A stretch of 64,000 nt of DNA from Gammaproteobacteria bacterium. GTDB taxonomy: Bacteria; Pseudomonadota; Gammaproteobacteria; Pseudomonadales; Azotimanducaceae. Position 1 is the stretch's first letter, and every line of letters begins with the position of its first letter. This document shows, piece after piece, positions 1-64,000 of the stretch. The translations under genes were made by a program, and so were the position numbers. Below the pieces are notes generated by a model. It was not told where the DNA came from. It ran no database searches and saw only the letters and a list, made by a program, of their open reading frames with translations. The DNA lies in contig JAPOVV010000115.1 in the NCBI GenBank assembly GCA_026707945.1, positions 434,001 to 498,000 on the forward strand. The letters are read 5' to 3'.

Positions 1-1
1 T

Positions 2-853
2 GTTGACCATATAACAAGCGCCGGAGAGACCCTCTCTAGTCATACGCACGACGTATTTCCCGGCGGCAAAGGGTCGAATCAGTCGATTGCCGCTGCTAAA
101 GCGGGTGCTGATGTCGTCCATGTTGGTTGTATCGGACCGGATGGCGATATGTTGCTTGACGTGCTTCGAGAGGTGAGTGTTGACGTCACAGGCGTCCGGG
201 TAGGTGAAACTGCGACGCAACACGCAGTTATTCAAGTGGATCGTCAAGGTCAGAATGCGATCGTGATCTACGGCGGCGCGAATCTAACGATTAACGAAGA
301 CGACCGGAATGTCGCGCTCTCAAAGATAGCGCCAGGCGATTGGCTTTTGCTGCAGAATGAGATCAATGATCTAGAGAAGATTCTTGATGAGGCAGCACAA
401 CAAGATGTTTCGGTCGCTTTTAACGTAGCACCAGTCGATGGACGAGAAAAAGACTACGACTATTCTCGTGTTGGGCTCCTGATCGTCAACGAGGTAGAGG
501 CCGCATCGCTGGCGGGCGAAAGCGATCCGGAACGCGCATTCGATGTGCTTACTTCACGATTTCCCGACATGATTGTGCTGTTGACGCTCGGCAAAGACGG
601 TGGAATATATGGCGGTGGAATACACCCACGTGTGGCGTATCAAGCACATACCGTCGACGCAGTCGACGAAACTGCAGCGGGCGATACGTTTATTGGATAT
701 TTCATGGCTGAGTGGTTACGTAGCCAAGACCTCGCAAAGGCTGTTGAAGACGCGAGTGCGGCTGGGGCAATTGCTGTGACAAAGCCTGGCGCCGCATCCT
801 CGATTCCTAGTCGGTCGGAAGTCGACGCGTTTAAGAAAGCAATGGTGCTTTAG
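2..853 (+). CDS. rbsK: Ribokinase (PfkB family), 5' end outside window
   Basis: ATP-dependent phosphorylation of ribose or a similar sugar in the cytoplasm. The reading frame is open from base 2, so the first in-frame Met (base 149) is internal and about 20-25 N-terminal residues lie outside the window. Seen: the PGGKGSNQ glycine-rich N-terminal motif; the PfkB signature DETAAGDTF around codon 222, with the catalytic Asp in AAGD; and the ribokinase-type C-terminus AVTKPGAASSIPSR. The 283-residue fragment fits a family length near 305. The stop overlaps the stop of the convergent HAD gene by 4 bases. Substrate specificity for ribose is inferred from family resemblance only. Confidence 0.88.
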   Translation, partial: VDHITSAGETLSSHTHDVFPGGKGSNQSIAAAKAGADVVHVGCIGPDGDMLLDVLREVSVDVTGVRVGETATQHAVIQVDRQGQNAIVIYGGANLTINEDDRNVALSKIAPGDWLLLQNEINDLEKILDEAAQQDVSVAFNVAPVDGREKDYDYSRVGLLIVNEVEAASLAGESDPERAFDVLTSRFPDMIVLLTLGKDGGIYGGGIHPRVAYQAHTVDAVDETAAGDTFIGYFMAEWLRSQDLAKAVEDASAAGAIAVTKPGAASSIPSRSEVDAFKKAMVL

Positions 854-1509
854 TCGAATCGTAGTCCGGTCGCTTCCTCAAGCTCGCGAATCGCATCATC
901 AGGGTCAACAACCTTTATCGTGGTCATACCCATGGCACGTGCAGGTTTGAGGTTAATTCCGAGATCGTCGAGGAAAACACAATGGTCCGGTGCCACTTCG
1001 AGTCGTTCGCAGGCGATTTCATAGATTCTCGAATTTGGTTTCCGTACTCCCTCAATTGACGATTCGATGATCGCGTCAAACATCTCCATAATCGGTCCAG
1101 TCTCGGTAAACTGACGCGTAGCGGGTGAGTCTTGCTCCGGATTTGCAGGTTTGATGTTGTTCGTGATGCACCCGACTTTGAAGTGTTTCTTACATGTTGC
1201 AAGAACACGCACCATTCGAGGCCGAAGCTTGCCAGATAACAAAGTGAGCACGTCGCTGCCACGGACGGCATGACCCATCGCTTGACTCTCAGCGTGAAAT
1301 AGGCCGTCGAATTCCTCTCGACTTACGGCGTTTGCTTCAAGCTTCGCCCAGGCGTTGGCGTCTGGATTCGTTGAGTTTACCGTTCGAATGAAGTCTTTTG
1401 GTAAGCCATGCTCGCGTTCGAAATGATTGAAAGCTTCGAACGGGCTACTCGTAAATACACCGCCGAAATCCCAAAGTACGGCGTGTACGTCTGGATGAGG
1501 AAGTCCCAA
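850..1509 (-). CDS. HAD-superfamily hydrolase (subfamily IA, DxGGV type)
   Basis: Probable small-molecule phosphatase or related hydrolase. Motif I is VLWDFGGVF, so the second Asp of the usual DxD is Gly, as in the epoxide-hydrolase N-domain/YihX-like branch. Motif II is CITNN, motif III the Lys in GVRKPNSRIY and motif IV FLDDLG. No ATG precedes motif I. I chose a TTG at 1509 because GGACAGG lies 7 bases upstream; a TTG at 1551 would add 14 residues without a ribosome site. The gene is convergent with rbsK (4-base overlap) and divergent from the enoyl-CoA hydratase gene. The substrate cannot be told from sequence. Confidence 0.8.
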   Translation of the reverse strand: MGLPHPDVHAVLWDFGGVFTSSPFEAFNHFEREHGLPKDFIRTVNSTNPDANAWAKLEANAVSREEFDGLFHAESQAMGHAVRGSDVLTLLSGKLRPRMVRVLATCKKHFKVGCITNNIKPANPEQDSPATRQFTETGPIMEMFDAIIESSIEGVRKPNSRIYEIACERLEVAPDHCVFLDDLGINLKPARAMGMTTIKVVDPDDAIRELEEATGLRFD

Positions 1510-1667
1510 CTTTTGACCTGTCCGGTACTGTGAGAAAAAGAAAGTGCGCAATTATCACGGCGAGTGGCATGAGAGGGCGCAAGTAACATATTGGAATCGT
1601 GAGACGACTCTCTCCGCGTCGTCTCGTTCCAAGAAACGAGCAATTGCGAAAGCAGGAATCAGTCACT

Positions 1668-2609
1668 ATGACCTATAACAACATCGAATATGAGGAAGAC
1701 GATCGTCTTGCTTTCGTCTCTCTCAATCGACCGCAAAAACTGAACGCTCTCAGTCATGCATTGCGTGGCGAGGTTTATGATGCAATGAAACATGCGGAAG
1801 CCAATCCCGACATCGGCATCATCATTCTGCGTGGTAACGGGAGAGCATTCAGTGCTGGCTACGACTTAGCGCCGGATCCGACTGAAGAAAGTGAATATAC
1901 GTCCGAGCGCTCCAGTATGCCTGACACAGGCACGACTCATCCACAGCACTACGATTGGTCTCGCCATGCATTGATGGGGCACTGGGTTATTTGGGAATTA
2001 GCCAAACCGGTGATCTGCCAGATTCATGGATACTGCTTAGCGGGTGGCACTGAACTTGCGTCGATGTGTGATCTGCGGATCGTTGCTGAAGACGCTCTCA
2101 TTGGTTATCCACCTGTCCGGGCGATGGGCACCATGGACATGATGTGGGCGCCTTGGTTTATGCCGCCAGTAAAAGCGCGCGAATTTGCTTACACAGGTGA
2201 CACGTTTACCGGTGCAGAGATGGCTCAGTATGGTTGGGCAAACTACGCCTTGCCAAAAGAAGATCTTGACGAATTTGTTGAGAAATTCGCGCGTCGCCTA
2301 GGTTTCATTGACAACGACCAGCTCAACTACAACAAGCGTGCGGTGAACCGTCAGTATGAGATCATGGGCATGAGAACTGGCTTGATGGTTGGGACCGACG
2401 TTGAAGCGATGTCAAAGCATCGTCCGGCGGCGCCGGAATTTGGTCGGCGTGTGCGCGAAGAAGGCTTGAAAGCTGCGCTCGAATGGCGTGACGGTCCATT
2501 TCGGGATTTTCGTGGCGCATATTCAGAGAAATACGCAAATCGAGCGCTGGCAGGAAGCGAAAAGAGTAGCGGCGATCAGAGTGACGCCGATTACAGTAAA
2601 AACGACTAA
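1668..2609 (+). CDS. Enoyl-CoA hydratase/isomerase (crotonase) family protein
   Basis: Crotonase-fold enzyme acting on a CoA thioester, probably in fatty acid or other acyl-CoA breakdown. The oxyanion-hole segments SAGYDL and CLAGGTELASMCDLR are present. The long insert between them (residues ~65-110) and the 313-residue length are larger than the usual ~260. The frame is open upstream to 1599, but the ATG at 1668 is the better start: AGCAGGAA sits about 10 bases before it and homology begins at YNNIEYEEDD. A strong hairpin terminator follows directly, so the gene is probably transcribed separately from the SDR gene behind it. Exact substrate unknown. Confidence 0.85.
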   Translation: MTYNNIEYEEDDRLAFVSLNRPQKLNALSHALRGEVYDAMKHAEANPDIGIIILRGNGRAFSAGYDLAPDPTEESEYTSERSSMPDTGTTHPQHYDWSRHALMGHWVIWELAKPVICQIHGYCLAGGTELASMCDLRIVAEDALIGYPPVRAMGTMDMMWAPWFMPPVKAREFAYTGDTFTGAEMAQYGWANYALPKEDLDEFVEKFARRLGFIDNDQLNYNKRAVNRQYEIMGMRTGLMVGTDVEAMSKHRPAAPEFGRRVREEGLKAALEWRDGPFRDFRGAYSEKYANRALAGSEKSSGDQSDADYSKND

Positions 2610-2621
2610 TTTACATAGTGT

Positions 2622-2656
2622 CGGGGTTGTCGCGAATTAGCGGCAACCCCGATCTT
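2622..2656 (+). terminator. Rho-independent terminator after enoyl-CoA hydratase gene
   Basis: The arms GGGGTTGTCGC and GCGGCAACCCC form an 11-bp stem with one G-U pair and a six-base loop, followed by GATCTTTTG. It starts 12 bases after the stop codon. Confidence 0.75.
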
Positions 2657-2680
2657 TTGCTCAAACGGGGTACGGCCTAA

Positions 2681-3466
2681 ATGGACATGCAGAACGGTGT
2701 TGCTATCGTCACGGGTTCATCATCGGGGGTTGGCGCTGCATGTGCACGACAGCTTGCAGAGCTGGGCGCACACGTGGTGATCAACTATTCACGAAACGAA
2801 CAGGGCGCGCGAGAAACCGAAGCCGCGTGTACGGAGTTGGGCGCAGAGACGCTCGTGGTGCAAGCGGATGTTTCCGATGACGAACAGTGCCGAGCGCTCG
2901 CAAAGGCTGCGGAAGATAGATGGGGTCGGATCGATGCATTGGTAAACAATGCCGGTACGACAAAGTTCGTTGCTCACCCCGACCTTGAGGGGTTATCGAG
3001 CGAAGATTTCTTACGGATCTATGCCGTCAACACGTTGGGTCCATTCATGATGTCGCGTGCCGTGGTGCCAGCGATGCAACGTGGGAAACGAGGCAGCATT
3101 GTTAACGTCTCCTCAGTTGCAGGCGTCATGGGTGTTGGCTCATCCATCGCGTACGCCGCATCGAAAGGTGCGTTAAACACGATGACGCTGTCATTGGCAC
3201 GGGCGCTGGGTCCTTACATCCGTGTTAACACGATTTGTCCAGGTTTTATTCAAGGAGACTGGCTTCGTGGCGGGTTGGGTGATGATGCGTACGAGGCATC
3301 GAAACGGAGAGTAGAGGAGTCATCCCCCTTGAATGTTGCATCGACGCCTGACGATATCGCTGCAGGCGTGCTCTACTTTATCGTTGGTGCAGACGTGATT
3401 ACGGGTGAGACTTTGATCATGGATGGGGGTAGCCACTTGTCGACGGCTGGATTGACCAAGCGTTAG
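2681..3466 (+). CDS. Short-chain dehydrogenase/reductase (SDR)
   Basis: Classical NAD(P)-dependent SDR of 261 residues, acting on a hydroxy or keto group of an unknown substrate. The nucleotide-binding motif TGSSSGVG is at residues 11-18, followed by NNAG, then the catalytic set NVSS (Ser), Tyr158 and Lys162 in YAASK, and a C-terminal GETLIMDGG as in FabG-like enzymes. The start could be the Met at 2681 or the one at 2687. It lies downstream of the enoyl-CoA hydratase but behind a terminator, and is convergent with phoU (8 bases between the genes). A role in acyl-CoA or secondary metabolism is inference only. Confidence 0.85.
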   Translation: MDMQNGVAIVTGSSSGVGAACARQLAELGAHVVINYSRNEQGARETEAACTELGAETLVVQADVSDDEQCRALAKAAEDRWGRIDALVNNAGTTKFVAHPDLEGLSSEDFLRIYAVNTLGPFMMSRAVVPAMQRGKRGSIVNVSSVAGVMGVGSSIAYAASKGALNTMTLSLARALGPYIRVNTICPGFIQGDWLRGGLGDDAYEASKRRVEESSPLNVASTPDDIAAGVLYFIVGADVITGETLIMDGGSHLSTAGLTKR

Positions 3467-3473
3467 CGAAAAC

Positions 3474-4169
3474 TCACTGCGGGATATTGGGGTGACGAAC
3501 GTCCGTCCCCTGCACCGAGTAGATAGTGTTCTCGGCGATGTTCTTCGCGTGGTCGCCAATTCGCTCAAGCGATCGAGCTACCCAAATAACGGCCATATAT
3601 TCGTCAACGTGGCTAGGATTGCGGGTCATGCCTTCACTACATGAATCGATTACGCTGTTGTACACCCGGTCGACTTCAGCGTCAGCTTCTATCGTCGCAG
3701 TCGCTCCGGACTCGTCCTTCCGTGCAAACTGATTGAGAGATTCTCGCAGCATCTTACTGGCCAAATTCTCTAACGTTGCGACGTCTTCGAGAATCGACCG
3801 TAGATCGTCGAGCGGCGGACTAGATGGTTTCGTATTGATCGTGACTTTAGCGATTCGGTCTGCTTCGTCGCCAACCCGTTCAAGGTCCGTACTGCTCTTT
3901 AATAAACCTACGAGGAGCCGTAGATCGCTTGCTGTCGGCTGGCGTCGCGCCATGATCGTTGTGGTCTCCTGGTCGATTTCCATTTCTAACTGATTGACTT
4001 GAGACTCGCGCGTGCACACCGACTGAGCCAGTGAGAGGTCAATTGTTTTAAACGCACTCACTGCAGAACGCACCTGCTCCTCGACAAGTCCTCCCATCGC
4101 CGCGAATTTGCCTTGAAGCGTCTGTAGTTCAGCCTCAAATTGAGCTGAGATATGTCGATGTTCCTTCAT
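3474..4169 (-). CDS. phoU: Phosphate signalling regulator PhoU
   Basis: PhoU couples the state of the Pst transporter to the PhoR kinase and represses the Pho regulon when phosphate is plentiful. At 231 residues it matches the family, with two repeats of a three-helix bundle; the first carries the acidic cluster DQETTTIMARRQP and the second the related EADAEVDRVYN. It is the last gene of the seven-gene phosphate operon, 36 bases after pstB. Signal output through PhoR is known for the family, not shown here. Confidence 0.95.
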   Translation of the reverse strand: MKEHRHISAQFEAELQTLQGKFAAMGGLVEEQVRSAVSAFKTIDLSLAQSVCTRESQVNQLEMEIDQETTTIMARRQPTASDLRLLVGLLKSSTDLERVGDEADRIAKVTINTKPSSPPLDDLRSILEDVATLENLASKMLRESLNQFARKDESGATATIEADAEVDRVYNSVIDSCSEGMTRNPSHVDEYMAVIWVARSLERIGDHAKNIAENTIYSVQGTDVRHPNIPQ

Positions 4170-4205
4170 GATGTCTTCTATTACACACTTGGTAAATTGA
4201 CGCGA

Positions 4206-5069
4206 TCAGCCATATCTACCAGTGATGTAATCCTCGGTTCGCTTCTCTGAAGGGTTTGTGAAAATGATGTTGGTGGTGTCATATTCGACCAACTTGCCAA
4301 GATATAGAAACCCGGTGTAGTCTGAAACCCGTGCTGCTTGTTGCATGTTATGGGTCACGATCAATATCGTGTAGTCTTGTTTTAGTTGGTGGATGAGTTC
4401 TTCGATCTTTAATGTTGAGATCGGATCGAGTGCTGACGCAGGTTCGTCCAATAGCAACACGTCAGGCTGTACCGCGATGGCACGGGCGATCACAAGGCGT
4501 TGTTGTTGTCCGCCAGACATATCGAGCGCTGATTCGTTTAACCGGTCGCTGACTTCCCCCCAAAGCGCTGCGTTCTTCAGCGCCCATTCCACTCGGTCGT
4601 CAATCTCGCTCTTTGGCAATCCGCCTTGAAGTCGTAACCCATAGGCTACGTTTTCGTAGATGGACTTTGGAAATGGGTTCGGTCGTTGAAATACCATGCC
4701 GACCCGACGGCGTAATTGAGCAATATCAACCGAAGTGCTGTGAATCTCCATACCGTTGAGTTCGATCTCGCCGGTGATGCGAACATCGTCAATAAGGTCG
4801 TTCATCCGGTTAAAACAACGCAAGAGCGTTGACTTGCCGCAACCCGACGGACCGATCAACGCGGTAACGCGTCGTCTCACGACACGCATAGATATATCGG
4901 TTAGTGCTTCGTTGTCTCCGTAATGTAAGCAGAGGTCAGACACCGTGAGGCAAATATCCTCGTCTTTCCATTCATTCGGTGAAGGCGCTTCTTCGATCGA
5001 TGAAGCCGGAGTAGGAATTTCCGGGATTTCCGTCGATGCGTCGTGACCGTCCGCTCGCTCTTCGCTCAT
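4206..5069 (-). CDS. pstB: Phosphate ABC transporter ATP-binding protein PstB
   Basis: ATPase of the high-affinity phosphate importer, acting on the inner side of the membrane with PstC and PstA. Walker [10 protein letters not shown] is at residues 73-81, the signature MSGGQ at 185-189, Walker B VLLLDE at 205-210, and the His switch in [17 protein letters not shown]. About 35 extra N-terminal residues rich in Glu, Pro and Ser precede the usual PstB core. The start codon overlaps the pstA stop by one base (TAATG), so the two are translationally linked. Confidence 0.96.
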
Positions 5070-6760
5070 TAATTAATACTCACCCTAAATCTTGCCTCCA
5101 GACGATTGCGCAAGGTGATCGCAGTCAGGTTCAGTACGATGATGATCAGGACGAGCAGCAATGCGGTCGCGAACACCAGCGGTCTCGCAGCGTCAACGTT
5201 TGGGCTTTGAAATCCAACATCGTAAATATGGAATCCTAGATGCATGAACTTGCGTTCAAGATGAAGATACGGGAAATTTCCATCAATGGGTAATGTTGGC
5301 GCAAGTTTGACGACTCCAACTAGCATCAGCGGCGCGACCTCTCCGGCTGCCCGTGCGACCGCCAATATCATGCCGGTTAAGATCGATGGGCTCGCCATCG
5401 GCAGTACCACTTTAAAGATGGTCTCTGCTTTCGTCGCGCCGAGCGCCAAACTGCCTTCGCGTACTGCACGCGGGATACGTGTCAATCCTTCTTCCGTTGA
5501 TACGATAACCACAGGCACGGTTAGTAGCGCTAATGTCAGCGATGCCCAGATTAAACCCGGCGTACCAAACGTAGGTGCAGGTTTCGCTTCCGGGAAGAAG
5601 AGATCGTCGATCGAACCTCCAATGGCGTAGACAAAAAAACCGAGTCCGAAGACCCCATATACGATCGATGGAACGCCTGCGAGGTTGTTTACGGCGATTC
5701 GAATCAGCTGCACGAATGGTCCTTGTTTCGCATACTCACGAAGATAGAGCGCAGCTACAACCCCAAAAGGCGTTACTAACGCAGACATCAGCAACACCAT
5801 GAGCACCGTGCCGAACAGTGCGGGGTATATTCCACCTTCAGTGTTCGCTTCGCGTGGATCATCCGATAGGAAGTTCCACAGATTCTTGAAATACAACCCA
5901 AGTTTCTGCCACACGGACATACCGTTCGGCATCCAAGCTTGGATGATCGCGCTAATTGGAATATCGTTGATGCGTCCATCAGCGAGCGAGAAGCTCGCCG
6001 AATCTCTTTCGAGCTGCCGCGTTAACTCGAAAACTTGGTTTTCGATGACAGCGTAATCTGCGCGTAACGCCTCTTCCTCGGCTTCAAGATCGCTGAACTC
6101 GTGGTTGTCGTCGAGCTGTCGTCTCCGCTTTTCGAGGCGGATTGACTCCAGTTCATAGTTGATTCCATTGATGCTCCCTTCTTGGAGCTCATGGATCTCA
6201 TTTCGGATGGTAGCCGTTCGATCGATACGAACCTGAAACTCGCCCCAAAGATCTTCGGCCTCTATCGACTCCCCTTCATGCTTGATACCTACGAGAAGGC
6301 CGAACGCATCGCCCCACTCAGTCCGTTCAATCACAACGACATCTGCTGGGACGCTGCTTGTAATCACATCGTGCTCGAACAGCCAGCGAAAGTCGGGCGG
6401 ATTGGCTTGTCGATTGCCGGTCTTGATAAGCCACCTTTCGACCGTTGCCGGAACGCGTTTATCGAAGCTTGGATTCGCTTCCATGAATTGACGTCGGCTG
6501 ATGGACTCGCGCTCGCTGACTTCGCCGAATATCTTGGTCTTCGTCCCAAAGCGTTCGTATTCAATGGCTCTGACTTCAGACGGCCAAAAATGCGCTAGCC
6601 CGTTGACCGCGAGCAAACCGATCAGACCGAGTACGGCGGCAACGCTTGCGGCAACAGCCGCGGAGGTAAGCCATATCCACGGGTCACCTGATCGCCACCA
6701 TGCAGCCAGAGATTGTCGCTGCAGGCTCAGGTCTTGAGAAACCGCATCAGAGGTTGCCAT
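5069..6760 (-). CDS. pstA: Phosphate ABC transporter permease PstA with large periplasmic insert
   Basis: Inner-membrane half of the phosphate channel. At 563 residues it is about twice the length of E. coli PstA. A first membrane segment (residues ~31-53) is followed by roughly 240 residues that should lie outside the membrane, ending in a charged helical stretch (~165-245) likely to form a coiled coil. The ordinary permease domain follows, with its EAA-type loop [20 protein letters not shown] and several hydrophobic helices. The start overlaps pstC by 14 bases. The extra domain is shared in kind with the long PstC next door; its role is unknown. Confidence 0.93.
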
Positions 6761-8936
6761 AACGCGTCCTCAGTCGATTACGTACGATTTCTGCGACTGT
6801 GTTGAACATAAACGTGATAAAGAACAACACGAGCGCCATCAAGAAGAGAATTCGGAAGTGGGTGGAGTTTGCTTCTGATTCAGGCATCTCGACGGCGATA
6901 TTTGCGGCAAAGGTTCGCATACCCTGAAATAGGTTGAGATCCATGATCGGCGTGTTTCCCGTCGCCATCAAAACGATCATGGTTTCACCGACGGCTCGAC
7001 CGAAACCGATCATGATCGCAGAGAAGATCCCTGGGCTTGCCGTGAGGAGGACTACGCGAACAAGCGTTTGCCAACGCGTCGCGCCGAGCGCGAGAGATCC
7101 GTGTACGAGGTGTTGTGGCACGCCATAGATGGCATCTTCCGCGATCGAGAAAATTGTGGGGATAACGGCCAAACCCATCGCGATGCCAATGATGAGGGCG
7201 TTGCGTTGGTCATACTCCAACCCCAGCTTTTCATACATCCAGGATTTCGCGTCACCGCCAAAGAACACGTTCGCAAGCGGTTGATCAAATTCGAGCGTGA
7301 GCCATATGAGCAGGACGATCACTGGAACCGCGATCGCGGCGAACCAGCCATCGCACACGCTCAGCACCTTGCTTGGCATTCTCGACCAAAGTGTGGCGAA
7401 CACGAGCATCCCAACCGGGAGTACGAACACGCACAACAGCACCGACGTCAGATGGTCTTCGACAATGGGAGCTAACCACAATCCAGCCAGGAATCCCAAT
7501 ATCACCGTAGGCAAGGCGGCCATGATCTCGATTCCCGGTTTGACCCACGCGCGCATACCGGGCGCCATGAAGTTAGCCGTGTAGATCGCACCCGCAACAG
7601 CGATCGGGATCGCGAAGATCATTGCGTAAAACGCGGCTTTGAGTGTTCCGAAGAGAAGTGGCGTTAATGAGAATTTAGGCTCGAAGTCAGTGTCGGCGGA
7701 CGAGCTTTGCCAACTGAATACTGGTTCTTCATAGCCTTCGTACCAGACTTTGCCCCAAAGTGAACTCCAAGAAATCTCCGGATGGTCGTTCTCAATAGCG
7801 TAGGTGTGGATCTGGTCGTCTTGATAGGTCACGAGCCGGTCAGCGCGCGGTGAAAACACGAGCAGCTTCGGCATTGCTTCTAGTTGAATTGATGTGAGTA
7901 TTCGGTTAGAGGTCGTGTAAGCCAAATGAGCGGTGCGTTGGTTATCGACAGCCACGAAGCCCTTACGGCGTTGCTCGCTTGCCAACGCTGAGATTGGTGC
8001 GTCAAAGTCCATCGACCGGATCGGCTTTAGGATGGTGCCGATTTCCGATGGGGATAGCGACCACTGACGCACTTCACCTGAATCATGCCCTACCAAAATA
8101 GAGTAACGTCCGAGTAGCGGTTCGACCGCGGTCGGCGCGCGACCGTCGACGGCGAAAGACGATGATTGGACAACTCTGGGTCGAAGCACGGACGGTACCA
8201 ATATAAGTTGGTAGTCTCCTGTTTCGCTGTTTATGTTGTATAAGAATCGGCCTCGAGGTCCGAAGAAGGTGCGATCCGTACCGACGCGTCCCGCGATGGT
8301 GTTCTCGTCTGGGAACTCCAGTTCGAAATCGTCATCCACTTCCTCGAATTCGACGAGTAAAAGGGAGCCTTCGTTGAGTCGTGCAACGATGCGAAGATCT
8401 TCGTCGCTTCGATACGCATCGAAATCATCGGTGTTTGGCGGAAGCTGGTACGACGAATTAACGAATACCGGCTCAACGCGTTGCTCCAAGACGCGCTCGT
8501 TGTCGATATATCGAACCTGATGAGCGATCCGAAAGAATCGAACTTCATTGGCGCTGTCTCGCACCGCGTACGTATCGGTTGTAGGGAAGACGAGGATCGC
8601 GTCACGCCACGGAGTGGAACTAACGTCCACAAAGTTCTCTACTTCGAAAGTTGACGGATTTCGAAACTCAACTCGGCCGTTTCCGCGGATAAGCGTCACG
8701 ATCTCGAAACTGTCGTCCGACCCGATCGCGAGTACGTCTTCCGGGAGTTGGGATACCTCATCCAGTACTTCAATCGAGGTCGGTGCGAAGATAGGCAAGA
8801 TGACCCAGAACAGATATCCCATAATCAGCACGATCGCGGCTATGACTGCCACGCCACCGGCGCCGATCACCTTTGCGGTAATCGTGTTCGTCAGTCTGCG
8901 CCGGTTCGATATCTTCGGCAAGTCGTAGGTCGTCAT
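6747..8936 (-). CDS. pstC: Phosphate ABC transporter permease PstC with large periplasmic domain
   Basis: Second permease of the phosphate importer. At 729 residues it has over 400 more than E. coli PstC. One membrane helix (residues ~25-50) is followed by about 360 soluble residues that look like beta-propeller or beta-sandwich repeats, with recurring hydrophobic strand patterns and an SILVGHDSGEVRQWSL stretch resembling a WD blade. The C-terminal ~310 residues hold the permease with the EAA-type loop [20 protein letters not shown]. It lies 6 bases after pstS and overlaps pstA. The propeller reading is inference. Confidence 0.93.
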   Translation of the reverse strand: MTTYDLPKISNRRRLTNTITAKVIGAGGVAVIAAIVLIMGYLFWVILPIFAPTSIEVLDEVSQLPEDVLAIGSDDSFEIVTLIRGNGRVEFRNPSTFEVENFVDVSSTPWRDAILVFPTTDTYAVRDSANEVRFFRIAHQVRYIDNERVLEQRVEPVFVNSSYQLPPNTDDFDAYRSDEDLRIVARLNEGSLLLVEFEEVDDDFELEFPDENTIAGRVGTDRTFFGPRGRFLYNINSETGDYQLILVPSVLRPRVVQSSSFAVDGRAPTAVEPLLGRYSILVGHDSGEVRQWSLSPSEIGTILKPIRSMDFDAPISALASEQRRKGFVAVDNQRTAHLAYTTSNRILTSIQLEAMPKLLVFSPRADRLVTYQDDQIHTYAIENDHPEISWSSLWGKVWYEGYEEPVFSWQSSSADTDFEPKFSLTPLLFGTLKAAFYAMIFAIPIAVAGAIYTANFMAPGMRAWVKPGIEIMAALPTVILGFLAGLWLAPIVEDHLTSVLLCVFVLPVGMLVFATLWSRMPSKVLSVCDGWFAAIAVPVIVLLIWLTLEFDQPLANVFFGGDAKSWMYEKLGLEYDQRNALIIGIAMGLAVIPTIFSIAEDAIYGVPQHLVHGSLALGATRWQTLVRVVLLTASPGIFSAIMIGFGRAVGETMIVLMATGNTPIMDLNLFQGMRTFAANIAVEMPESEANSTHFRILFLMALVLFFITFMFNTVAEIVRNRLRTRYGNL

Positions 8937-8942
8937 CGATTG

Positions 8943-9902
8943 TTAGTTCTTCAGCCGCTTCAGCTCTCGATCGACCATGCGTCCCGAAAGAGGCACGTAG
9001 CCATCTTTTTCGACAACCTCCTGTCCGGTCTGTGAAAGTACCATGCGTAAAAATTCGAACTCGAGCGGATTGAGGGGGGTATCTGGCTTCTTGTTGACGT
9101 AGATATACAGGTAACGGCGTAGCGGATAGCTTCCATCAAGAGCACTCTCAGTAGTGACGATCACAGGCGGCATCGCCGCGTCTTCTGCAATCGGGACAGC
9201 ACGTACACCAGAGGTTACATAACCCACTCCAGAATAGCCGATTCCGTTGAGGGATGCCGTAACGGATTGCACGACAGACGCCGACCCGGGTTGCTCATTG
9301 ACCGTATTTTTAAAGTCACCGGAGCACAGGCCGACTTGCTTGAAATAGCCGTATGTGCCCGACACCGAATTGCGCCCGTAGAGCTGCAACGGCCGATTTA
9401 CCCAGGAGCCATCTAAACCCAGGTCGCCCCAAGTGCGTACGTTGCGAGTTCCGCCACATCGTCGGGTCGTGGAGAAAACCGCATCAACTTGCTGGATGGT
9501 TAACGCTTCGAGAGGATTGTCTTTGTGTACATAAATTGCGAGTGCGTCAATTGCAACGCGTATACCGAGCGGCTTGTAGCCGAAGTGCCTCTCAAAAGCT
9601 TCGACTTCCTTGTCCTTCATCTTGCGACTCATCGGACCGAAATTCGATACGCCTTCCGTTAGCGCCGGCGGAGCAGTGGATGAACCCGCGGCTTGCACCT
9701 GAATATTCACGTTCGGATATTCCTTCTCGAACGCTTCCGCCCACAACGTCATTAGATTTGCGAGCGTGTCCGAACCAACACTTGACAAATTCCCCGAAAC
9801 GCCACTAACGCGTTCGTACGTCGGTAGCCCGTCTGCGATGGTATGTGATGTGGTCGCAATGCAAATGACCGCGATACAGCAACGTAGTCGAGAAACGTTC
9901 AT
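8943..9902 (-). CDS. pstS: Periplasmic phosphate-binding protein PstS
   Basis: Captures phosphate in the periplasm and delivers it to PstCA. The N-terminus is a Sec signal peptide (basic MNVSRLR, hydrophobic stretch, then [10 protein letters not shown]). The mature part starts with the binding-loop pattern [12 protein letters not shown] and later has [15 protein letters not shown] and [13 protein letters not shown], typical of the PstS/PBP-like family. The start ATG overlaps the phoR stop (ATGA). The long form of PstC and PstA next to it suggests a dedicated subfamily of the transporter. Confidence 0.93.
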
Positions 9903-11200
9903 CGTATTGCTCGAACTACTTCCTGAGGAGAGAAAGTCAGAGGAAGATCAAAGAAAAACCTGCTCCCCGTGCCGACGGTACTAGAAATTTGCAATTCGGA
10001 TTCGTGCCGTCGTAACACGTGCTTGACGATGGCGAGTCCTAACCCCGTACCCCCACGTGCCCTACTCCCCTTCATGTCTACGCGATAGAAGCGTTCGGTG
10101 AGTCTAGATATCGATTCGGGCGGAATACCGACGCCCTGATCTTCAACTTCGAAGCGAGCGATTTCACCTAATCGATGCCAACGAATCGTGATTTCGCCGC
10201 CGTCCGGACTGTATCGAATGGCGTTGGTGACAAGATTCATGAACGCACTATGAATTTCGGAAGGAACGCACTCGACTTGCAGGTTTGCCTCGGCTTCCAG
10301 TCTAAGACAGTGCGTAGACGCCGTAAGCGGTCGCGCTTCGTCAATGACTGAAGTGATTTCATCTTGTCCGTTGAGAGATTGAATTTCGTCGATTGTCGGA
10401 AGTGGTGCAGACTCGAGTTGAGTCAATGTGAGTAGATCGTCCACCATGAATCGCATACGATCCACGGGCGTGACCAGCCGTTCAGCCAATTCGCGAAGTG
10501 TCTCTTCACTCAACTCGTCGCTCGTCATGGATTCAACGTATCCGAGCATGACGGTTAAAGGTGTGCGTAACTCGTGCGACACGTTGGCGATAAAGTCTTG
10601 CCGCATTGTGAGTAGCCGATTTAGTTCAGAGATATCTCGTGCGATGACGAGCTGGCGATTTTGGTCTAGCTCTACGACCCGGACTTCAAGGCGTTTCGAG
10701 TCATCAATTGGTGAGGTGATTTCAACAATATCGGTTTCGTCGTCGCTAAGAAGGCGAGAGAGACTTGGATGACGGATTAGCGTTGTAAGATCTGACCCAG
10801 TGTCCAAGGGAGAGATACCGAGCAGCTCCCGCGCTGATTGGTTAAACGTTTCGATTTGATTGTGTTGTTGTAACGTGATCCATGCATCGGGTAAATAATC
10901 CGAGGTGGATCGAATCCGCTTTAGTGCCTGTAGCAGAGATCGAGCACGTCCTCGGGAATGATCTATCGATAGGTTGACCTGTTTCGTTGCCTCTTGCCAA
11001 GCTCTACTTCGTATCGGAATCGGTCGTAGCGGATGTTCCAGCCACTTTCTCACCTCCTGTTCGCGCACAAGGACGTGGATAAGTAAACCCCCAAACAAAC
11101 ATACGAAAGCCCAGCCCGTAAATCCGGTGCTTACCTCAACAACGACTGCTGCGAGCCCGAATCCAACCGCAATTAGGGTTCTTGTCCAGCGTAATTTCAC
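9899..11200 (-). CDS. phoR: Phosphate regulon sensor histidine kinase PhoR
   Basis: Membrane histidine kinase that phosphorylates PhoB under phosphate limitation. Two hydrophobic segments lie in residues ~10-45, then a charged linker, a PAS-like domain (~105-185), the phospho-acceptor His209 in [10 protein letters not shown], and a HATPase with [20 protein letters not shown] and [11 protein letters not shown]. The start is GTG and overlaps the phoB stop (GTGA). There is no large sensor domain outside the membrane, which agrees with sensing through PstSCAB-PhoU. Confidence 0.95.
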
Positions 11201-11895
11201 GCACTTGCAAACGCAGGATTTAAACGATAACCCACGCCACGAACCGTCTGTACGAGCGTATCCATTTCGTATTCGTGTAGAGCCTTCCGAAGTCGCAAGA
11301 CATGCACGTCCACTGTTCGCTCATCGACATAAACGCTACGTCCCCAAACTAAATCAAGCAATTGACGACGGTGAAACGCTCGCTTTGGATGGCTTAGAAA
11401 CAACTCGAGAAGGCGATACTCAGTTGGGCGTAGATGAATATAGTCACCTTTTACACAGACACTATGTGCGATGGTGTCGAGATTAAGACCTTCGACCGAT
11501 AACTGACTACCCGCTTCATCTCGGGTACGGCGGAGCAACGCCTTGATTCTCGCATTTAACTCGCGCGGCGAAAACGGCTTTGTGACGTAGTCGTCGACGC
11601 CAGCATCAAAACTCTTGAGTTTGTCGACTTCTTCCCCTCGTGCAGTCAGCATGATCAAGGGCACATTCTTTGTGTATTCGTCGTGTCGGATCCTACGCGC
11701 TAGTTCGATTCCCGACATACGCGGTAACATCCAGTCGATGAGGATCAAATCCGGTAGTTCGTTCTTCAGCTCGTCAAGGGCAGACTCAGCATCAGGAACT
11801 ACGGATACGTTGTAGCCCGATCGTCCAGTTGAGTACTGAAGCAGTTCACGTATTTCGTGCTCATCTTCGACTACCAGGATGTGATGCGAGGTCAT
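11197..11895 (-). CDS. phoB: Phosphate regulon response regulator PhoB
   Basis: OmpR/PhoB-type transcription factor that binds Pho boxes when phosphorylated. The receiver has the acidic pair ED at 10-11, phospho-acceptor Asp54 in LIDWMLP, Thr in LTARGEE and Lys106 in TKPFSP. A C-terminal winged helix carries RPTEYRLLELFLSHP and VDVHVLRLRKAL. It is the first gene of the phosphate operon; a Pho box lies about 43 bases upstream of its start, which implies autoregulation of the whole operon. Confidence 0.96.
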   Translation of the reverse strand: MTSHHILVVEDEHEIRELLQYSTGRSGYNVSVVPDAESALDELKNELPDLILIDWMLPRMSGIELARRIRHDEYTKNVPLIMLTARGEEVDKLKSFDAGVDDYVTKPFSPRELNARIKALLRRTRDEAGSQLSVEGLNLDTIAHSVCVKGDYIHLRPTEYRLLELFLSHPKRAFHRRQLLDLVWGRSVYVDERTVDVHVLRLRKALHEYEMDTLVQTVRGVGYRLNPAFASA

Positions 11896-11937
11896 TGCGC
11901 TTTGTTAGTAGAAACCCAATGTGCATAGCATGGAATT

Positions 11938-11959
11938 AGATATGACAACTTCATGAATG
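11938..11959 (-). promoter_or_regulatory. Pho box upstream of phoB operon
   Basis: On the minus strand, two 11-base direct repeats CATTCATGAAG and TTGTCATATCT match the E. coli Pho box pattern (TTTTCATAAAT then CTGTCATAAAT) in spacing and in the TCAT cores. The box ends about 43 bases before the phoB start, and TATGCA lies about 10 bases downstream as a possible -10. PhoB binding is inferred. Confidence 0.6.
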
Positions 11960-12148
11960 CTGTAACGAAATGAAGCTTCGTGTAATCGATCGAGGTTGTG
12001 ATCTAGCAAGCTTACAATCCGACGTTTCCGATATTCGCGACACAGTGCTTCTCGATCGTGTGACGTTCGCTTTTCGACAAAGGCGACATATTCGAGCGAT
12101 TCGACCGAAGCTTACGCGACGACGACATATTTAGAAAGGTTAGACCAC

Positions 12149-12820
12149 ATGGGTATGCAGCGCCAACTGCACGCGGAAGATGGATTCACATTAGGCGCTT
12201 ATGAAGCGATGCCGGCTGACGAGCCGAAAGCCAGTATCGTGATCATCCAAGAAATTTTCGGTGTCAATTCTCATATCCGGGAAGTTGCGGATGGCTATGC
12301 GGCAGAGGGGTACGCTGTGATCGCACCGCAGATCTTTGATAGGGTCAAGCGCGATGTTGAATTAGGTTACGAAGGCGACGATATGACCGAAGGCATGAAG
12401 CTCGCGTTCCAAGAGTCTGATCGCGCTAAAACGCTGACGGATATTCAAGCGGCGGTCGAAGAAATCGGGAAATGGGGTAAGGTCGCAGTCATTGGATACT
12501 GTTATGGTGGACTACTGACGTGGTTGTCCGCATGCCAACTCCGCGGCGTCGCGTGTGCGGTGCCGTTCTACGGAGGTGGTATTGCCGTCGAAAAAGATCA
12601 AGTTGCTCGATGTCCGGTCATGATGCATTTCGGCGAACTTGATCAGATGATCCCGATGTCAGATGTGGAAGGCATAAGAACAGCTCAACCCGACGCGGAC
12701 GTATATACATATCCGGCAGACCATGGGTTTAATTGCGACCATCGCGCTTCGCATAATGCGGACGCTGCGGCGCTCGCAAAGGAAAGAACGTTAGGTTTCT
12801 TGGCGGAACACGTCGGCTAA
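12149..12820 (+). CDS. Dienelactone hydrolase family protein
   Basis: Alpha/beta hydrolase of the carboxymethylenebutenolidase family, 223 residues. The catalytic triad is visible as Cys118 in GYCYGG, Asp165 in GELDQMIP and His192 in ADHGFN, with the conserved Glu in QEIFGVN near residue 35. Known members open dienelactone rings in chloroaromatic breakdown, but many relatives have unknown substrates and no aromatic pathway genes lie nearby. AGAAAGG precedes the ATG. It stands alone, divergent from phoB. Confidence 0.88.
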   Translation: MGMQRQLHAEDGFTLGAYEAMPADEPKASIVIIQEIFGVNSHIREVADGYAAEGYAVIAPQIFDRVKRDVELGYEGDDMTEGMKLAFQESDRAKTLTDIQAAVEEIGKWGKVAVIGYCYGGLLTWLSACQLRGVACAVPFYGGGIAVEKDQVARCPVMMHFGELDQMIPMSDVEGIRTAQPDADVYTYPADHGFNCDHRASHNADAAALAKERTLGFLAEHVG

Positions 12821-13077
12821 GGGAGTTAGCAAAGATTGTTAATTGCGATAGCATATAAATGACGTGGTGGAACGATCCGCATTGCGCTGGTACTTGACAC
12901 TTCGAGAGGTTCTGAAAACGCTATGAGATCAGAGCGATTGCAGAGTGCAATGGTGATGCGCGAAACTGTTTCGACAACGAAACCGAGTAGAAACGGTCAT
13001 GAACCGTTGCTCAAGGGTTAAGGTAACGACTCGAAAAGGTCGTAGGACGAATCAAAGAAGGGGGTACTCGCATTCCC
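12821..13077 (+). other. Long leader of the TonB2 operon with three hairpins
   Basis: No gene is seen in these 257 bases. Three short perfect hairpins follow each other: GTTTCG/CGAAAC (12968-12983), AACGGT/ACCGTT (12992-13008) and ACGAC/GTCGT (13026-13043), all upstream of the DUF3450 gene. A TTGACA at 12894-12899 has no convincing -10 at the normal distance. This could be a structured 5' untranslated region; no known riboswitch was recognised. Confidence 0.35.
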
Positions 13078-13866
13078 ATGAGTATTTTTCTGAGGAAATC
13101 AAGTAGACAGCTTTGCGCTGGTCTGTTGATTGGCATCGCTGGTTTGCTAGCGTTGACGGTCGTAGCAGAATCCACGCTTGACGATGTCTACGCCGTAGCT
13201 GAAGCGATCAATGAGGATGCGCGCGCATCTCAGGCGAAGATCAACGAAGTTGCGGAAGAAACCAACGATCTGCTTAACCAATACAAGGCGGTTCTAAAGG
13301 TCAATGATGGATTGCGCGTTTACCACCGTCAGCTCGAACGTCAGATTGCGAATCAAGAACGCCAGATCGCGACGTTGAATAAGTCGATCGATGACGTAAC
13401 GGTTATCCAACGTCAGATTGTGCCGCTCATGTGGCGCATGATCGATGGCTTAGAGCAGTTTGTGCAACTCGACCTGCCATTTCTTTTGGAAGAGCGGCGC
13501 GACCGTGTCGACAAGTTGAAGGACTTAATGGAACGGGCGGACGTTGCCGTCTCCGAGCAGTTCAGTCAAGTATTGCGAGCGTACCAAATCGAGAACGAAT
13601 ACGGCCGTACACTGACCCCCTATACGGGCGAAATCGAAGTCGAAGGTCAAACGCGTATCGTGGATATCCTTCAAGTCGGACGCGTCGCACTTCTCTATCA
13701 GACAACTGATGGTTCCGAGACAGGATTTTGGAACAAGGAATCTCGGCAATGGGAAGTACTCGATGACTCGTTTACAACGCCGACCCGAAATGGTTTAAAG
13801 ATGGCGCGAAAACAGCTGACGAGTGGCTTGTTTATCGTTCCCGTTCACGCTCCGGAGGGCTCTTAG
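13078..13866 (+). CDS. DUF3450 periplasmic protein of TonB2 cluster
   Basis: Secreted coiled-coil protein of 262 residues, first gene of the TonB2-type operon. The N-terminus has a signal peptide (basic residues, a hydrophobic stretch around residues 14-30, VAES). Residues ~35-115 are heptad-rich (for example QLERQIANQERQIATLNKSI). The C-terminal half, with FVQLDLPFLLEERRDRV, GRTLTPYTGEI and VDILQVGRVALLYQT, is typical of DUF3450. In related clusters it accompanies a long ExbB-like protein; a structural role in coupling TonB2 to the envelope is inferred from that. The next gene starts 2 bases after its stop. Confidence 0.88.
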   Translation: MSIFLRKSSRQLCAGLLIGIAGLLALTVVAESTLDDVYAVAEAINEDARASQAKINEVAEETNDLLNQYKAVLKVNDGLRVYHRQLERQIANQERQIATLNKSIDDVTVIQRQIVPLMWRMIDGLEQFVQLDLPFLLEERRDRVDKLKDLMERADVAVSEQFSQVLRAYQIENEYGRTLTPYTGEIEVEGQTRIVDILQVGRVALLYQTTDGSETGFWNKESRQWEVLDDSFTTPTRNGLKMARKQLTSGLFIVPVHAPEGS

Positions 13867-13867
13867 G

Positions 13868-15340
13868 ATGAAACCGAATTGGTTACGACTTAGCGCAGCG
13901 AGTCTTCTGTGCGTTGTAGGTTCCTTAGTTTTGGCCCAAGAGGAGAGCATCCTTGAAGAGGCTGGACTTGAGGTCGTAAAGGCGAAAACACTTGATGAGC
14001 TGCTCACGAACATACAAGAACGGCGAATCGTCGAGAATCGCGAACACGCTCAAAGAGAGGCCGAGTTTGTCGCGAGCAAGGAGAATCAAGACCGGCTTCT
14101 GAGAGAAGCACGAGCGGAACAGGAACGTCTTGAACGTCGAAGCAATCAATTAGACACCCAGTACGAGTCGAATGAGGTCCGTATTGGCGATCTACAAGAG
14201 CTGCTTGACGACAGACTGGGATCGCTTCGGGAGCTTTTCGGCGTATTACAGCAAGTTGCTGGTGATGCGAGAGGTAACTTTGAAGGTTCCATCATCAGTT
14301 TGGAAGTACAAGGCCGGGAGCAGTTCTTGGGTGATTTCGCAGCTCGTATGGGCACGGCCAGCGAACTAGCATCAATCTACGAGATGGAAGAAATTTGGTC
14401 AATGCTACAGCAGCAGATGATCGAATCGTCGAAAGTGTCGAAGTTCCCAACTTCGGTCAACATGCTATCCGGTGCCCAAGTCGCAACGGACATCGTCCGT
14501 GTTGGCGAGTTTAACTTAGTTGGACCCGAAGGATACGTGAATTTTGACGTTGATTTGAAGGCTCTAACGGAACTTTCTCGACAGCCATCTGCTGAATTTT
14601 CCGGTTCTGCGAGGCGGCTTTATGACGCGGATCCTGGCGAATTGGTCGGTTTCGCACTCGACCCGACTCGAGGATCTTTGCTCAGCCTAGAGATTCAAAG
14701 AGCAACGTTAGGTGAAATGGTCGGTACGCCCTTTGGTGGTTTTGCGACAGGCAAGTGCTACTGGCTGTTCTGCAATGGTCAAGGCGGATACGTAGGATCG
14801 ATCATTATTACGGTCGGTATCATCGGTGTCATTCTGGCTCTCGAGCGGCTAGTGTCACTATTTTTTGTAGCTCGCAAGGTCAATGCTCAGCGGCAGAATC
14901 CAGGGGAGCCCGACCCCGGGAATCCACTCGGTCGAGTCATAGGTGTGTATCACAACAACCGAGAAGTCGACGTTGAAACGCTACAACTGAAAATGGGTGA
15001 GGCGGTGTTGCAAGAAACGCCGAAGATATCGAGAAACATTGCGATCGTGCAGGTCATCTCGGTCGTAGCGCCCTTGATGGGTCTTTTGGGTACGGTTATC
15101 GGGATGATCCAAACGTTCCAAGCAATCACGCTCTACGGTACGGGTGATCCCAAGATTATGGCAAGCGGTATTTCAACGGCGCTAATGACGACCGTGCTCG
15201 GTCTTTGTGTTGCGATTCCTACAGTGCTACTGCACGCGCTCGCGCATCAGCGCAGTCGCTCTTTGATCCATGTGCTCGATGAACAGTCAGAAGGCATCAT
15301 CGCTCAGCACGCGGAAGAAACTGGCCAAAGACTCGGGTAG
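13868..15340 (+). CDS. Long MotA/TolQ/ExbB-type proton channel protein (TonB2 system)
   Basis: Inner-membrane proton channel component of 490 residues. A signal peptide (to about residue 22) is followed by a coiled-coil periplasmic domain (~25-110) and a globular region. A first membrane helix lies in IIITVGIIGVILALERLVS, and the MotA/TolQ/ExbB core is VAPLMGLLGTVIGMIQTFQ with the following ISTALMTTVLGLCVAIP. The frame extends upstream to 13823, but the ATG at 13868 has GGAGGG a few bases before it and begins the signal peptide. It works with the shorter ExbB, ExbD and TonB encoded directly downstream. Confidence 0.92.
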   Translation: MKPNWLRLSAASLLCVVGSLVLAQEESILEEAGLEVVKAKTLDELLTNIQERRIVENREHAQREAEFVASKENQDRLLREARAEQERLERRSNQLDTQYESNEVRIGDLQELLDDRLGSLRELFGVLQQVAGDARGNFEGSIISLEVQGREQFLGDFAARMGTASELASIYEMEEIWSMLQQQMIESSKVSKFPTSVNMLSGAQVATDIVRVGEFNLVGPEGYVNFDVDLKALTELSRQPSAEFSGSARRLYDADPGELVGFALDPTRGSLLSLEIQRATLGEMVGTPFGGFATGKCYWLFCNGQGGYVGSIIITVGIIGVILALERLVSLFFVARKVNAQRQNPGEPDPGNPLGRVIGVYHNNREVDVETLQLKMGEAVLQETPKISRNIAIVQVISVVAPLMGLLGTVIGMIQTFQAITLYGTGDPKIMASGISTALMTTVLGLCVAIPTVLLHALAHQRSRSLIHVLDEQSEGIIAQHAEETGQRLG

Positions 15341-15346
15341 AAAGCA

Positions 15347-15859
15347 ATGGATATCTACATATCTATTGTTCGATTCTTCGAGCAGGGCGGTGATGTTATT
15401 TATCTCATCGCCCTGACGATGTTCTTGATGTGGATGCTGATGTTTGAACGGGCGTGGTATTTCCTTAGAGAACATCGAAATGTGATCCGTGACGCAATAG
15501 AATCGTGGGAAGCGCGCGACGAGCGCAAGTCATGGAGCGCTCATGCAATACGGGAACAGATAATCTCGGAAACGACTGCGCGTATTCGTGGTACGATGCC
15601 TATCGTTTTGACGTGCATAACGTTGTGTCCGTTACTAGGATTGTTAGGTACCGTGACCGGAATGATTCAGGTATTCGACGCGATGGCCACACAAGGCGGC
15701 AATGCGCGATCAATGGCGGCCGGTGTGTCTGCTGCGACAATCCCGACGATGTCGGGCATGGTTGCATCGTTGTCCGGCATCATGGGTTCGACGTTTTTGC
15801 GACGAAGAATCGACACTGAAAGCGAGCTACTCGAAGACCACTTGACTTTGGATCACTGA
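15347..15859 (+). CDS. exbB: ExbB-type biopolymer transport protein
   Basis: A 170-residue three-helix membrane protein of the MotA/TolQ/ExbB family, forming the proton-conducting complex that energises TonB. Helix one lies in residues ~14-35 (VIYLIALTMFLMWMLMFE). The conserved core is TCITLCPLLGLLGTVTGMIQVF, followed by GVSAATIPTMSGMVASLSGI. It lies 6 bases after the long ExbB gene and overlaps exbD by one base (TGATG). Having two ExbB-like genes in one operon is usual for TonB2 systems. Confidence 0.93.
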   Translation: MDIYISIVRFFEQGGDVIYLIALTMFLMWMLMFERAWYFLREHRNVIRDAIESWEARDERKSWSAHAIREQIISETTARIRGTMPIVLTCITLCPLLGLLGTVTGMIQVFDAMATQGGNARSMAAGVSAATIPTMSGMVASLSGIMGSTFLRRRIDTESELLEDHLTLDH

Positions 15860-16260
15860 TGGCTATCGGCAAACGTCGTGCGAGCGACGACGACTCTGAC
15901 ATCAACTTGACACCAATGCTAGATGTGGTGTTCATCATGTTGATTTTTTTCATCGTAACCGCTACGTTTATCAAACAAGCTGGAATCGACGTAACGCGTC
16001 CTGACGCAGATTCGGATCAACCGAAACCACTGGTAAGTGTGTTGATCGCTATTGGTCCGAGCGGCGATATTTGGATCGACAAAAACCGGGTCGACGAAAA
16101 CACTATTCGAGCACATATCGAACGGTTGATTGCGGAGAACCCGAAAGGCGGAATCGTGATTCAGGCTGACAAACTCGCATCGTATAAGAAACTGAAAGCT
16201 ACGTTAGACGCTGCACGAGGCGCTGGCGTACAAGAGGTGGCGATAGCGACCACGGATTGA
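15859..16260 (+). CDS. exbD: ExbD-type biopolymer transport protein
   Basis: A 133-residue protein with one membrane helix. The N-terminal DINLTPMLDVVFIMLIFFIV holds the conserved Asp that carries protons in ExbD. The rest is a small periplasmic domain with the ExbD pattern KGGIVIQADKLASYKKL followed by a helix leading to VQEVAIATT. It overlaps the exbB stop and is followed closely by tonB. Confidence 0.95.
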   Translation: MAIGKRRASDDDSDINLTPMLDVVFIMLIFFIVTATFIKQAGIDVTRPDADSDQPKPLVSVLIAIGPSGDIWIDKNRVDENTIRAHIERLIAENPKGGIVIQADKLASYKKLKATLDAARGAGVQEVAIATTD

Positions 16261-16274
16261 AGGGGGGCAATACC

Positions 16275-16886
16275 ATGCCTTACACGTTGAGCTTACGGTA
16301 TGCGATCGGTATGGTCGGTGGCGTACTCGTTACTATCGTACTGCTGTACCTCATGCAGGCGCTCATTTCATCGGACGAGAATCCGCTAAACGAGGCGCCT
16401 TCGATAACGCTCCTTGAATTCCACCGGGTTCTAGAGGATGAAGTACCGGAACTCAAGGATCTTAAGCCGAAACCACCGCCGCCGCCCGATGAAGCACCGC
16501 CGGACATGCCGACGCCGGATTTCGACGCTTCAACAAATATGGGCGTTGATATTGGATCGATTAACCCCGAAGTGAGTATCGACATGACAGGCGGTGGATT
16601 CTCATCAGATGGCGAGTACCTGCCGATCGTCAAGGTACTGCCGATTTATCCGCGGCGCGCTTTGTCGCGTGGCATCGAAGGCTATGTGATCGTCGAGTTC
16701 TGCGTGACAGCGCAAGGTACCGTGCGGGATCCGGTAGTTGTCGAAGCGGATCCATCATCGATCTTCGATCGTGCTGCGATCAACGCGGCATTGAAGTTCA
16801 AGTACAAGCCGAAAGTAGTCAACGAAACCCCGGTCGAAGTATGCGGTGTGCCCAACAAAATTACATTTGAGATGGAGGACGGCTGA
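16275..16886 (+). CDS. tonB: TonB family energy transducer (TonB2)
   Basis: Transmits the proton-motive force to outer-membrane receptors. One N-terminal membrane anchor (TLSLRYAIGMVGGVLVTIVL), a proline-rich linker (LKPKPPPPPDEAPPDMPTPD), then a TonB C-terminal domain with YPRRALSRGIEGYVIVEF and a final beta segment. At 203 residues it matches the short TonB2 type. An in-frame ATG lies at 16257, but AGGGGGG at 16261-16267 places the ribosome correctly for 16275. The BtuB-like receptor encoded near 42 kb is a possible client. Confidence 0.93.
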   Translation: MPYTLSLRYAIGMVGGVLVTIVLLYLMQALISSDENPLNEAPSITLLEFHRVLEDEVPELKDLKPKPPPPPDEAPPDMPTPDFDASTNMGVDIGSINPEVSIDMTGGGFSSDGEYLPIVKVLPIYPRRALSRGIEGYVIVEFCVTAQGTVRDPVVVEADPSSIFDRAAINAALKFKYKPKVVNETPVEVCGVPNKITFEMEDG

Positions 16887-16891
16887 ACTAG

Positions 16892-18322
16892 GTGTTAGAG
16901 CCTTGGAAGCTGCTGAGACGTATGCGAAAGCTGAGAAAATCGTCCATATCGATGCTGTCTAAACTCGTTCAGGGCACGGTTGCCTTAGGCTTTGGGTGGT
17001 TTGTGCTATTTGCTACGGTTGAACCGACTGTCGGTGGATTGTCGATATCGCTCACCGGCGATGTGATAGCGCAGAACTGTGTGCGTGATCCAGAAGACGA
17101 CCGGGCAGATCGGCGTATACCGAACATGAACCTCTCCACCGCCGATAAACTTGGAGAGATTCAGGAACTCATCGATACTGAAAACAATCCACAAGCTGGT
17201 ATCGTAGAACTAGACCGCATGATCGCACGCGGAACTCGTCGGTACAACGGAAATGAACTCGCCAATATTTACAAGATGCTGGCTTATGCGTATTTCATTA
17301 TCGACGATATGGATAACACCATCGTTTACAACGAGAAAATCTTGGAGCATTGTGAGGATGTTAGGATCGGTATGCTCTCGACGACGATGTTCACGCTCTC
17401 TCAGTTGTACTACTCGCAGGAGAGGTATAGCGAAGCGTTAGCGATGATCGAAGATTGGTTGTTGATCGCTGGCGATCCCGGACCAAATCCATATTACTTC
17501 GTCGCAACCATCTACTACCAGCAGGGGGATTTTGATCGTGCCATCGAGTATGTAGAGCTCGCGATCGACATGGCGACGGAGCGAGGAATGCTACCAATCA
17601 AGAAATCTTGGTACGGCATGCTGCGCTTCCTCTACTATGAGAAAGAGAATTTCCCGAAAGTGATCGAAATCCTTGAGATCATGGTAAGGGAATATCCAGA
17701 ACGAAGCTCATGGATTCAACTCGCCGGAATGTACGGGGAAGAGGGATTCGAGAAGAAGCAGCTCTATGCGATGGAATCCGCAAACGTACTTGGATTCTTC
17801 GATCGCGAATCGGACTACCTCCAGTATCAAGGCGTTCTGATGAATGCGGATGTAGCGATTCGTGGCGCATGGTACCTCCAAGAAGGGTTCGATAAGGAAA
17901 TCGTTGAAGAAAGCTATCGGTCATTGAATGCGTTGGGTCAGTCCTATCAGGCGGCTCTTGAAGACGATGATGCGATTGAACAGTTTGAAAAAGCGACTGA
18001 ATTTGCGGAAGATGGTCGCATCTTCAAACGACTGGCTCAGCTTTACCTTGGCAAAGAACGATTCGAAAAGTGCACCGAGCGCGCGGAAGAAGCGATTAAG
18101 CGAGGTGGGATTGATCGCGTATGGGATCTAAAGATCCTAGAAGGCATGTGCGAATACAACCGCGAGCGCTTAACTAGAGCGTTAGAGATATTCCAAGAAG
18201 CGCGACGCGACGCGAGAGATGCACGTGCTGCCGCTGCGGAAAGATCCGCACGCGATTGGATTCGTTACATCGAAAACGAGCGGAATAGGCTACGTCAGCT
18301 AGCAGCTGCAGAAGCCACGTAG
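16892..18322 (+). CDS. TPR-repeat protein of TonB2 cluster
   Basis: A 476-residue protein with a hydrophobic N-terminal segment (VQGTVALGFGWFVLFATV, residues ~27-44) and many tetratricopeptide helices, for example QQGDFDRAIEYVELAIDMA and ALEDDDAIEQFEKATEFAEDGRI. It is the last gene of the operon, 5 bases after tonB; such proteins commonly close TonB2 clusters and probably act as periplasmic scaffold. The start is GTG at 16892 with GGAGG upstream; an ATG at 16922 is the alternative. A perfect terminator follows. Confidence 0.85.
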   Translation: MLEPWKLLRRMRKLRKSSISMLSKLVQGTVALGFGWFVLFATVEPTVGGLSISLTGDVIAQNCVRDPEDDRADRRIPNMNLSTADKLGEIQELIDTENNPQAGIVELDRMIARGTRRYNGNELANIYKMLAYAYFIIDDMDNTIVYNEKILEHCEDVRIGMLSTTMFTLSQLYYSQERYSEALAMIEDWLLIAGDPGPNPYYFVATIYYQQGDFDRAIEYVELAIDMATERGMLPIKKSWYGMLRFLYYEKENFPKVIEILEIMVREYPERSSWIQLAGMYGEEGFEKKQLYAMESANVLGFFDRESDYLQYQGVLMNADVAIRGAWYLQEGFDKEIVEESYRSLNALGQSYQAALEDDDAIEQFEKATEFAEDGRIFKRLAQLYLGKERFEKCTERAEEAIKRGGIDRVWDLKILEGMCEYNRERLTRALEIFQEARRDARDARAAAAERSARDWIRYIENERNRLRQLAAAEAT

Positions 18323-18332
18323 CATCGAAATG

Positions 18333-18366
18333 ACGCGAGTCGCAATATCTGCGACTCGCGTTTGAC
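18333..18366 (+). terminator. Terminator of TonB2 operon
   Basis: A 12-bp perfect stem (ACGCGAGTCGCA with TGCGACTCGCGT) around the loop ATATC, followed by a short T run, 11 bases after the TPR gene stop. Being nearly symmetrical it may also work on the other strand. Confidence 0.75.
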
Positions 18367-18464
18367 ACACCCTTGTGTGGCGTTTGAGTAGCTTCACGCA
18401 TCGCGTCACGTCATATTCTCGGCGGACTCACCAGACTATGGGATTCAAACCTCGATAGGTCGGA

Positions 18465-19097
18465 TTGATGTATACAGGTATTGCGCACGGCAAGTACCGA
18501 GCACACGTAAAGCAGCAGCAAGACGGAATCCTCAAATTAACGATTGATCTTGGTTCATACGGTCAGGATTTGGCGATCGGTGCTTCTGTCGCAGTCAACG
18601 GCGTATGTCTGACTGTCGTATCGAACTCAAACGGCATAGCGAGTTTTGATATTGGTACCGAAACGGCTCGAATCAGTAATCTGGGTGAACTGAACGACGG
18701 TTCGTACGTAAACGTTGAACGCTCTTTTCGCGTCGGCGACGAAGTTGGTGGCCACATATTGTCTGGACATGTCGCTGATGTGGTTAGGGTCGAAAGTAAC
18801 ACACATCACGGATCCGAGTCATTGCTTGAGTTTGTGGTACCGGAAGCCTGGCGGCAGTACGTCATGCCAAAAGGTTTCGTTGCGCTTAATGGATGCAGCC
18901 TTACAGTTGCTGAATTCGATCGTGAATCAGGCGTCGGCTCGATCAATCTCATCCCAGAGACCTTGCGTAGAACCACTTTTCGAGATGTCGCAAAAGGTGA
19001 TCGGTTGAATCTGGAGGTCGACTCGCAGACACAAGCTGTGGTGGATACCGTGCGTGCAGTGATGACTGACAAGAACTGGATTCAGTCAATTCAATGA
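18465..19097 (+). CDS. ribC: Riboflavin synthase alpha chain
   Basis: Converts two 6,7-dimethyl-8-ribityllumazine molecules to riboflavin. At 210 residues it has two similar beta-barrel domains: the first with MYTGIAHG, SVAVNGVCLTVV and GGHILSGHVA, the second with GFVALNGCSLTVAEF, LIPETLRRTTF and a C-terminal helix DSQTQAVVDTVRAVM that closely follows E. coli RibC. Two Met codons (18465 and 18468) compete as start. Its stop overlaps the pyrF start (ATGA), so it is co-translated with pyrF and heads the vitamin/pyrimidine operon. The partner lumazine synthase is not in the window. Confidence 0.93.
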   Translation: MMYTGIAHGKYRAHVKQQQDGILKLTIDLGSYGQDLAIGASVAVNGVCLTVVSNSNGIASFDIGTETARISNLGELNDGSYVNVERSFRVGDEVGGHILSGHVADVVRVESNTHHGSESLLEFVVPEAWRQYVMPKGFVALNGCSLTVAEFDRESGVGSINLIPETLRRTTFRDVAKGDRLNLEVDSQTQAVVDTVRAVMTDKNWIQSIQ

Positions 19098-19909
19098 CAG
19101 ACAAACAGAGCTTTCACGATAAGGTTGAAAATGCGTGGCAGCAGACAAAGACTTTACTTTGCGTGGGTCTCGATCCTAGGCTTGAACTACTCCCTGCTCC
19201 GTTCGAGAAGGATCGCGATAGCGTTCTTGAATTCTGCAAGACGATCGTTGACGCAACAAGTGAATCGGCATGTGCGTACAAGCCGAATCACGCTTTTTTC
19301 GCTGCGTTAGGTCTAGAAGATGAACTCGCTGATCTGATAGAGTACATCCAAAACCGCTATCCAGACTTACCTGTGATACTGGACGCGAAGCGCGGGGACA
19401 TCGATTCAACAGCGGAGCAGTACGCGGTCGAAGCATTTGAACGATATCAGGCTGATGCCGTTACAGTCAATCCTTTCCTTGGTTGGGATACGGTAGAGCC
19501 GTTTCTCGCGTGGGAGAAACGCGGTGTATTCGTGTTGTGTCGAACGAGCAACGAAGGAAGCGCGTGGATTCAGACGCAACCGGATATTGATCCTGTCTAT
19601 GAGCAGATCGCAGAACGTGTGGACGCACTAAACAATCCGAATGTAGGTTTAGTGGTTGGTGCGACGAATTTAGAGGAACTTCGTGAAATCCGTGACTATG
19701 CACCGGAGACACTGCTGCTAGTTCCTGGCGTTGGCATTCAAGGCGCTAAAGCAGAAGACGTTCTCGAGACTGGATGTGCCGATGACGGTCGAGAAGTGCT
19801 GATAAACGTGTCCCGAGGCATCATTCACCAAGACGAGTCGGAAGATTACCTTGAATCGGTCACGACAAAAGTACGAGAGTACGCTTCGCAAATGATGATC
19901 GACGGGTAG
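19094..19909 (+). CDS. pyrF: Orotidine 5'-phosphate decarboxylase (type 2)
   Basis: Last step of UMP synthesis. At 271 residues it belongs to the longer type 2 family: the N-terminal LCVGLDPRLELLP and the catalytic ILDAKRGDIDSTA with Asp97, Lys99 and Asp102, then AVTVNPFLGWDTVEPFL and the phosphate-binding LLVPGVGIQGA. It overlaps ribC by 4 bases and is followed 49 bases later by thiD, which has its own AAGGAAG ribosome site. Confidence 0.95.
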   Translation: MTDKQSFHDKVENAWQQTKTLLCVGLDPRLELLPAPFEKDRDSVLEFCKTIVDATSESACAYKPNHAFFAALGLEDELADLIEYIQNRYPDLPVILDAKRGDIDSTAEQYAVEAFERYQADAVTVNPFLGWDTVEPFLAWEKRGVFVLCRTSNEGSAWIQTQPDIDPVYEQIAERVDALNNPNVGLVVGATNLEELREIRDYAPETLLLVPGVGIQGAKAEDVLETGCADDGREVLINVSRGIIHQDESEDYLESVTTKVREYASQMMIDG

Positions 19910-19958
19910 TCATTGGCACTAACATCTATAGTTTGTACGAAATCGAAATAAGGAAGTA

Positions 19959-20762
19959 ATGACGATACCTACGGTCGTTCTCGCGATCGGTGGGTTTGAT
20001 GGATCTGGAGGCGCGGGAAATTTAGCGGATGTGCGCGCGATCCAGCTTAGTGGCGGCTATCCGTGCGCAATCGTGACCGCGCTCACCGCTCAGAACACAC
20101 TGCGCGTCGATCGAATTGAGCGCGTATCGACTGAATTGATACGTCGTCAATTTAGATGCCTCGTTGACGATTTTCAGATTGGTGCGATCAAGATCGGCTT
20201 GCTACCTAGTGTAGCGTGCGTTGAGACGTTGATTGAGTGTCTTGAATCCGAGAAACTCAACTGTCCCATCGTTCTAGACCCGGTGATGCGCGCCACCAGT
20301 GGTGATGCACTGGCGGATGTGGAAGCGATTGAAGTACTACTCCAGGGGTTGGTACCTCTAACAACACTCATTACACCGAACATAGCGGAAGCGAGCAAAC
20401 TGACGAATAGATCTATCGACCATCTAGCAGATGCAATTGCATCAGGAAATCAGCTCCTACGCATGGGCTGCCAGAATGTGCTCGTAAAAGGTGGTCATTT
20501 CGAACGAGATAAGGGAACGGATATTTGGTGCTACCAAGAAGGGTACGAGGTGTTCGAACCGCGGGAACGTCAAGAGGGAACAGTTCGTGGTACGGGTTGC
20601 ATGTTTGCTTCGGCGATAGCGTGTCATTTAGGTCAAGGAAAATCAGTGCGTGACGCGATAACGGTCTCGAAGGCTCTTGTTAGTCACGTAATTTCCGAGG
20701 GACAGAGTTTTGGCCAAGGTACGCCAGTAACGACCTTAGGTATCAAGGATCAGAGCTTTTGA
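19959..20762 (+). CDS. thiD: Hydroxymethylpyrimidine/phosphomethylpyrimidine kinase
   Basis: Phosphorylates the HMP moiety (HMP to HMP-PP) for thiamine synthesis. The ribokinase fold shows GGFDGSGGAGNLADVRA at the N-terminus, where most ThiD have GAGIQAD, then ALTAQNT, the conserved DPVMRATSGD, and the C-terminal anion-hole motif GTGC at residues 211-214. 267 residues, normal length. It overlaps thiE by 4 bases (TTGA), so thiE is translationally coupled. Confidence 0.94.
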   Translation: MTIPTVVLAIGGFDGSGGAGNLADVRAIQLSGGYPCAIVTALTAQNTLRVDRIERVSTELIRRQFRCLVDDFQIGAIKIGLLPSVACVETLIECLESEKLNCPIVLDPVMRATSGDALADVEAIEVLLQGLVPLTTLITPNIAEASKLTNRSIDHLADAIASGNQLLRMGCQNVLVKGGHFERDKGTDIWCYQEGYEVFEPRERQEGTVRGTGCMFASAIACHLGQGKSVRDAITVSKALVSHVISEGQSFGQGTPVTTLGIKDQSF

Positions 20763-21385
20763 GATCATCGATTCCCCGATTGCATGTCATTACGGATGAA
20801 ACGGTTCAAAGCCGCTACACGCACATAGAGCTTGCTCGACTTTGCATCGATGCTGGTGCAGATGGCATTCAATACAGAGAGAAACGAGCAAAGCCACCGA
20901 GTGAACACGTTCAATCAGTCATCGGGATGTGCAGGATTTGTGACAATGCTGGCGCAAAATTAATTGTCAACGACTTTGTCGAGGTCGCTATTCGCGCTAA
21001 CGCAACCGCAGTACACCTGGGCCGTACTGACGAATCGATACAGTCAGCACGTGTCAGGCTCCCTGCGGATACGATGATCGGCGGCACGGCAAATTCGTTG
21101 GATGAAGCGCTACAGGTCGCGAAGCTTGATGTTGACTATTTAGGCGTCGGACCTGTGTTTGGGACTACGTCGAAAACGTCTCCCGCACCACCACTAGGTA
21201 TTGCTGCACTGCGCGAAATTTGTCAGCGGATCGAAAAACCAGTGATCGCTATCGGAAATATCCAATTGCAGAACGTTGCGTCAGTCCAAGCAGCTGGTGC
21301 ACACGGTGTTGCAGTCCTGTCGGCGATTTGTTGTGCGAAGGATGTATCGCAGGCTACACGCGAGTTCTGTGAGATCTTAGCGTAG
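20759..21385 (+). CDS. thiE: Thiamine-phosphate synthase ThiE
   Basis: Joins HMP-PP and the thiazole phosphate to thiamine phosphate. A 208-residue TIM barrel with QYREKRAK, KLIVNDFVEVA, AVHLGRTDE, the GVGPVFGTTSKTSP loop that binds pyrophosphate, and AIGNIQLQN. The start is TTG inside the thiD stop; no nearby ATG fits. The following gene is a second, more diverged member of the same fold, overlapping by one base. Confidence 0.92.
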   Translation: MRSSIPRLHVITDETVQSRYTHIELARLCIDAGADGIQYREKRAKPPSEHVQSVIGMCRICDNAGAKLIVNDFVEVAIRANATAVHLGRTDESIQSARVRLPADTMIGGTANSLDEALQVAKLDVDYLGVGPVFGTTSKTSPAPPLGIAALREICQRIEKPVIAIGNIQLQNVASVQAAGAHGVAVLSAICCAKDVSQATREFCEILA

Positions 21386-22041
21386 TGAAAGTCAATGCGG
21401 TTCCTCATCCAGAATTAATCGCTATTGTCGATCGTGGATATGCACGTGACTATGACCATTGGATTAGCACGGTACGTCGTTTAAGTGAACTTCCAGCTGA
21501 TCCGACGTTGTGCGTGCAGATTCGCGTCAAATCTCTGCCTCCCGAAAAGCTCGAGGAATCTGCAAGGCAAGTCCGTGAGGCATTTCAAAATCGATCGGTA
21601 ACGTTGAGCTGGAACGGCGATCCACGCATCGCGGCGTTATGTGGATTCGATGCCTGCCATCAGCCGCAAGCGAATATCGGTGAGTTGGACAAGGAAACGT
21701 CACACCTCATCCACAGCGCTTCGGTCCACGATGAGGCATCGTTAAAACGAGCGGAGTCATGTGGTGTCGATTTCGTCATCTTTGGACCAATTTTTGAACC
21801 TCATTGGAAAAAGGCGGAAGCGCAGGGCATCAACGAACTCGCTCGAGTAGCATCTTTGGCGAATGTGCCTGTGGTAGCAATAGGTGGCGTCAACTTGGAC
21901 ACAGTATCACGCATTGCGCAGGGTGGCGCGTGCGGCATTGCATGTCTATCCAGCGTAATGGACGCGCCAAACCCGATAGAAATTGTTACTGAGCTTCAAT
22001 CAAAATGGCGGGAGCGTGGAGGAAAGGTAACAACATGGTAG
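21385..22041 (+). CDS. Second ThiE/TenI-like protein
   Basis: A 218-residue TIM barrel similar to ThiE. QIRVKSLPPEK stands where ThiE has QYREK, IHSASVHDEASLKRAESCGVD in the middle, VIFGPIFEP with a shortened pyrophosphate loop, and VVAIGGVNLDTV near the end. The changed QYREK and loop motifs argue that it may not do the standard ThiE reaction; a TenI-like thiazole aromatase or a regulatory role is possible. The start is GTG, overlapping the thiE stop by one base (TAGTG). It ends the first thi gene block before the riboswitch. Confidence 0.8.
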   Translation: MKVNAVPHPELIAIVDRGYARDYDHWISTVRRLSELPADPTLCVQIRVKSLPPEKLEESARQVREAFQNRSVTLSWNGDPRIAALCGFDACHQPQANIGELDKETSHLIHSASVHDEASLKRAESCGVDFVIFGPIFEPHWKKAEAQGINELARVASLANVPVVAIGGVNLDTVSRIAQGGACGIACLSSVMDAPNPIEIVTELQSKWRERGGKVTTW

Positions 22042-22133
22042 CTTCTATAGTCGAGTGGGCGTCACGTACTAGCACACTCGTATTAAGCAAGTCGACCGAC
22101 GGTCTAGCTACGTTCGGTTGACCCTATAATCGT

Positions 22134-22216
22134 TGAGTCGGGGTACCTCCTTCGGTTGAGACGCGACAGCGAACCCGTTGAACCTGATCCGGCTAATACC
22201 GGCGTAGGGAAACATT

Positions 22217-22217
<1 letters not shown>
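22134..22217 (+). promoter_or_regulatory. TPP riboswitch (thi box) upstream of thiC
   Basis: The conserved aptamer runs GGGGTA, then TTGAGA (22157-22162), ACCCGTTGAACCTGATC, the GGCTAATACCGGCGTAGGGAA core and the following ACATTCCCC. P2 can form between CGGG (22139-22142) and CCCG. It is a standard TPP sensor (Rfam THI element). The expression platform lies directly behind it. TATAAT at 22125-22130 may be the -10 of its promoter, but no good -35 was seen. Confidence 0.93.
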
Positions 22218-24136
<1,919 letters not shown>

Positions 24137-24141
24137 TCGCG

Positions 24142-25137
24142 TTGGACGTAGCCATCGCCGGCGCTGGGTTGATCGGGCGCTTGCTCGGCTGGCATCTTGT
24201 CCGCGAAGGACATATCGTCAGCGTGTACGAAAGCGAGCCTCGAGACCACTCAACGAGCAGTTCGTATGTCGCTGCGGCTATGCTAGCGCCGATGAGTGAA
24301 TACCCGGATTGTGACCCGGCAATCTGGAAGATGGCGCAGACGAGTCTTGACTCGTGGACTGCGATCCTGAATGACTTGCACGTCCCATATGGGTTCGACG
24401 GATCCCTCGTTGTAGCGCATACTCAAGATGCTTCGTTGCTAGGGAAGTTTCGGCGTACGTTAGAGCGAGCTCAATTGAACGGTGTTGTTGAGCTATCGGC
24501 TAGCGAGTTGGCAACGTTGGAACCAGAGCTTGGGGATCGATTTACGACGGGTTTGCACTTGGTTGGTGAAGGCTGGTTGGACAATCGGGAATTGCTCAAA
24601 GCATTAGAGCGAGAATGCGGAGAAATCCACTTCGAATGTCCAGTCGATCCGCGCCAGATGCCTGGCGACATCAACGTTGATTGCAGGGGTATAGATGTCG
24701 AAGATCCGGAACTGCGAGGCGTCCGCGGCGAAGCAGTTCGAGTCTTCGCACCTGACGTGCGCTTGAGTCGCCCCGTTCGGCTGATGCACCCTAAGTACCA
24801 GCTCTACGTGTCCCCGAGACCAGACAACATGTATGTGATTGGTGCTACACAGATCGAAAGTTCTGCTAAGACGCCAATGACAGTGCGGAGTGCGCTTGAG
24901 CTTTTGTCGGCCGCGTACACGCTCCATGCGGGGTTTGCCGAGGCTGAAATATTGGAGTTGAATGTCGGAGTACGACCGGCGTATCCCGATAACCTTCCTC
25001 GTGTGCAATGGCGCGATGGGCTGTTGCAGATCAACGGTTTGTATCGACATGGGTATCTCGTAGCACCGGCTGTTGTGCAGGCTGCAATGGATGAAATAAA
25101 GACGGTATGCAAGTATTCGTTAACGGCGAGCCGGTAA
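24142..25137 (+). CDS. thiO: Glycine oxidase ThiO (FAD-dependent)
   Basis: Oxidises glycine to the iminoacetate needed by ThiG for the thiazole ring, replacing ThiH. An FAD-binding GAGLIG motif is at residues 7-12, followed by VYESEP and AAAMLAPMSEYP. The C-terminus has YVIGATQIESS, VGVRPAYPDNLP and GLYRHGYLVAP, as in ThiO/DadA-like oxidases. The start is TTG at 24142, right after thiC; no ATG precedes the FAD motif. Its 3' end overlaps thiS by 31 bases. 331 residues. Confidence 0.88.
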   Translation: MDVAIAGAGLIGRLLGWHLVREGHIVSVYESEPRDHSTSSSYVAAAMLAPMSEYPDCDPAIWKMAQTSLDSWTAILNDLHVPYGFDGSLVVAHTQDASLLGKFRRTLERAQLNGVVELSASELATLEPELGDRFTTGLHLVGEGWLDNRELLKALERECGEIHFECPVDPRQMPGDINVDCRGIDVEDPELRGVRGEAVRVFAPDVRLSRPVRLMHPKYQLYVSPRPDNMYVIGATQIESSAKTPMTVRSALELLSAAYTLHAGFAEAEILELNVGVRPAYPDNLPRVQWRDGLLQINGLYRHGYLVAPAVVQAAMDEIKTVCKYSLTASR

Positions 25138-25304
25138 CCGTCGAGTCAGGCCGGCTGAGTGAGATTCTCGTGTCGTTAGGGTACGAATGCGAGAAAGTTG
25201 CGGTTGCTGTAAACGAGACATTTGTTCCTCGCCAAACTTGGGAGTCTCGCGAACTAGCGTCAGACGATCGCGTGGACGTTCTCGCGGCGATTCAAGGAGG
25301 CTAA
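25107..25304 (+). CDS. thiS: Sulfur carrier protein ThiS
   Basis: A 65-residue ubiquitin-fold carrier that brings sulfur to ThiG as a C-terminal thiocarboxylate. It begins MQVFVNGEPV and ends in the obligatory AAIQGG. Gene 31 bases inside the thiO end, and its stop TAA is followed at once by the GTG start of thiG. No thiF (adenylation) gene is in the window, so activation must come from a MoeB/ThiF elsewhere. Confidence 0.93.
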   Translation: MQVFVNGEPVTVESGRLSEILVSLGYECEKVAVAVNETFVPRQTWESRELASDDRVDVLAAIQGG

Positions 25305-26096
25305 GTGAAGGACTCGTGTTGGTCGGTTTACGGTGCCGAACTGTCCAGCCGCTTATTTCTAGGAACGGCACGCTATCCATCGCCAGCAGTCGTCGAACAA
25401 GCGATTGTCGCGTCAAAAACTGATGTCATTACGACGGGATTACGCCGTCAAGCGCCACGGGAAGGTGGCGGCGACGCGTATTGGGAATTCCTGAAACAGC
25501 AGCAGCGCCACCTGCTACCAAACACAGCGGGTTGCGCGACCGCGAAAGAGGCGATCACACTTGCGCAAATGAGTCGGGAAATCTTTGAGACGGATTGGAT
25601 CAAGCTCGAAGTAACAGGCGACGAGTACAACCTTCAGCCGGACCCTTACGAACTCCTGACAGCGACGCGAGAACTCATAAGTCTGGGATTTAAAGTGTTT
25701 CCCTACACCACTGACGATTTGGTTGTTTGTACGCGGTTGGCGGAAATGGGTTGCGAAGTGATCATGCCATGGGGATCGCCGATTGGCACAGGCAAGGGTT
25801 TAATCAATCCTTATGCCCTTGCTACGCTGCGTAATCGATTGCCTACGATCAAGTTGATTCTTGACGCTGGGATCGGGTTGCCGTCGCATGCAGCGCAAGC
25901 GATGGAGCTCGGATTTGATGGTGTGCTGCTGAATACCGCAGTGGCAAAGGCCGATGATCCCGTTCAGATGGCGCGAGCGATGGCGCTAGCAATCGAGGCA
26001 GGACGCTCCGCTTATGAGGCGGGTGCGATGCCGGTGAGTGAAACCGCTCAGGCTTCAACGCCAATCGTGGGGCGACCTTTCTGGCACGCTAAGTAA
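25305..26096 (+). CDS. thiG: Thiazole synthase ThiG
   Basis: Forms the thiazole phosphate from DXP, the ThiO product and ThiS-thiocarboxylate. TIM barrel of 263 residues with [10 protein letters not shown], the Schiff-base Lys in [42 protein letters not shown] and the phosphate site [14 protein letters not shown]. The start is GTG, directly after the thiS stop. Last of the riboswitch-controlled thiC-O-S-G genes. Confidence 0.95.
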
Positions 26097-26139
26097 CCAG
26101 ACCAAACAAACCAACTGAAACCTCTGACTAAGGAGAGTT

Positions 26140-27315
26140 ATGCCGACGCCACCATTCAATTGGGCTGACCCTTTCAACCTTGACGAGCAGCTGTCAGAAG
26201 AAGAGCGCGCGGTACGAGACTCGGTACGCGAATTCGCTCAGGATCGCTTGATGTCGCGTGTTCTCGAAGCGAATCGGAATGAACATTTCGACCGAGACAT
26301 CATGAATGAGATGGGGGAGATCGGGATTCTAGGGTCGACGCTATCGGAGAAATACGGTTGCGCGAATCTGAGCTACGTCTGTTACGGTCTCGCGGCTCGC
26401 GAGGTCGAGCGGGTAGATTCGGGTTATCGATCTGCAATGAGCGTGCAGTCGTCACTGGTCATGCATCCAATTAACGAATACGGCACAGAAGAACACCGGC
26501 AGCGATATCTCCCGAAATTGGCGACTGGTGAATGGGTGGGCTGCTTTGGACTCACGGAGCCTGATCATGGGTCTGATCCCGGGAGCATGAAAACGGTCGC
26601 GGTTGATGCGGGTGATTACTACGTATTGAATGGCTCGAAGACTTGGATTACCAACGCCCCGATCGCCGATGTCGCCGTCATTTGGGCAAAACTCGAAGGC
26701 GATATTCGAGGGTTTATTGTTGAGCGGGGAACGGATGGATTCTCAACGCCTCGAATTGATGGCAAAATGAGTCTACGTAGTTCTGTGACAGGACAGATCG
26801 TTCTTGAAGACGTGCACGTGGCGAAGGACGCCATATTCCCAACGGTTCGCGGACTGGCAGGACCTTTCGGGTGCTTGAACCGTGCACGGTATGGGATCGC
26901 CTGGGGATCTATGGGCGCTGCGGAGTTCTGCTTAGATGCTGCTCGTCAATACACGCTTGATCGCACACAATTTGGCCGGCCACTCGCCGCAAATCAGCTC
27001 ATCCAAAAAAAGCTCGCAGACATGCAAACGGATATCGCGCTCGGTTTGCAAGGCGCGCTTCGAATCGGCCGCCTCATGGATGAAGGCAACTGTCCCGTGG
27101 AGGCGATTTCCATCATGAAACGCAATAATTGTGGAAAAGCGTTGGATGCGGCGCGCGTAGCTCGCGATATGCATGGTGGTAACGGAATTTCAGATGAGTA
27201 CCACGTGATTCGGCACGTAATGAACCTTGAGACTGTCAACACGTACGAAGGTACACACGATATTCATGCACTGATTTTGGGTCGCGCGATCACAGGTATC
27301 CAAGCTTTCCAATAG
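26140..27315 (+). CDS. gcdH: Glutaryl-CoA dehydrogenase (acyl-CoA dehydrogenase family)
   Basis: FAD enzyme that oxidises and decarboxylates glutaryl-CoA to crotonyl-CoA in lysine/tryptophan breakdown. 391 residues. The FAD motifs [18 protein letters not shown] and WITNAP are present, and the catalytic Glu370 lies in [17 protein letters not shown], with the C-terminal ITGIQAF end typical of GcdH rather than other acyl-CoA dehydrogenases. AAGGAGAG precedes the ATG. The upstream gene is thiG, the downstream one uvrC, neither related in function. Confidence 0.9.
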
Positions 27316-27322
27316 CGCTTTG

Positions 27323-29158
27323 ATGGTCGCCGACTTGCCGGAACGGAGCTTCGACTATGAATCGATGCTACGGTCGTTACCTACTAAATGCGGTGTTTAC
27401 CGTATGCTCGATGCAAACGGTAAAGTGCTCTATGTTGGAAAAGCTCGAAATCTGAAGGCTAGGGTTTCTAGCTACTTTCGCTCTGGTGGTTTAGCGTCGA
27501 AGACCATCGCCCTAATGAATAAGACGTGCGACGTGCAAGTTACCGCGTTACAGAGCGAAGTCGAGGCTTTAATTCTCGAACAGACGTTTATCAAGAGCGA
27601 ACGACCGCCGTACAACGTCATTCTGCGCGACGATAAGTCGTATCCCTTCATTCTGTTTAGCGATCACGACTACCCGCGTATCAGCCTTCACCGCGGCGCG
27701 AAACGTCATAAGGGAAAGTACTTCGGTCCTTACCCTAGCGCCAAAGCGACTCGTGACACCATTCAAATCCTGCAGAAACTGTTCAGGCTTAGGACATGCG
27801 ATGACACGTTCTTTAAGAATCGAACCCGGCCTTGTTTGCAATATCAAATCGGGCGGTGTAGCGGTTCTTGCGTCATGGACGTCGACAAAGCGGAGTATCA
27901 AGCCGACCTGCGACTTGCTGAAATGTTTCTAAAGGGCAAGAGTGAAGATCTACTCAACGAATTCAAGCAAGAGATGAACGAAGCTTCAGGTCAGCTTGAG
28001 TTCGAACGGGCGGCCAAATTACGCGATCAGATCAGAGACCTGGTTCGTGTGCAGCAATCCCAATACGTCGAGACGAGTACGGGAAGTGCGGATGTCTTTG
28101 GGATCGCATCCAGTGGACGGTACGTTTGTGTTCAAGGAATGTTTATCCGGGATGGGCGAATGCTTGGACATCGCACGTGGTATCCAAGAAACGAATTAAG
28201 TCAGGACGACCATGAGCTTCTCGCCGCATTTCTCGCGCAGTACTACTTTGGCGGCGTGGCGCGCGATTTACCGCGTGAAGTTCTGACGTCAACTCCGATC
28301 AACGATGAACAAACTCTGGAACAAGCACTTACTGACCTAGCGCAGCATCGAGTGGTACTGAGTTCACACGGCATCACCCAGCGAGCCCGCTGGCTCAAGC
28401 TCATTCGCGAAAACTGCGAGTTAGCGCTGAGCACCTACATGGCAAAACGTAAGAACGTATTCGAACGTTACGCTGAGCTTCAGGATGTATTAGAACTTGA
28501 CGAGGTCCCGCAGCGAATGGAGTGTTTCGACATCAGCCATTCCCAGGGTGAAGCGACGGTCGCATCGTGCGTGGTATTTGACAGTGAAGGACCGGTGTCT
28601 TCAGATTACCGACGCTTCAACATCAAAGCGCCAGTTGGAGGCGACGACTACGCGGCAATGGCCGAAGCCGTTGAACGACACTACACACGATTGAAATCGA
28701 ATGAAGCTAATCTACCTGACATCTTGCTCATTGACGGTGGCCGTGGTCAACTCAATCGTGTCCTGGAGGTACTAGCGGAGTTGCAAATTGATTCCATCGT
28801 AGTGCTAGGTATATCGAAAGGTGAAGGTCGACGCCCAGAATACGACACCGTGTGGGTAGAAGGCAACCATAAACTCGAACTCGCACCGAACAGTGCGGCG
28901 TTACATCTCTTACAGCAGTTGCGAGACGAGGCACATCGTTTTGCGATCACTGGCCACCGAAATCGACGGCAAAAGCAACGCCGACGATCTGAGATCGACG
29001 AGATTGAAGGCGTAGGTCCAAAACGCAAACGAGAACTGTTGACTCACTTCGGTTCAGCTGCGGCGATAAAAGGAGCCTCGATGGAAGAATTGGGAAAGGT
29101 TCCAGGTATTAGTACAAAGCTAGCTCAAGAGATCTATGGGGTTTTTCACGACGGTTAG
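27323..29158 (+). CDS. uvrC: Excinuclease ABC subunit C
   Basis: Nuclease that makes both cuts in nucleotide excision repair with UvrA/UvrB. The N-terminal GIY-YIG domain shows GVYRMLDANGKVLYVGKARNLKAR, a Cys-rich linker CLQYQIGRCSGSC, a UVR domain (QLEFERAAKLRDQI), the UvrC RNase H-like domain (MECFDISHSQGE, DILLIDGGRGQLNR) and a C-terminal HhH pair (IEGVGPKRKRELLTHFGS). A TTG lies just before the ATG at 27323. With pgsA further downstream it keeps the classic gammaproteobacterial order, but three features now separate them. Confidence 0.96.
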   Translation: MVADLPERSFDYESMLRSLPTKCGVYRMLDANGKVLYVGKARNLKARVSSYFRSGGLASKTIALMNKTCDVQVTALQSEVEALILEQTFIKSERPPYNVILRDDKSYPFILFSDHDYPRISLHRGAKRHKGKYFGPYPSAKATRDTIQILQKLFRLRTCDDTFFKNRTRPCLQYQIGRCSGSCVMDVDKAEYQADLRLAEMFLKGKSEDLLNEFKQEMNEASGQLEFERAAKLRDQIRDLVRVQQSQYVETSTGSADVFGIASSGRYVCVQGMFIRDGRMLGHRTWYPRNELSQDDHELLAAFLAQYYFGGVARDLPREVLTSTPINDEQTLEQALTDLAQHRVVLSSHGITQRARWLKLIRENCELALSTYMAKRKNVFERYAELQDVLELDEVPQRMECFDISHSQGEATVASCVVFDSEGPVSSDYRRFNIKAPVGGDDYAAMAEAVERHYTRLKSNEANLPDILLIDGGRGQLNRVLEVLAELQIDSIVVLGISKGEGRRPEYDTVWVEGNHKLELAPNSAALHLLQQLRDEAHRFAITGHRNRRQKQRRRSEIDEIEGVGPKRKRELLTHFGSAAAIKGASMEELGKVPGISTKLAQEIYGVFHDG

Positions 29159-29312
29159 ACGTATTCCAGTCAAGTTCCAATGGTGCTGACGATCTATGGT
29201 GCTGTGTGTATTTCTACACCTTTACTGTTAATAACACGCACACCTTGCTGACGGAAGGTGTCGAATATTCCAAGCGCTAAGCGGTATATCCGATTAAGCT
29301 AGCTTGACGTAG
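29159..29312. other. Intergenic region between uvrC and the DUF2799 gene
   Basis: No gene is seen in these 154 bases. ACACCTT (29240-29246) and AAGGTGT (29255-29261) form a 7-bp hairpin that could end the two convergent transcripts, though no T run follows on the plus strand. Confidence 0.35.
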
Positions 29313-29972
29313 TCAAAATGCAGAACAGTTGATCTCCGTGAAGTACCCTTTCTCTTCCGCGCTACGGATTGCTTTCTCACATTTTTCTACTAGGGTAGGC
29401 AGTCTGCTCGGGCTTGAAATTCGACTGTTCGAGCCAAATTCGAGGCGGCTCAACGACGTTCTCCCTGCCGCGAGATTGTAGTAGCGCGTACTCTCGATGC
29501 TTGGAATGACTACGTGTTCGACGTGGAAAGAACGTCTCCGAAGGTTCGGACTACCAGCACCATAAAGTTCTGGGTGTTTGGTTTGTTCCAACTTAACGAC
29601 GGCTTCGCGTAGCGCTCGCCCTGCCTTGTACCCGTTTTTAAAAACCGCGGCATCATGGTTCATACAGACTCTGCGAGCTTGTGCACCACTAAGGCCAAGA
29701 TTGAAACCGTTTTGACCTGTACAGTACTCAGCATGGCCCGCCACAAATCCGGCATCGTAGGCCTCACGGTCAAATTCCGTGGATTGATGATTGCATCTAC
29801 GTTCATATTTATCAGCGACTCTGTGTGACAGGCCTTTTGCACCGTCTCGGACGCCTAGTCCGTGCCAACTATGAGGCTCGCAGTTTAGGCGCATAACTTG
29901 GGAACAAGAAACGACTGCAAACAGTAGAGGTATCGCGAAGGACAGCCGAGTTAATACAACTGCTTTTAACAT
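29313..29972 (-). CDS. DUF2799 lipoprotein
   Basis: A 219-residue secreted protein. A signal peptide ends in the lipobox-like AVVSC, so it is probably a lipid-anchored envelope protein. The DUF2799 pattern is clear: C-x4-W--GLGVRDGAKG, RRCNHQSTEFDREAYDAGFVAGHAEYC, FNLGLSGAQARRVC and FKNGYKAGRAL. The function of the family is unknown. The last ~90 residues lie outside the domain. The start codon sits inside the stop of a small upstream ORF, giving a 7-base overlap. Confidence 0.72.
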   Translation of the reverse strand: MLKAVVLTRLSFAIPLLFAVVSCSQVMRLNCEPHSWHGLGVRDGAKGLSHRVADKYERRCNHQSTEFDREAYDAGFVAGHAEYCTGQNGFNLGLSGAQARRVCMNHDAAVFKNGYKAGRALREAVVKLEQTKHPELYGAGSPNLRRRSFHVEHVVIPSIESTRYYNLAAGRTSLSRLEFGSNSRISSPSRLPTLVEKCEKAIRSAEEKGYFTEINCSAF

Positions 29973-30178
29973 TCCATTCGTCGATTTTCTCGGTCGGTAT
30001 TCGGATTTGCTTCTCTAAATACTACGTACGAAAACTCTTGCTGGATCGAGTACTTCTTGTTTGAACGGTAAATCTTGATCACGATTCCTCCCCGCATCAA
30101 CTTGAGTAAGTTTTTCTCATGTTTGAATCGGTTTGGATTAAAGGAAGCTTCTCGGATCAATAGGTCGATAGAGACCAT
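29966..30178 (-). CDS. Small hypothetical protein upstream of DUF2799 gene
   Basis: A 70-residue ORF from an ATG at 30178 (a TTG at 30196 could extend it). It is basic and ends NTDRENRRMEC. I do not recognise it. In its favour: its stop overlaps the start of the DUF2799 gene (ATGTTAA), which looks like translational coupling. Against it: no clear ribosome site and no known motif. Confidence 0.35.
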   Translation of the reverse strand: MVSIDLLIREASFNPNRFKHEKNLLKLMRGGIVIKIYRSNKKYSIQQEFSYVVFREANPNTDRENRRMEC

Positions 30179-30326
30179 TTGAAAACACGAAACCAAGGCG
30201 TACGTCGCTCGGTTGCCATACTATTGACTACTAAGGGGTAGGTTCAATTTGCTATGACTACCTTCAGGTCTAGCTCAAAAGAGAATTCTGGGGAAACGAT
30301 GCAAACGACTTACAGGGTTTGCGACA
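30179..30326. other. Intergenic region upstream of pgsA
   Basis: Nothing recognisable: AT-rich DNA that should hold the divergent promoters for pgsA and the small ORF. I could not pick a convincing -35/-10 pair. Confidence 0.3.
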
Positions 30327-30899
30327 ATGGCTAGTCAATTGGTCGGATATATACCGAATGCGCTTACACTTTTGCGCATCGCGTGCATTCCCTTGTTCGT
30401 GCTGGTATATGTACTAACCGAGGAATGGCATTGGGTTGCTGGGCTGTTGTTTGGATTCGCCGCGGCGACTGATTGGTTAGATGGCTTCATTGCACGCCGA
30501 TGGGATTTACGCTCCCGTTTTGGTGCTTTTTTAGATCCTGTCGCTGACAAATTGATCGTCATTACTGCACTTGTGTTGCTGGTAGGCACCTATGCATCGA
30601 TCTGGATAACCCTTCCTGCAATTGTCATCTGTGCGCGGGAGTTGTTCGTGTCTGCGCTACGAGAGTGGATGGCGGAGATGAATCGGCGTTCAGTGGTAAA
30701 CGTCACGTTGGTTGGCAAAGTAAAAACAGCGATCCAAATGTCAGCGATTTTCGTGCTGCTGTGTAATCCCGTCGATATAGGCTTACCACTTGTCATTGCA
30801 GGGGTCGCTTTGCTGTATGCGGCGACGATCATGACGATTTGGTCGATGATCGTATTGCTGAGAGCTGCGTGGCCAGATCTTTCGCCCACACAAAAATAA
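30327..30899 (+). CDS. pgsA: CDP-diacylglycerol--glycerol-3-phosphate 3-phosphatidyltransferase
   Basis: First committed step of phosphatidylglycerol synthesis in the inner membrane. 190 residues, mostly hydrophobic helices. The CDP-alcohol phosphotransferase signature reads DWLDGFIARR, then G-x3-D-x3-D in FGAFLDPVADK (about residues 49-74), followed by ICARELFVSALREWM. tRNA-Cys follows, as in the uvrC-pgsA-tRNA order of E. coli. Confidence 0.95.
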   Translation: MASQLVGYIPNALTLLRIACIPLFVLVYVLTEEWHWVAGLLFGFAAATDWLDGFIARRWDLRSRFGAFLDPVADKLIVITALVLLVGTYASIWITLPAIVICARELFVSALREWMAEMNRRSVVNVTLVGKVKTAIQMSAIFVLLCNPVDIGLPLVIAGVALLYAATIMTIWSMIVLLRAAWPDLSPTQK

Positions 30900-30917
30900 G
30901 TCGAGATAGAGCAGCTT

Positions 30918-30926
30918 TGCTATGAT
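30918..30926 (+). promoter_or_regulatory. Extended -10 promoter for tRNA-Cys
   Basis: TGCTATGAT has the TGn extension and a TATGAT box, followed by a GC-rich discriminator (GGCGCGC) of the kind seen at stringently controlled stable-RNA promoters. The start would be near 30933, about 20 bases before the tRNA. Confidence 0.45.
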
Positions 30927-30953
30927 TGGCGCGCTTGACTTTTGCGGCAAACG

Positions 30954-31027
30954 GGCTGGGTGGCAGAGTGGCCATGCTGCAGACTGCAACTCTGTTTACG
31001 CCGGTTCGATTCCGACCCCAGCCTCCA
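30954..31027 (+). tRNA. tRNA-Cys(GCA)
   Basis: A complete 74-nt cloverleaf with encoded CCA. Acceptor GGCTGGG pairs with CCCAGCC; the anticodon arm is GCAGA-CTGCAAC-TCTGT with anticodon GCA; the T loop is TTCGATT with its five-base stem; the discriminator is U, as expected for Cys. It lies 54 bases after pgsA. Confidence 0.97.
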
Positions 31028-31070
31028 TTTTTATCAACCGAATAACGTTACCCATTTTTTGCCCGGCGAT

Positions 31071-31415
31071 ATGACGGAGAATGTTGTTCGGTCCTTTGGC
31101 GTCGACATCCACGGTGTCCAAATTGACGAGAAGACCCGGTGCGCGCACTATCGGTCGGCGCTTGACGTTATCGCAATTCGTCACCATTGCTGTGGTGAGT
31201 GGTACGCCTGCGTTGAGTGTCATGCGGAGCTGGCTGACCACAACGTTTCAGTATGGCCGCAAACGGATTTTGGCGCGTTCGCGATCCTATGTGGTGTCTG
31301 TGGCAACAAATCAACGATCAGTACATATTTAGCTCATCCGGATAGCTGCCCTGCGTGCGGGGCGCATTTCAATCCGGGTTGTATCAATCACCATCACCTG
31401 TACTTTGACAAATAG
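31071..31415 (+). CDS. CHY zinc finger protein
   Basis: A 114-residue cytoplasmic protein whose length is almost entirely one CHY-type zinc finger: RCAHYRSALDVIAIRHHCC, EWYACVECHAELADH, LCGVCGNKSTISTYL and CPACGAHFNPGCINHHHLYF supply Cys/His ligands for about three zinc ions. The frame is open back through the tRNA gene to 30942, so the ATG at 31071 is chosen. Its last 11 bases overlap hyuA. Function unknown; CHY fingers occur in ubiquitin ligases and in uncharacterised bacterial proteins. Confidence 0.85.
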   Translation: MTENVVRSFGVDIHGVQIDEKTRCAHYRSALDVIAIRHHCCGEWYACVECHAELADHNVSVWPQTDFGAFAILCGVCGNKSTISTYLAHPDSCPACGAHFNPGCINHHHLYFDK

Positions 31416-33465
31416 ACTCGCGATCGACATCGGTGGTACGTTTACCGATGTCGTACTCGAATGCGGTGAGGAGCAATTCACGCGGAAAGTTCTCACGTCG
31501 CACGATCAACCGGCTGACGCCGTGTTGCGTGGAATCCGGGAGCTTTTTAGCGAGACGGAGGTCTCCTCCGATTCGATTTCGTTAGTTCTGCATGGTACGA
31601 CGCTGGCTACGAACGCGATCATCGAACGACGAGGAGCAAGAACGGCGCTCCTCACGACCGAAGGTCATCGTGACGTCCTCGCGATGGCGTTCGAAAACCG
31701 ATTCGAGCAGTACGACGTCAATATTGAACGACCAGAGCCGCTCATCCCTCGCTACTTACGGATTCCAGTCTACGAACGTATGGGTCCGGAAGGTGTGCCT
31801 TTGCGAGCGTTGGACCGAGTTTCAGTAGATGACGCGATCGAGACGTTGAACCGCGAGAACGTTGAGAGCGTAGCCGTCGGATTTCTTCATTCATATACGA
31901 ATAGTGCACATGAAGACGCCGTCGCAGAACAGCTAGCAAAGGCGCTACCCGACGTAGCACTTAGCCTGTCTTCGCAAGTTTGTCCGGAAATCCGTGAATA
32001 CGAGCGGTTCTCGACGACCTGCGCTAACGCATATGTACTGCCATTGATGGCAACATATCTACACGATCTCTCGGAGCGGATGCAGGCGATAGGGATTCAT
32101 TGCCCATTTCTCGTGATGACCTCGAATGGTGGCTTGACGACGCTAGCTAACGCGGTCAAGTTTCCAATCCGATTAGTCGAGTCAGGACCTGCAGGAGGCG
32201 CTGTTCTAGCAGCCTGGAAAGCACGGCAGCTTGGTGTTTCGAAAGCGCTCTCATTCGACATGGGCGGTACGACCGCGAAGATATGCATGATCGATGAAGG
32301 TGCGCCATTGCGCTCTCGCTCGTTTGAAGTCGATCGAAGATACCGTTTTAAGAAGGGCAGTGGGTTACCAGTCCGTATTCCAGTGATTGAAATGGTCGAA
32401 ATAGGCGCAGGAGGTGGATCAATCGCCCATGTTGATCAGTTAAAAAGGGTTCGCGTCGGACCGGAGAGTGCAGGGTCCGAGCCTGGACCCGCCTGCTACG
32501 GGATCGGTGGTGACTCGCCAACCGTTACCGATGCGGATGCTGTAATGGGTCGGTTAGAAGCAGGCCGTTTCGCTGGTGGTCAAATGACGCTTGACTTGGA
32601 CGCAGGCAAGCACGCGATTGTTTCTCACATACTTCGTGATTCACGAGAAAAACCTCACGACGCGGCTCGTGCGATCGCCGAAGTGGTCGATGAAAACATG
32701 GCTTCGGCCGCGCGCGGTCACGCAAGCGAATGGGGTAAAACGGTTGCTGAACGGGTCTTGATTGCGTATGGCGGTGCAGCTCCGCTTCATGCAACGCGAC
32801 TTATAAGCAAACTGAACTGTGACTATGCACTCATTCCTGTTGGCGCAGGTGTCGGCTCAGCGCTCGGTTTTTTGCGATCTCCGATCGCATACGAAGTTGT
32901 CCACAGTAAATACATGCGCTTATCGACATACGACCGGGAAACAGTTGCACGAATAATCGACCGAATGCATGCTGAAGCTAAATCTGTTGTGTCGCAGGCA
33001 GTGAATGAGCTTGAGGTACACGTTTCCGCAACCGCGTATATGCGTTACGTGGGTCAGGGTTACGAAATTAGCGTGCCCCTAGATCTGGAGAACCTGTCGC
33101 TCGATCAGATAAGATCAGCCTTTGAAGTCTCATACGAGACGCTGTATGGTCGCTTGTTACCAAAGTCGGACATCGAGGTTATGAGTTGGACGTTGACTCT
33201 GGCAACGGTCGCGGAGGAACCGACGCGACTAAATTCTGCGATAGAACTTGAACGATTCAACGATGCTTGTCGCGAACAAGCGCTGACGGAGCTTGATATG
33301 GAATCAGTAGCTCGGTGTATCGACCGTGAGAATCTGAAACCAGGCCATCATGTGTTGGGACCAGCTTTGATTAGCGAGCGACACACTACAACGTTGGTGC
33401 CAACAGGATTTGAGTTGGTTGTAAACCGAGCATATGACTTGATCGTACGGCGGTGTGTCGCATGA
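31405..33465 (+). CDS. hyuA: Hydantoinase A / 5-oxoprolinase A-type subunit
   Basis: ATP-dependent amidohydrolase subunit that opens hydantoin or 5-oxoproline rings together with HyuB. 686 residues. It starts with the actin-like ATPase motif LAIDIGGTFTDVVLE, then HGTTLATNAIIERRGARTA, SNGGLTTL, ESGPAGGAVLA and SFDMGGTTAKICMID. The start is TTG at 31405, inside the CHY gene. The subunit pair is encoded in tandem (ATGA overlap). The exact substrate is not evident. Confidence 0.9.
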   Translation: MTNRLAIDIGGTFTDVVLECGEEQFTRKVLTSHDQPADAVLRGIRELFSETEVSSDSISLVLHGTTLATNAIIERRGARTALLTTEGHRDVLAMAFENRFEQYDVNIERPEPLIPRYLRIPVYERMGPEGVPLRALDRVSVDDAIETLNRENVESVAVGFLHSYTNSAHEDAVAEQLAKALPDVALSLSSQVCPEIREYERFSTTCANAYVLPLMATYLHDLSERMQAIGIHCPFLVMTSNGGLTTLANAVKFPIRLVESGPAGGAVLAAWKARQLGVSKALSFDMGGTTAKICMIDEGAPLRSRSFEVDRRYRFKKGSGLPVRIPVIEMVEIGAGGGSIAHVDQLKRVRVGPESAGSEPGPACYGIGGDSPTVTDADAVMGRLEAGRFAGGQMTLDLDAGKHAIVSHILRDSREKPHDAARAIAEVVDENMASAARGHASEWGKTVAERVLIAYGGAAPLHATRLISKLNCDYALIPVGAGVGSALGFLRSPIAYEVVHSKYMRLSTYDRETVARIIDRMHAEAKSVVSQAVNELEVHVSATAYMRYVGQGYEISVPLDLENLSLDQIRSAFEVSYETLYGRLLPKSDIEVMSWTLTLATVAEEPTRLNSAIELERFNDACREQALTELDMESVARCIDRENLKPGHHVLGPALISERHTTTLVPTGFELVVNRAYDLIVRRCVA

Positions 33466-35117
33466 GCACACTATCCGACCTCCAGCGACAGCTCGTATGG
33501 GATCGCTTGTTGGCGGTCGTTGAAGAGCAAGCGCAAACGCTTATGCGTACGGCGTTCTCGACGGTAGTGCGAGAAGCTGGCGATCTTTCCGCTGGGGTAT
33601 TCGATACGCAGGGCAGGATGATTGCGCAGGCCGTAACAGGTACACCGGGGCACGTGAACGCAATGGCTGCATCCGTGGGTCATTTTCTCGAACGCTATCC
33701 AATCCAAAGCATGCACTCCGATGATGTATTGATGACGAATGATCCGTGGTTGGCGACCGGACACTTGAACGACTTCACTGTGGTGTCTCCGGTGTATTAC
33801 CGGGATCAACCCGTGGCGCTATTTGCGTCAACCAGCCATATCGCGGATGTAGGCGGGAGAGGCTTTGGTCCCGACGCGAACGACGTGTTCGAAGAGGGCA
33901 TTCGAATCCCTGTAATGCATTTATTCCGAGCAGGTGAGCGAAACGATGCACTAATGGAAATCCTGACGGCTAATGTCCGCGACCCGGTCGTGGCAGAAGG
34001 AGATCTATATTCGCTCGCTGCTTGTAATCATCATGGGAGTCGCCAGCTCATTGACATGATGGTCGAGTTCGGGTTGGATTCGCTTGACGAAGTTGGAGAG
34101 GAGTTACTGGGGCTATCACAAGCGGCCGTCGAGAAAGAAGTCGAAACGCTACCAAACGGAACATACCATCAAAGTATGAGGGTAGACGGTTATAACGAAC
34201 CAATCGACATAAAGTGTGCATTGACCATTGAGGATAGCTCGATCGATATTGATTTCACCGGTTCCTCGCCGATCTCTCGACACGGTATCAACGTACCGCT
34301 TACCTACGCACAAGCCTATGCGTCATTCGGTGTGCGGTGCTTGATTGGCAACGATGTGCCGAACAACGCGGGTTCTCTAAAACCAATCTCAGTACGTGCG
34401 CCCGAAGGATCGATTCTTAATGCGCAACCGCCAGCCGCTGTATCAGCGAGACACGCACTCGGTCAAATGTTGCCGGACGTCGTAATCGGCGCACTTGCGC
34501 AGGTTCTTGATAACGACGTACCCGCGGAGGGCGCTTCGTGCATCTGGAATCCGGTGTTGATGAACAGCAATTTGCGGGACGGTAACGTACCCGACGCAGA
34601 ATTCGTGATCAACCCAATTTTCAATGGTGGTACGGGCGCACGTGCGACGAAGGATGGTCTCTCGACCACCGCATTTCCGTCAGGCGTTCGCACGACGCCG
34701 ACCGAAATCAATGAAGTCACTTCGCCTTTAATTTTCTGGAAACGCGAATTCAAACCAGACTCCGGGGGAGCGGGTCGTCTACGAGGTGGACTAGGTCAGA
34801 CCATTGAGATTGAACATGCGCACGGCGCAGGGTTTTCGATCTCCAAAATGTTTGAGCGCGTTGTTCACCCAGCTCAAGGTCGTGATGGCGGACATGACGG
34901 CGCACGAGGTCGAGTAGGAATTGTTGACGGGCAGGAATTCCGCGGCAAAGGTAAGGAGTCCATTCCGGCGGGCGCAACATTGATCATGGAGACGCCGGGC
35001 GGTGCAGGTATTGGGTCACCGGTCGATCGGGATCCTGCGCTAGTTGACTCTGATTTACGTGAAGGCGTGATATCTGCCAACGTTGCGGAGTCGATATACG
35101 GCCGAAAATCGGAGTGA
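33462..35117 (+). CDS. hyuB: Hydantoinase B / 5-oxoprolinase B-type subunit
   Basis: Partner of HyuA, 551 residues. Conserved blocks include SDLQRQLVWDRLLAVVEEQ, REAGDLSAGVFDTQG, TPGHVNAMA, DVLMTNDPWLATGHLNDFT, FASTSHIADVGGRG and a C-terminal PGGAGIGSPVDRDP. The frame runs back to 33453, but the ATG at 33462 overlaps the hyuA stop (ATGA). The stop lies 4 bases before the 3' end of the tRNA-Leu on the other strand. Confidence 0.92.
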   Translation: MSTLSDLQRQLVWDRLLAVVEEQAQTLMRTAFSTVVREAGDLSAGVFDTQGRMIAQAVTGTPGHVNAMAASVGHFLERYPIQSMHSDDVLMTNDPWLATGHLNDFTVVSPVYYRDQPVALFASTSHIADVGGRGFGPDANDVFEEGIRIPVMHLFRAGERNDALMEILTANVRDPVVAEGDLYSLAACNHHGSRQLIDMMVEFGLDSLDEVGEELLGLSQAAVEKEVETLPNGTYHQSMRVDGYNEPIDIKCALTIEDSSIDIDFTGSSPISRHGINVPLTYAQAYASFGVRCLIGNDVPNNAGSLKPISVRAPEGSILNAQPPAAVSARHALGQMLPDVVIGALAQVLDNDVPAEGASCIWNPVLMNSNLRDGNVPDAEFVINPIFNGGTGARATKDGLSTTAFPSGVRTTPTEINEVTSPLIFWKREFKPDSGGAGRLRGGLGQTIEIEHAHGAGFSISKMFERVVHPAQGRDGGHDGARGRVGIVDGQEFRGKGKESIPAGATLIMETPGGAGIGSPVDRDPALVDSDLREGVISANVAESIYGRKSE

Positions 35118-35120
35118 ATC

Positions 35121-35419
35121 TGGTGCCCGAGGCCGGAGTCGAACCGGCACGGATTAACTCCGAGGGATTTTCGTACCACTACGGCTTTCGCCGCCGACTA
35201 ATTTCGTTCGTGGTCTGGACTTTCTCTTCACCATAGTTTCGAACCGTAGGTGGAGGCCGTCAAGTCTCTACACTTCCCGCTCGATTGAGCGATTTAGCTC
35301 GGGATTGCCAGTCGATCGACGAAGGTTTCCCCGAATTTGACCTCATTCACAACGACAGTTTCCTATCATGTGCTCAAGCTTGTTAAGTCCCTTGCGTCTA
35401 CCAATTTCGCCACTCGGGC
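35121..35419 (-). tRNA. tRNA-Leu(UAA) gene interrupted by a group I intron
   Basis: 5' exon 35419-35385 (35 nt) and 3' exon 35171-35121 (51 nt with encoded CCA). Spliced, they give an 86-nt class II tRNA: acceptor GCCCGAG/CTCGGGC, D-loop GGCGAAATTGGTAGAC, anticodon arm AGGGA-CUUAAAA-UCCCU with anticodon UAA, long variable arm CGGA-GTTAA-TCCG, and T arm GCCGG-TTCGACT-CCGGC. The interruption lies exactly between U34 and A35, the site of the cyanobacterial and plastid tRNA-Leu intron. Without intron recognition tRNA finders may miss it. Confidence 0.93.
35172..35384 (-). ncRNA. Group I intron in tRNA-Leu(UAA) anticodon loop
   Basis: 213 nt, preceded by U and ending in G as group I introns do. 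Core elements in order on the minus strand: TTCGGGGAAACC, the P element GGCAATCCCGAGC, the Q/R element GGGAAGTGTAGAGACTTGACGG, and the S element AAGAGAAAGTCC; GACTT and AAGTC pair as P7. It ends GGCGGCGAAAGCCGTAGTGGTACG before the exon. From memory these blocks match the Anabaena tRNA-Leu intron nearly word for word (subgroup IC3). No homing endonuclease ORF fits in it. I could not fix the P1 pairing with certainty. Confidence 0.92.
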
Positions 35420-35429
35420 ACGCGGCGTA

Positions 35430-35456
35430 ATTATTGCAAAGGTCGAGGGCGAGTAA
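35430..35456 (-). promoter_or_regulatory. Possible promoter of the tRNA-Leu gene
   Basis: On the minus strand TTACTC and AATAAT are 15 bases apart, and the AATAAT box lies about 10 bases before the tRNA 5' end. The spacer is shorter than ideal and the -35 is weak. Confidence 0.3.
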
Positions 35457-35482
35457 CGGATTCACATTCCATCCACTTCGTT

Positions 35483-36376
35483 TCACGTAACGATATCGGT
35501 CCTGTCGTTGACACGTTGGCGATTTACCACATATAACCCGAGGAAAATCATGCAGATGCCTATGAATGCAGTGTAGTGGATTGACTCCCCGAGGATTGTG
35601 TATATCAATATGAGTGAGATCATCGGCGAAAGAAATATCAGTTGGCTCAACGTTGCGACACTTGATGTCGTCGACATCGCACGTTGCCACAGCAAGAAGG
35701 CGAACCCCATTTCGAGTAAACCAATCCAGGCGCCGTACCCAAAGTTCGACCAAATTAACCTCGGAAAACCTTCCGTAAAGTAACAGAGAATAGTTAGTAG
35801 AGGAACTGCGACTGTAAAGCCGTACCACATGAACCACCATGGTTCCAGTCGTACCGTAACGCTCCAGATCCAGTAAATTGCCCAAACTAGCGTACTTGCT
35901 AACGCAAGTCCGATCCCCACAGGATCAAATCCAAGTGCGCTGGTTAGCTGACCTTTGGTAACAAGCAATAGTACGCCGAAGTAACCTACCAAAATACCAA
36001 TGAGCGTGCTGCGGTTTAGCTTTTGTCGCAACATCGGAATCGCAAGTAATGCGGTGACAATCGCCCAGGTGTAGTTCAGAGGCTGTGCGACATGCGCCGG
36101 CAGCAAGTCGTATGCAGTAAGTAGGACGATGTAATAGAGCAGCGGGTTGAGGAGTCCGAGTAAGCTTGCTCTTGCGGCGTGTTTTGTCGCCCGAGGTTGA
36201 GAAGGCAACACCACGCAGCAGATGGAAAACAGAACCCAAGAGAAGCAACAACCAATCCACAACAGTTGAATCGGTTCCATGCTTCGCAAGCCAAGTTTGA
36301 AGCCCACCGCGACGGTGGACCACATCAGCACAGCAGCAAATCCCACTAACATGGGATTGCGAACGGTTATCAGCAT
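35483..36376 (-). CDS. EamA/DMT-family transporter
   Basis: An inner-membrane protein of about 297 residues with roughly ten hydrophobic helices in two EamA repeats. The first repeat begins VGFAAVLMWSTVAVGFKLGLR and includes LNYTWAIVTALLAIPMLRQKLN; the second begins GIGLALASTLVWAIYWI and ends with FLSPMISLILIYTILGESI. Members export metabolites or amino acids; the substrate here is unknown. ATG at 36376 preferred over a TTG at 36391. It is divergent from the peroxiredoxin gene. Confidence 0.88.
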   Translation of the reverse strand: MLITVRNPMLVGFAAVLMWSTVAVGFKLGLRSMEPIQLLWIGCCFSWVLFSICCVVLPSQPRATKHAARASLLGLLNPLLYYIVLLTAYDLLPAHVAQPLNYTWAIVTALLAIPMLRQKLNRSTLIGILVGYFGVLLLVTKGQLTSALGFDPVGIGLALASTLVWAIYWIWSVTVRLEPWWFMWYGFTVAVPLLTILCYFTEGFPRLIWSNFGYGAWIGLLEMGFAFLLWQRAMSTTSSVATLSQLIFLSPMISLILIYTILGESIHYTAFIGICMIFLGLYVVNRQRVNDRTDIVT

Positions 36377-36508
36377 GGTACTGGATAACAACAGCTACTA
36401 ACTGGAAAGTAGAATCCTCGCCGTGCGAATGTCTGGTTTATGCGTTCACGATTGATCGCTCTTTGACAAGCGACATTCCGAATCCGATTCAAAATTCGAG
36501 AGGACTCC

Positions 36509-36988
36509 ATGAGTATTTCGCAAGGCGATGCAGTGCCTGATGTAACCGTGCAAATGATGAACGACGGTCGACCAGGACCCGTATCGTTACGTGATTTGAC
36601 GGCCGGTAAGAAGGTCGTTTTGTTCGCCGTTCCAGGTGCATTTACGCCAACGTGTTCGCTGCAACACCTGCCGGGATTCGTTGACAAGGCCGATGAAATA
36701 AAGGCGAAAGGTGTAGACGAAATCATTTGTACTGCTGTAAACGATGCCTTCGTAATGGATGCATGGGGGAAATCGGCATCAGCGGACGCGATCAGTATGG
36801 TCGCAGATGGCAATGGCGAGCTAGCGAGTGCACTCGGTTTGGAGATGGACGGGAGTGGATTCGGGTTAGGTACCCGCTCGCAACGATACGCTATGGTGAT
36901 TGACGATGGTGTCATAACGAAGCTCGCCGTTGAAGCGCCTGGGCAATTTGAGGTCAGCAGCGCAGAGGCAATTCTCGCAGACTTGTAA
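36509..36988 (+). CDS. Peroxiredoxin (Prx5-type)
   Basis: A 159-residue thiol peroxidase that reduces peroxides. The peroxidatic Cys49 sits in PGAFTPTCS, followed by the FVDKADEIKAKGVDEIICTAVNDAFVMDAW segment and GLGTRSQRYAMVIDDG, both typical of Prx5/hybrid-Prx. No resolving Cys is obvious, so the reductant is probably glutathione or glutaredoxin; the glutathione transferase gene next door fits that. GAGAGGA precedes the ATG. Confidence 0.92.
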   Translation: MSISQGDAVPDVTVQMMNDGRPGPVSLRDLTAGKKVVLFAVPGAFTPTCSLQHLPGFVDKADEIKAKGVDEIICTAVNDAFVMDAWGKSASADAISMVADGNGELASALGLEMDGSGFGLGTRSQRYAMVIDDGVITKLAVEAPGQFEVSSAEAILADL

Positions 36989-37134
36989 CAACACATTCTG
37001 GAGCCGGTTTTTAAAAGATCGAAACCTAATCGATTCACCAAACCGACGCGTGAGTCGTCAATGAAGCACAACAATCTGACTAGTGTATTGAGTCGACTCG
37101 GGTACGCGGGTAACTTAGCAGAAGGAGAAAGGCA

Positions 37135-37749
37135 ATGAGCTTAGAGATATTTGGCTATAGTCAAAGTAGAGCGTTTCGCGCGCTCTGGATGGCCGAGGAA
37201 ATCAAAGCGGCGAAGGGCGTGTATTTTGAACATACAAATTCAAGCCCAATGCCCGGACCCGAACTTGATGCGTTACTTCAGTTGAATCCAATGGGGCAAG
37301 TACCCGTTATTCGCGACGATGGGTTCGTATTGCGCGAGTCAATGGCTATTAATCTCTATCTCGCGAAGAAGTATGAGGTGCTTTCACTGGCCACATTAGA
37401 AGAAGAAGCATTGGCGTGGCAATGGTCGTTCTGGGTTATGACGGCCGTTGAATCGCACACACTTGAAGCGTTGAAGTACAAGATAGGAATGATGGGCGTC
37501 GAACAAGATGACGCGAAAGTAGATGCCGAGATGGAGGCGTTGAGTCGGCCACTTGACGTACTTGAGAGCTATCTAAGCGCTCACCCGTACTTGATCGGTG
37601 ACTCGTTCACTGTGACTGACTTAAACGTCGCTTCGGTTCTGATGTGGCTTCGAATGGGACAAATTGATATGTCTAAATACGAAGCGGTCAGCGAATGGTT
37701 GGATGGTTGCCTTGCGCGTCAAGCGGTAACGGCTGCCCGACAACACTAA
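37135..37749 (+). CDS. Glutathione S-transferase family protein
   Basis: A 204-residue protein with an N-terminal thioredoxin-like domain (LEIFGYSQSRAFRALWMAEE; LNPMGQVPVIRDDGFVLRESMAINLYLAKKY, where Glu-Ser bind the glutathione gamma-glutamyl group) and a C-terminal all-helical domain with the DSFTVTDLNVASVLMWL N-capping box. AAGGAGAAAGG gives a strong ribosome site. It follows the peroxiredoxin after 146 bases; a joint role in peroxide or electrophile defence is inferred. Confidence 0.9.
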   Translation: MSLEIFGYSQSRAFRALWMAEEIKAAKGVYFEHTNSSPMPGPELDALLQLNPMGQVPVIRDDGFVLRESMAINLYLAKKYEVLSLATLEEEALAWQWSFWVMTAVESHTLEALKYKIGMMGVEQDDAKVDAEMEALSRPLDVLESYLSAHPYLIGDSFTVTDLNVASVLMWLRMGQIDMSKYEAVSEWLDGCLARQAVTAARQH

Positions 37750-37773
37750 TCGAACAGCCGTTGGTTTAACGAA

Positions 37774-38805
37774 TTAGTTGATCTGAATGTTCCGTATCGA
37801 CTTAACGGTTCGGATGTAAGGTTCATCCATACCGTAAGTACTGGTGAGCATTTGGCTCTGTGCTGAAGCAAGATTCTTGCTCTCGAATGTGCCGGCAAGA
37901 ACTATGTAGAAAGTTTTCCCTTTTGATTGCGTCTTAACACGCATCAGATCAAGTGAAGGGTACGAATTAAGAAAGTCCGACGATAAGCCGTAGTTCGTGA
38001 ACGCCGCTAACTGCACGGCATAGTCATAGTCGCGACCCAATCCATCTAGTGGCACATCGGGATTTGTAGTTGACGCGACTCGTCGTGCGGTTGTCGACTC
38101 GCTTGTATTGGAGCGAGGTACTTGCACAACGACGACTGGTTGACGGGCAGTCGTTGTAGGAGTCACATTCGGTCTTTGACTTGTGGTTTGGCGAGACGAT
38201 GTGCCGGCTGGTTTAGGACTCAATCGTTCGGATGGGCGCGTACTAATAGATGCGCGTGGTGTGGTTTGCGTGACCGTTGGTGTTGGGATCGATGCTGCAC
38301 TCGAATCTACGACCTGCGCGGGATTTGTGTCAGCTTCTTCGCGTGCTTGAGACGCGGAAGACGCAGAATCTCGGCCACGTACGCGAATATTGAAAAAGCC
38401 TCGCCGCTCGCGCTTAGGTGCATCGGTTTTAGCAACAGTTCGAGGTTGTGCTCTAGCTGCGATTCGTGGCTGCGTTTTTTCAGCGGTTGCGACCTTTGGT
38501 TTGTCGCGACTTGAGGCACCTGAACTCTCGCTACCACGCGTGCGAATACGCCACCAGGAGCGATTCTCGGATTGCGATTGTTCAACTTCCGCAGGGGCAG
38601 TCCTTGGGGTTGGCGCAACTGATGTCTCAATCTCAGTTCCCTGAGCGCGACATTCCCAAGACGTATCTCCGGCCTCGCACTCATAGGTGGGACCGGTAGA
38701 TTGAGCTGTTACGGGCGCCGTTGAGGAAGCCGCACAGCCCCCGATCATCAAAAAAAAGCCCGCGAGGCACACGCACTGTGTGCAAGTATTTTTGAGTAAC
38801 TTCAT
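37774..38805 (-). CDS. SPOR-domain lipoprotein
   Basis: A 343-residue envelope protein. The lipoprotein signal ends MIGGC (Cys24). Residues ~40-260 are low complexity, rich in Thr, Ser, Arg and Pro, with repeated RGRDS/RTRGSESS patches, and the C-terminal ~80 residues (YAVQLAAFTNYGLSSDFL; TFYIVLAGTFESKNLASAQSQM) form a SPOR domain that binds septal peptidoglycan lacking stem peptides. It probably acts in cell-wall or division-site biology. Convergent with the GST gene, divergent from the HNH gene. Confidence 0.8.
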   Translation of the reverse strand: MKLLKNTCTQCVCLAGFFLMIGGCAASSTAPVTAQSTGPTYECEAGDTSWECRAQGTEIETSVAPTPRTAPAEVEQSQSENRSWWRIRTRGSESSGASSRDKPKVATAEKTQPRIAARAQPRTVAKTDAPKRERRGFFNIRVRGRDSASSASQAREEADTNPAQVVDSSAASIPTPTVTQTTPRASISTRPSERLSPKPAGTSSRQTTSQRPNVTPTTTARQPVVVVQVPRSNTSESTTARRVASTTNPDVPLDGLGRDYDYAVQLAAFTNYGLSSDFLNSYPSLDLMRVKTQSKGKTFYIVLAGTFESKNLASAQSQMLTSTYGMDEPYIRTVKSIRNIQIN

Positions 38806-39037
38806 GTCACCACCGAAAGCAATCCGTTGCGTTTCTTTTACACATTCTAGTCATTATCAGTTAGTTTTCGCATCCAAACGATCAATCAATTTTTAGAAAA
38901 ACCCTGAAAAAAGCCTATTTCGGGTAATACGTGAAGGCGATTTGCTTGTTCAACAAATGGGTCGTTTCCGTTCATCGAATTGTTAGCGAGACCGCTTCAA
39001 CATTAATTAAAGTGTGGCATTGTGTTTCAATGTCCTT

Positions 39038-39718
39038 ATGATTCACGCGCAAGAACGTTGTTCGGAACAAAACTCTAAGGAACTTTCCGTGCTCGCGACG
39101 CTTGACCAATTCGTGCGGATTCCTCGAATCTTGCGATTGGACATTGCAGGACAACCGTTGAACTGGATTACCTGGCAGGAGGCAGTCTGTCTCTATGCGC
39201 GCGAACTGGTCGTATGGAGTCTAGGTGATTTGGCCCTTCGTATCTACGGTGGAATCTGTGCGGCCAGCGGTCAACGCAGCATGATCGATGTTCATAGCAT
39301 CATTGCCTGTAGTGGTCGAATCCACGCGGAATCGTATTCAGCTACCCCGCCGTTGAGCAATAGAGCCTTATTCGCTCGAGACCGGAATTTCTGCATGTAT
39401 TGCGGTATGAAATACAGTGATAGTCAGCTGACGCGTGACCATGTGGTACCGATTTCACGAGGCGGAACGGACGAATGGACCAACGTAGCGGCAGCGTGTC
39501 GCCGTTGCAATATTCATAAAGGCGATAGCCTTTTGCAAGAATGTGAGCTGGAACTGCTCGCGTTACCTTACGCACCGAATGTTGCTGAATATTTGGCTCT
39601 AACGAACAGTGGTCGCATACTAGGTGATCAGCTCAACTTCCTTGAGTCTCGCTTCAATACGATGTTGACGGAACGAAAGTCGTTTGGAGACGAGTTCGTC
39701 AATCCTCTGCCTAGATGA
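39038..39718 (+). CDS. HNH endonuclease domain protein
   Basis: About 226 residues. The C-terminal half holds the HNH motif: FCMYCGMKYSDSQLTRDHVVPISRGGTDEWTNVAAACRRCNIHKGD, written here as its two zinc pairs CMYC and CRRC around the DHVVP catalytic core. The N-terminal part (LDIAGQPLNWITWQEAVCLYARELVVW) is the usual partner domain in this widespread orphan family. A GTG at 39014 is an alternative start. Its 3' end overlaps the convergent M20 gene by 8 bases. No mobile element is attached. Cellular role unknown. Confidence 0.82.
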   Translation: MIHAQERCSEQNSKELSVLATLDQFVRIPRILRLDIAGQPLNWITWQEAVCLYARELVVWSLGDLALRIYGGICAASGQRSMIDVHSIIACSGRIHAESYSATPPLSNRALFARDRNFCMYCGMKYSDSQLTRDHVVPISRGGTDEWTNVAAACRRCNIHKGDSLLQECELELLALPYAPNVAEYLALTNSGRILGDQLNFLESRFNTMLTERKSFGDEFVNPLPR

Positions 39719-41123
39719 ATTCCTCGGCGTCCCCTAATAGGGATGCCATGCAGGCAGTGACGTTTTTTCCAGTCGGGATGTCGAGAAATTCGTTCGGCCC
39801 GTGAGCATTGGAGTGCGGTCCCAGTACGCCTGTTGCGACGAACTGGCAATCCGGGAACTTCCGCTCCAGCATACCTAGAAAAGGAATCGTACCTCCGCAA
39901 CCCATTAGGCGTAGTGGTTTGCCGAAGAATTCGTTCGATGCGCGTTCGAGCGCGCTCGTTAGAGACGGTGAGAGTGGTTTAGCGAACCAGCCCGTTTCCG
40001 CCGCGTCAACGTCAAATGTCACCGACGCATCGCAAGGCGGTTCTGATTCCAGAGCATCCGTGACTGCGTCAGCAGCACGCGATGCGTCGACGTTTGGCGG
40101 GAGCCGGAATACCAATTTAGCGCTCGTGCTCGGACGTAAGGTATTCCCTGCGTGAGCAGGCTCGGGCGCGCCGCCTAACCCAACGGTTGCAAGTGACGGT
40201 CCCCATGTGTTTCGCACGATGAGATTGGCGATGTCGTTTGAATCGGGCCGTGTTTGGTCATGCCATGGGTATCGATCGATGACGGTCGTCCCTAGTGTTT
40301 CTGCAGCCGACGCAGCTTCAGCCCCGACGTAATCTGGGATCGTTCCGTGAAGGGCGTCCATGAGTCGACCGGTTCGTGCATCCTCGATGTGGTTCAGTTG
40401 TGCGCGAAGGACACGGAAGCTCGAAGGTACAACCCCGCCTGCTGCGCCGGAGTGAATACCCTCGGTAAGTACGTTCACGTGAAGCGTTCCGCTGACAAGA
40501 CCTCGAAGTGATGTTGTCAACCACAGCTGATCGTAGTTTCCACACTCGGCATCGAGGCAGATCAGTAAATCTGGCTCACCTATGACATCTCGGAGTTCGT
40601 CGATATAGAAAGGTAAGTCGAAGCTCCCGCTCTCTTCGCACCCTTCGATGAGCACGCAGCATCGAGGGTGACCTAAATCTTGGTCGTCAAGCGCGCTTAT
40701 GGCCGCAAGTGTTGCAAAAATTGCATAGCCGTCGTCCGCGCCACCTCGTCCGTACAGCCGGTTATCGCGTATTACCGGTTTCCAAGGACCTAATTCTTCT
40801 TCCCAGCCTATGAATTCTGGTTGCTTATCGTAGTGTCCATAACAAAGCACGTTGCCGGAGCAACCATGAGTAGCAGGGATGTCGAGAAGGAGAACAGGTG
40901 TCCGTCCTGGCAGTTGGAAAATCCTTGCATCGACATTTTTAACCGGAATGCGGGGGACAGCGGCGAGTAACAATTCTGCGGCGGCTTGCATATACCCGTT
41001 ACTTTCCCAATCGCTATCAAATGCTGGCGACTTATTTGGAATTTTTATGTACTCTACGAGCGTCGGAACGATCTCGTCGTCCCAAAGCGCGTCAACATAA
41101 TGACGAATCTTCGCGTTACTCAA
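39711..41123 (-). CDS. M20 family metallopeptidase (dipeptidase-like)
   Basis: A zinc exopeptidase of 470 residues. Metal and catalytic positions are visible in CYGHYDKQPE, RGGADDGYAIF, GCEESGS, LDAECGNYD and the C-terminal NAHGPNEF. The insert between them is the M20 dimerisation domain (HSGAAGGVVPSSF). It fits the M20 dipeptidase/carnosinase-like branch with a cytoplasmic location. The start is TTG inside the btuB-like gene's stop (TTGA), so it is the last gene of that operon. Confidence 0.87.
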   Translation of the reverse strand: MSNAKIRHYVDALWDDEIVPTLVEYIKIPNKSPAFDSDWESNGYMQAAAELLLAAVPRIPVKNVDARIFQLPGRTPVLLLDIPATHGCSGNVLCYGHYDKQPEFIGWEEELGPWKPVIRDNRLYGRGGADDGYAIFATLAAISALDDQDLGHPRCCVLIEGCEESGSFDLPFYIDELRDVIGEPDLLICLDAECGNYDQLWLTTSLRGLVSGTLHVNVLTEGIHSGAAGGVVPSSFRVLRAQLNHIEDARTGRLMDALHGTIPDYVGAEAASAAETLGTTVIDRYPWHDQTRPDSNDIANLIVRNTWGPSLATVGLGGAPEPAHAGNTLRPSTSAKLVFRLPPNVDASRAADAVTDALESEPPCDASVTFDVDAAETGWFAKPLSPSLTSALERASNEFFGKPLRLMGCGGTIPFLGMLERKFPDCQFVATGVLGPHSNAHGPNEFLDIPTGKNVTACMASLLGDAEEFI

Positions 41124-42982
41124 AATGCGGCTCGCATGCCGACATTGAATGTCCGCCCTGGTGTCCGGAATCCGTAAACATGTTCATATTCGGTGTCCAA
41201 TAGATTGTCGACCATCCCATGTAGCATGAGCTTGGACGTGATGTCGTATTCGAGAGCTACCGTTGCGAGAACATGATCGTTCAACGTCACAACCGTCGCA
41301 GGAAATGTAGAAAAGTCTCGGTCTAGTTGCTCACCGACATAATGAATGGTGCTCCGGGATCTCATTCGGTCACTGAAGGTATAGTGAATGCCTAAATTCG
41401 CGAGATGCTTAGGACGACGAATCTCCAATTCTTTGTCTTCTTCGCTCTTGACGTATGCGTAATTCGTCTCTATTTTCAAATTATCAAATGTTCGCGAATA
41501 CCGGATTTCTCCCCCGCGGCGTCGACTCTCGGATTCTAGGTTTGCAGCCGTAAACTGGTTTGTTTCTGCGTTGAACGAAAATCCATTAATCTCGTCCTCC
41601 AACGCGCTTGAATACAGAGCAATTTTCAAAGAGTGACCCTCTGGTTCGTACTGAACAGCCACTTGGTGCTGAAGCGCACGTTCAGGTTGTATGTCTGGGT
41701 TTCCGAGAAAAGTGTCAGGCGTGAAACCGAATCGTTCGATGAATGTCGGGTTCTTAATCCCTACGCCTAAGGAATACGACCAACGAAACGCATCGCTACG
41801 TAGCAGGACACTGGTCTGCCAAGCGGTCGAATCGCCAAATTCACTGTTTTGTTCACGCCGAAGTGATGCGTGCCATTGGAATCGATCGGAAGAAACAAGA
41901 TATTCCCCAGCGAGACCGGTTGCCGCCATCAATTCGACGTAGTTAGGATCGCCAAAAAAACTCGGCGAGCCTCGTTGTTCGAAATCCTCCGCCGTGTGGT
42001 CGATTAGGACGCTCATTTCCTGCGATGGCGTCAGAGAAAAGCTGCCTTCGAGCGATAGGCGCGTCAGATCGCCGTCGGATGAGTTTGTTTCGTTGCCTTC
42101 ACTGAAGTTCCTAAGCACAGAGCGCGTAATACTGCCGTTTGCGGATAGTTGGAAATCTACCCTGGGCTGCCAGCTGAGTCGCTGAGCAAGTATTTGATCA
42201 CTGAGGTCCAGACGTCGGTCGCCATCGCGGGGGATAGGATCGTATTCCGATGAGCTACGCGTAGTTCGCAAAAAACCACTAGCTTGAAAGTTGGTGCCTA
42301 CCTTCTGGTAGCTGGCGTGCATCGAATCTTGGCGGAAGCCGTCTCGTTCATCCCCTTCGTACGAGACATTGGTGCCATCGGTCCCTAACGTGCTGTAATG
42401 AAGTGCGAGCGGTACGCCTGCGACGCTCGCACCAAGATTGGTACCCAGAAACCATGCTTGATTGGAACCGCGATCCACGTAGAGTCGATTTGATGGGGTT
42501 GGGTTTGTCGACAGATTGACGATCCCTGCGAGGGCATCTGAACCCCATACCGCACTCCGAGGTCCATTGAGCGCGTCGATGCGCGATACTCCAGTCGGTG
42601 CGACGACGGAGAGGTTCAGATTGACTGTTGAGGGGTTTCCGAGCGGTACACCATCCATTAGTACCTTTACATGGTCGGCTTCCGCCCCTCGAACTCTTAT
42701 CTGGGTCAGCGAACCTACGTTACCAGACTGGGAGACCGCCATACTCGTTAGTGATTGCATCGCCGAGGTTAAGGTCTGCGGCGTCTGATCGCTAAGGTCA
42801 ATCGACTCGAGACCTATTAGGTCGGCGTTGAGTCGGCTACCTAAGACAGTCACCTCCTCGATTTGATCTTTCTTCTCTTCCACGATTGGGGTAAGTGGCT
42901 CGTCTTCGGTGTCTTCGGCATATGCGAAAGAACTTAAACTGACGATAGACAGAGCGCTCACGATTTGTACAACAGTGCGCAT
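41120..42982 (-). CDS. btuB: TonB-dependent receptor, BtuB-like
   Basis: Outer-membrane beta-barrel of 620 residues. A signal peptide ends in FAYAED, followed by a TonB box (EEVTVLG) and the plug domain with IRVRGAEADHVKVLMDGVPLGN and NGPRSAVWGSDALAGIVNLST, close in wording to E. coli BtuB. The barrel ends VGMRAAF with C-terminal Phe. It is preceded by a BtuF-like gene and a DUF6580 gene, which supports vitamin B12 as substrate; no cobalamin riboswitch is visible upstream, where only 42 bases separate the genes. AGAGG sits 8 bases before the ATG. Confidence 0.85.
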   Translation of the reverse strand: MRTVVQIVSALSIVSLSSFAYAEDTEDEPLTPIVEEKKDQIEEVTVLGSRLNADLIGLESIDLSDQTPQTLTSAMQSLTSMAVSQSGNVGSLTQIRVRGAEADHVKVLMDGVPLGNPSTVNLNLSVVAPTGVSRIDALNGPRSAVWGSDALAGIVNLSTNPTPSNRLYVDRGSNQAWFLGTNLGASVAGVPLALHYSTLGTDGTNVSYEGDERDGFRQDSMHASYQKVGTNFQASGFLRTTRSSSEYDPIPRDGDRRLDLSDQILAQRLSWQPRVDFQLSANGSITRSVLRNFSEGNETNSSDGDLTRLSLEGSFSLTPSQEMSVLIDHTAEDFEQRGSPSFFGDPNYVELMAATGLAGEYLVSSDRFQWHASLRREQNSEFGDSTAWQTSVLLRSDAFRWSYSLGVGIKNPTFIERFGFTPDTFLGNPDIQPERALQHQVAVQYEPEGHSLKIALYSSALEDEINGFSFNAETNQFTAANLESESRRRGGEIRYSRTFDNLKIETNYAYVKSEEDKELEIRRPKHLANLGIHYTFSDRMRSRSTIHYVGEQLDRDFSTFPATVVTLNDHVLATVALEYDITSKLMLHGMVDNLLDTEYEHVYGFRTPGRTFNVGMRAAF

Positions 42983-43024
42983 AGAAAAACCTCTGAATTG
43001 AGTTCGGGGATGTAGAACCAGTGG

Positions 43025-43969
43025 CTAACAGCCACCGGCCGTTTGAACGTGGGTTAGTTGCTTGTAAGCCCGATCTTCGTGGCCGAAGCTACAGAGTTGG
43101 GGGTGAAGGATCTCGGCGGCGATTTCAGCAGATTCGACGACGCGTGGGCTTGGTCGATTGAAGAAGTAGTTCCCGTCAACAAGATACACACGGTTACCGC
43201 GGACAGCGGGCAAGTTCTGCCACAACGACTTTGTTGTGAGGGGAGCCAATTCCTTTAAGGTACGATCGACATTGAATCCGCAAGGCATGATCAAGATGTA
43301 GTCTGGATCACTTTCAACGAGATCCATGAAGTCGAAGTAACCTGAGTGCAATCCGGCTTGTCCTTGAGTCGTCTGACCTCCTGCAATCGTGATGAGTTCG
43401 GGTACCCAGTTGGCAGCGTACATCAAGGGATGAATCCATTCGATACACGCGACCGTGGGTGTGGCATCCCGTAACGCAGTCTTTTCTGCAATCGCCACGA
43501 GACGTTTTTTTAGTCTCTCAACTAAGGCATGTCCGTGCTTCGACACATTGCCGACATCGGCTACGCTCTGTATATCACACCAAATATCCGTTAGGGTCAT
43601 AGGTTCAAGCGCGGTCACGGCTGGTGCCGATTGCAGGTGCGCGAGTGCGCGGTTCACTTCGTCTAACGTCACCGCGCAAACGTCACACTGAGTCTGAGTC
43701 AAAATGTGGGTTGGCGACAGCTCGTTGAGCAGTACGTAGTCCACCTGATAGATCGAAAGCGCATCTCTCACCATTGATCGAACCTGCTGATCGATCTCGT
43801 TACTGGTGGCGTCTTTGTCAACTTTCGACGAGGAACACGACGGTAGCGCCAAGACCGAATTCGGGTAATCGCACTCGTGCGACCTTCCAACGAGATACGC
43901 CTGCAAGCCAAGGGCGGCGACGATTTCAGTCGCACTTGCAATCAACGAGACAATCCGAATCTCAGGCAT
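43025..43969 (-). CDS. BtuF-like cobalamin-binding protein
   Basis: A 314-residue type III periplasmic-binding-protein fold. It begins RIVSLIASATEIVAALGLQAYLVGRSHECDYP and contains TQTQCDVCAVTLDEV, TVACIEWIHPLMYAANWVPELITIAGG and NRVYLVDGNYFFNRPSPRVV, as in proteins annotated cobalamin-binding. It lacks a signal peptide, so it may stay in the cytoplasm or be released by another route. It lies between the DUF6580 gene and the btuB-like gene (gap 42 bases). Role in corrinoid uptake or handling is inferred from neighbours. Confidence 0.8.
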   Translation of the reverse strand: MPEIRIVSLIASATEIVAALGLQAYLVGRSHECDYPNSVLALPSCSSSKVDKDATSNEIDQQVRSMVRDALSIYQVDYVLLNELSPTHILTQTQCDVCAVTLDEVNRALAHLQSAPAVTALEPMTLTDIWCDIQSVADVGNVSKHGHALVERLKKRLVAIAEKTALRDATPTVACIEWIHPLMYAANWVPELITIAGGQTTQGQAGLHSGYFDFMDLVESDPDYILIMPCGFNVDRTLKELAPLTTKSLWQNLPAVRGNRVYLVDGNYFFNRPSPRVVESAEIAAEILHPQLCSFGHEDRAYKQLTHVQTAGGC

Positions 43970-43973
43970 CGGT

Positions 43974-44558
43974 TTAGGTAGTTTGGAGCTGAGATCGAGC
44001 GACTGGTTTGAGAGTTACTTTGCTGAAGAGAATTGGTAGGAAAACCACCATACTGAGCAGCGTGTGACGGAAGAATGGGATCGCTAAGGTGTAGCACTCG
44101 ACTAATCCTTCCCAGGTGAGGGGATACCACATGAACCAGCTGCCTAAATTCGATACGATGAAGAACGAGATCGCGCCAGCTAAGCCGGTTCCGGTGATTC
44201 GCCAGATTGTCCGCCTATGACGCAACAACAAACCCCACAGGGTCACGAAAATCACTGCTAGGTAGACGATTGGCTGCGTCGGATAGAACGCCCATTCCGC
44301 CTGACCGGTGATCAACCAGATACCCACGTCACCGAGGAAGTAGATCGCCAGTGGAATGACGTACACCAGCGAACGTGATTGGTAGCACGCTGCGCCAAAA
44401 ATACATAGAGGTAAGATCGGGGAGATGTTCCAGGGGTAGATTGCCGAGCTTGAGGGGTCGATCGGTACCCCGAGGGTATACAGAATGTATGGGACTAATC
44501 GAAAGAGAAGCGCGACCCCTGCGAGCGTGAGCATCGAGGAAATTCGAATATTCGCCAT
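43974..44558 (-). CDS. DUF6580-family membrane protein, possible corrinoid transporter
   Basis: About 194 residues with five to six hydrophobic helices. The family pattern NLGSWFMWYPLTWEGLVECYTLAIPFF is clear. It sits 4 bases upstream of the BtuF-like gene and heads a set ending in the BtuB-like receptor, with no btuC or btuD near, so it is a candidate for the inner-membrane step. Cys52 and Cys58 (PLCIFGAACYQ) are near a helix edge. The ORF extends to 44627, but the ATG at 44558, with TAAAGG upstream, is preferred; the longer form would overlap cysS. Confidence 0.65.
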   Translation of the reverse strand: MANIRISSMLTLAGVALLFRLVPYILYTLGVPIDPSSSAIYPWNISPILPLCIFGAACYQSRSLVYVIPLAIYFLGDVGIWLITGQAEWAFYPTQPIVYLAVIFVTLWGLLLRHRRTIWRITGTGLAGAISFFIVSNLGSWFMWYPLTWEGLVECYTLAIPFFRHTLLSMVVFLPILFSKVTLKPVARSQLQTT

Positions 44559-44587
44559 TGCTGTACCTTTAGAGATTTGGTTTGTTT

Positions 44588-46012
44588 TCAGCGTGTTTCG
44601 GAAACCGTTTTTTTTACGACCTTCCAAATCGTCCCGTTACGCGTATCCTCGATTGCAATGCCGTTTGCTAGAAGTTCTGTACGAATCTCGTCAGCGCGGT
44701 GGTATTGCTTCGTCGCTTTTGCCTGAGCACGTTCCTCGATTAGACGGTCTATTTCCAGTTCGGTCAAGTTCGCGTCTTGCGTAAAGAACTCAGCAACACT
44801 TCGCGTGAGGAGTCCTAGTAGCCAGCCGCCACCGAGCAACTTGTCTCGTAACGAACTCGCTTCCGACGAATCCGTACTGATATTCAGTCTAGAGGCGAGC
44901 TCGTGCATACCCGCTAATGCTCGTGGCGTATTGAGATCGTCGCAGAGTGGTCCGAGAATTTCTTCTGGGAGATCTGCAGACCTGATTTGAGCGTAAGCGT
45001 CACTCGTAGATGACTCACCGGCTATGCGTTCGGCGTTTCGCAATGCTTGGTAAAGTGAAGTCAGGCTTCGGTCCGACTGCGCGATCAACTCGTCGTCCCA
45101 CTTCAGACTTTGTCGGTAATGACCTGACAGAATCGCGTAACGCAACGTTTCGCCGGCATGATCTTCTAGCAGCTCTTGCACCGTCTGAATATTGCCAAGA
45201 CTCTTCGACATCTTTTGAGCGCCGAGATTGAGCATACCGTTGTGCATCCAGTACTTCACATAGTCCGGGTTATCGTTAAAGCAACCACTCTGAGCCATTT
45301 CGTTTTCGTGATGAGGAAACGCAAGGTCCGTGCCTCCACCATGGATGTCTATTTCGTTACCGAGGTGCTCACGAATCATCGCCGAGCACTCAATGTGCCA
45401 GCCTGGTCGGCCACGTCCCCAAGGACTTTCCCAACCTGGTAGTTCTGACGATGAAGGTTTCCAAAGCACGAAATCTTTTGGATCCTTCTTGTAAGGCGCG
45501 ACTTCAATACGAGCGCCATCGATTAGATCTTCGAGGGATTTGTTGGTTAACGACCCATAGTTTGGATCGCTTGGTACGTAGAACAACACATGTCCTTCCG
45601 CTTCGTAGGCATGACCTTGTTGGATAAGTGATGAGATCATCGTGACGATCTCATTTATGTGACCGGTCGCTTTCGGCTCTACATCCGGAAGTAACACACC
45701 GAGCGCTTCAAAATCTTCGTGCATGGCATCCGTGCAGTCACGTGTCAACTCATCGATAGGAATACGCAGTTCGAGTGCACGAGCGTTGATCTTGTCGTCG
45801 ATGTCGGTCACGTTTCGCACGTAGGTTACGTTTTTGAAGACTGCGCGTAAAACGCGTACGAATACGTCGAATACGACTGCCGAAAGGCCATTGCCGATGT
45901 GGATGCGGTCATATACCGTCGGACCACACACGTAGATCTTCACATGGTCTGCGTTAAGCGGTTCAAAACGCCGTTTCGTACGTCGCTTAGTGTCGTAGAT
46001 ATGGATATCCAT
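44588..46012 (-). CDS. cysS: Cysteinyl-tRNA synthetase
   Basis: Charges tRNA-Cys. A 474-residue class I synthetase with HIGH-like HIGNG (in [16 protein letters not shown], whose Cys binds zinc), GWHIECSAM and [15 protein letters not shown] for the remaining zinc ligands, and KMSKSLGN. The C-terminal [23 protein letters not shown] is conserved. The window also holds the matching tRNA-Cys near 31 kb. Confidence 0.97.
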
Positions 46013-46049
46013 CGTTGGTGGAATCTAACTCAACTGAATCTGAATTTGG

Positions 46050-47411
46050 TTATCGATTGAACGACTGCTCGAGGTAGCGATAGGTTGCGCGTAGTCCCAT
46101 CGCTTCACCACCAATTGGATGAGCTGGTCGGGACTTTGAATTGAACGCATTGATGTCGTAATGCACCCAACGCGTCTCGTCAACGAATGCTTCAAGAAAG
46201 AGCGCAGCGACAATCGCGCCGGCTTCGGAAAAATTGGCGATGTTGCAAAGGTCTGCGACGGGGCTGCGTAGTCCGGGGCGGTAGCCTTTGTAAAGAGGCA
46301 ATCGGCAGACTGGGTCATCGAGCTGTTTCGCAGCTTCCTCGATACCGGCAGCCACTGCGTCATCATTCGAGAACATTGCTGAAATTTCGGTTCCAACGGC
46401 ACTTCGAGCGGCACCGGTAAGGGTTGCAAAGTCGATCATGAGTTCCGGCGCATCTTCACTTGCCAACGCTAGTGCATCGCAAAGGATCAGGCGGCCTTCA
46501 GCATCTGTATTGCCGATCTCGACGGTTAGTCCTTTGTACGTGCGGATGACGTCGCCGGGTCGATATGCATTGCCGGACACGGCGTTTTCGACAGCGGGAA
46601 TGAGTAAGCGCAGGCGAACGGGTAGCTGACGCCTCATGACGAGATCCGCTAGTCCTAACGCCGTTGCCGCACCGCCCATGTCCTTCTTCATACTACGCAT
46701 ACCGGCGACTGTCTTCAGATTTAGCCCACCGGAATCGAAGCAGACTCCTTTACCGAGGATCGTGAGTTTGGGATCATCCTCGTCGCCCCAAGTTAAATCC
46801 ATGAGGCGTGGTTCGGAAGCGCTTGCTTGCCCTACCGTATAGATCGTCCGAAACCCCTGTTTGAGAAGGGCTTTATCGAGCACGACGTTCAAATCCGCGT
46901 TGTGTCGAGTCGCCACCCGACGAACGGCTGCCTCAAGGTGATGTGGGAGCATGTCTGATGCAGGTGTATTTATGAGGTCTCGCACGAGTGCGATTGCGTC
47001 GACTTCATCCTGAACGGACCGATGTGACGAATCCAAATGCAGGACGCGCGGATGGTGCTCGTCGTTGGGACGGTAAGTCGTAAACCGATAAGAACCTAGT
47101 CCCCACCCGAGTGCCAATTCGTAGACGTCGGCGTCTGGTAGATTGACTAGAGCAAATGCGCCGTGAGGGAGTGTATTTGGCAAAGCGCCAAGACTCTTAT
47201 GGTTCGGCTCACGGCCAGTACCAGCGACAACACGCACTAAGTGACCTGATTCGTCCGTTATTTCGACGTGATGATTGGCAGCCGCATTGAACTCCGCACG
47301 CGTCACGAGGTTGTGTACCTTCTCGGATTGCTGTGCTAACCAGTTGCTGAAATCCTCTTTCGCGACGAGCTCGATAGGTGTCGCGTCTGCGTTGTTCTCA
47401 AAACTCAGCAT
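46050..47411 (-). CDS. Leucyl aminopeptidase family (M17) peptidase
   Basis: A cytosolic metallo-aminopeptidase of 453 residues. The M17 core shows [30 protein letters not shown] (catalytic Lys, Asp and metal ligands) and the signature [15 protein letters not shown]. The N-terminal domain is shorter than in PepA. The frame extends to 47525 through lipA, but the ATG at 47411 overlaps the lipA stop and is the likely start. It is translationally coupled to lipA. Confidence 0.88.
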
Positions 47412-48442
47412 GGTGGTGTTCCAGTATTTGCACTTTGCGCCTGCTTCACCAATTGATCCGCACGATAACTCGATCGAACGAGGGGACCGGACGACACTTC
47501 TCGGAAACCGTATTCCAAACCCCACTCACGATACGTGTCGAACTCACTCGGCGTGACCCATCGTTCGACCGTTAGATGGTTTTTGGTTGGGCGAAGATAT
47601 TGTCCTAGCGTTAGAAGGTCGACATCCTTCTCGCGTAAGTCGATCATCGTCTGACGCAGTTCGCTCTCGGTTTCTCCTAAGCCCAGCATAAGACCGCTCT
47701 TAGTGAGCTTGGCTCCTGCACGTTTCGCCGTTGCGAGTACTTGAAGAGACTGATCGTAGTTTGCGCGGGGATCCCGTACACTTGGAGTTAGGCGTCGAAC
47801 CGTTTCGATGTTGTGGGCGAAGACGTCAAGTTCGCTGTCGACCACAACGGTAATGGACTCTTCGTCACCTTGAAAATCGGGCGTGAGTGCTTCGACCATC
47901 GTGGTTTTGTTCATCGCTCGAATTGAGCGTACGCAATCGGCGTAATGCAACGCACCGCCTAAGGGTAGATCGTCTCGATCGACCGAAGTCAGAACCACGT
48001 ATTGCAGCTTCATCAAGCGAACCGCATTCGCTGCTGCCGTCGGCTCATCAGCGTCAAGCCAACCTTGGGGATTGCCCGTGTCTACCGCACAGAACCGGCA
48101 AGCGCGTGTGCACACGTCTCCCATGAGCATCAAGGTAGCCGTGCCGTGACTCCAGCACTCGCCGATGTTTGGGCAATGAGATTCTTCACATACCGTCGCA
48201 AGACGATTCGTCCTGACGATTTCCTGAACATGATTGAAGCGTCGTCCTGCTGGTAGACGTACGCGAATCCATTTTGGTTTACGGTCACGCGTCAAATCAA
48301 CAATCGGGAGAAGCTTCGACGTCCGTTTGATACCGTCCTTGATCGCGCTATGCCCATGTTGGTGCTGGTACTTTGTGCCACTTCGCACCGCGTTGGGAGG
48401 GTTTGCGTCGATTTTTGAATCGACAATCGATCGACCGGACAT
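47405..48442 (-). CDS. lipA: Lipoyl synthase
   Basis: Radical-SAM enzyme that inserts two sulfurs into octanoyl groups on lipoyl-dependent enzymes. The auxiliary cluster motif [12 protein letters not shown] and the radical-SAM CTRACRFC are both present, followed by [10 protein letters not shown] and [22 protein letters not shown]. 345 residues. The first ~45 residues are an extra, Lys/Arg-rich N-terminus. Its products would be needed by the 2-oxoacid dehydrogenase encoded near 62 kb. No lipB in the window. Confidence 0.95.
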
Positions 48443-48473
48443 TTCGAAATACGTTAGTTCTATTTGCGAGTTC

Positions 48474-48923
48474 TTAAGGCAATGTAACTTCGGTGATGGC
48501 GACTTCGTGGAGGATGGCTCTCAGCGTGTCCTCGGGATGTGGACTACGACGGCTCGGTTTGAGTCCGTGATACACAGCATCGCCAGGGAATCTAGCGAGA
48601 TACGCTCTAAAGATCCGTAATTTGGCGTCGTCAACTGTTTCTAATACCGTCGCCCGACATTTAAGTTCATTGCCTCTTATCCTAACCGAAACGTCTGCTC
48701 CTCCGCGTAGATTTTTCCACCAGTTGGCTTGAGGCGAACTAAACAGTCTGACGGTGCTGCCCTCTCTCAGATAACGTACCGGTGTTGTAAAGGTACGCCC
48801 AGATTTCCGTCCTTTAAACGTAATCAACAGAATGTGCGAGCTAACAACGAAATGCAGAGGTGAACGCAACAGCAGCTTCATCGCGAAGTTGATGAAAGGA
48901 AAGAAAGCGTCAGGGATTCGCAT
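48474..48923 (-). CDS. Nitroreductase/deazaflavin-type split-barrel protein (DUF385-like)
   Basis: A 149-residue protein. [33 protein letters not shown], with [17 protein letters not shown], is the pattern of the F420/flavin-dependent nitroreductase (Ddn/DUF385) family. Whether it uses F420, FMN or heme cannot be read from the sequence. It follows lipA by 31 bases in the opposite order of transcription (upstream of lipA on the minus strand). Confidence 0.65.
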
Positions 48924-49215
48924 TGGGGATTTTCAATTTAGCAACACAAGGCTAACGTGCAAGAGCATGTCCTACGAGTCAGGTGAATTTTGCGAAAACA
49001 TCGACCTCAAATGACACCCTCTACGGTTCGGTATTTTGCAGTGAAACGCCTTCCAAGAATCCAGTTCAAAGGTTAGTGTCAGGTATTAGGAATCCGTTAA
49101 TTCTCCGAAAATCGAGCGCGTTTAGATTCGATTGAACACATAGACAGCAATAGACAGCCTCCGCACTTACTTTGAATTTTGGTGGCGGAGTCAACAGTCA
49201 TAAGAAAGTGCAGTT
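48924..49215. other. Gene-poor stretch with repeats before the RES toxin-antitoxin pair
   Basis: No gene is seen in these 292 bases. A ten-base tandem repeat (ATAGACAGCA, then ATAGACAGCC) lies at 49140-49159. CTCCGC (49159-49164) and GCGGAG (49185-49190) form an inverted pair, and TGGTGGCGGAG at 49180-49190 is the complement of a tRNA-Ser-like 3' end (CTCCGCCACCA). The mix looks like the edge of an integrated element. Confidence 0.35.
49140..49159 (+). repeat. Tandem repeat, two copies of ATAGACAGC(A/C)
   Basis: ATAGACAGCA is directly followed by ATAGACAGCC, about 55 bases upstream of the small ORF and near the tRNA-like fragment. Origin unknown; it could be a core-site or arm-site repeat of an integrase. 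Confidence 0.5.
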
Positions 49216-49413
49216 GTGAGTACACAACACACGGTGTCGTATTTCGCTATGCAAGACATGGTCGAAACTGCACGCAAGGATGGTAAGGGAGAAGCAGTTG
49301 CACCGAATGAAATGATTGCAACGAATGCAACGATTTTCTACAATATTTGCCTTAAAACCGATATGTTTATAGCGTGGCCAATCTTCCGGTTAGGAAAGGT
49401 GATCGAAGCTTAG
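49216..49413 (+). CDS. Small hypothetical ORF upstream of RES antitoxin
   Basis: A 65-residue ORF with a GTG start (weak ribosome site) that overlaps the antitoxin gene by 40 bases. I do not recognise it. It may be a leader peptide for translational coupling or a chance ORF; there is no support beyond its position. Confidence 0.25.
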   Translation: MSTQHTVSYFAMQDMVETARKDGKGEAVAPNEMIATNATIFYNICLKTDMFIAWPIFRLGKVIEA

Positions 49414-50225
49414 CGCTCAAAGCGTGCATAGACGAATTGAACGAACTCGGACCGTCCGAACGACGACTTGCGATGGTGGCTCTCCTAGCTTCGAGTGTTA
49501 AGAGAATTCGATTACTCGAATCGGATGACGAAGGTCAGTCCGCGGTGGCAGAGACCAATTTATTTCCCGAAAAAGAAATAGGAGAATTTTGGGAAAAACT
49601 GTCCAGTGCAGTTAGTTTCCCGACATCGTCGCTTGTTAACCTCAGCATACTATCGAGCGAAGAGTTTAACGACGGAGTAAACACACCGATTTCGACCATC
49701 GACCTCGTCGAGGATGAGTCCGGAAATGTCTCCGTAAGTATCGGACAAAAAGCGACCCTTGAAGGCGAGAGCCTGCTCACACTTCGCACCCAGGATTCGG
49801 TCCAGTTACCAAATTTTGAACCTTCCGATGTTCAAGCTAGCTCATGCTTATCCGCGCAAGACGCTGCGAAGCTCCTTGGCGTTGCTAAATCAACCGTCAC
49901 TCGACGGATTAACAAGAACGAGCTGATTGGATTTCATGCGTTCACAAATGCGCTTCGCATCCCGGAAGAGCAGTTCATTGACGGTTCTGTAGTCGCCGGT
50001 GTTCCCGAGATTCTCGCTATGTTTACTGAGGAACTAGCTGAAGGCGGGACGCACACAGACCACAAAGGTGCTTGGAACTTCCTCAGTACCGTTGTTTCCC
50101 CAGGTGATGTGGCGCAACGTCCAATTGACAAGATGAAGGCTGGAATGCGGAAACGAAATAGCTCTGTAGTTCTTGTAGAACTACGTCGCATTAAGGAGAG
50201 CCTTGACTACGGCGACCATATTTGA
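49374..50225 (+). CDS. Probable antitoxin of RES pair, HTH and DUF2384-like domains
   Basis: A 283-residue protein. Residues ~160-200 (LSAQDAAKLLGVAKSTVTRRI then NKNELIGFHAFTNALRIPEEQF) form an excisionase/MerR-like helix-turn-helix. The C-terminal ~60 residues (GAWNFLSTVVSPGDVAQRPIDKMKAG, ending in a helix) resemble the DUF2384/Xre-MbcA-ParS toxin-binding domain. The N-terminal ~150 residues have no recognised motif. It is longer than usual antitoxins of this class (~150 residues). The start is GTG with no good ribosome site. Its stop overlaps the RES gene (TTGA). Confidence 0.6.
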   Translation: MANLPVRKGDRSLALKACIDELNELGPSERRLAMVALLASSVKRIRLLESDDEGQSAVAETNLFPEKEIGEFWEKLSSAVSFPTSSLVNLSILSSEEFNDGVNTPISTIDLVEDESGNVSVSIGQKATLEGESLLTLRTQDSVQLPNFEPSDVQASSCLSAQDAAKLLGVAKSTVTRRINKNELIGFHAFTNALRIPEEQFIDGSVVAGVPEILAMFTEELAEGGTHTDHKGAWNFLSTVVSPGDVAQRPIDKMKAGMRKRNSSVVLVELRRIKESLDYGDHI

Positions 50226-50866
50226 GTATCGCTGAGCTTTTGTCGCTGAACCCATCGCGACGTGAAGAAGTTACGAACCTATTCGAAGGACTCGTAACCG
50301 TTCGGTCCTTCTCGAACTTCGTGCGAATATTGCACGAACGCTACGAACGCCGACCTCTAGGTCTGAGTTCGGGACCGAGCCGTTTCGGTCCAATTGCTAC
50401 TCCTATCGAAATGGTCGCGGTAGCTCCCTCGTTTCGCGTCCTCTACATGGCAGTTGACCTAGCGACTGCTGCATACGAAACGGTAATCCGAGATCGTTAC
50501 GACCTGGAACCGTCGCGCATTCTGTTGCCAGCGGACTACCGTGGGTGGGTTGTCGTGAATATATCCACTTCTCTAGATGCGACGGTCACGTTGGTAGACC
50601 TTACCGACGGGAACGCGATCCGTCACGGAGTACCCAGCGACGTAACGAACTATTCAGCGCACAGGGACGGTCAATATTTCGCGTCCTTTGTCCATGCCAA
50701 CATGCCCACCGTGGACGGATTTCTCTATCGAAGTCGTTTTACTAATCGACGAAATATTGCGGTTTTTGAGCGTGCAATTGACCGACTCGCGACCGGAACG
50801 ACTCTACCATTGACTCGAGATCTTCTAAGTTCGGCAATCTCATCATGGAACGTTAACGTGAATTGA
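50222..50866 (+). CDS. RES-domain protein, probable NAD-degrading toxin
   Basis: A 214-residue protein with the RES-domain pattern: RRPLGLSSGPSRFGP near residue 43, FRVLYMAVDLATAAYETVIRD where the conserved Glu lies, and a late GFLYRSRFTNRRNIAVFE segment with the Ser. RES toxins studied so far (MbcT, ParT) degrade or transfer ADP-ribose from NAD. The start is TTG within the antitoxin stop, so they are translationally coupled. Toxin activity is inferred from family and pairing. Confidence 0.7.
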   Translation: MSIAELLSLNPSRREEVTNLFEGLVTVRSFSNFVRILHERYERRPLGLSSGPSRFGPIATPIEMVAVAPSFRVLYMAVDLATAAYETVIRDRYDLEPSRILLPADYRGWVVVNISTSLDATVTLVDLTDGNAIRHGVPSDVTNYSAHRDGQYFASFVHANMPTVDGFLYRSRFTNRRNIAVFERAIDRLATGTTLPLTRDLLSSAISSWNVNVN

Positions 50867-50942
50867 TGATCGAGAACCGATGGTAGGTCTCGACGTAGCC
50901 GCGCTTAATCGTGGACGGTAATGATCCAATCGTGTTCGAGTA

Positions 50943-52337
50943 TTAGAACGAAGCGTTATTCGGCACACGCGGAAATGGAATCACATCGCGGATGTTCTCC
51001 ATACCTGACATATACATCAGTAATCGTTCAAATCCTGCGCCGAATCCGGCATGAGGTACGGTCCCATACCGTCGAAGATCACGGTACCACCAGAGTTCGT
51101 CGCGCTGTTCTTCACTCATCCGACTCTCTAGTTGCTCAAGGCGTTCCTCTCTTTGACTACCACCGACTATCTCCCCAACACCCGGTACTAATACGTCCAT
51201 GGCTGCCACGGTTTTCTCGTCATCGTTTAGCCTCATGTAGAACGGTTTGATAGTCCGTGGATAGTTCATGACGACGACCGGAGTTTTAAAGACGTTCTCT
51301 GTAAGAAATCGTTCGTGTTCGGATTGAAGATCCGCTCCCCATTCGACTGGGAATTCGAACTTATGCGATGTGTTCTGGAGCTCGGTCACGGCGTCCGAAT
51401 AATCGAGTCGAACAAACTTGCTTTCGACGACGTTTTCGAGTCTCTCGATGGCCTGCGGGTCTATCCGTTGTGCAAAGAACGCCATGTCCTCGTCGCACTG
51501 TTCGAGGGTGTCGCGTAAGACCACTTTAAGAAAGTCTTCTGCGAGTGAAGCGTTGTCACCTAAATCCGCGAACGCGATTTCAGGTTCGATCATCCAAAAC
51601 TCGGCTAAATGCCTGCTGGTATTTGAGTTCTCCGCGCGGAACGTCGGTCCGAACGTATACACGTTCTTCAATGCGAGGCAAAATGCCTCCACATTCAGCT
51701 GCCCCGATACGGCTAAATATGTTTCCTCTCCGAAGAAATCTTCACTGTAGTCGTTACGCGATTGGTTCACCAAGTCCAAGGTGCTGACACGAAACAACTC
51801 GCCTGCACCCTCGCAATCGCTAGCTGTGATGATCGGCGTATTCACCCATACAAATCCGCGCTCGCTGAAATAACGGTGCACGGACTGCGCGACTTCGTGT
51901 CGAAGGCGAGAGATCGCACCAAACGTATTCGTTCTTGGTCGTAGATGCGCAACGCTTCGTAAATACTCGAAGGTATGACGCTTCTTCGCGATGGGGTAGG
52001 CTTCTGGGTCGTCTATATCACCAATACAAGCTACTTCCGCCGCTTGTATCTCGACGTCTTGGCCTTTCCCTTGAGATGCAACGATCGTACCGGTGACGCT
52101 AACTGCTGCACCCGTTGTTAATCTCGTTACTGCGGCATAGTTAGAAAGATCTTGATTCGCAACAACCTGAATCGGGTCGAAACAGGAGCCATCATGTACC
52201 GAAAGAAAGGCAAACCCGCCTTTGGAGACGCGAACTGAACGTAGCCAACCTTCGATCTGGATATCGGTATCGATGGAAGTCGCGCCCGTTAGGATTGATT
52301 TCACTGACGTGACTTGATTGGGGTGATCGTTCGTCAC
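50943..52337 (-). CDS. asnS: Asparaginyl-tRNA synthetase
   Basis: Charges tRNA-Asn. A 464-residue class IIb synthetase with an N-terminal OB fold ([25 protein letters not shown]) and catalytic motifs [46 protein letters not shown] and the C-terminal [15 protein letters not shown]. The presence of AsnRS means Asn-tRNA is made directly, without amidotransferase. The start is GTG. Convergent with the RES toxin gene. Confidence 0.97.
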
Positions 52338-52376
52338 TGCTCGTCTCGGTTCGTTGTGCAGAAGGTTGCTGCGGTA

Positions 52377-53561
52377 CTAGGTACGCTCAAGCACAGTCTT
52401 GAACGGTGAATGGGTGCGTACGTATTCGATGTCGCTCTTGACATAGCGTTGCTCACGTTGGAGAAAGTCTGCGACAGCCTCTTTGAAACTCTCATTCGCC
52501 AGCCAGTGCGCGGAGTAGGTTTCACGCGCCAAGTAGCCACGTGCGATCTTGTGGGATCCTTGCGCGCCGGCTTCAACGCATTGGAGCTTGTTGATGATCG
52601 CGTAGTCAATTGCCTGGTAGTAGCAGATCTCGAAATGCAGAAACGGATGGTGTTCTATGCACCCCCAATTACGCCCAAACAACGTATCTTCACCAATGAA
52701 GTTAATCGCCCCAGCAACGTATCTGTTCTCACGTTTTGCCAGAATCAGCAAGATCTGTTCGGGCATCGCTTCATTTATGAGGCTGAAGAACTCGCGCGTG
52801 AGATAGTTTGAGCCCCATTTCCGATAGGTGGTGTCTATATAAAAATCGAAAAACGCGTCCCAATGGTGCTCTTTTAAATCGCTACCAGAAACCCACTCGA
52901 TTTCGACGCCATTCTGGCACGCTTCACGCCGTTCACGACGAATGTTCTTACGTTTCTTGGACGATAGCTCGTTTTGGAATTGCTCGAAATCCCGATAGTC
53001 CTTGTTGTACCAATGAAACTGGGTGTCCAATCGCTGAAGTAATCCACAAGAACCTGCCAGTTTCCATTCATCCTCTGGCATAAACGTAATGTGTAGGGAA
53101 CTGATGTTCGTTTTCTGAGCCAATTGCGTCGCAACCTCTAGCAGCTGACGTTGCCACTCGGCTTGATATTGCCCCGGTCTTGCAAGCAAGCGCGGACCGG
53201 TCGCCGGCGTAAACGGCACACTAGATTGAAGTTTTGGGTAGTAACGTCCGCCGGCTTGATGCCAAGCATTTGCCCAACTACCGTCGAACACGTACTCACC
53301 GCGAGAATGTGACTTGAGGTACAAGGGCATGAGTGCAACGGTCTCGCCTTCAGATTCGAGGCTGACGTGAAAGGGTGCCCAGCCAGTATCGGGACAAGCA
53401 CTCTTGCTCTCCTCTAACGCGCGCAGAAACCGATAATCGACGAACGGGTTGTAGCGATAAGACTGACTACAAGCGTCCCACGTCGCTTGCTCAATCTCAC
53501 GGATGTCGTAATGAACACGACCTACGAGCGTTTTTGATTCCTGGGTTACCGATTTAGGCAC
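52377..53561 (-). CDS. GNAT/FemAB-like protein (DUF482)
   Basis: A 394-residue protein of the DUF482/peptidogalycan family, with acetyltransferase-like fold. Conserved blocks include YNPFVDYRFLRALEES, HQAGGRYYPKLQSSVPFTPATGPRLL, YKDYRDFEQFQNELSSKKRKNIRRERR and EAGAQGSHKIARGYLARETYSAHWL. Often paired in proteobacterial genomes with amino-acid metabolism genes; the acceptor substrate is unknown. The start is GTG. It lies 39 bases upstream of asnS on the same strand. Confidence 0.85.
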   Translation of the reverse strand: MPKSVTQESKTLVGRVHYDIREIEQATWDACSQSYRYNPFVDYRFLRALEESKSACPDTGWAPFHVSLESEGETVALMPLYLKSHSRGEYVFDGSWANAWHQAGGRYYPKLQSSVPFTPATGPRLLARPGQYQAEWQRQLLEVATQLAQKTNISSLHITFMPEDEWKLAGSCGLLQRLDTQFHWYNKDYRDFEQFQNELSSKKRKNIRRERREACQNGVEIEWVSGSDLKEHHWDAFFDFYIDTTYRKWGSNYLTREFFSLINEAMPEQILLILAKRENRYVAGAINFIGEDTLFGRNWGCIEHHPFLHFEICYYQAIDYAIINKLQCVEAGAQGSHKIARGYLARETYSAHWLANESFKEAVADFLQREQRYVKSDIEYVRTHSPFKTVLERT

Positions 53562-53762
53562 AGTTAGCTTTTTAGGTGAGTGGTCTAAGCATATTCAAGA
53601 CCGTCTGAGCACTAGGGTGAATCCGACGAACCCGTCGACTGCGAAAACAAAGGCGTAACATTGCGAGCGCACATGAGCTCGCATATGTCGCGCCGTACGG
53701 AATAAGGCGTGGCCAAATTCGCGGATTCTTCGCTCCTTTAAGACAAGGTCAAACCTGTCCTC

Positions 53763-55004
53763 ATGTCTGACGATCGAACTGCCGATCTCCAAAACCTCAG
53801 CATAGATCGCTCCGAACGACCGCGCTCGAAGTGGCGAATTCTCATTTGGATGATCTTGATCGCAGCGATCGGTGGCGCGTCGTATATCGGTTATTTCGTT
53901 TATTTCATTGACGACACACTGCAAGTGAGCTCTACGCTCGCAGTATCAGCAGCGCGGGGCTCGCAAACGGAAAGTGTTCTCGATGCGACGGGTTTCGTCG
54001 TTGCACGGAGACAGGCATCCGTGAGTTCGAAAGTACCAGGAAAGGTCACGTCCGTACTTATTGAGGAAGGGATGGAGGTCGAGGAAGGTCAACTTCTTGC
54101 GACACTGGATGACTCGATAAACCGTGCTCAACTAGACCTTGCTCGATCGCAGTTAGAAGCGACACGTTCGCAGCTGTCGGAGCTTAAGCTGCGTTACGAA
54201 CAAGCAACGATCGATAGTCAGCGAAATGAGCGCTTGGCGGAGCAAGGCTTAATCAGCGCAAATGAACTTGAGCAGAGTCAATTGATTCGAGAAACCCTTG
54301 AGAGCGCCATAAGAGTCTCAGCCGAAAACGTTGCTGTAGGCGAACGCACGGTCGAACTACAGGAAAAGTACGTGTCGGACATGGAGATTCGAGCGCCGTT
54401 TGCGGGAATCGTCATCTCAAAGACCGCCCAACCCGGGGAAATGATCGCGCCCGTTGCCGGTGGTGGTGGTTTTACGCGTACCGGTATCTGCACGATCGTG
54501 GATATGGATTCGCTGGAAGTTCAGATCGATGTCACCGAGTCATATATCAATCGCGTTCAACCGGGGCAGCAAGTTACGGTTCAACTTACGGCGTATCCCG
54601 ATTTCAGGATGCCCGCTGAAGTGATCGCGATCATTCCTACGGCAGATCGCGCGCGATCGACCGTCAAGGTAAGGGTCGGTTTCAAACAGCGGGATGATCG
54701 CGTGCTTCCAGATATGGCCGTAAAAGTTTCATTCCTGGAAGAAGGTGAGATTGCGGAGCTGCAAGAAGTGCCGACCGGTGTCGTTGTTCCCATGTCGGCG
54801 ATCGATACCGAGGGTGGTGTCAGTCGAGTTTGGGTGATCAAAGATAACGTGGTTGGGAGCCGGCGGGTTCGTCTTGGTGACGAGGCCGAAAATGGAAATG
54901 TTCAGATCATCGACGGTCTGAGGAGTGGGGAGCGCGTCGTCACTGGGCTATCTCCAGAACTCAAGCGTGGACTCGTAGATGGAAAAACTGTCACAGCGAT
55001 TTAA
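53763..55004 (+). CDS. Efflux periplasmic adaptor (HlyD/MacA-like)
   Basis: Links the inner-membrane transporter to an outer-membrane channel. 413 residues, with an N-terminal membrane segment (WRILIWMILIAAIGGASYIGYFVYF, ~28-50). A lipoyl half-motif ASVSSKVPGKVTSVLIEEGMEVEEGQLLATLDD and its mate IRAPFAGIVISKTAQPGEMI flank an alpha-hairpin of coiled-coil (~115-215). It is the first gene of a four-gene set that ends in two permeases, so it is MacA-like rather than RND. Substrate unknown. Confidence 0.92.
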   Translation: MSDDRTADLQNLSIDRSERPRSKWRILIWMILIAAIGGASYIGYFVYFIDDTLQVSSTLAVSAARGSQTESVLDATGFVVARRQASVSSKVPGKVTSVLIEEGMEVEEGQLLATLDDSINRAQLDLARSQLEATRSQLSELKLRYEQATIDSQRNERLAEQGLISANELEQSQLIRETLESAIRVSAENVAVGERTVELQEKYVSDMEIRAPFAGIVISKTAQPGEMIAPVAGGGGFTRTGICTIVDMDSLEVQIDVTESYINRVQPGQQVTVQLTAYPDFRMPAEVIAIIPTADRARSTVKVRVGFKQRDDRVLPDMAVKVSFLEEGEIAELQEVPTGVVVPMSAIDTEGGVSRVWVIKDNVVGSRRVRLGDEAENGNVQIIDGLRSGERVVTGLSPELKRGLVDGKTVTAI

Positions 55005-55022
55005 CGAAGGGTAAGGCAGGCA

Positions 55023-55718
55023 ATGGCTTTTATTGAATTGACGAGAGTAGTTAAGAACTACGAAAAGGGCAGTGAAGTTGTGCACGTTCTGCAGGACTTG
55101 AATTTGTCTTTGCACGAGGGTGACTTCCTAGCCTTGATGGGTCCAAGCGGGAGTGGCAAGAGCACGCTGCTGAATTTGATCGGAGGTATTGACCAGCCGA
55201 CAGCAGGGAGCGTTCTCGTCGACGGTGCTAACTTGGGGAACATGTCAGGATCTCAACTTGCGAAGTGGCGATCAGAAACCATTGGGTTCGTGTTTCAGTT
55301 CTACAACTTGCTGCCATTCTTGACCGCGGAGCGCAATGTCGAATTGCCCTTGCTTCTTACGAATCTAGGTGGCTCGCAACGAAAAGAAAACGCTTTGACT
55401 GCTTTACGGACGGTGTCTCTGGAGGACCGTGCGAAGCACAAGCCGGGTGAATTAAGCGGCGGTCAACAACAGCGTGTCGCGATAGCCCGCGCAATCGTTG
55501 CGGATCCAAAAATCTTGGTATGCGATGAACCGACCGGCGACCTAGATCGCCAAAGTGCGCAGGAGATTCTCGCACTTCTTGAAACCCTAAACGAACGATT
55601 CGGCAAGACCGTCATCATGGTGACGCATGACCCGCTAGCAGCAGAACACGCCAAAACCGTATTGCACCTTGACAAAGGTGTTCTCGTGGAGAGCGGGCAA
55701 GCGGAGGTTTCGGCATGA
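55023..55718 (+). CDS. ABC transporter ATP-binding protein (MacB/LolD type)
   Basis: A 231-residue ATPase with Walker A GPSGSGKST (~40-48), Q-loop FQFYNLLPFLTAERNV, signature LSGGQQQRVAIARAIV, Walker B VCDEPTGDLD and the H-loop VMVTHDP. The NLLPFLTA and GDLDRQSAQEI patterns place it with the LolD/MacB-N branch. It pairs with the two FtsX-type permeases downstream. 18 bases after the adaptor gene, and overlapping the next gene by 4. Confidence 0.94.
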   Translation: MAFIELTRVVKNYEKGSEVVHVLQDLNLSLHEGDFLALMGPSGSGKSTLLNLIGGIDQPTAGSVLVDGANLGNMSGSQLAKWRSETIGFVFQFYNLLPFLTAERNVELPLLLTNLGGSQRKENALTALRTVSLEDRAKHKPGELSGGQQQRVAIARAIVADPKILVCDEPTGDLDRQSAQEILALLETLNERFGKTVIMVTHDPLAAEHAKTVLHLDKGVLVESGQAEVSA

Positions 55719-56881
55719 CAAGCGTTGGATTCGTGTGGAAGAACCTCTACCGGAAGAAAACTCGAACGTTTCTAACGTTCTTCTGCCTCTTTATTGCGTT
55801 CTTGCTATATGTTGCACTTGGTTCGATCGCCGTCGTATTTTCGATCGATACCGTGAGTGGTGAACTTGGTGCGAATCGCCTTCAAACGAGCGCCAAGTAC
55901 TCCATGATCGATGACATCCCGAAGCGGTATGTGGACGAAATAACGCAACTAGATGGTGTTGAGGTGGTAACTCATATGACATGGTTCGGCGGTTATTACC
56001 AGGAACCAAGCAACATGCTCGTCACGTTTCCAGTGGATCCTAGTACGTATTTCCGGATTTACCGTGAGCTTGAAATAAGCGATGAGCACCTTACGGCGTT
56101 CTTGGAGACTCGACGCGGCATGGTCGCGCCAATAGAAACGGTCGAAAGGTATCAGTGGAAGGTCGGTGACATTATTCCGATTGGTTCCCAGATCTATGCG
56201 CAAAAAGACGGAAACCGCATATGGGAGTTCGAACTGGTTGGTTTTTACACGCCACAACAGGAGGGAATGAGCGCCGTCCTGTTGCAGTACGACTACTTCG
56301 AAGAAGCGAATGCATTTGGGCCAGGTGCTGTGGGCTGGCTGACAATCGAGATCTCAGACCCACAACTAGCACCGGAACTTGCGCAGAAGATTGACAGCAT
56401 GTATATCAATTCTTCCGACCCTGTCCGGACAGCGACAGAAAGCGAATCGAATCGTCAGTTTCTTGCGCAGTACGGCAACATCACGTTGATGATGAGTGGC
56501 ATTCTCCTTGCCGTGTTTTTCACGATTCTATTGGTATGTGCAAACACGATGGCTCAGGCATTTCGAGAACGTATCGCCGAACTTGGCGTGTTGAAGACGA
56601 TCGGGTTTAACGACTACAAGCTAGGGATGTGGATGCTCAGTGAGGCCATCCTGTTGAGTGTCCTACCTGCGATTTTTGGTGTGCTTGTCGGCATGGGACT
56701 GCTCATCGCAGTTGGGTCGACAGGTGCAGCGGCAATGTTCATTCCGACACCACCGATGTCCGTGTTGCTGTCGACGGCAGTTTCATCCCTCGCGCTCGCC
56801 GGTGCGCTAGGTGTGCTCGTAGGTGCGATTCCGGCTCTGTCGACAACTCGCATGTCCATCGTCGACGCAATGCACGCGTGA
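55715..56881 (+). CDS. FtsX-type ABC transporter permease (first)
   Basis: A 388-residue protein. The N-terminal membrane helix (TFLTFFCLFIAFLLYVALGSI) is followed by a large periplasmic domain (~45-245) and three C-terminal helices with the FtsX/MacB pattern ERIAELGVLKTIGFNDYKLGMWMLSEAILLSVLPAIFGVLVG. It is a half-permease that would dimerise with the next gene product. Its start ATG overlaps the ATPase gene (ATGA). Confidence 0.92.
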   Translation: MTSVGFVWKNLYRKKTRTFLTFFCLFIAFLLYVALGSIAVVFSIDTVSGELGANRLQTSAKYSMIDDIPKRYVDEITQLDGVEVVTHMTWFGGYYQEPSNMLVTFPVDPSTYFRIYRELEISDEHLTAFLETRRGMVAPIETVERYQWKVGDIIPIGSQIYAQKDGNRIWEFELVGFYTPQQEGMSAVLLQYDYFEEANAFGPGAVGWLTIEISDPQLAPELAQKIDSMYINSSDPVRTATESESNRQFLAQYGNITLMMSGILLAVFFTILLVCANTMAQAFRERIAELGVLKTIGFNDYKLGMWMLSEAILLSVLPAIFGVLVGMGLLIAVGSTGAAAMFIPTPPMSVLLSTAVSSLALAGALGVLVGAIPALSTTRMSIVDAMHA

Positions 56882-56896
56882 GACTGAGGATTCACG

Positions 56897-58057
56897 ATGC
56901 TTAAGCAAATCTTCAAAATCTCGCTCATGAACTTGCGCAATTTGCCGTCGCGATTTGGTATTTCGTCGGTCGTCGTTGTTGGAATCGGCGGGGTCGTCGG
57001 CGTCTTGGTGGCGATTTTGGCAATGGCTTCGGGCTTCGAATCTGCACTGGCGAGTGGTGCATCGAGTGACCGCGTGATTCTGTTGCGAGAAGGATCGACT
57101 GATGAGATGGCGAGTTCGATCGGTCCGCCAGAAGTTGCCCTGATTGAGACATTACCTGGGGTCGCTGCTTTCAGCCCAGAGCTGTACACCGTGGTCGACG
57201 TTCCCAAGATGGATACGGGCACCTACGCAAATCTAATCGCACGAGGTGTCGGAACAGGCGCTTTTGAAGTGCGCCCTGAAGTTGAGATTGTCGCGGGTAG
57301 AAATTTCGTGCCGGGGCGAACCGAGATCATCGCAGGGGTAAAAGCCGCTAGCGAATTCAGAGGCTTGGATGTTGGGTCGGAAGTGTCATTACGAGACTCG
57401 ACGTGGCAGGTCGTTGGCCATTTTGAAGCAGCGGGATCAGCGTATGAATCCGAGATTTGGCTTGACTTTCCAGCAGCACTCAGTGCATTCCGTCGCGGCT
57501 CTGCAACGTCGCTGAGGATTCGACTAGACTCCCCTGCATCCTTCGACGAATTGTCGCAAGCCATTGCAAACGATCCGCGTCTGCAGGTGCAAGTTATCTC
57601 TGAACCTTCGTTCATCGAGGGTCAATCAGCGACGTTACGGCAAGTCATTAAGTCGTTCGGCTATGCCGTCGCAGTGATCATGGCGATTGGCGCACTATTT
57701 GCTGCTCTCAATACGATGTACACCGCCGTATCGACTCGAACGATTGAAATCGCAACGTTGCGTGCGATTGGTTTCTCAAGCGTGCCGATCGTCGTATCGG
57801 TGATGATCGAAGCGGTTATTCTGGCAGTTCTTGGCGGTGCATTAGGGGCACTGTTTTCGTACTTGTTCTTCAACGGATTTACGGTTGCGACCTTGAATCC
57901 TGCGGCTTTTTCACAAGTTGCATTCGATTTCAATGTCTCAACAGAAATCGTTTATCTCGGCATGACGTGGGCGATCGTCATCGGCTTCTTCGGGGGCTTG
58001 CTTCCTGCAATTAGCGCAGCCTTCATTCCGATCACCACCGCATTACGAGGCGAATAA
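56897..58057 (+). CDS. FtsX-type ABC transporter permease (second)
   Basis: A 386-residue partner permease with the same topology: N-terminal helix SSVVVVGIGGVVGVLVAILAM, periplasmic MacB-like core domain (~45-250), then three helices with TIEIATLRAIGFSSVPIVVSVMIEAVILAVLGGALGAL. Together with the previous permease it replaces one fused MacB. 15 bases separate the two genes. Confidence 0.92.
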   Translation: MLKQIFKISLMNLRNLPSRFGISSVVVVGIGGVVGVLVAILAMASGFESALASGASSDRVILLREGSTDEMASSIGPPEVALIETLPGVAAFSPELYTVVDVPKMDTGTYANLIARGVGTGAFEVRPEVEIVAGRNFVPGRTEIIAGVKAASEFRGLDVGSEVSLRDSTWQVVGHFEAAGSAYESEIWLDFPAALSAFRRGSATSLRIRLDSPASFDELSQAIANDPRLQVQVISEPSFIEGQSATLRQVIKSFGYAVAVIMAIGALFAALNTMYTAVSTRTIEIATLRAIGFSSVPIVVSVMIEAVILAVLGGALGALFSYLFFNGFTVATLNPAAFSQVAFDFNVSTEIVYLGMTWAIVIGFFGGLLPAISAAFIPITTALRGE

Positions 58058-58096
58058 CGCAAGACAATCAATCCAGACTGCGTCAAGTGAGACGTA

Positions 58097-59509
58097 GTGA
58101 CTGACGCCGACGTCCAAGCTTCGGACCAACAACGCGCTCAGCGGCGACTAGGCGGCGCAGAGGCGAGTTTGCTTGACGGCTCAATTCCGCGGCAGCTGTT
58201 CAGGTTAACGGTGCCCATGTTGCTGGGATTCTCATCGATGATGATCGCATCGTTAATCGACACGTACTACGTGGGACAGATTGGCACGATCGAGCTGGCC
58301 GCCGTGACCTTGACATTCCCACTCGTCATGGGCTTCTCAAGTCTTTCCATGGGCTTCGGAATAGGTGCGACGTCGATCATCTCTCGGACAGTGGGCGCAG
58401 GTGATTGGGCGACGGCTCAACGAATCGCGACGCACACACTGATGCTCGTGATTTGTTTCGTGTCGGTGCTCAGTGTCGTCGGTTTTGTGTTTGCGGAATC
58501 GATCTTCGTGATGCTCAACGCGCGCGAGGAACTCTTCCCAATCGCGGTGCAGTACACCTATATCACGCTGCTAGGCGTACCAATCCTAGCCGTTCCGATG
58601 GTAGGCGGCATGATGCTGCGATCATTTAACGACGTGCGTTCTCCAGCCATCATCATGGTCGCTGGGGCCATCATTCAAGTGATCATTGCGCCGGCGCTCA
58701 TCTGGGGAATTGGCTCGTGGGAAGGACTCGGCGTCTTCGGTTCGGCGTGGTCATTCGTGCTTTCTCGATTAATCGTCGCGATTTACGCAATCGGGTTGTT
58801 CCGACGCCGCGGTTTCATTCAGCATCCAGGTTCATTTAAGGCTTTTCGAACGTCTGTTCGCGAAGTGATGCGGCTGGCGATACCTTCAATGGCGAGTCAA
58901 GTCTTGATGCCTGTCTCGATGTATCTGATCATGATGCTCATCGCGTTGTATGACAATCATGTCGTCGCCGCATATGGTGTCGCGACGCGAATCGAGTCGA
59001 TGACCATGATCGTGATCATGGCGATGAGTTCAAGCATGGGTCCTTTTGTCGGTCAGAACTTTGGCGCGCGCCGATTCGACCGGATTCAAAGCGCGCTTCG
59101 GATGAGTTATGGGTTCTGTTTTACCTATGGACTCATCGTTACCGTGATCCTGGTGTTACTTGGAGGCGCAATTTCAGGCGTCTTTAGAGACGACCCGGCA
59201 GTTGTCGCTGTCGCAACTGAGTTCTTCTACATCGTCCCGATCACGCTTGGGATCATGAGTGTCGCGATGATCGCGGGTAGTACGTTTGTGGCATATGGTG
59301 AACCGATACCGTCTTTCGTGTTGTCCATGTTCCGCATGTTCGTGGTGCTGTTACCACTCTGTTATTTGCTGAATTGGCTCTTTGGTTACATCGGTATCTT
59401 CATCGCGATCGCGATCACGAACGGTTTGGTAGGATTGATTGCGGTTTTTTGGCTCGGCACAATGACCAAGCGATTTGAGAGACAGCTATCGCCGCAAACG
59501 GCGTTGTAG
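58097..59509 (+). CDS. MATE-family multidrug efflux transporter
   Basis: A 470-residue inner-membrane protein with about twelve hydrophobic helices in two bundles. Typical blocks are IPRQLFRLTVPMLLGFSSMMIASLIDTYYVGQIG, AVTLTFPLVMGFSSLSMGFGIGATSIISRTVGAG, and IPSMASQVLMPVSMYLIMMLIA in the second half. It exports cationic compounds using sodium or proton exchange. The start is GTG. It lies 39 bases after the permease genes and so probably shares their promoter. A small CGAGC/GCTCG hairpin follows (59523-59537). Confidence 0.9.
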   Translation: MTDADVQASDQQRAQRRLGGAEASLLDGSIPRQLFRLTVPMLLGFSSMMIASLIDTYYVGQIGTIELAAVTLTFPLVMGFSSLSMGFGIGATSIISRTVGAGDWATAQRIATHTLMLVICFVSVLSVVGFVFAESIFVMLNAREELFPIAVQYTYITLLGVPILAVPMVGGMMLRSFNDVRSPAIIMVAGAIIQVIIAPALIWGIGSWEGLGVFGSAWSFVLSRLIVAIYAIGLFRRRGFIQHPGSFKAFRTSVREVMRLAIPSMASQVLMPVSMYLIMMLIALYDNHVVAAYGVATRIESMTMIVIMAMSSSMGPFVGQNFGARRFDRIQSALRMSYGFCFTYGLIVTVILVLLGGAISGVFRDDPAVVAVATEFFYIVPITLGIMSVAMIAGSTFVAYGEPIPSFVLSMFRMFVVLLPLCYLLNWLFGYIGIFIAIAITNGLVGLIAVFWLGTMTKRFERQLSPQTAL

Positions 59510-59522
59510 ACCCAACTAAATT

Positions 59523-59537
59523 CGAGCGATTGGCTCG
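59523..59537 (+). terminator. Possible terminator after the MATE gene, adjacent to insertion
   Basis: The perfect 5-bp stem CGAGC-GATTG-GCTCG is followed by TTAATAAAT. It lies between the MATE gene and the flavodoxin gene that is convergent to it, and was separated from the flavodoxin gene by the TnpB element. Weak as a terminator. Confidence 0.35.
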
Positions 59538-59546
59538 TTAATAAAT

Positions 59547-59574
59547 GGCGCTTATGTAGTTACTTGTGGTTTTC
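59547..59574 (+). repeat. Left terminal inverted repeat of TnpB element
   Basis: Starts GGCGCTTATGTAGTT and ends GTGGTTTTC. Matches the complement of the right end at 25 of 28 positions, differing only at positions 16-18. Confidence 0.85.
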
Positions 59575-59698
59575 GCTTAGTGGTTACGTGATCCCCCGCC
59601 TATCTTATTGATTTTGTGAGGTAATCAGGCACAACTGCCGACGAGTCGACCCGACGATTTCTTTTGCGCAGTCACGGATATGAGCTTAAGCTTCCGCT

Positions 59699-60904
59699 GT
59701 GATTACGTATACCTATAAGGCCAAGCTAAACGCCCATACGCATCGGAACCTCGCCGAGTTCCTGACGCAGCAACGGCTGCTTTACAACGGGGCGCTGCAG
59801 GAACGCATCGACTGCTACCAGAAAACGGGTGACAGCATCAGCCTCTTCGACCAACGCGGGTCGCTGACGACGCTTCGCCACACCGATGAATGGTTTGGCA
59901 AGTTTGACCGCTGGTGTCAGGATTCGGCGTTGGTCCGGGTCGACCGGGCGTTCCAGCGGTTCTTCCGCGAAGGTCGCGGGTTTCCGCGCTTCAAGTCGTC
60001 GAAGTGCAGCGTGATGTCGTTTGAGACCCTCCAGATCAAGCCCATGTTTAACGGCAAGTACGGATCCGTGAAGATCAAGGGGATCGGGCGGTTCCGCTGG
60101 CGACAGGACGATCGATGTGACGATCGCGACAAGGTCAAGCTCCTACGGGTCGTGCAACGACCCACCGGGGTCTTCATCCAGTTGGTGTGCGACGTAGAGA
60201 CCCGACGCATCGGACTGAACCGTGCCATCGGCATCGATGTCGGGGTAAGCGTGAACGCGGCGTTGTCCGATGGTACGGTGATTCCACGCCATACCCCGGA
60301 CCGTGCCGAGATCCGCCGCAAGCAACGTGCCTTGAGTCGCTGCAAGCGGGGGTCGAAGGGTCGTGCGAAACGACGGCAGGCGCTTGCGCGGGCGTGTTAT
60401 CGGGCGCGTGTGCAGCGTCACAATGCCCTGCATCGTCTCACCAGCGAGATCGTCAAACTTCACGGCAAATGGATTGCGGTGGAAGATCTCGACATCGAGG
60501 CGATGACCGCATCGGCGGCCGGTACCGCCGATTGCCCAGGACGCCGGGTCAAGCAGAAGACCGGATTGAATCGCTCGATCCTCGACCAGAATTGGGGGAT
60601 GTTCATCATGCAACTCGACTACAAGGCTGCAAGCGCCGGTGGTCAGTTGGTGCGCGTCGACCCCAAACACACCACGCAACGATGTTCTCGTTGTGGTGGT
60701 TTACCGAACAAAGCGTTAACGCTGAAGGATCGTTGGTATCACTGCACCCATTGCGGATATGGTGACGACCGCGACGTGAACGCGGCGAAGAATGTGTTGC
60801 TCAAGGGGTTTGCGCTCTTTGATGCGGGTGGTTCTTTTCCCGCAGTGTCGGCAACTGAAACACAGAATCAAGACGTGGGTCTTGATCGACATGAAACCGT
60901 GTAA
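59699..60904 (+). CDS. tnpB: TnpB-type RNA-guided nuclease (IS200/IS605/IS1341 group)
   Basis: A 401-residue TnpB. The RuvC core has its three acidic residues in IGIDVGVSV (Asp), VEDLDIEAM (Glu) and DRDVNAAKN (Asp). The C-terminal zinc ribbon is CSRCG and CTHCG. The N-terminal LTQQRLLYNGALQERIDCY matches the OrfB helix-turn-helix domain. The catalytic set looks intact. The start is GTG. No tnpA is present. Codon use is visibly richer in GC than neighbouring genes, consistent with recent acquisition. Confidence 0.94.
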   Translation: MITYTYKAKLNAHTHRNLAEFLTQQRLLYNGALQERIDCYQKTGDSISLFDQRGSLTTLRHTDEWFGKFDRWCQDSALVRVDRAFQRFFREGRGFPRFKSSKCSVMSFETLQIKPMFNGKYGSVKIKGIGRFRWRQDDRCDDRDKVKLLRVVQRPTGVFIQLVCDVETRRIGLNRAIGIDVGVSVNAALSDGTVIPRHTPDRAEIRRKQRALSRCKRGSKGRAKRRQALARACYRARVQRHNALHRLTSEIVKLHGKWIAVEDLDIEAMTASAAGTADCPGRRVKQKTGLNRSILDQNWGMFIMQLDYKAASAGGQLVRVDPKHTTQRCSRCGGLPNKALTLKDRWYHCTHCGYGDDRDVNAAKNVLLKGFALFDAGGSFPAVSATETQNQDVGLDRHETV

Positions 60905-60939
60905 TGAGTGTGAAAACCACACAGAACTACATAAGCGCC
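60824..60939 (+). ncRNA. Candidate guide (omega/reRNA) scaffold at the tnpB 3' end
   Basis: Three hairpins follow one another at the end of tnpB and into the right end: GCGGG/CCCGC (60824-60843), ATCAAGAC-GTGG-GTCTTGAT (60867-60886, perfect 8 bp) and GTGTG/CACAC (60908-60922). TnpB guide RNAs normally come from this position. If the scaffold ends at the right terminal repeat, the guide would start with the flanking target sequence. Inferred, not shown. Confidence 0.4.
60912..60939 (+). repeat. Right terminal inverted repeat of TnpB element
   Basis: Ends AACTACATAAGCGCC, the complement of the left end. Its last base forms part of the present TAG stop codon of the flavodoxin-like gene. Confidence 0.85.
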
Positions 60940-61400
60940 TAATAGATTCCGGCCTCTAATCCGATCGCCATCGCCAAACCTAGTTCTCGACAAGCTTCGA
61001 TTTGATCCGGTGTCGCGACACCTTTCACGATGATCGGTTCCTGGACTTCGATAAAAGGGTAGCCTTTGCCGATGCGTCGAATTGCCGTCAACGCGCCGGT
61101 CCCGTCGTTCCCCGCACTAATGAAAATGCCGCAAGGCAACGGTTTGATCTTACCTTCAACTTCGTAGAAGGTCCGATCGAGAAAGTCCTTCATACCGCCT
61201 GACATGTAACCGAAATTCTCAGGTGTACCTAGTATCAAGCCATCTGCAGCAAGCAGGTCAGATGCGTCGGCTTCGAGGGCTTGCTTCATCACAACGTCAG
61301 TCGATTCGATTTCATCGTCTGTGGCTCCCGCGTGTACTGCGTCCGCCATACGTTGCGTCTGACCTGATTTAGAGTGATAGACGATCAGAAGTCGTGGCAA
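60939..61400 (-). CDS. Flavodoxin/WrbA-like NAD(P)H-dependent oxidoreductase
   Basis: A 153-residue FMN-binding protein. The phosphate loop is IVYHSKSGQTQRM (residues ~6-18), followed by GLILGTPENFGYMSGGMKDFLDRTFY and FISAGNDGTGALTAIRRIGKG. It matches small flavodoxin-like quinone reductases. The start is TTG. The C-terminus ends GIY and its stop codon (TAG) is half supplied by the inserted TnpB element; before insertion it was TAA at the same codon, so the protein is unchanged. Confidence 0.87.
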   Translation of the reverse strand: MPRLLIVYHSKSGQTQRMADAVHAGATDDEIESTDVVMKQALEADASDLLAADGLILGTPENFGYMSGGMKDFLDRTFYEVEGKIKPLPCGIFISAGNDGTGALTAIRRIGKGYPFIEVQEPIIVKGVATPDQIEACRELGLAMAIGLEAGIY

Positions 61401-61561
61401 AGTAACTAGGAATGCAGATAGCGGGAGGCACCATTATTGTGATCTGCGTGTTCATTGGATGAGGTATGTCGTGCGGGTCGTCACGTTCAGCTCAACTCCA
61501 CATCAATCGCGCGCAAGCTTGGCGTACGGATATGCAAAATCGCGTGTACGGAGGCTTGTGC
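61401..61561. other. Intergenic region upstream of E1 alpha gene
   Basis: No gene is seen here. The divergent promoters for the flavodoxin gene and the dehydrogenase operon must lie in it; none is clear. CGGAGG just before 61562 is the ribosome site of the next gene. Confidence 0.3.
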
Positions 61562-62527
61562 ATGGAACTGAATAACGAAGCACTGTTAGATATCCATCAC
61601 CGAATGGTGCGAATCCGGACGTTTGAGACGGAAGCGGGCAAGTTGGCTGAAGCCGGCAAAATCCCGGGCGCATTACATCTATACGTCGGTCAGGAAGCGG
61701 TTGCCTCCGGCATCATGGCACATCTCTCCAACGACGACTGGATTACGAGCACGCACCGCGGTCATGGCCATCTGATTGCGAAAGGCGGTGAATTCGGCAA
61801 GATGTTTGCCGAATTGTTCGGTCGTGCAACGGGCTACTGCAAAGGCAAGGGCGGCAGCATGCACATTTCCAACATGGATTTAGGCATGCTCGGCGCTAAC
61901 GGTATCGTAGGTGCAGGTCCGCCGATTGCCGTCGGCGCAGCGTTTTCGATCAAGTACCGAAACGTCCAGAACGTCGCGGTTACGTTCTTTGGCGATGGAG
62001 CTAGTAACGAGGGCTCATTCCATGAAGCTGCGAATATGGCGGCGTTGTACAAGCTACCGATGTTGTTCGTTTGCGAGAACAATGGCTATGGCGAGTACAC
62101 ACCGCAAGCCAACCACCAAGCGATCGTTGACGTTGCTGATCGCGCAGCAGGATACGGCATGCCAGGGGTTGTCGTCGACGGAATGGATGCAGTCGCGGTT
62201 TATGAAGCCGCGGACGCGGCGATTGAACGTGCGAAGGCTGGCGATGGTCCATCGTTACTTGAGTGCAAGACGTATCGCTTCTTTGACCACGTTGGCGTCC
62301 GTGGGATGGGATTGAGTTATCGAACCGATGAGGAACTCGCGGAATGGCAGAAACGTGATCCCATTCATATGTTTGAGGCGCGTCTGGCCGAACTCGACGT
62401 GTTATCGAAGGAAGATGCGGTAAAGATCCATGAGAGTGTGTTGGCAGATGTGCAAGAAGGCATTGAGTTTGCGGAAAACAGTCCAATGCCTGATCCTGCG
62501 ACATTGCTTGAAGATGTGTATGCCTAG
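61562..62527 (+). CDS. 2-oxoacid/acetoin dehydrogenase E1 alpha subunit
   Basis: Thiamine-diphosphate subunit of a pyruvate/acetoin-type dehydrogenase, 321 residues. ThDP motif: FFGDGASNEGSFHEAANMAALYKLP with ENNGY downstream; also TSTHRGHGHLIAKG and KGKGGSMHISN. The frame runs back to 61466, but GGAGG 7 bases before the ATG at 61562, and the start of homology (LLDIHHRMVRIRTFE), support the shorter form. With the E1 beta and AcoX-like genes behind it, an acetoin dehydrogenase cluster (acoA-like) is likely, although E2 is outside the window. Confidence 0.9.
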   Translation: MELNNEALLDIHHRMVRIRTFETEAGKLAEAGKIPGALHLYVGQEAVASGIMAHLSNDDWITSTHRGHGHLIAKGGEFGKMFAELFGRATGYCKGKGGSMHISNMDLGMLGANGIVGAGPPIAVGAAFSIKYRNVQNVAVTFFGDGASNEGSFHEAANMAALYKLPMLFVCENNGYGEYTPQANHQAIVDVADRAAGYGMPGVVVDGMDAVAVYEAADAAIERAKAGDGPSLLECKTYRFFDHVGVRGMGLSYRTDEELAEWQKRDPIHMFEARLAELDVLSKEDAVKIHESVLADVQEGIEFAENSPMPDPATLLEDVYA

Positions 62528-62559
62528 TTGTAGATGTCTCGCGGAAAGTAAGGAAAACC

Positions 62560-63549
62560 ATGGCTGAACAACGTGAATTGACGTACATTGCTGCCGTTGC
62601 AGAAGCTTCGCGAACGGTGTTGCTTGAACAGGAGAATGCGTTTATCGCTGGGGAAGATGTCGCGGGCGCTGGGGGTGTCTTCGGTTCGTATCGCGGCATC
62701 TTGGACGAATTTGGCGATGAACGTATTGTCGATACGCCGATTTCTGAAGAAGGCATCATCGGCTTGGGCGTTGGTGCGGCAGCGACGGGCCTCCGTCCGA
62801 TCGTCGACATCATGTTCATGGACTTCATGGGCGAATGTATGGACGAAATCGCCAATCAGATGGCGAAGATGCGTTACATGTTCGGTGGCTCTGCATCGTT
62901 GCCAATCACGGTGATCACGATGTCGGGCGGCGGCATGAATATGGCCGCACAGCATTCCCAAAGTCTTGAGGCGTGGATTTGCCACTTACCCGGTCTGAAG
63001 GTCGTCGCGCCATCGACACCGTACGACGTGAAAGGTTTGATCATCAGCGCATCCCGTGACGACAACCCAGTGTTCGTCGTACTGAACAAGCTCTCGCTAG
63101 GGAATCGAGGGCACGTACCTGAAGAGAGTTACACCGTCCCTTTAGGTGAAGCGAGTGTCGTTCGTGAAGGCTCAGATGTTTCGATCGTAACGTATAGTCG
63201 GATGGTAGGAGAATCGATCAGTGCGGCAAATACCTTGAGTGAGAACGGTATCGAAGCCGAGGTGTTGGATTTACGTTCGTTGCAACCTATGGATACCGAA
63301 GCGATTGTCGCTTCTGTCAAGAAAACACAACGAGTCGTCGTCGTACATGAAGCCGTGCGGTTCGGCGGTCTCGGCGGGGAAATCGCTGCTCAAATCCAAG
63401 AAGATGCTTTTGACTATCTAGATGCCCCAGTGGCACGGGTAGGTGCACCATTCAGCCCAGTTCCGTTCAGTCCGGTACTCGAGCAAGCGTACATTCCTAA
63501 CGCGGGTCGCATCGTCACGGAAGTAAACGAACTTCTGAACGCAGCCTAG
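62560..63549 (+). CDS. 2-oxoacid/acetoin dehydrogenase E1 beta subunit
   Basis: A 329-residue partner of the E1 alpha subunit. Conserved blocks: GEDVAGAGGVFGSYRGILDEFG, TPISEEGIIGLGVGAAATGLRPIVDIMFMDF, the transketolase C-terminal EAEVLDLRSLQPMDTEAI, and VVVHEAVRFGGLGGEIAAQI. 32 bases after E1 alpha, and 9 bases before the AcoX-like gene. The E2 and E3 parts are expected downstream of the window. Confidence 0.92.
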   Translation: MAEQRELTYIAAVAEASRTVLLEQENAFIAGEDVAGAGGVFGSYRGILDEFGDERIVDTPISEEGIIGLGVGAAATGLRPIVDIMFMDFMGECMDEIANQMAKMRYMFGGSASLPITVITMSGGGMNMAAQHSQSLEAWICHLPGLKVVAPSTPYDVKGLIISASRDDNPVFVVLNKLSLGNRGHVPEESYTVPLGEASVVREGSDVSIVTYSRMVGESISAANTLSENGIEAEVLDLRSLQPMDTEAIVASVKKTQRVVVVHEAVRFGGLGGEIAAQIQEDAFDYLDAPVARVGAPFSPVPFSPVLEQAYIPNAGRIVTEVNELLNAA

Positions 63550-63558
63550 CGAACGAAC

Positions 63559-64000
63559 ATGGACATTGGCATCATTGCCAATCCTGCTTCAGGAAAAGAT
63601 ATCCGGCGTCTTACCGCTCGTGCATCGGTATTCGACAACCAGGAGAAGTCGGCAATCGTGCGCCGTTGTATCGCTGGTATCGAGGGGTTGTGTCCCGACG
63701 CCAATATTCACTACTATCCGGATACTCATCACATCACTCAAGCCGCGCTCGCCCAGTCTGGTCTGCGAAGCCATCCGATTGATGGGGAATTCACCGCGAC
63801 GGCATACGACTCGACGTTAGCAGCACATCACCTGCGAGATGCGGACGTCGTGATTTCATTGGGAGGCGACGGGACGAACCGAGCGATTGGTAAAACCCTA
63901 GGCGACGTGCCGTTAGTCGCGCTGTCAACGGGAACGAACAACGCATTTCCGGTCTTCTGTGAAGCGACAACCGCCGGAATGGCGGCAGCCCTTCTCGCGA
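63559..64000 (+). CDS. AcoX-like ATP-NAD kinase family protein, 3' end outside window
   Basis: The frame is open from an ATG at 63559 to the end of the window (147 codons). It starts MDIGIIANPASGKDIRRL and contains the NAD/diacylglycerol kinase motif ISLGGDGTNRAIG and ALSTGTNNAFP. The order E1 alpha, E1 beta, AcoX-like is that of many acetoin dehydrogenase clusters, in which AcoX function is not established. Only the N-terminal part is seen. Confidence 0.82.
   Translation, partial: MDIGIIANPASGKDIRRLTARASVFDNQEKSAIVRRCIAGIEGLCPDANIHYYPDTHHITQAALAQSGLRSHPIDGEFTATAYDSTLAAHHLRDADVVISLGGDGTNRAIGKTLGDVPLVALSTGTNNAFPVFCEATTAGMAAALLA

Follow-up and report, generated by a model that had tools for sequence, protein, structure and literature searches.

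A group I intron in the tRNA-Leu(UAA) gene of a gammaproteobacterial genus, probably a vertically inherited member of a mobile proteobacterial and phage lineage

The stretch of 64 kb analysed here (the window) carries on its reverse strand, at 35121-35419, a tRNA-Leu(UAA) gene with an encoded CCA, which a group I intron of 213 nt divides between U34 and A35. We consider it highly probable that this intron is an endonuclease-free, vertically inherited member of a mobile lineage of proteobacterial and phage tRNA-Leu introns, and that it splices to leave a normal tRNA. On this account the intron would fold within the transcript and bind guanosine, the transcript would be cut after U34, paired as U.G with the internal guide, and U34 would be joined to A35, giving a normal tRNA that reads UUA codons. 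The lineage would be that of the proteobacterial tRNA-Leu(UAA) introns, some with an HNH homing-type gene in P6 and some residing in phages or plasmids; the window's copy would have lost, or never had, the endonuclease gene and would now pass vertically within the genus.

With introns allowed, ARAGORN reports tRNA-Leu(taa) at c[35121,35419] with a 213-nt intron after base 35, and one further tRNA only in the 64-kb window. Without the intron option it misses the unspliced gene, so that tRNA-Leu(UAA) may seem to be missing from such genomes. The earlier note had given the gene the same coordinates, strand, exons and intron that ARAGORN in intron mode and Rfam now give it, and had proposed that the exons fold as tRNA-Leu; the 86-nt joined exons, submitted alone, are indeed read as tRNA-Leu(taa). 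All parts of the gene lie on the reverse strand. The 5' exon of 35 nt (35385-35419) ends in ...AGGGACUU, including U34, and is the same or similar in 17 other genomes of the genus. The 3' exon of 51 nt (35121-35171, ARAGORN) begins with A35 and encodes the CCA. Between them the intron (35172-35384) has a short P6 hairpin without an endonuclease gene and G as its last base, its assignment resting on the RF00028 match, an alignment of 20 Leu introns and pair counts in 83 unique introns. An internal guide, UUGAG (35373-35377), pairs with the exon/intron sequence CUU/AA to form P1, placing a U.G pair at the splice site. From the Rfam match, the sequence and the pair counts, the P/Q-type block GGCAAUCCCGAGC, which supplies the 3' strands of P5 and P4, lies at 35297-35309, the R-type block GUGUAGAGACUUGACGG, which supplies the 5' strand of P7 and runs towards the 3' strand of P3, at 35257-35273 and the S-type block AAGAGAAAGUCC (3' strand of P7) at 35217-35228; these are the P, Q, R and S blocks of the earlier note, placed in transcript order at 35309-35297, 35273-35257 and 35228-35217. 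The gene is flanked by a hydantoinase B/oxoprolinase gene (33453-35117, forward strand; Pfam PF02538, E 6e-143), a neighbour that marks the locus in the genus, and on the opposite side by an EamA-type transporter gene (35483-36391, reverse strand; PF00892, E 6e-35). Elsewhere in the window, Rfam places a TPP riboswitch at 22129-22228 on the forward strand (59.4 bits).

The Rfam check of the intron's class returned RF00028 at 35394-35195 (reverse strand) over the full model (1-253), with 50.6 bits and E 6.4e-10; this agrees with the group I assignment made earlier and lies only 0.6 bits above the curated cut-off of 50. The subgroup is putatively IC3. The intron's 3' end is a G and its 5' splice site a U34.G pair in P1. 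A terminal G, which the extraction pattern demanded, is shared by the whole set of 258 introns, named, unnamed and viral. The fold was assessed in 83 unique introns from chromosomal loci, none longer than 300 nt, mostly gammaproteobacterial and including the window's own. Core helices were paired in 94.7% of cells, which count sequences and not events, against 30.6-46.2% with the partners slid by one or two columns, a comparison biased in favour of the helices because they were drawn on the window's own intron. P3, P4, P5 and P7 were paired in 100% of cells and P1 in 98.3%, the weaker helices being P2base (78.5%), P6a (87.1%) and P9 (88.4%). Both sides had changed in 56 to 171 cells in P2, P3, P6a, P8 and P9a; P7 is uninformative by covariation since it is invariant. 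No damage was seen in the core of the window's intron and, because the helix pairs are kept over the 83 introns, we judge from these comparisons that it very probably splices.

The genome itself offers a second argument. The assembly (G000; 3.80 Mb, 117 contigs, 96% complete) carries the split gene on a 550-kb contig. Scoring of 150 of its 191 candidates gave 44 tRNA matches, which include one other Leu(UAA) gene, intact and on contig C3 (10,563 bases), and no second chromosomal one. Since the split gene is the sole chromosomal Leu(UAA) gene among these matches and UUA codons are in use (58 in the 4140 codons of ten window genes), it is very probably spliced. The search for a second intact tRNA-Leu(UAA), which the earlier note had held could tell against splicing, did find one in the assembly, but on a phage-like contig and without a full encoded CCA: of five C3 proteins tested, two match phage exonuclease families and one a phage DNA methyltransferase family, and its tRNA shares about 72% identity with the window's exons. 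This intact gene would allow the split gene to be a decayed remnant, with decoding left to C3. We hold that to be very improbable, given the small size (10.5 kb) and phage-type genes of C3, its incomplete CCA and the strong conservation of pairs in the intron core; moreover, none of the other 17 genomes in the genus (77-97% complete) contains the uninterrupted-gene pattern, which in G000 occurs on C3 only.

Group I matches were obtained in 36 of the 97 genomes of a relatives search, in which at most 18 candidates were scored per genome and absences are accordingly weak. They include all 18 genomes of the window's genus, its own counted, each with one match of about 190-236 nt that corresponds to a tRNA-Leu(UAA) intron of 212-250 nt in the same place; such a recurrence excludes chance. 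The hydantoinase B gene adjoins the split gene at ten of the 17 other loci of the genus. An eleventh locus (L078), shortened by its contig, retains the EamA and peroxiredoxin genes, and the remaining six have a tRNA-Leu(tag) neighbour that is common to four of the ten. We read this as one locus handed down vertically within the genus. The same synteny leads us to reject an assembly or binning artefact, in which the contig would come from another organism; the draft is in 117 contigs and its bin holds at least one phage-like contig, but the gene sits on a 550-kb contig with its locus and neighbours repeated in other genomes of the genus, and the chance of such an artefact is negligible.

Outside the genus, the uninterrupted-gene pattern was found in 60 of 79 genomes. 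Among the 19 others, three have a split gene (G028, G082 and G023, the last being L436), and in 16 of the 79 neither form of Leu(UAA) gene was seen. In G023, which belongs to another genus of the same family, hydantoinase B again lies beside the split gene; in G055, its congener, the gene is uninterrupted. The intron tree groups 16 of the 18 introns of the window's genus with one outsider (L189) at 95/93 and leaves L092 and L094 outside; a single clade for all 18 was not rejected by the AU test (p 0.202). With the genus not recovered as one clade and the deep branches of the tree poorly resolved, the genus may have gained the intron more than once.

The intron extends well beyond this family. 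In a class sample of 369 genomes, with at most five candidates scored in each so that absences are again weak, 56 gave a group I match; the same intron at the same site in tRNA-Leu(UAA) was present in 15 of them besides G000, from 12 families, two (L150 and L151) being labelled otherwise by ARAGORN and assigned by reading the tRNA halves. The gammaproteobacterial setting reported for the split gene is borne out. Among named genomes, a pattern that demanded the proteobacterial-type 3' exon AAAATCCC found 114 stretches, 107 of them with both exons; by record title 109 are Pseudomonadota, two Chloroflexota and one each Planctomycetota, Bacteroidota and Nitrospirota. Named carriers include Steroidobacter gossypii, S. 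agaridevorans, two Peristeroidobacter species and Methylohalomonas lacus, as well as the alphaproteobacterium Hoeflea marina. Over all the searches, the script found no 5' exon for ten of 274 3' halves, and nine long introns whose cores it did not cut out (L151, L223, L275, L314, L318, L333, L376, L384 and L412) were left out of the trees. Several split tRNAs are misnamed by ARAGORN (Gln for Ile, Tyr for viral Leu, Stop for the E. coli plasmid gene described below), and these were relabelled from the loop. The family and class samples also hold nine other split tRNAs (L099, L142, L149, L108, L110, L113, L119, L164 and L168), all with unsure labels: three are read as Arg(CCU), and ARAGORN's names for the rest include Asp, His, Lys, Leu(cag) and Thr.

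This distribution bears directly on origin. The earlier note had offered two explanations for the intron in this genome, a lateral transfer signalled by its oddity there, or a poorly known native lineage, and the second is supported by the wide occurrence in Gammaproteobacteria. The oddity itself is not supported, with the intron in 18 of 18 genomes searched in the genus and lying among proteobacterial introns in the large tree. The insertion site is the cyanobacterial one, as had been claimed, and the arrival in the genus of the intron alone, or of the entire tRNA gene, from a cyanobacterial or plastid source would account for a shared gene and site. An AU test did not reject Anabaena and the genus as one clade (p 0.435, with one cyanobacterial sequence), and both trees place Anabaena beside two viral introns, so that phages could link both groups; that single sequence is provisional and sits on a long branch. 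Its identity to the window's intron, 60.6%, falls below the medians for named chromosomal Leu introns (68.9%; 80 rows, duplicates removed) and viral introns (64.4%; 85 rows), the value for Ile introns being 49.5% (52 rows). The exons, furthermore, are of resident type, an uninterrupted gene from the same family (L427) being 93% identical. No cyanobacterium was listed in the scan of named genomes, where the AAAATCCC pattern favours proteobacterial exons; plasmids gave no match to the provisional Anabaena sequence, nor viral contigs any to a cyanobacterial-type pattern. Transfer from cyanobacteria is on balance unlikely, while an old cyanobacterial root of the lineage is possible.

A source closer at hand would be the tRNA-Ile(CAU) intron of the same genomes, copied into tRNA-Leu. 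A group I intron in a tRNA read as Ile(CAU) occurs in 17 of the 18 genomes of the genus, the window's own counted and with none seen in G003. The Leu and Ile introns of this genome are only 48.9% identical, Leu-type and gammaproteobacterial Ile introns are split by a 100/99 branch, and union of the Leu introns of the genus with three of its Ile introns was rejected (p-AU 0.005). On the tree and the AU test we reject this origin, which we regard as extremely improbable. The Ile(CAU) intron of this genome (L001; G000:C47:216079-216332) is its second group I intron; a third, at 1501-2157 of L002 (G000:C37:2644-3300), reads as lying in a 23S rRNA gene and carries a LAGLIDADG endonuclease gene (PF00961, E 2e-26).

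The preferred reading, of a mobile proteobacterial and phage lineage, draws on the frequency of the intron in viruses. A viral collection yielded at least 120 stretches, and in 118 of the 120 listed the script found both exons. These 118 tRNA genes hold 92 distinct introns, and 97 of the 118 split tRNAs have the long variable arm of tRNA-Leu. Another 20 (L299, L300, L322 and L323 among them) combine a UAA anticodon with a short variable arm, unlike bacterial tRNA-Leu, and viral L348 has no clear T arm or acceptor stem. Lengths above 1 kb given by the script for viral L318 and L412 were discarded as mis-joins, ARAGORN giving 196 nt for both. Among the matches listed, many viral split genes sit among other tRNA genes, and three viral contigs (L330, L388 and L411) carry two or three split tRNA genes per array, Leu with Arg, Thr, Met or others by ARAGORN's labels. 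A complete split tRNA-Leu(UAA) gene is present in Agrobacterium phage Atu_ph07 (490 kb; recorded host A. tumefaciens C58), and another, containing an HNH frame, in a 595-kb record of an uncultured phage. Gordonia phage Daredevil (L178, 2380-2691) has a similar intron at the same loop position in tRNA-Lys(UUU), which suggests that a guide for CUU alone may fix the site. Phages appear to be carriers of the intron. In the large intron tree, though, most viral introns (80 of 87 rows) lie apart from chromosomal ones, so that donation by phages to this genus is no more than conjecture.

Plasmids carry it too. A conjugative Bradyrhizobium plasmid has a split Leu gene, and an Escherichia coli plasmid (L173, 2495-2793) a complete tRNA-Leu(UAA) gene split by a group I intron. 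Matches covering 80% or more of the latter gene occur in 1257 of 72,556 plasmids and in 624 of the 5426 E. coli genomes, and 1225 of 1280 plasmids matching it are at least 99% identical, which points to the spread of one segment and not to many gains. None of the 15 matches listed for plasmids, nor of the 15 listed for E. coli genomes, is annotated with the gene. In all three plasmids opened (two from E. coli, one from Acinetobacter) an aac(3)-II resistance gene is found at a distance of no more than about 1 kb, and the split gene may mark an environmental source of the aac(3)-II segment. We take tmrB to be the name of the gene neighbouring aac(3)-II, and found no paper in the open-licence literature that pairs tmrB with a group I intron. 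Since these plasmid and phage loci do not reach the Rfam gathering score, their group I status comes from the aligned core.

Mobility is further suggested by endonuclease genes in related introns. In introns of about 670-810 nt, P6, which separates the Q and R blocks, holds a reading frame some 155 codons long, and a CPNCH motif identified an HNH frame, whole or in part, in 35 introns (32 distinct). The 22 chromosomal frames comprise 20 in antisense and two in sense, the latter from Anaerolineales; nine of the 13 viral frames are in sense and four in antisense. All three frames tested match PHROG 10822 (HNH endonuclease; E 8e-48 to 1e-30), and five of six match Pfam HNH models at E 0.001 or less, three of them above Pfam's cut-off; one query returned no matching solved structure. 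Five proteins tested from four viral endonuclease-bearing loci all match phage families (DNA polymerase, helicase, ligase, exonuclease and ATPase). A protein tree unites the chromosomal antisense genes, 19 of them distinct, with support of 0.88, adds viral L323 to them at 0.91, has low support deeper down, and sets the Anaerolineales genes next to a sense phage gene; in the intron tree viral L323 and L396 lie near the chromosomal group. These placements look like a sign of exchange between phages and bacteria, its direction left aside. Five chromosomal frames (L215, L234, L235, L237 and L246) are broken or shortened, and the window's intron, at 213 nt with a short P6 hairpin, has no endonuclease gene; a homing cycle would be expected to leave such a mixture of intact, decaying and missing genes, and homing is, to judge from sequence, plausible.

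The enzyme-free copy could also have been kept for a reason. The HNH enzyme of phage introns may cut uninterrupted tRNA-Leu(UAA) genes at the DNA of the anticodon loop, whether these belong to a rival phage or to the host, and the intron of the genus would then be a retained shield and not a neutral passenger. The phage's own copy would be protected by its intron, and gain of an intron, even one lacking the enzyme gene, would remove the target site and make the bacterium immune; the target in the host chromosome is often a single-copy gene, and a needed one. We put this forward as a speculation, with a low chance of being right.

Literature places the window's intron in company. The earlier note held that proteobacterial tRNA introns are known in tRNA-Arg and tRNA-Ile; that list is incomplete, since the portion of PMC4853749 available to us describes a Beggiatoa tRNA-Leu-TAA interrupted by putative group I introns and a Thiomargarita gene similarly interrupted, by a type left undetermined there, besides interrupted tRNA-Arg-TCT in both. 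In view of these genes the window's intron by itself is not a new kind but one already reported; it is the phage-borne and HNH-bearing forms that make the lineage a variant. In the parts accessible to us, PMC4033280 lists tRNA group I introns in cyanobacteria and in alpha- and beta-proteobacteria, PMC8450103 extends the record to tRNA-Ile2 of Acidovorax and Burkholderia, PMC8172020 mentions group I introns in tRNAs of its circularized genomes, and PMC3984707 (2014) states that every phage intron observed to date lay in a protein-coding gene. A search of the open-licence literature, including the available portions of PMC7886860, PMC12908238, PMC13096335 and PMC3706429, found no report of group I introns in phage tRNA genes. 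Set against the reviews, the intron of tRNA-Leu(UAA) proves to be spread widely through Gammaproteobacteria, to be common among viral contigs, to occur in a sequenced Agrobacterium phage and, in near-identical copies, to sit on more than 1000 plasmids. Copies borne by phages and plasmids, some with an endonuclease gene, offer a concrete route for the movement of a tRNA intron between phyla, and their distribution makes testable the question of whether such an intron was inherited or transferred.

Among known systems, the cyanobacterial tRNA-Leu intron (Anabaena, by the provisional sequence) shares with the window's intron the gene, the anticodon-loop site and similar core blocks; it differs in host group, in the P9.0 strand (AGTCCAGACC here, AGTCCAATTC in Anabaena) and in overall sequence, at the 60.6% identity given above. 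The Azoarcus tRNA-Ile(CAU) intron is also a small tRNA intron with a similar core, in another tRNA and at another loop position, and its sequence, likewise provisional, falls on a long branch among Leu-type phage introns in both trees. A tRNA-intron endonuclease whose host is Synechocystis resembles the HNH-bearing relatives in that its gene lies in a tRNA intron and is aimed at the anticodon region; the tRNA there is a different one, and the frames described here match HNH families and also occur in viral contigs. The interrupted tRNA-Leu-TAA genes of Beggiatoa BOGUAY and Thiomargarita, for which the part of PMC4853749 available gives neither intron type nor phylogeny, are also gammaproteobacterial, in the same tRNA and putatively group I, and are found in other hosts.
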